From contig JACMIS010000034.1 of NCBI GenBank assembly GCA_014381035.1, positions 1 to 5,753 on the forward strand: a stretch of 5,753 nucleotides of DNA. The letters are read 5' to 3'. The position numbers and the translations under genes were made by a program. The DNA comes from Armatimonadota bacterium. GTDB lineage: Bacteria; Armatimonadota; Armatimonadia; Armatimonadales; Armatimonadaceae. This document shows positions 1 through 5,753 of this stretch, piece after piece. Below the pieces are notes generated by a model, which was not told the origin of the DNA, searched no databases, and was given only the letters and a program-made list of their open reading frames with translations. Each line of letters starts with the position of its first letter. Position 1 is the first letter of the stretch.

Positions 1-283
1 GAACCAATTTGGGATGGAAACTTACGAATGCTTCGGCGTCGCTCTTGCCGGCAGAGCCTCTAATCGAACCAATTTGGGATGGAAACTCGCCTCGCTTGCC
101 GGTTCCATCACGAAAAGCACGTTCTAATCGAACCAATTTGGGATGGAAACGAGCATCGAGATAGCGATCAGCGTCACGAAGATCGTACTCTAATCGAACC
201 AATTTGGGATGGAAACAGGCGCGATCCCCGGTGTACGACAGCGGGAATGCGATACTCTGATCGAACCAATTTGGGATGGAAAC
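1..283 (+). CRISPR. CRISPR array, leader-distal end
   Basis: Five direct repeats are visible: 1-21 (cut by the window edge), 58-86, 122-150, 188-216 and 255-283. The repeat is about 29 nt, starts CTCTAATCGAACC and ends TTTGGGATGGAAAC. The four spacers are 22-57, 87-121, 151-187 and 217-254 (36, 35, 37 and 38 nt) and are unrelated to one another. The copy at 122 starts T instead of C, and the copy at 255 has CTCTG for CTCTA. The GGAAAC 3' end resembles the GAAAC ending of many type I and III repeats, whose last 8 nt become the crRNA 5' handle, so the sense strand is probably plus. Repeats degenerate to the right, so the leader and newest spacers should lie left of the window. No cas gene is present, so the subtype is open. 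The left repeat boundary is uncertain by 1-2 nt. Confidence 0.96.
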
Positions 284-308
284 TGTTCTGACCCTGCCGG
301 TCCGTTTT
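284..308 (+). CRISPR. Left part of a spacer interrupted by a mobile element
   Basis: These 25 nt follow the repeat ending at 283 and stop at the GGGG that opens the left inverted repeat of the inserted element. The last five bases, GTTTT (304-308), recur at 1537-1541 just beyond the element's other end. Joined to 1542-1556 they give a 40-nt spacer, slightly longer than the 35-38 nt of the intact ones. The split-spacer reading is an inference from the repeat, inverted-repeat and direct-repeat positions. Confidence 0.7.
304..308 (+). repeat. Target-site duplication GTTTT, left copy
   Basis: GTTTT directly precedes the GGGG of the left inverted repeat, and an identical GTTTT directly follows the CCCC of the right one (1537-1541). 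A 5-bp AT-rich duplication is the Tn3-family signature. Five bases can match by chance, but this pair sits exactly at both predicted ends. Confidence 0.72.
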
Positions 309-346
309 GGGGCGACTGCAGTTTTTCGAGAAAATTGTACGCTGAG
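309..346 (+). repeat. Left terminal inverted repeat (IRL), Tn3-type
   Basis: This is a 38-nt sequence starting GGGGCGACT and ending GTACGCTGAG. Against the reverse complement of 1500-1536 it matches 29 of the first 35 positions with one 1-nt gap, including an unbroken 14-nt block GAAAATTGTACGCT. Length, GGGG start and ACGCT-GAG end fit Tn3-family ends, where the inner part is the transposase binding site and the outer GGGG is the cleavage end. Confidence 0.82.
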
Positions 347-476
347 GGATATTTTCAATTAACTCGACGGGAACGGCGGGGTCGGGCCGCTTCAGTTCCC
401 TACGGATGATGGCAGCCACCCGGCGACTGTCCACACTGGCACAGAGCAGTGGGGTGATCGTCTGCTCGATACTTAG
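347..476 (-). pseudogene. Possible gene remnant beside the left element end
   Basis: On the minus strand a frame is open from just after a stop at 477-479, running toward and through the left inverted repeat. The stretch from the GTG at 434 reads protein-like (VAAIIRRELKRPDPAVPVEL) with many G/C third positions for about 25 codons. It then continues through the inverted repeat into the CRISPR repeats, so the downstream part cannot be a natural coding sequence. I do not recognise it and see no TnpA or resolvase motif. It may be the leftover 3' end of a former passenger or transposon gene, or chance. Confidence 0.22.
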
Positions 477-505
477 TCACCGGGTAGGGTATCAACGAAT
501 CGGAG

Positions 506-1039
506 CTAACCCGCTGTCACGAGTGCTTTCTCTTCTGTCGCGACCTGCGCTTCCGGGCGGAGCGATTCGGGATCGAAACCGGGCAGCGGCGGAAGCAGCC
601 CAAGCTGCCGCACCATTTCCAGATCGTCGCGGCAGGCATAGTGCTCGTGGATCGCTCCACCCTGCACACGGTAAACATGAATATGGTCTGCAGAGAACGT
701 TTTCCCCGTGGGCGGTATCCCCATCAGCAGACCGCCATTCACCGGCAGTTTGCTGACTCCCCGGTGCGTTCCGCTAAAGCGCATACGCATGGTAACCCAT
801 TCCTCCTCCGCCGTTACCAGAACCGGTTCAAAGCGGGCATCCGGGAACGTCTTCGTGATGTCCAGAAGTATATGCCGGATTACCTCGCGGTCCACGGGAA
901 AGCCATGGTTGATCACCTTCTCCGCGAAGAACGCCACACAGCCGTCCACATCTCCCTCGTTGAGCCGTGCGTTCATTCGGAGCGCGAGATCCTTGTTGTT
1001 TTCTTCGACGCTGACAGAGTCATTTTGCTGCATACTCAT
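506..1039 (-). CDS. SnoaL-like / ester cyclase family protein
   Basis: The 177-aa product belongs to the SnoaL-like NTF2 fold superfamily (ester cyclase, polyketide cyclase type). Visible signs are an N-terminal helix region (about 13-40), FPDARFEPV at 65-73, and the C-terminal sheet segment DHIHVYRVQGGAIHEHYACRD at 118-138 (a His/Asp-rich strand pair lining the usual pocket), followed by the family-typical LEMVRQLGLLP at 140-150. Residues 151-177 are a variable tail. Some relatives close polyketide rings by aldol chemistry, but most bacterial members are uncharacterised and nothing here gives the substrate, so only the fold is assigned. It starts at the ATG at 1039, with AGGT 10 nt upstream as a weak ribosome-binding site. 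A second ATG lies at codon 3. The gene stands alone inside the Tn3-like element, so it looks like a passenger, and it is transcribed toward the CRISPR array. Confidence 0.88.
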   Translation of the reverse strand: MSMQQNDSVSVEENNKDLALRMNARLNEGDVDGCVAFFAEKVINHGFPVDREVIRHILLDITKTFPDARFEPVLVTAEEEWVTMRMRFSGTHRGVSKLPVNGGLLMGIPPTGKTFSADHIHVYRVQGGAIHEHYACRDDLEMVRQLGLLPPLPGFDPESLRPEAQVATEEKALVTAG

Positions 1040-1230
1040 TGATTGTTCTACCTATCTTTGTTTTTAGGTTTCGGCGGGACGCAATGTTTCGTCGGCACCA
1101 CACGAGAAACCCTCGACAGAGTATCTTTTGAGAGCATGGATCGGGAACTGGCGTTAGGCAGGAGAAGGAGGGTAACCAAAGTCGTGGGGACGACCGGACA
1201 AAAGACAGATTGTCTGCTTTTGAAGCTACT

Positions 1231-1470
1231 TCATCTTCCTGTCATGTGGCCCCTTGTGTCTTGCTTTTGTGCTACAACAGCGTAGCCTTTGCCTGATTTG
1301 GTGGACAAAGTTATGCAGTATTCTCCTTTAGTTTCAGGAGTGCGAGCCCCATTCGGGCTGATAAACCTGTATAATGCCGCTTTGGTGAAGGGCATATTCC
1401 ACTGCCTGTCTATCAATTCGCAACAGAAGGTCTGCTCTCTTGCGAGTTTAGCCCCACAGGCTTCTCTCAA
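1231..1470 (-). CDS. Small unrecognised ORF inside the mobile element
   Basis: This minus-strand frame is open from 1500, just inside the right inverted repeat, to a TGA at 1231. The first usual start is a TTG at 1470 (79 aa); an ATG at 1392 would give about 53 aa. The sequence is not low-complexity (for example WNMPFTKAALYRF, then GEYCITLSTKSGKGYAVVAQ) and looks like a small basic alpha/beta protein, but I recognise no family, signal peptide or membrane segment. Codon use is more A/T-rich at third positions than in the chromosomal genes to the right. An AAGGAG at 1502-1497 overlaps the inverted-repeat end, but no start lies at a proper distance from it. It may be a remnant of a longer gene whose 5' end was lost at the element boundary. 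Confidence 0.35.
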   Translation of the reverse strand: MREACGAKLAREQTFCCELIDRQWNMPFTKAALYRFISPNGARTPETKGEYCITLSTKSGKGYAVVAQKQDTRGHMTGR

Positions 1471-1499
1471 AAGTTGCGGTGGGATAGCCCAAAACGCTC

Positions 1500-1536
1500 C
1501 TTAGCGTACAATTTTCCGAAAGCCTAGAGTCACCCC
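1500..1536 (-). repeat. Right terminal inverted repeat (IRR), Tn3-type
   Basis: Read on the minus strand this 37-nt sequence starts GGGGTGACT and ends GTACGCTAAG, the canonical ACGCTAAG inner end of the Tn21/Tn501 branch. It is one base shorter than the left end because of a deletion in the middle (TTTCGG against TTTCGAG). The 14-nt core GAAAATTGTACGCT is identical in both ends. Confidence 0.82.
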
Positions 1537-1556
1537 GTTTTGCGCACCGGTGAACA
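1537..1556 (+). CRISPR. Right copy of GTTTT and right part of the interrupted spacer
   Basis: Positions 1537-1541 are the second GTTTT copy of the target duplication. Positions 1542-1556 are the remaining 15 nt of the interrupted spacer, which abut the displaced CRISPR repeat at 1557. Together with 284-308 they rebuild one spacer-sized unit. Confidence 0.68.
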
Positions 1557-1585
1557 CTCTAATCGAACCCATTTGGGATGGAAGT
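1557..1585 (+). CRISPR. Displaced degenerate terminal CRISPR repeat
   Basis: This is a single copy of the array repeat, 1274 bp beyond the last contiguous repeat and in the same orientation. It matches 26 of 29 positions: A to C at position 14 of the repeat, and the terminal AC replaced by GT. Loss of the 3' end is typical of the leader-distal last repeat of an array. No further repeat follows, so this was probably the end of the array before the mobile element entered. Confidence 0.88.
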
Positions 1586-1644
1586 ATCCCGTCACGTTTT
1601 TGGAATGCCACGAATTGTCACCTTGAATCGGGATGTGCTTGCTT

Positions 1645-2568
1645 TCACAGGGGGACTGCCCCGACGCGCACAATCCCGTAAGCCACTTTGCCGTTGCGTG
1701 ACTCCAAACGTTCCGTAATGCCGAGATCGGCGAAGGTTTCGCTCCATCGCGTAGTTTTGACGACAACCCGGCGACGCGCCACGCGCACGGCTTCGGTTAT
1801 TGTTTCGGGGGTCAGTCGGGCATGATCCCCGAACAGGCGGATCGGCGCGAACGGTTGCGATTCCTCTAACACCGACTCGAAGAACGGGTCGAAGTAGATC
1901 ACGTCATATCGTTGGTCGGGGCACGCACGGAGGTACTCTATATTCGGTCCGAGATGTACGACGCGCACCCGGCGCATGGCTTCATTCAGCACCGGGCGTC
2001 CCGTGGTCACGGTTTGCAATCCCGCCCGCACGACGACGCCGAGTTCGGGAACCGCCTCGACACCATGTACTTCGCCCGTTTCGCCGACAACATACGCGAG
2101 CAACGTCGCCTCCGACGCATAGCCGAGTGTGCAATCCAGAATGACATCGCCGGGGGCGGCTTCGGTCGCTTCGATCAGAGTGTCCTGCCCACCCGCACTG
2201 ACGTGCCCGAAACGCAGGTAACCCATGTTGGGGTGCTGAAAGAACGAATGCCCGGCGCGGTCTACGAGGAGTAATCGGTTTGTTTGCACGACGACCGCCC
2301 GCTGTGCGTCCGGGAGCAACTCGAACAGTTTTGGCATCCCGCTCCCGCGCCGGGAAATCACGCCGCAACGCAGTTCCTCGGCGAGCCGGGCGGCATGTTC
2401 CTGCAAAGCAGGAGTTTCCTGCGCCGCTGTGGTAACAAATAAATCAGTGCGTTTCTTAGTGAACAGTGAAGAGTGGCCAGTGGTCAGAGAATCCGGAAAG
2501 AAAGGTTCGACAGGCGGACGCCCGGCACTGATCACTGGCCACTCTTCACCAACCACTACACTATTCAT
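1645..2568 (-). CDS. RsmJ/DUF548-like class I SAM-dependent methyltransferase
   Basis: The 307-aa product resembles the DUF548/RsmJ group (E. coli RsmJ makes m2G1516 in 16S rRNA; YpiP-type proteins in Firmicutes are relatives). Family sequence starts near residue 44 (LFVTTA) and continues with a helix (LQEHAARLAEEL, 55-66). The SAM site is DVILDCTLGYASEA at 141-154, the acidic ribose-binding residue E171 sits in VHGVEAVPELG, the catalytic-loop motif is YDVIYFDPFF at 221-230, and a late strand is RVVVKTTRW at 267-275. The substrate is inferred, not shown. The longest frame starts at an ATG at 2607, but that would overlap the start of the divergent phosphatase, so I prefer the ATG at 2568. The first 43 residues are mostly encoded by a palindromic repeat (2466-2549), and no usual start codon lies between that repeat and the conserved domain. 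Confidence 0.85.
   Translation of the reverse strand: MNSVVVGEEWPVISAGRPPVEPFFPDSLTTGHSSLFTKKRTDLFVTTAAQETPALQEHAARLAEELRCGVISRRGSGMPKLFELLPDAQRAVVVQTNRLLLVDRAGHSFFQHPNMGYLRFGHVSAGGQDTLIEATEAAPGDVILDCTLGYASEATLLAYVVGETGEVHGVEAVPELGVVVRAGLQTVTTGRPVLNEAMRRVRVVHLGPNIEYLRACPDQRYDVIYFDPFFESVLEESQPFAPIRLFGDHARLTPETITEAVRVARRRVVVKTTRWSETFADLGITERLESRNGKVAYGIVRVGAVPL
2466..2549. repeat. 22-bp imperfect inverted repeat element
   Basis: The arms 2466-2487 (GTGAAGAGTGGCCAGTGGTC...) and 2528-2549 pair at 21 of 22 positions; the exception (2483/2532) would be a G-U wobble in RNA. The loop is 40 nt. Motifs built of GGCCAGTG and GATCAGTG units recur as dispersed intergenic repeats in some bacterial genomes (from memory), and are often mistranslated as repeats of the type TGHSSL or EEWPV, as here. 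It lies in the 5' end of the methyltransferase frame and not after a gene, so it is unlikely to be a terminator. Confidence 0.85.
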
Positions 2569-2574
2569 ATGTAG

Positions 2575-2604
2575 CCTATACCAGACAGAAAGCCACCCAT
2601 GCAA
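2575..2604 (-). promoter_or_regulatory. Candidate promoter of the methyltransferase gene
   Basis: On the minus strand TTGCAT (2604-2599) and TATAGG (2580-2575) are separated by 18 bp. The -10-like hexamer ends only 6 nt before the ATG at 2568, so transcription would begin at or next to the start codon. Both boxes are imperfect (3 and 4 of 6), and the -35-like box overlaps the first codons of the divergent phosphatase gene. Confidence 0.25.
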
Positions 2605-3399
2605 CAAGACACCGAGGATTTTAGTCGTTGGCGCGACTTCGCCACGCAGTTAGCGGACGAAGCGGCGGAGCAGGCGCGAGCGATGGTTCGTGCCGGGATC
2701 ACGGCGGATACGAAGTCGAACGGCACTGTGGTGACGGATGTGGACCATGCCATCGAGCGATTCTTGCGCGAACGGATCGGTGCGACATACCCCGGCCACG
2801 CGATTCTGGGCGAGGAGTTCGGACAGACGGGAACCGTATCGCCGGATATTCCGCTCTGGTGCCTCGATCCGGTGGACGGCACGGCGAATCTGGCGAACGG
2901 TCTGCCGCTCTGGTGCATCAGTATCGGTGTTATTTACAACGACCGTGCCGTGGCGGGCGTCGTTCACGCGCCGATGATGAATGATGTGTACGCGGGCGCA
3001 CTCGGGCACGGCGCGACGTACAACGGCAGCTCGCTTCCCCAACTGGACGCGGGCGGAGAACTCGGGAGTGAGGAAGCGTATATCGTCTGCTCGACGACCG
3101 CACGGCGTATGGATTTCGGGCGATTGACGGCGAAACTGCGGATTCTGGGGTCTGCCGCGCTGGACCTGTGTTACGTCGCGGCGGGACAGGCGAAGGGGTG
3201 CCAGTGCGCGTGTACGTCGCTCTATGATCTGGCGGCAGGCTTGTGTTTTACCGAGGAAGTCGGCGCACAGAGCGTCTGGCTTGAATCCGGCGAAGCGTAT
3301 AGTCCGATGACGCACCTTGCAGCGGGCGCGAACTGTGACGTGACGCTGATCACGGCTCCATCGGGGACGCTCCGCTATTTGCGCGAACGGTTGGCGTAG
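2599..3399 (+). CDS. Inositol-monophosphatase family phosphatase
   Basis: The 266-aa product has the usual length and motifs of the Mg2+-dependent, Li+-sensitive phosphatase superfamily (SuhB/IMPase, HisN-type histidinol-phosphatase). Metal-binding motif 1 is GEEFG at 71-75. Motif 2 is LDPVDGTANLANG at 89-101, with D90, P91 and D93 in the D-P-x-D-G-T signature. The C-terminal motif GSAALDLCYVAAG at 184-196 is followed by LYDLAAG at 208-214, where D210 corresponds to the distal metal ligand (D220 in human IMPA1). An intact active site is therefore expected. The substrate (inositol phosphate, histidinol phosphate, sugar phosphate or PAP) cannot be told from motifs. LYD replaces the usual W-D in the last motif. 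The start is the ATG at 2599, preceded by a poor AGAAAG. It is divergent from the methyltransferase gene with only 30 bp between them, and is followed by a strong hairpin at 3426. Confidence 0.93.
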   Translation: MQQDTEDFSRWRDFATQLADEAAEQARAMVRAGITADTKSNGTVVTDVDHAIERFLRERIGATYPGHAILGEEFGQTGTVSPDIPLWCLDPVDGTANLANGLPLWCISIGVIYNDRAVAGVVHAPMMNDVYAGALGHGATYNGSSLPQLDAGGELGSEEAYIVCSTTARRMDFGRLTAKLRILGSAALDLCYVAAGQAKGCQCACTSLYDLAAGLCFTEEVGAQSVWLESGEAYSPMTHLAAGANCDVTLITAPSGTLRYLRERLA

Positions 3400-3425
3400 T
3401 CGGGGACTTTAATCCTCCGGTGGAA

Positions 3426-3461
3426 GCGGGGTGTGTGGCAATTCATTGCCACACACCCCGC
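3426..3461 (+). terminator. Strong hairpin, terminator-like, after the phosphatase gene
   Basis: A perfect 16-bp stem (3426-3441 with 3446-3461) closes a 4-nt loop TTCA and starts 26 nt after the phosphatase stop. The stem is rich in GGGGTGTGTGG. No true T-run follows (only TTATT 8 nt later), so it may act as an imperfect terminator, a 3'-end stabiliser or a dispersed repeat. It separates the phosphatase unit from dinB. Confidence 0.65.
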
Positions 3462-3526
3462 ACCATGCCGTTATTCTGGCGAACAAAAAGCAAACAAATT
3501 GTTTTCGTATGGCACATCGCCTGTTG

Positions 3527-3532
3527 TAAGAT
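3527..3532 (+). promoter_or_regulatory. Candidate -10 element of dinB
   Basis: TAAGAT lies 8 nt before the ATG at 3541. The nearest TTG-type -35 (TTGTTT, 3499-3504) is 22 bp away, too far for a standard promoter. If real, it would give a very short or absent 5' leader. No SOS-box-like palindrome is visible upstream. Confidence 0.22.
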
Positions 3533-3540
3533 TACAGGGG

Positions 3541-4815
3541 ATGAAGCAACAAAACGGGGAGTACGCTTGGAACGGCGGGTCTGCAAGTGTGCAGACGGGG
3601 TGGTGGCTGATGCTGGACATGAACGCATTCTTCGCGACGTGTGAGCAGCAGGACCGCCCCGAACTTCGTGGTCGTCCTGTCGGCGTCGTGCCGGTCATGG
3701 CGGAAACGACTTCGTTTATCGCCGCGTCGTATGAGGCGAAATGTTTCGGGGTGAAAACGGGGACCTCCGTTGTCGAAGCGCGTCGTCTTTGCCCGCACAT
3801 CGCCATCGTGGAAGCCCGACCAAAACTGTACCGACTGGTTCACAAGCAGATAATACAGGCGGTGGAAACGGTCGTGCCGGTGCACGAGGTGCTTTCCGTG
3901 GACGAGATGACCGTGCGACCCTGGCGCAACGAAGCCGCACTCCCCGACGCCCTCCGGTTAGGGCAGAATCTACAGGACGCGATCCGCAAAGAAGTCGGGG
4001 AGTGGCTTTCCTGTAGCATCGGACTTGCCCCGAACGCGTTTCTGGCGAAGGTCGCCTCCGATTTGCAGAAGCCACGCGGCTTATCCGTGATCGCCCGCGA
4101 GGACATTCCGCACAAACTGTATCACCTCGCCCTCACCGACTGGCCCGGTATCGCCCGGCGTATGGAGCAACGTTTTCATGCCGCGGGGGTACGCACCACG
4201 GAGCAGATGTACCGATTATCACTCGCGGAAATGAAGCGGGTGTTTGGCGGCATCAACGGGGAACGGTGGTGGCGACTGATTCGCGGCGAAGCCATCGAAC
4301 TGCCCCCGGTGCGGCGATGGCAGATCGGACACTCTAATGTTCTCGCGCCCGAGTATCGTACCCCGGAGGCTGCCTGGGCGATTGCCTGTCGGCTGTTAGA
4401 GAAAGCGTGCATACGACTGCGGGACGAGAAATTCCATGCCGTGCGGCTGTCGGTATATGTGGAGAATTACGCGGGGTTACAATGGTCACGAAGAATCAAA
4501 TTCATGCCATGTAACCAAACGCAACTGTTGCTGTCTTTGCTAAAAAGTCTGTGGCAGAACACGATTCGTGATCCGTCGCATATCCATGTCGCCTTGCAAG
4601 GATTGGTACCGGATAAAGATGTCATTGTCAGCCTGTTCGACGAAGACGACGCACCACGCATTGATGACGTGATTGATGATCTCAACCGGCGTTTCGGGCA
4701 GGGAACCGTCACCGTCGCGGCGTCGCTACCGGCGAAAAAGTACCTGGATCACCACCGCCTCCCCTTCGGACTACCGAGGGAACTGTCTCCGTACCACGCC
4801 TTGATTCAAGCGTAG
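3541..4815 (+). CDS. dinB: Y-family DNA polymerase (DinB/Pol IV-like)
   Basis: The 424-aa product is a Y-family translesion polymerase. Numbered from the ATG at 3541: WLMLDMNAFFA at 22-32 holds the first metal ligand D26 and the steric-gate F31. The fingers segment SYEAKCFGVKTG is at 63-74. SVDE at 119-122 gives catalytic D121 and E122. SCSIGLAPNAFLAKVASDLQ at 157-176 is the conserved palm helix region. A helix-hairpin-helix thumb (WPGIARRMEQRF) begins at about 201, and a little-finger domain covers about 260-400. DMN in place of the usual DMD resembles UmuC (DVN). There is no C-terminal QLxLF-type clamp-binding tail; QLLLSL at 328-333 lies inside the little finger. The longest frame begins at a GTG at 3433 inside the hairpin stem, which is unlikely. 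An ATG at 3610 would cut the first beta strand, so 3541 is chosen, although AGGGG directly abuts it and is too close to be a normal ribosome-binding site. Confidence 0.92.
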   Translation: MKQQNGEYAWNGGSASVQTGWWLMLDMNAFFATCEQQDRPELRGRPVGVVPVMAETTSFIAASYEAKCFGVKTGTSVVEARRLCPHIAIVEARPKLYRLVHKQIIQAVETVVPVHEVLSVDEMTVRPWRNEAALPDALRLGQNLQDAIRKEVGEWLSCSIGLAPNAFLAKVASDLQKPRGLSVIAREDIPHKLYHLALTDWPGIARRMEQRFHAAGVRTTEQMYRLSLAEMKRVFGGINGERWWRLIRGEAIELPPVRRWQIGHSNVLAPEYRTPEAAWAIACRLLEKACIRLRDEKFHAVRLSVYVENYAGLQWSRRIKFMPCNQTQLLLSLLKSLWQNTIRDPSHIHVALQGLVPDKDVIVSLFDEDDAPRIDDVIDDLNRRFGQGTVTVAASLPAKKYLDHHRLPFGLPRELSPYHALIQA

Positions 4816-5057
4816 CTGCGCATCGTGGCGTTCTCGGAAACACTCCGGCGAAAGCCGGAACGGAACGCGCCGCGCATCGGTTCGGTGACTTCCTCGACAA
4901 CTGGCGATGGGGTTGAGGTCGGGCAGGGGGCTGTCCTCCCACCACGGGACTCGGGGCAGGGAGGAGGGGGGAAGTTGTCCCCGCCGCATCCGGCAACGGA
5001 AGACAATGCAACAAGGAAAACGGCAGCGGTGAATAATAACAGTAGACGGTAGGGCAT
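4806..5057 (-). CDS. Small predicted lipoprotein
   Basis: The 83-aa frame begins MPYRLLLLFTAAVFLVALSS followed by VAGC: a short basic n-region (R4), a hydrophobic h-region (5-18) and a lipobox V21-A22-G23-C24. It should be processed by signal peptidase II and lipid-anchored at C24. The mature part is about 60 residues, with a Pro/Gly/Cys-rich stretch (PPPPCPE, then TAPCPTSTPSP) and no recognised domain. It is convergent with dinB, and their 3' ends overlap by 10 bp. No ribosome-binding site is seen, but TATACT lies 5 nt before the ATG. The complete signal peptide makes it plausible; the short featureless mature region keeps confidence moderate. Confidence 0.58.
   Translation of the reverse strand: MPYRLLLLFTAAVFLVALSSVAGCGGDNFPPPPCPESRGGRTAPCPTSTPSPVVEEVTEPMRGAFRSGFRRSVSENATMRSYA
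4844..4859 (+). other. Small hairpin with GAAA tetraloop after dinB
   Basis: TCCGGC-GAAA-GCCGGA forms a perfect 6-bp stem with a GNRA-type loop, 28 nt after the dinB stop. No T-run follows, and the same bases are codons of the convergent lipoprotein frame. It could help end dinB transcripts, or be incidental. Confidence 0.3.
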
Positions 5058-5062
5058 AATGT

Positions 5063-5068
5063 AGTATA
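5063..5068 (-). promoter_or_regulatory. Candidate -10 element of the lipoprotein gene
   Basis: On the minus strand TATACT (5 of 6 to TATAAT) ends 5 nt before the ATG at 5057. No -35-like hexamer is found at 16-18 bp upstream. Its position implies a leaderless or nearly leaderless transcript. Confidence 0.3.
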
Positions 5069-5168
5069 GCGGATTCGCTTCTCAACCGTTTGCTGTGGAT
5101 GGTACCGCAAAGACCATCCTGAACAGGTATTTTGACCATCATATCGTAAATATGTACAACGAGAAATA

Positions 5169-5202
5169 CCCCAGGCGTGAGAGGAAAATCCCACGCCTGA
5201 GG
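5169..5202 (-). terminator. Terminator-like hairpin after the flotillin-like gene
   Basis: CAGGCGTG (5172-5179) pairs perfectly with CACGCCTG (5192-5199). Two more C-G pairs lie outside one mismatch (5169-5170 with 5201-5202), and an inner GG/CC pair is possible. It begins 36 nt past the stop of the minus-strand gene. On that strand it is followed by GTATTTCTCGTT, a weak T-rich tail, so it may be an intrinsic terminator of modest quality. Confidence 0.55.
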
Positions 5203-5237
5203 CACGCCGCAACGATATGTGCGAAAGATCACACCCT

Positions 5238-5753
5238 CTATGACTTCACGCTACCGTTGATATCTTTGGCTGATGGAACTGCTACTAACGGTGTCACCGG
5301 CACTACCGAAACCGGTGCCGCCTCACTTTTACCCGTTTTGCTTGCCGCTTCGCTGTAGGAACCGCTGATGAACTTTGAGGCGATCTCACTCGCCTGTTCG
5401 CCGGAGAGGGAACGACCGGTGAACTTTTCAACCACTGCCGCCACTTCCTGCGCAACGGTACCCAGTGCGCCTTTCGCACTGTCCGGTGTTCCGGCGATCA
5501 GTCCGCCAACCAGCGATCCGACGCCGAGTCCCTTCGTGTACTGGGTCATCATCTGGCTCATCGTGTTCGGATCGCCGTAGATGGTGAAATTGCCCTTACT
5601 CATGAACTCGCCGATGGAGCGTGCCATCTGCTCCTGAACATCGCGTCCCGCCTCGATGCGCAGTTTTTCCAATTCGAACGAGAGAGCCGCCTCGCTGTAG
5701 GTTTGTTTGTTCTCCAACGCCTGCCGCTCGACCTCGACCCGCGCCCGCTCCAC
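5238..5753 (-). CDS. Flotillin/SPFH (band 7) family protein, C-terminal part
   Basis: The window holds the last 171 codons; the gene continues past 5753, where the first codon (GTG) is only the edge and not a start. The visible part begins with a charged coiled-coil (ERARVEVERQALENKQ), then SFELEKLRIEAG (25-36), and the flotillin-like segment FTIYGDPNTMSQMMTQYTKG at 56-75, followed by a Gly-rich LGVGSLVGGLIAG (76-88). A helical stretch (about 92-135) and a Ser/Ala/Pro/Val-rich tail end the protein. In this family the missing N-terminal half would carry a membrane anchor and an SPFH domain, and the coiled coil drives oligomerisation in membrane microdomains. That role is inferred from family. 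The IYGDP-type motif near the C-terminus makes a flotillin-like protein more likely than an HflK/HflC-type SPFH protein. Confidence 0.8.
   Translation of the reverse strand: MERARVEVERQALENKQTYSEAALSFELEKLRIEAGRDVQEQMARSIGEFMSKGNFTIYGDPNTMSQMMTQYTKGLGVGSLVGGLIAGTPDSAKGALGTVAQEVAAVVEKFTGRSLSGEQASEIASKFISGSYSEAASKTGKSEAAPVSVVPVTPLVAVPSAKDINGSVKS

Follow-up and report, generated by a model that had tools for sequence, protein, structure and literature searches.

A transposase-less Tn3-family cassette, very probably of the TnpI kind, within a CRISPR spacer of an Armatimonadota bacterium

CRISPR array, interrupted spacer and flanking genes

The window, i.e., the whole stretch of 5,753 nucleotides analysed here (positions 1 to 5,753 of contig JACMIS010000034.1, forward strand, from the Armatimonadota assembly GCA_014381035.1), is a fragment that starts inside a CRISPR array. 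The array (1–283, plus strand) opens with a partial repeat (1–21) and continues with four full 29-nt repeats (58–86, 122–150, 188–216, and 255–283, with zero to one mismatch each), which are regularly placed and separated by unique complete spacers of 36, 35, 37, and 38 nt (22–57, 87–121, 151–187, and 217–254, respectively). The same repeat occurred on average 0.00 times in 200 shuffled windows. One more copy, degenerate at three positions (26/29 retained) and oriented as in the array, was located at 1557–1585 (plus strand), and between it and the last contiguous repeat lie the two parts of an interrupted spacer and, within them, a 1,228-bp element without a transposase (309–1536). The left part of the spacer comprises 25 nt (284–308, plus strand) and ends in GTTTT (304–308), while the right part (1537–1556, plus strand) begins with a second GTTTT (1537–1541) that is followed by the remaining 15 nt (1542–1556). 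The element is therefore flanked by a perfect 5-bp target duplication, and when it is removed together with one GTTTT, positions 284–308 and 1542–1556 join into a single 40-nt spacer, longer than the other four (35–38 nt), and the order repeat-spacer-repeat is restored. A previous sequence-only reading of this locus had given the repeats, the ends of the element (309–346 and 1500–1536), both GTTTT copies and the 40-nt spacer the same coordinates, all of which proved right.

The side of an array on which the leader lies usually follows from the orientation of its repeats. The repeats of the window have GGAAAC at their 3′ end, and related repeats, which were detected in 7 of 291 Armatimonadota genomes (23-nt pattern, 2–3 mismatches), end in ATTGAAAC at the places listed, so that the leader would probably be on the left side and the oldest spacer of the array would be the split one. 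The insertion is younger than the acquisition of the spacer that it splits and can be dated no further; the sequence-only reading had placed it after the growth of the array's old end, which holds for this one spacer and says nothing more on that end. No cas genes were found in the window (eight ORFs searched against Pfam and five against PADLOC), nor were Cas proteins detected near related arrays among 10 ORFs scanned with PADLOC (out of 29 ORFs of ≥ 150 aa in loci L185 and L187), the matches there being weak ones to PrimPol (8.2e−4) together with others to the mads_2, mads_3, and mads_8 models. The array (1–309) retrieved three phage records, all with an E-value of 1 or worse. For the restored spacer, partial matches were obtained in eight plasmid and four phage records (best E 0.5) with no convincing protospacer among them, and exact 22-nt patterns of the restored spacer and of two of the four complete spacers were present in 0 IMG/VR contigs. 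At its far side, the degenerate last repeat pairs with the DNA behind it (GGGAT...ATCCC) in a terminator-like hairpin (1574–1593) with a T-rich tail; two sites with terminator-like hairpins were counted within 200–1700, compared with 1.9 on average in shuffles.

The array is adjoined by a methyltransferase gene (1645–2607), with several Armatimonadota and one member of Cytophagales among its named relatives and with a weak match to the PADLOC model mads_2 (6.3e−5). The nearest genome found was the MAG ES-bin-63 (Armatimonadota), the methyltransferase of which is 89% identical. The array repeat had no match in ES-bin-63 at ≤ 3 mismatches, and the contig that carries the methyltransferase gene reached at best 17 of the 29 repeat positions, thus an empty site could not be shown, and the search for a relative with an uninterrupted array, as suggested with the sequence-only reading, found none. 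Two further features were recorded around the methyltransferase. Near the divergent starts of this gene and of a phosphatase gene lies an imperfect inverted repeat (2457–2558) with 31-nt arms that are 84% complementary. On the ES-bin-63 contig (locus L004, 1–300), two inverted matches to one part of the methyltransferase are found at the contig start, possibly as an assembly fold-back.

Ends and passenger segment of the element

Transposons of the Tn3 family are bounded by inverted repeats of approximately 38 bp that have a GGGG tip and a TACGNTAAG inner box. The element has such ends, the left one (309–346, plus strand) being 38 nt long and reading GGGG...TACGCTGAG, and the right one (1500–1536, minus strand) having 37 nt, one base short of the 38 found in the left end and in the relative described below. 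When each is extended by one base inward, the two ends align with one gap and agree in 32 of 39 columns, and the inner 18 nt, GAAAATTGTACGCTRAGG, are present in two inverted copies, compared with a mean of 0.00 in 200 shuffles at ≤ 2 mismatches. The GGGG tip and the TACGNTAAG inner box are also seen in the relatives of the element, its left end reading CTGAG and not CTAAG, and both tips are directly abutted by GTTTT, which corresponds to the 5-bp target duplication of the family. One could suppose that no insertion took place at all, that the array ends at 283, and that unrelated flanking DNA with a stray repeat follows, as the failure to find an empty site would allow; however, the inverted ends, an exact duplication of 5 bp next to each tip and a 26/29 repeat in the right register all speak against this, and we consider it hardly credible.

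The element is a non-autonomous derivative of the Tn3 family and not a full member of it. A DDE transposase TnpA has about 1000 aa, and no ORF of such size is present in 309–1536; likewise, no TnpI tyrosine recombinase was found among the scanned ORFs of the element. MITEs, according to the definition in a section of PMC4133298, are small (about 30–300 bp) and multicopy, and the 1,228 bp of the element with their uninterrupted gene do not agree with this. What is present is the structure of a mobile insertion cassette (MIC, a name that appears in an excerpt of PMC6542083) or of a TIME, i.e., Tn3-family ends and a passenger gene, the transposase being absent. The sequence-only reading had spoken of a miniature transposon, a term that suits 1,228 bp with an ester-cyclase gene (506–1039) only in part; mobile insertion cassette fits better.

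Directly inside the left end, a stretch without a convincing homologue (347–466) has a minus-strand reading frame that stays open into the inverted repeat. As a peptide, it had no match in Pfam or in plasmids, and its comparison with the 291 Armatimonadota genomes gave 11 at an E-value of up to 0.1, the best of which (0.0026, for one genome) was at chance level. The DNA of the element gave no match to plasmids in the distant search mode. The passenger segment (467–1302) is 88% identical (736/836) to DNA on a contig of ES-bin-63, where the alignment breaks off on either side of the counterpart; Tn3-type ends were not seen in its surroundings. This likeness to DNA that lacks such ends speaks for a mobile insertion cassette and not for a MITE.

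The passenger segment contains the gene of a SnoaL-like ester cyclase (506–1039, minus strand, 177 aa), the protein being 84% identical to the copy in ES-bin-63. The gene is uninterrupted in both, which, together with a dN of 0.085 and a dS of 0.265, suggests selection on the protein during some or all of its history. Aside from the window itself, the ester cyclase matched best a protein labelled Akkermansiaceae in one source and Armatimonadota in another, which is also encoded on a contig of ES-bin-63 (G002:C288). Upstream of the gene, a stretch of 51 nt (1127–1177) shows zero differences between the window and ES-bin-63 and is possibly regulatory; in nine Armatimonadota genomes, the 98 nt around it had a good match in ES-bin-63 only, with five others at E 0.08 or worse. 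The ester cyclase was also considered as a defence gene, an idea that was dropped as it had no match in PADLOC.

A complete Tn4430-like transposon and the recombination core

The Tn3 transposase domain (PF01526) was detected in 7 of the 291 Armatimonadota genomes. In one of these (G016), a 4,220-bp contig (locus L156) is one complete transposon, with identical 38-bp inverted repeats as both contig ends. Its TnpA (1007 aa; PF01526, 2.4e−132) matches the solved Tn4430 transposase over nearly the full length (E 6.2e−189), and a tyrosine recombinase, TnpI (331 aa; PF00589, 2.3e−21), is encoded as well. The left end of the window element agrees with the end of this transposon at 30 of 38 positions (23 in the best of 20 shuffled windows), and in alignments the two ends of the element share 31 and 30 of 39 columns with it. 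The Tn3-type insertion in the last spacer that the sequence-only reading had proposed is supported by the 5-bp duplication and by the regular order of repeats and spacer that excision restores; this complete Tn4430-like relative, with its similar ends and a similar recombination core, lends it independent support.

A 33-nt part of the transposon end occurs at eight places in G016 with zero mismatch. On contigs C10 and C14, an end is located on each side, and the 5-bp flanks pair as ATAGT and CACAG, while the flanks of the single ends on C13 and C18 form no pair. For each of C10 and C14 (approximately 65 and 29 kb; loci L188, L189, L191, and L192), the two contig ends meet in a copy of this Tn4430-like transposon with matching flanks, as would be seen for circular plasmids interrupted by such a transposon.

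In the window, a candidate TnpI-type recombination core (TTCGCAACAGA-8 nt-TCTCTTGCGAG) is located at 1417–1446, 90 bp from the right end, and the transposon of G016 carries a palindrome (CTCGCAACAGA-8 nt-TCTGTTGCGAG) 94 bp from its end and upstream of tnpI. Their arms agree at 20 of 22 positions, whereas 500 first-order shuffles of the element gave 17 at most. In Tn4430, as laid out in a section of PMC7157771, the site is upstream of tnpI and consists of two inverted repeats as the core, at which recombination takes place, and of two direct repeats. Judged by its sequence, the window element appears to possess the inverted-repeat core of such a site. Accessory boxes were searched for at ≤ 2 mismatches, and nothing apart from the two core boxes was present in 1291–1536 and none in 309–480, whereas the transposon of G016 has three boxes from 3951 on, i.e., one beyond the core. 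When the DNA of the element was searched against the 291 genomes, the match in G016 (E 0.0019) was not significant by itself, and two other genomes surpassed it (7.8e−4 and 8.4e−4), which we took as chance; the weight of the core match comes from its location in a transposon with similar ends and not from an E-value. The core pattern was also detected in two phage-like IMG/VR contigs, in which tblastn revealed neither TnpA nor TnpI and which were set aside as unrelated.

With high confidence, we regard 309–1536 as a mobile insertion cassette in a CRISPR spacer, derived from Tn3-family transposons of the TnpI kind and non-autonomous. Points that count against this reading are the searches that gave neither an uninterrupted locus nor a second copy of the exact ends, the right end with its missing base, the unusual length of the restored spacer, the stretch 347–466 with no convincing homologue, the accessory boxes that were not found and the unpaired single ends on C13 and C18. 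The cassette could instead be of another Tn3-family kind, with a serine resolvase, and its TnpI-like core a chance palindrome. The accessory boxes that were not found, the core motif standing alone in the two phage-like contigs and the inner-end letters that the window has in common with elements of two other genomes (G044 and G009) would all suit such a reading. Against it stand the similar ends of the transposon whose core is matched, the near-equal distances of both cores from the end and a number of matching arm positions that no shuffle reached, and we judge a chance palindrome unlikely.

The assignment of the cassette to the TnpI (Tn4430-like) subgroup on these sequence features is somewhat uncertain. 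The match of the G016 TnpA to solved structures leaves the subgroup unsettled, as the chains matched were those of Tn4430 only, and a search of TnpA against plasmids, with at least 5000 records, was not used for subgrouping, all those listed having < 60% identity. TnpI gave 38 plasmid records, and of the five regions fetched, the one from Rubrobacter alone lists an adjoining Tn3 transposase, which implies that recombinases of this sort often do not serve as Tn3 resolvases. According to sections of PMC7157771, TnpI occurs in only three members of a 190-member tree and extends beyond the Tn4430 subgroup, Tn5401 and TnBth4 being named as well.

Between the passenger segment and the core, 1303–1395 (minus strand) is a possible remnant of the start of tnpI as judged by its position, no sequence similarity having been seen: an ATG at 1395 is 22 nt away from the core palindrome, and this distance is 18 nt in the relative. 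Such a remnant bears on the origin of the cassette, which might be a decayed autonomous TnpI-type transposon with the ester cyclase as its original passenger, with tnpA and most of tnpI deleted and without any capture of a gene. The tnpI-side region (the core and possibly the start codon) remaining beside the ester-cyclase segment is what such decay could leave, but tnpA of the relative stops 45 bp from the left end, and blastn shows no trace of tnpA at the left end in the window, an absence that a deletion could also produce. We consider this course of events possible, although doubtful.

Proposed transposition and known counterparts

The mobile insertion cassette retains both ends needed by a Tn3 transposase and, as it seems, the core of the site at which TnpI recombines, with the ester-cyclase segment taking the place of the transposase and resolvase genes of a full transposon. 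TnpA acting in trans would have brought about replicative transposition into the CRISPR spacer, by which GTTTT was duplicated, and TnpI, again in trans, could have resolved the cointegrate at the retained core. A guide from this position would be split, as the 25 nt left of the old spacer lead straight on to transposon sequence, approximately 1.25 kb ahead of the next repeat; its guide function would be lost, and the neighbouring spacers are intact and should still work. The insertion was most likely neutral, because an old spacer is the one that a cell can best spare. Another scenario is that it was selected for disarming immunity, i.e., the broken spacer targeted a plasmid that brought the autonomous TnpI-type partner, and the jump allowed the carrier to stay. 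The presence of partner copies on the two plasmid-like contigs of G016 was counted in favour of this scenario and the outcome of the protospacer searches (plasmids, phages, and exact 22-nt patterns in IMG/VR) against it, and we hold it to be very unlikely.

Both the type of event and the type of element are already known. With Tn4430 (site layout as given in a section of PMC7157771) and the complete transposon of G016, the cassette shares GGGG...TAAG-type ends of about 38 bp, the 5-bp duplication and a TnpI-type core at about 90 bp from one end; it differs from them in the absence of tnpA and tnpI, in the accessory boxes, which were not found, and in the ester-cyclase gene. IS101, as described in a section of PMC4133298, is likewise a transposase-less Tn3-type element that has kept both ends and a resolution site, although its site works poorly with the resolvases encoded by Tn3 and Tn1000 and no passenger gene is mentioned in that section. 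TIMEs, covered in the same section (PMC4133298), also have no transposase, possess ends that can be moved in trans and include larger forms with passenger modules, yet those described there have Tn5563a-like ends and come from Pseudomonas, whereas the cassette is of the TnpI kind and from Armatimonadota. Among insertions into arrays, the transposase-less MITE HqIRS37 lies within a CRISPR spacer of Haloquadratum walsbyi HBSQ001, in this case in an archaeal host; counted from the leader, it sits between repeats three and four, and no passenger gene is mentioned in the relevant section (PMC3119063). A section of PMC4390879, in which transposition into CRISPR arrays is called very rare, reports ISC1359 in a Sulfolobus spacer as well as ISH4 and a 132-bp MITE in euryarchaeal arrays, all of which differ from the cassette in being IS or MITE and in having archaeal hosts. 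Among the titles listed on transposons and CRISPR of Armatimonadota, none concerns such an insertion. The small twist here is that a TnpI-type Tn3 element comes from Armatimonadota and that a cassette has, as it seems, kept the recombination core. The locus provides a clean sequence-level case of a gene-carrying Tn3 cassette that interrupts a CRISPR spacer in Armatimonadota, and a TnpI-type Tn3 transposon is shown in this phylum. Furthermore, a passenger segment with an end-less counterpart in a relative allows the study of gene pick-up by such cassettes.

Other copies of the inverted repeats, on which the sequence-only reading had made its claim depend, were not found in the exact form of the window's ends; the searches yielded similar ends of other transposons instead. 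The 18-nt inner-end pattern was not enriched in the phylum (19 of 291 genomes with 21 places at ≤ 2 mismatches, vs. about 21 for a reversed control), and a GGGG tip at the right distance accompanied it at four of the 21 places (G009, G044, G097, and G108), the one in G108 having no inverted partner within its 3-kb locus, which slightly lowers the confidence in the main reading. In IMG/VR, a 17-nt inner-end pattern was present in two contigs, one of which (L002) has a GGGG tip near the contig end and looks like a real Tn3 end, and the other (L001) lacks a tip at the expected distance and was dismissed as a chance hit. In G009, a genome with no match to PF01526, the pattern belongs to a 765-bp transposase-less Tn3-type element (locus L161, 8039–8803) with ends GGGG...TACGCTAAG and a TAGCT duplication, and such elements thus occur elsewhere in the phylum Armatimonadota. 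Within this 765-bp element, a second internal stretch resembles the tip of its own end.
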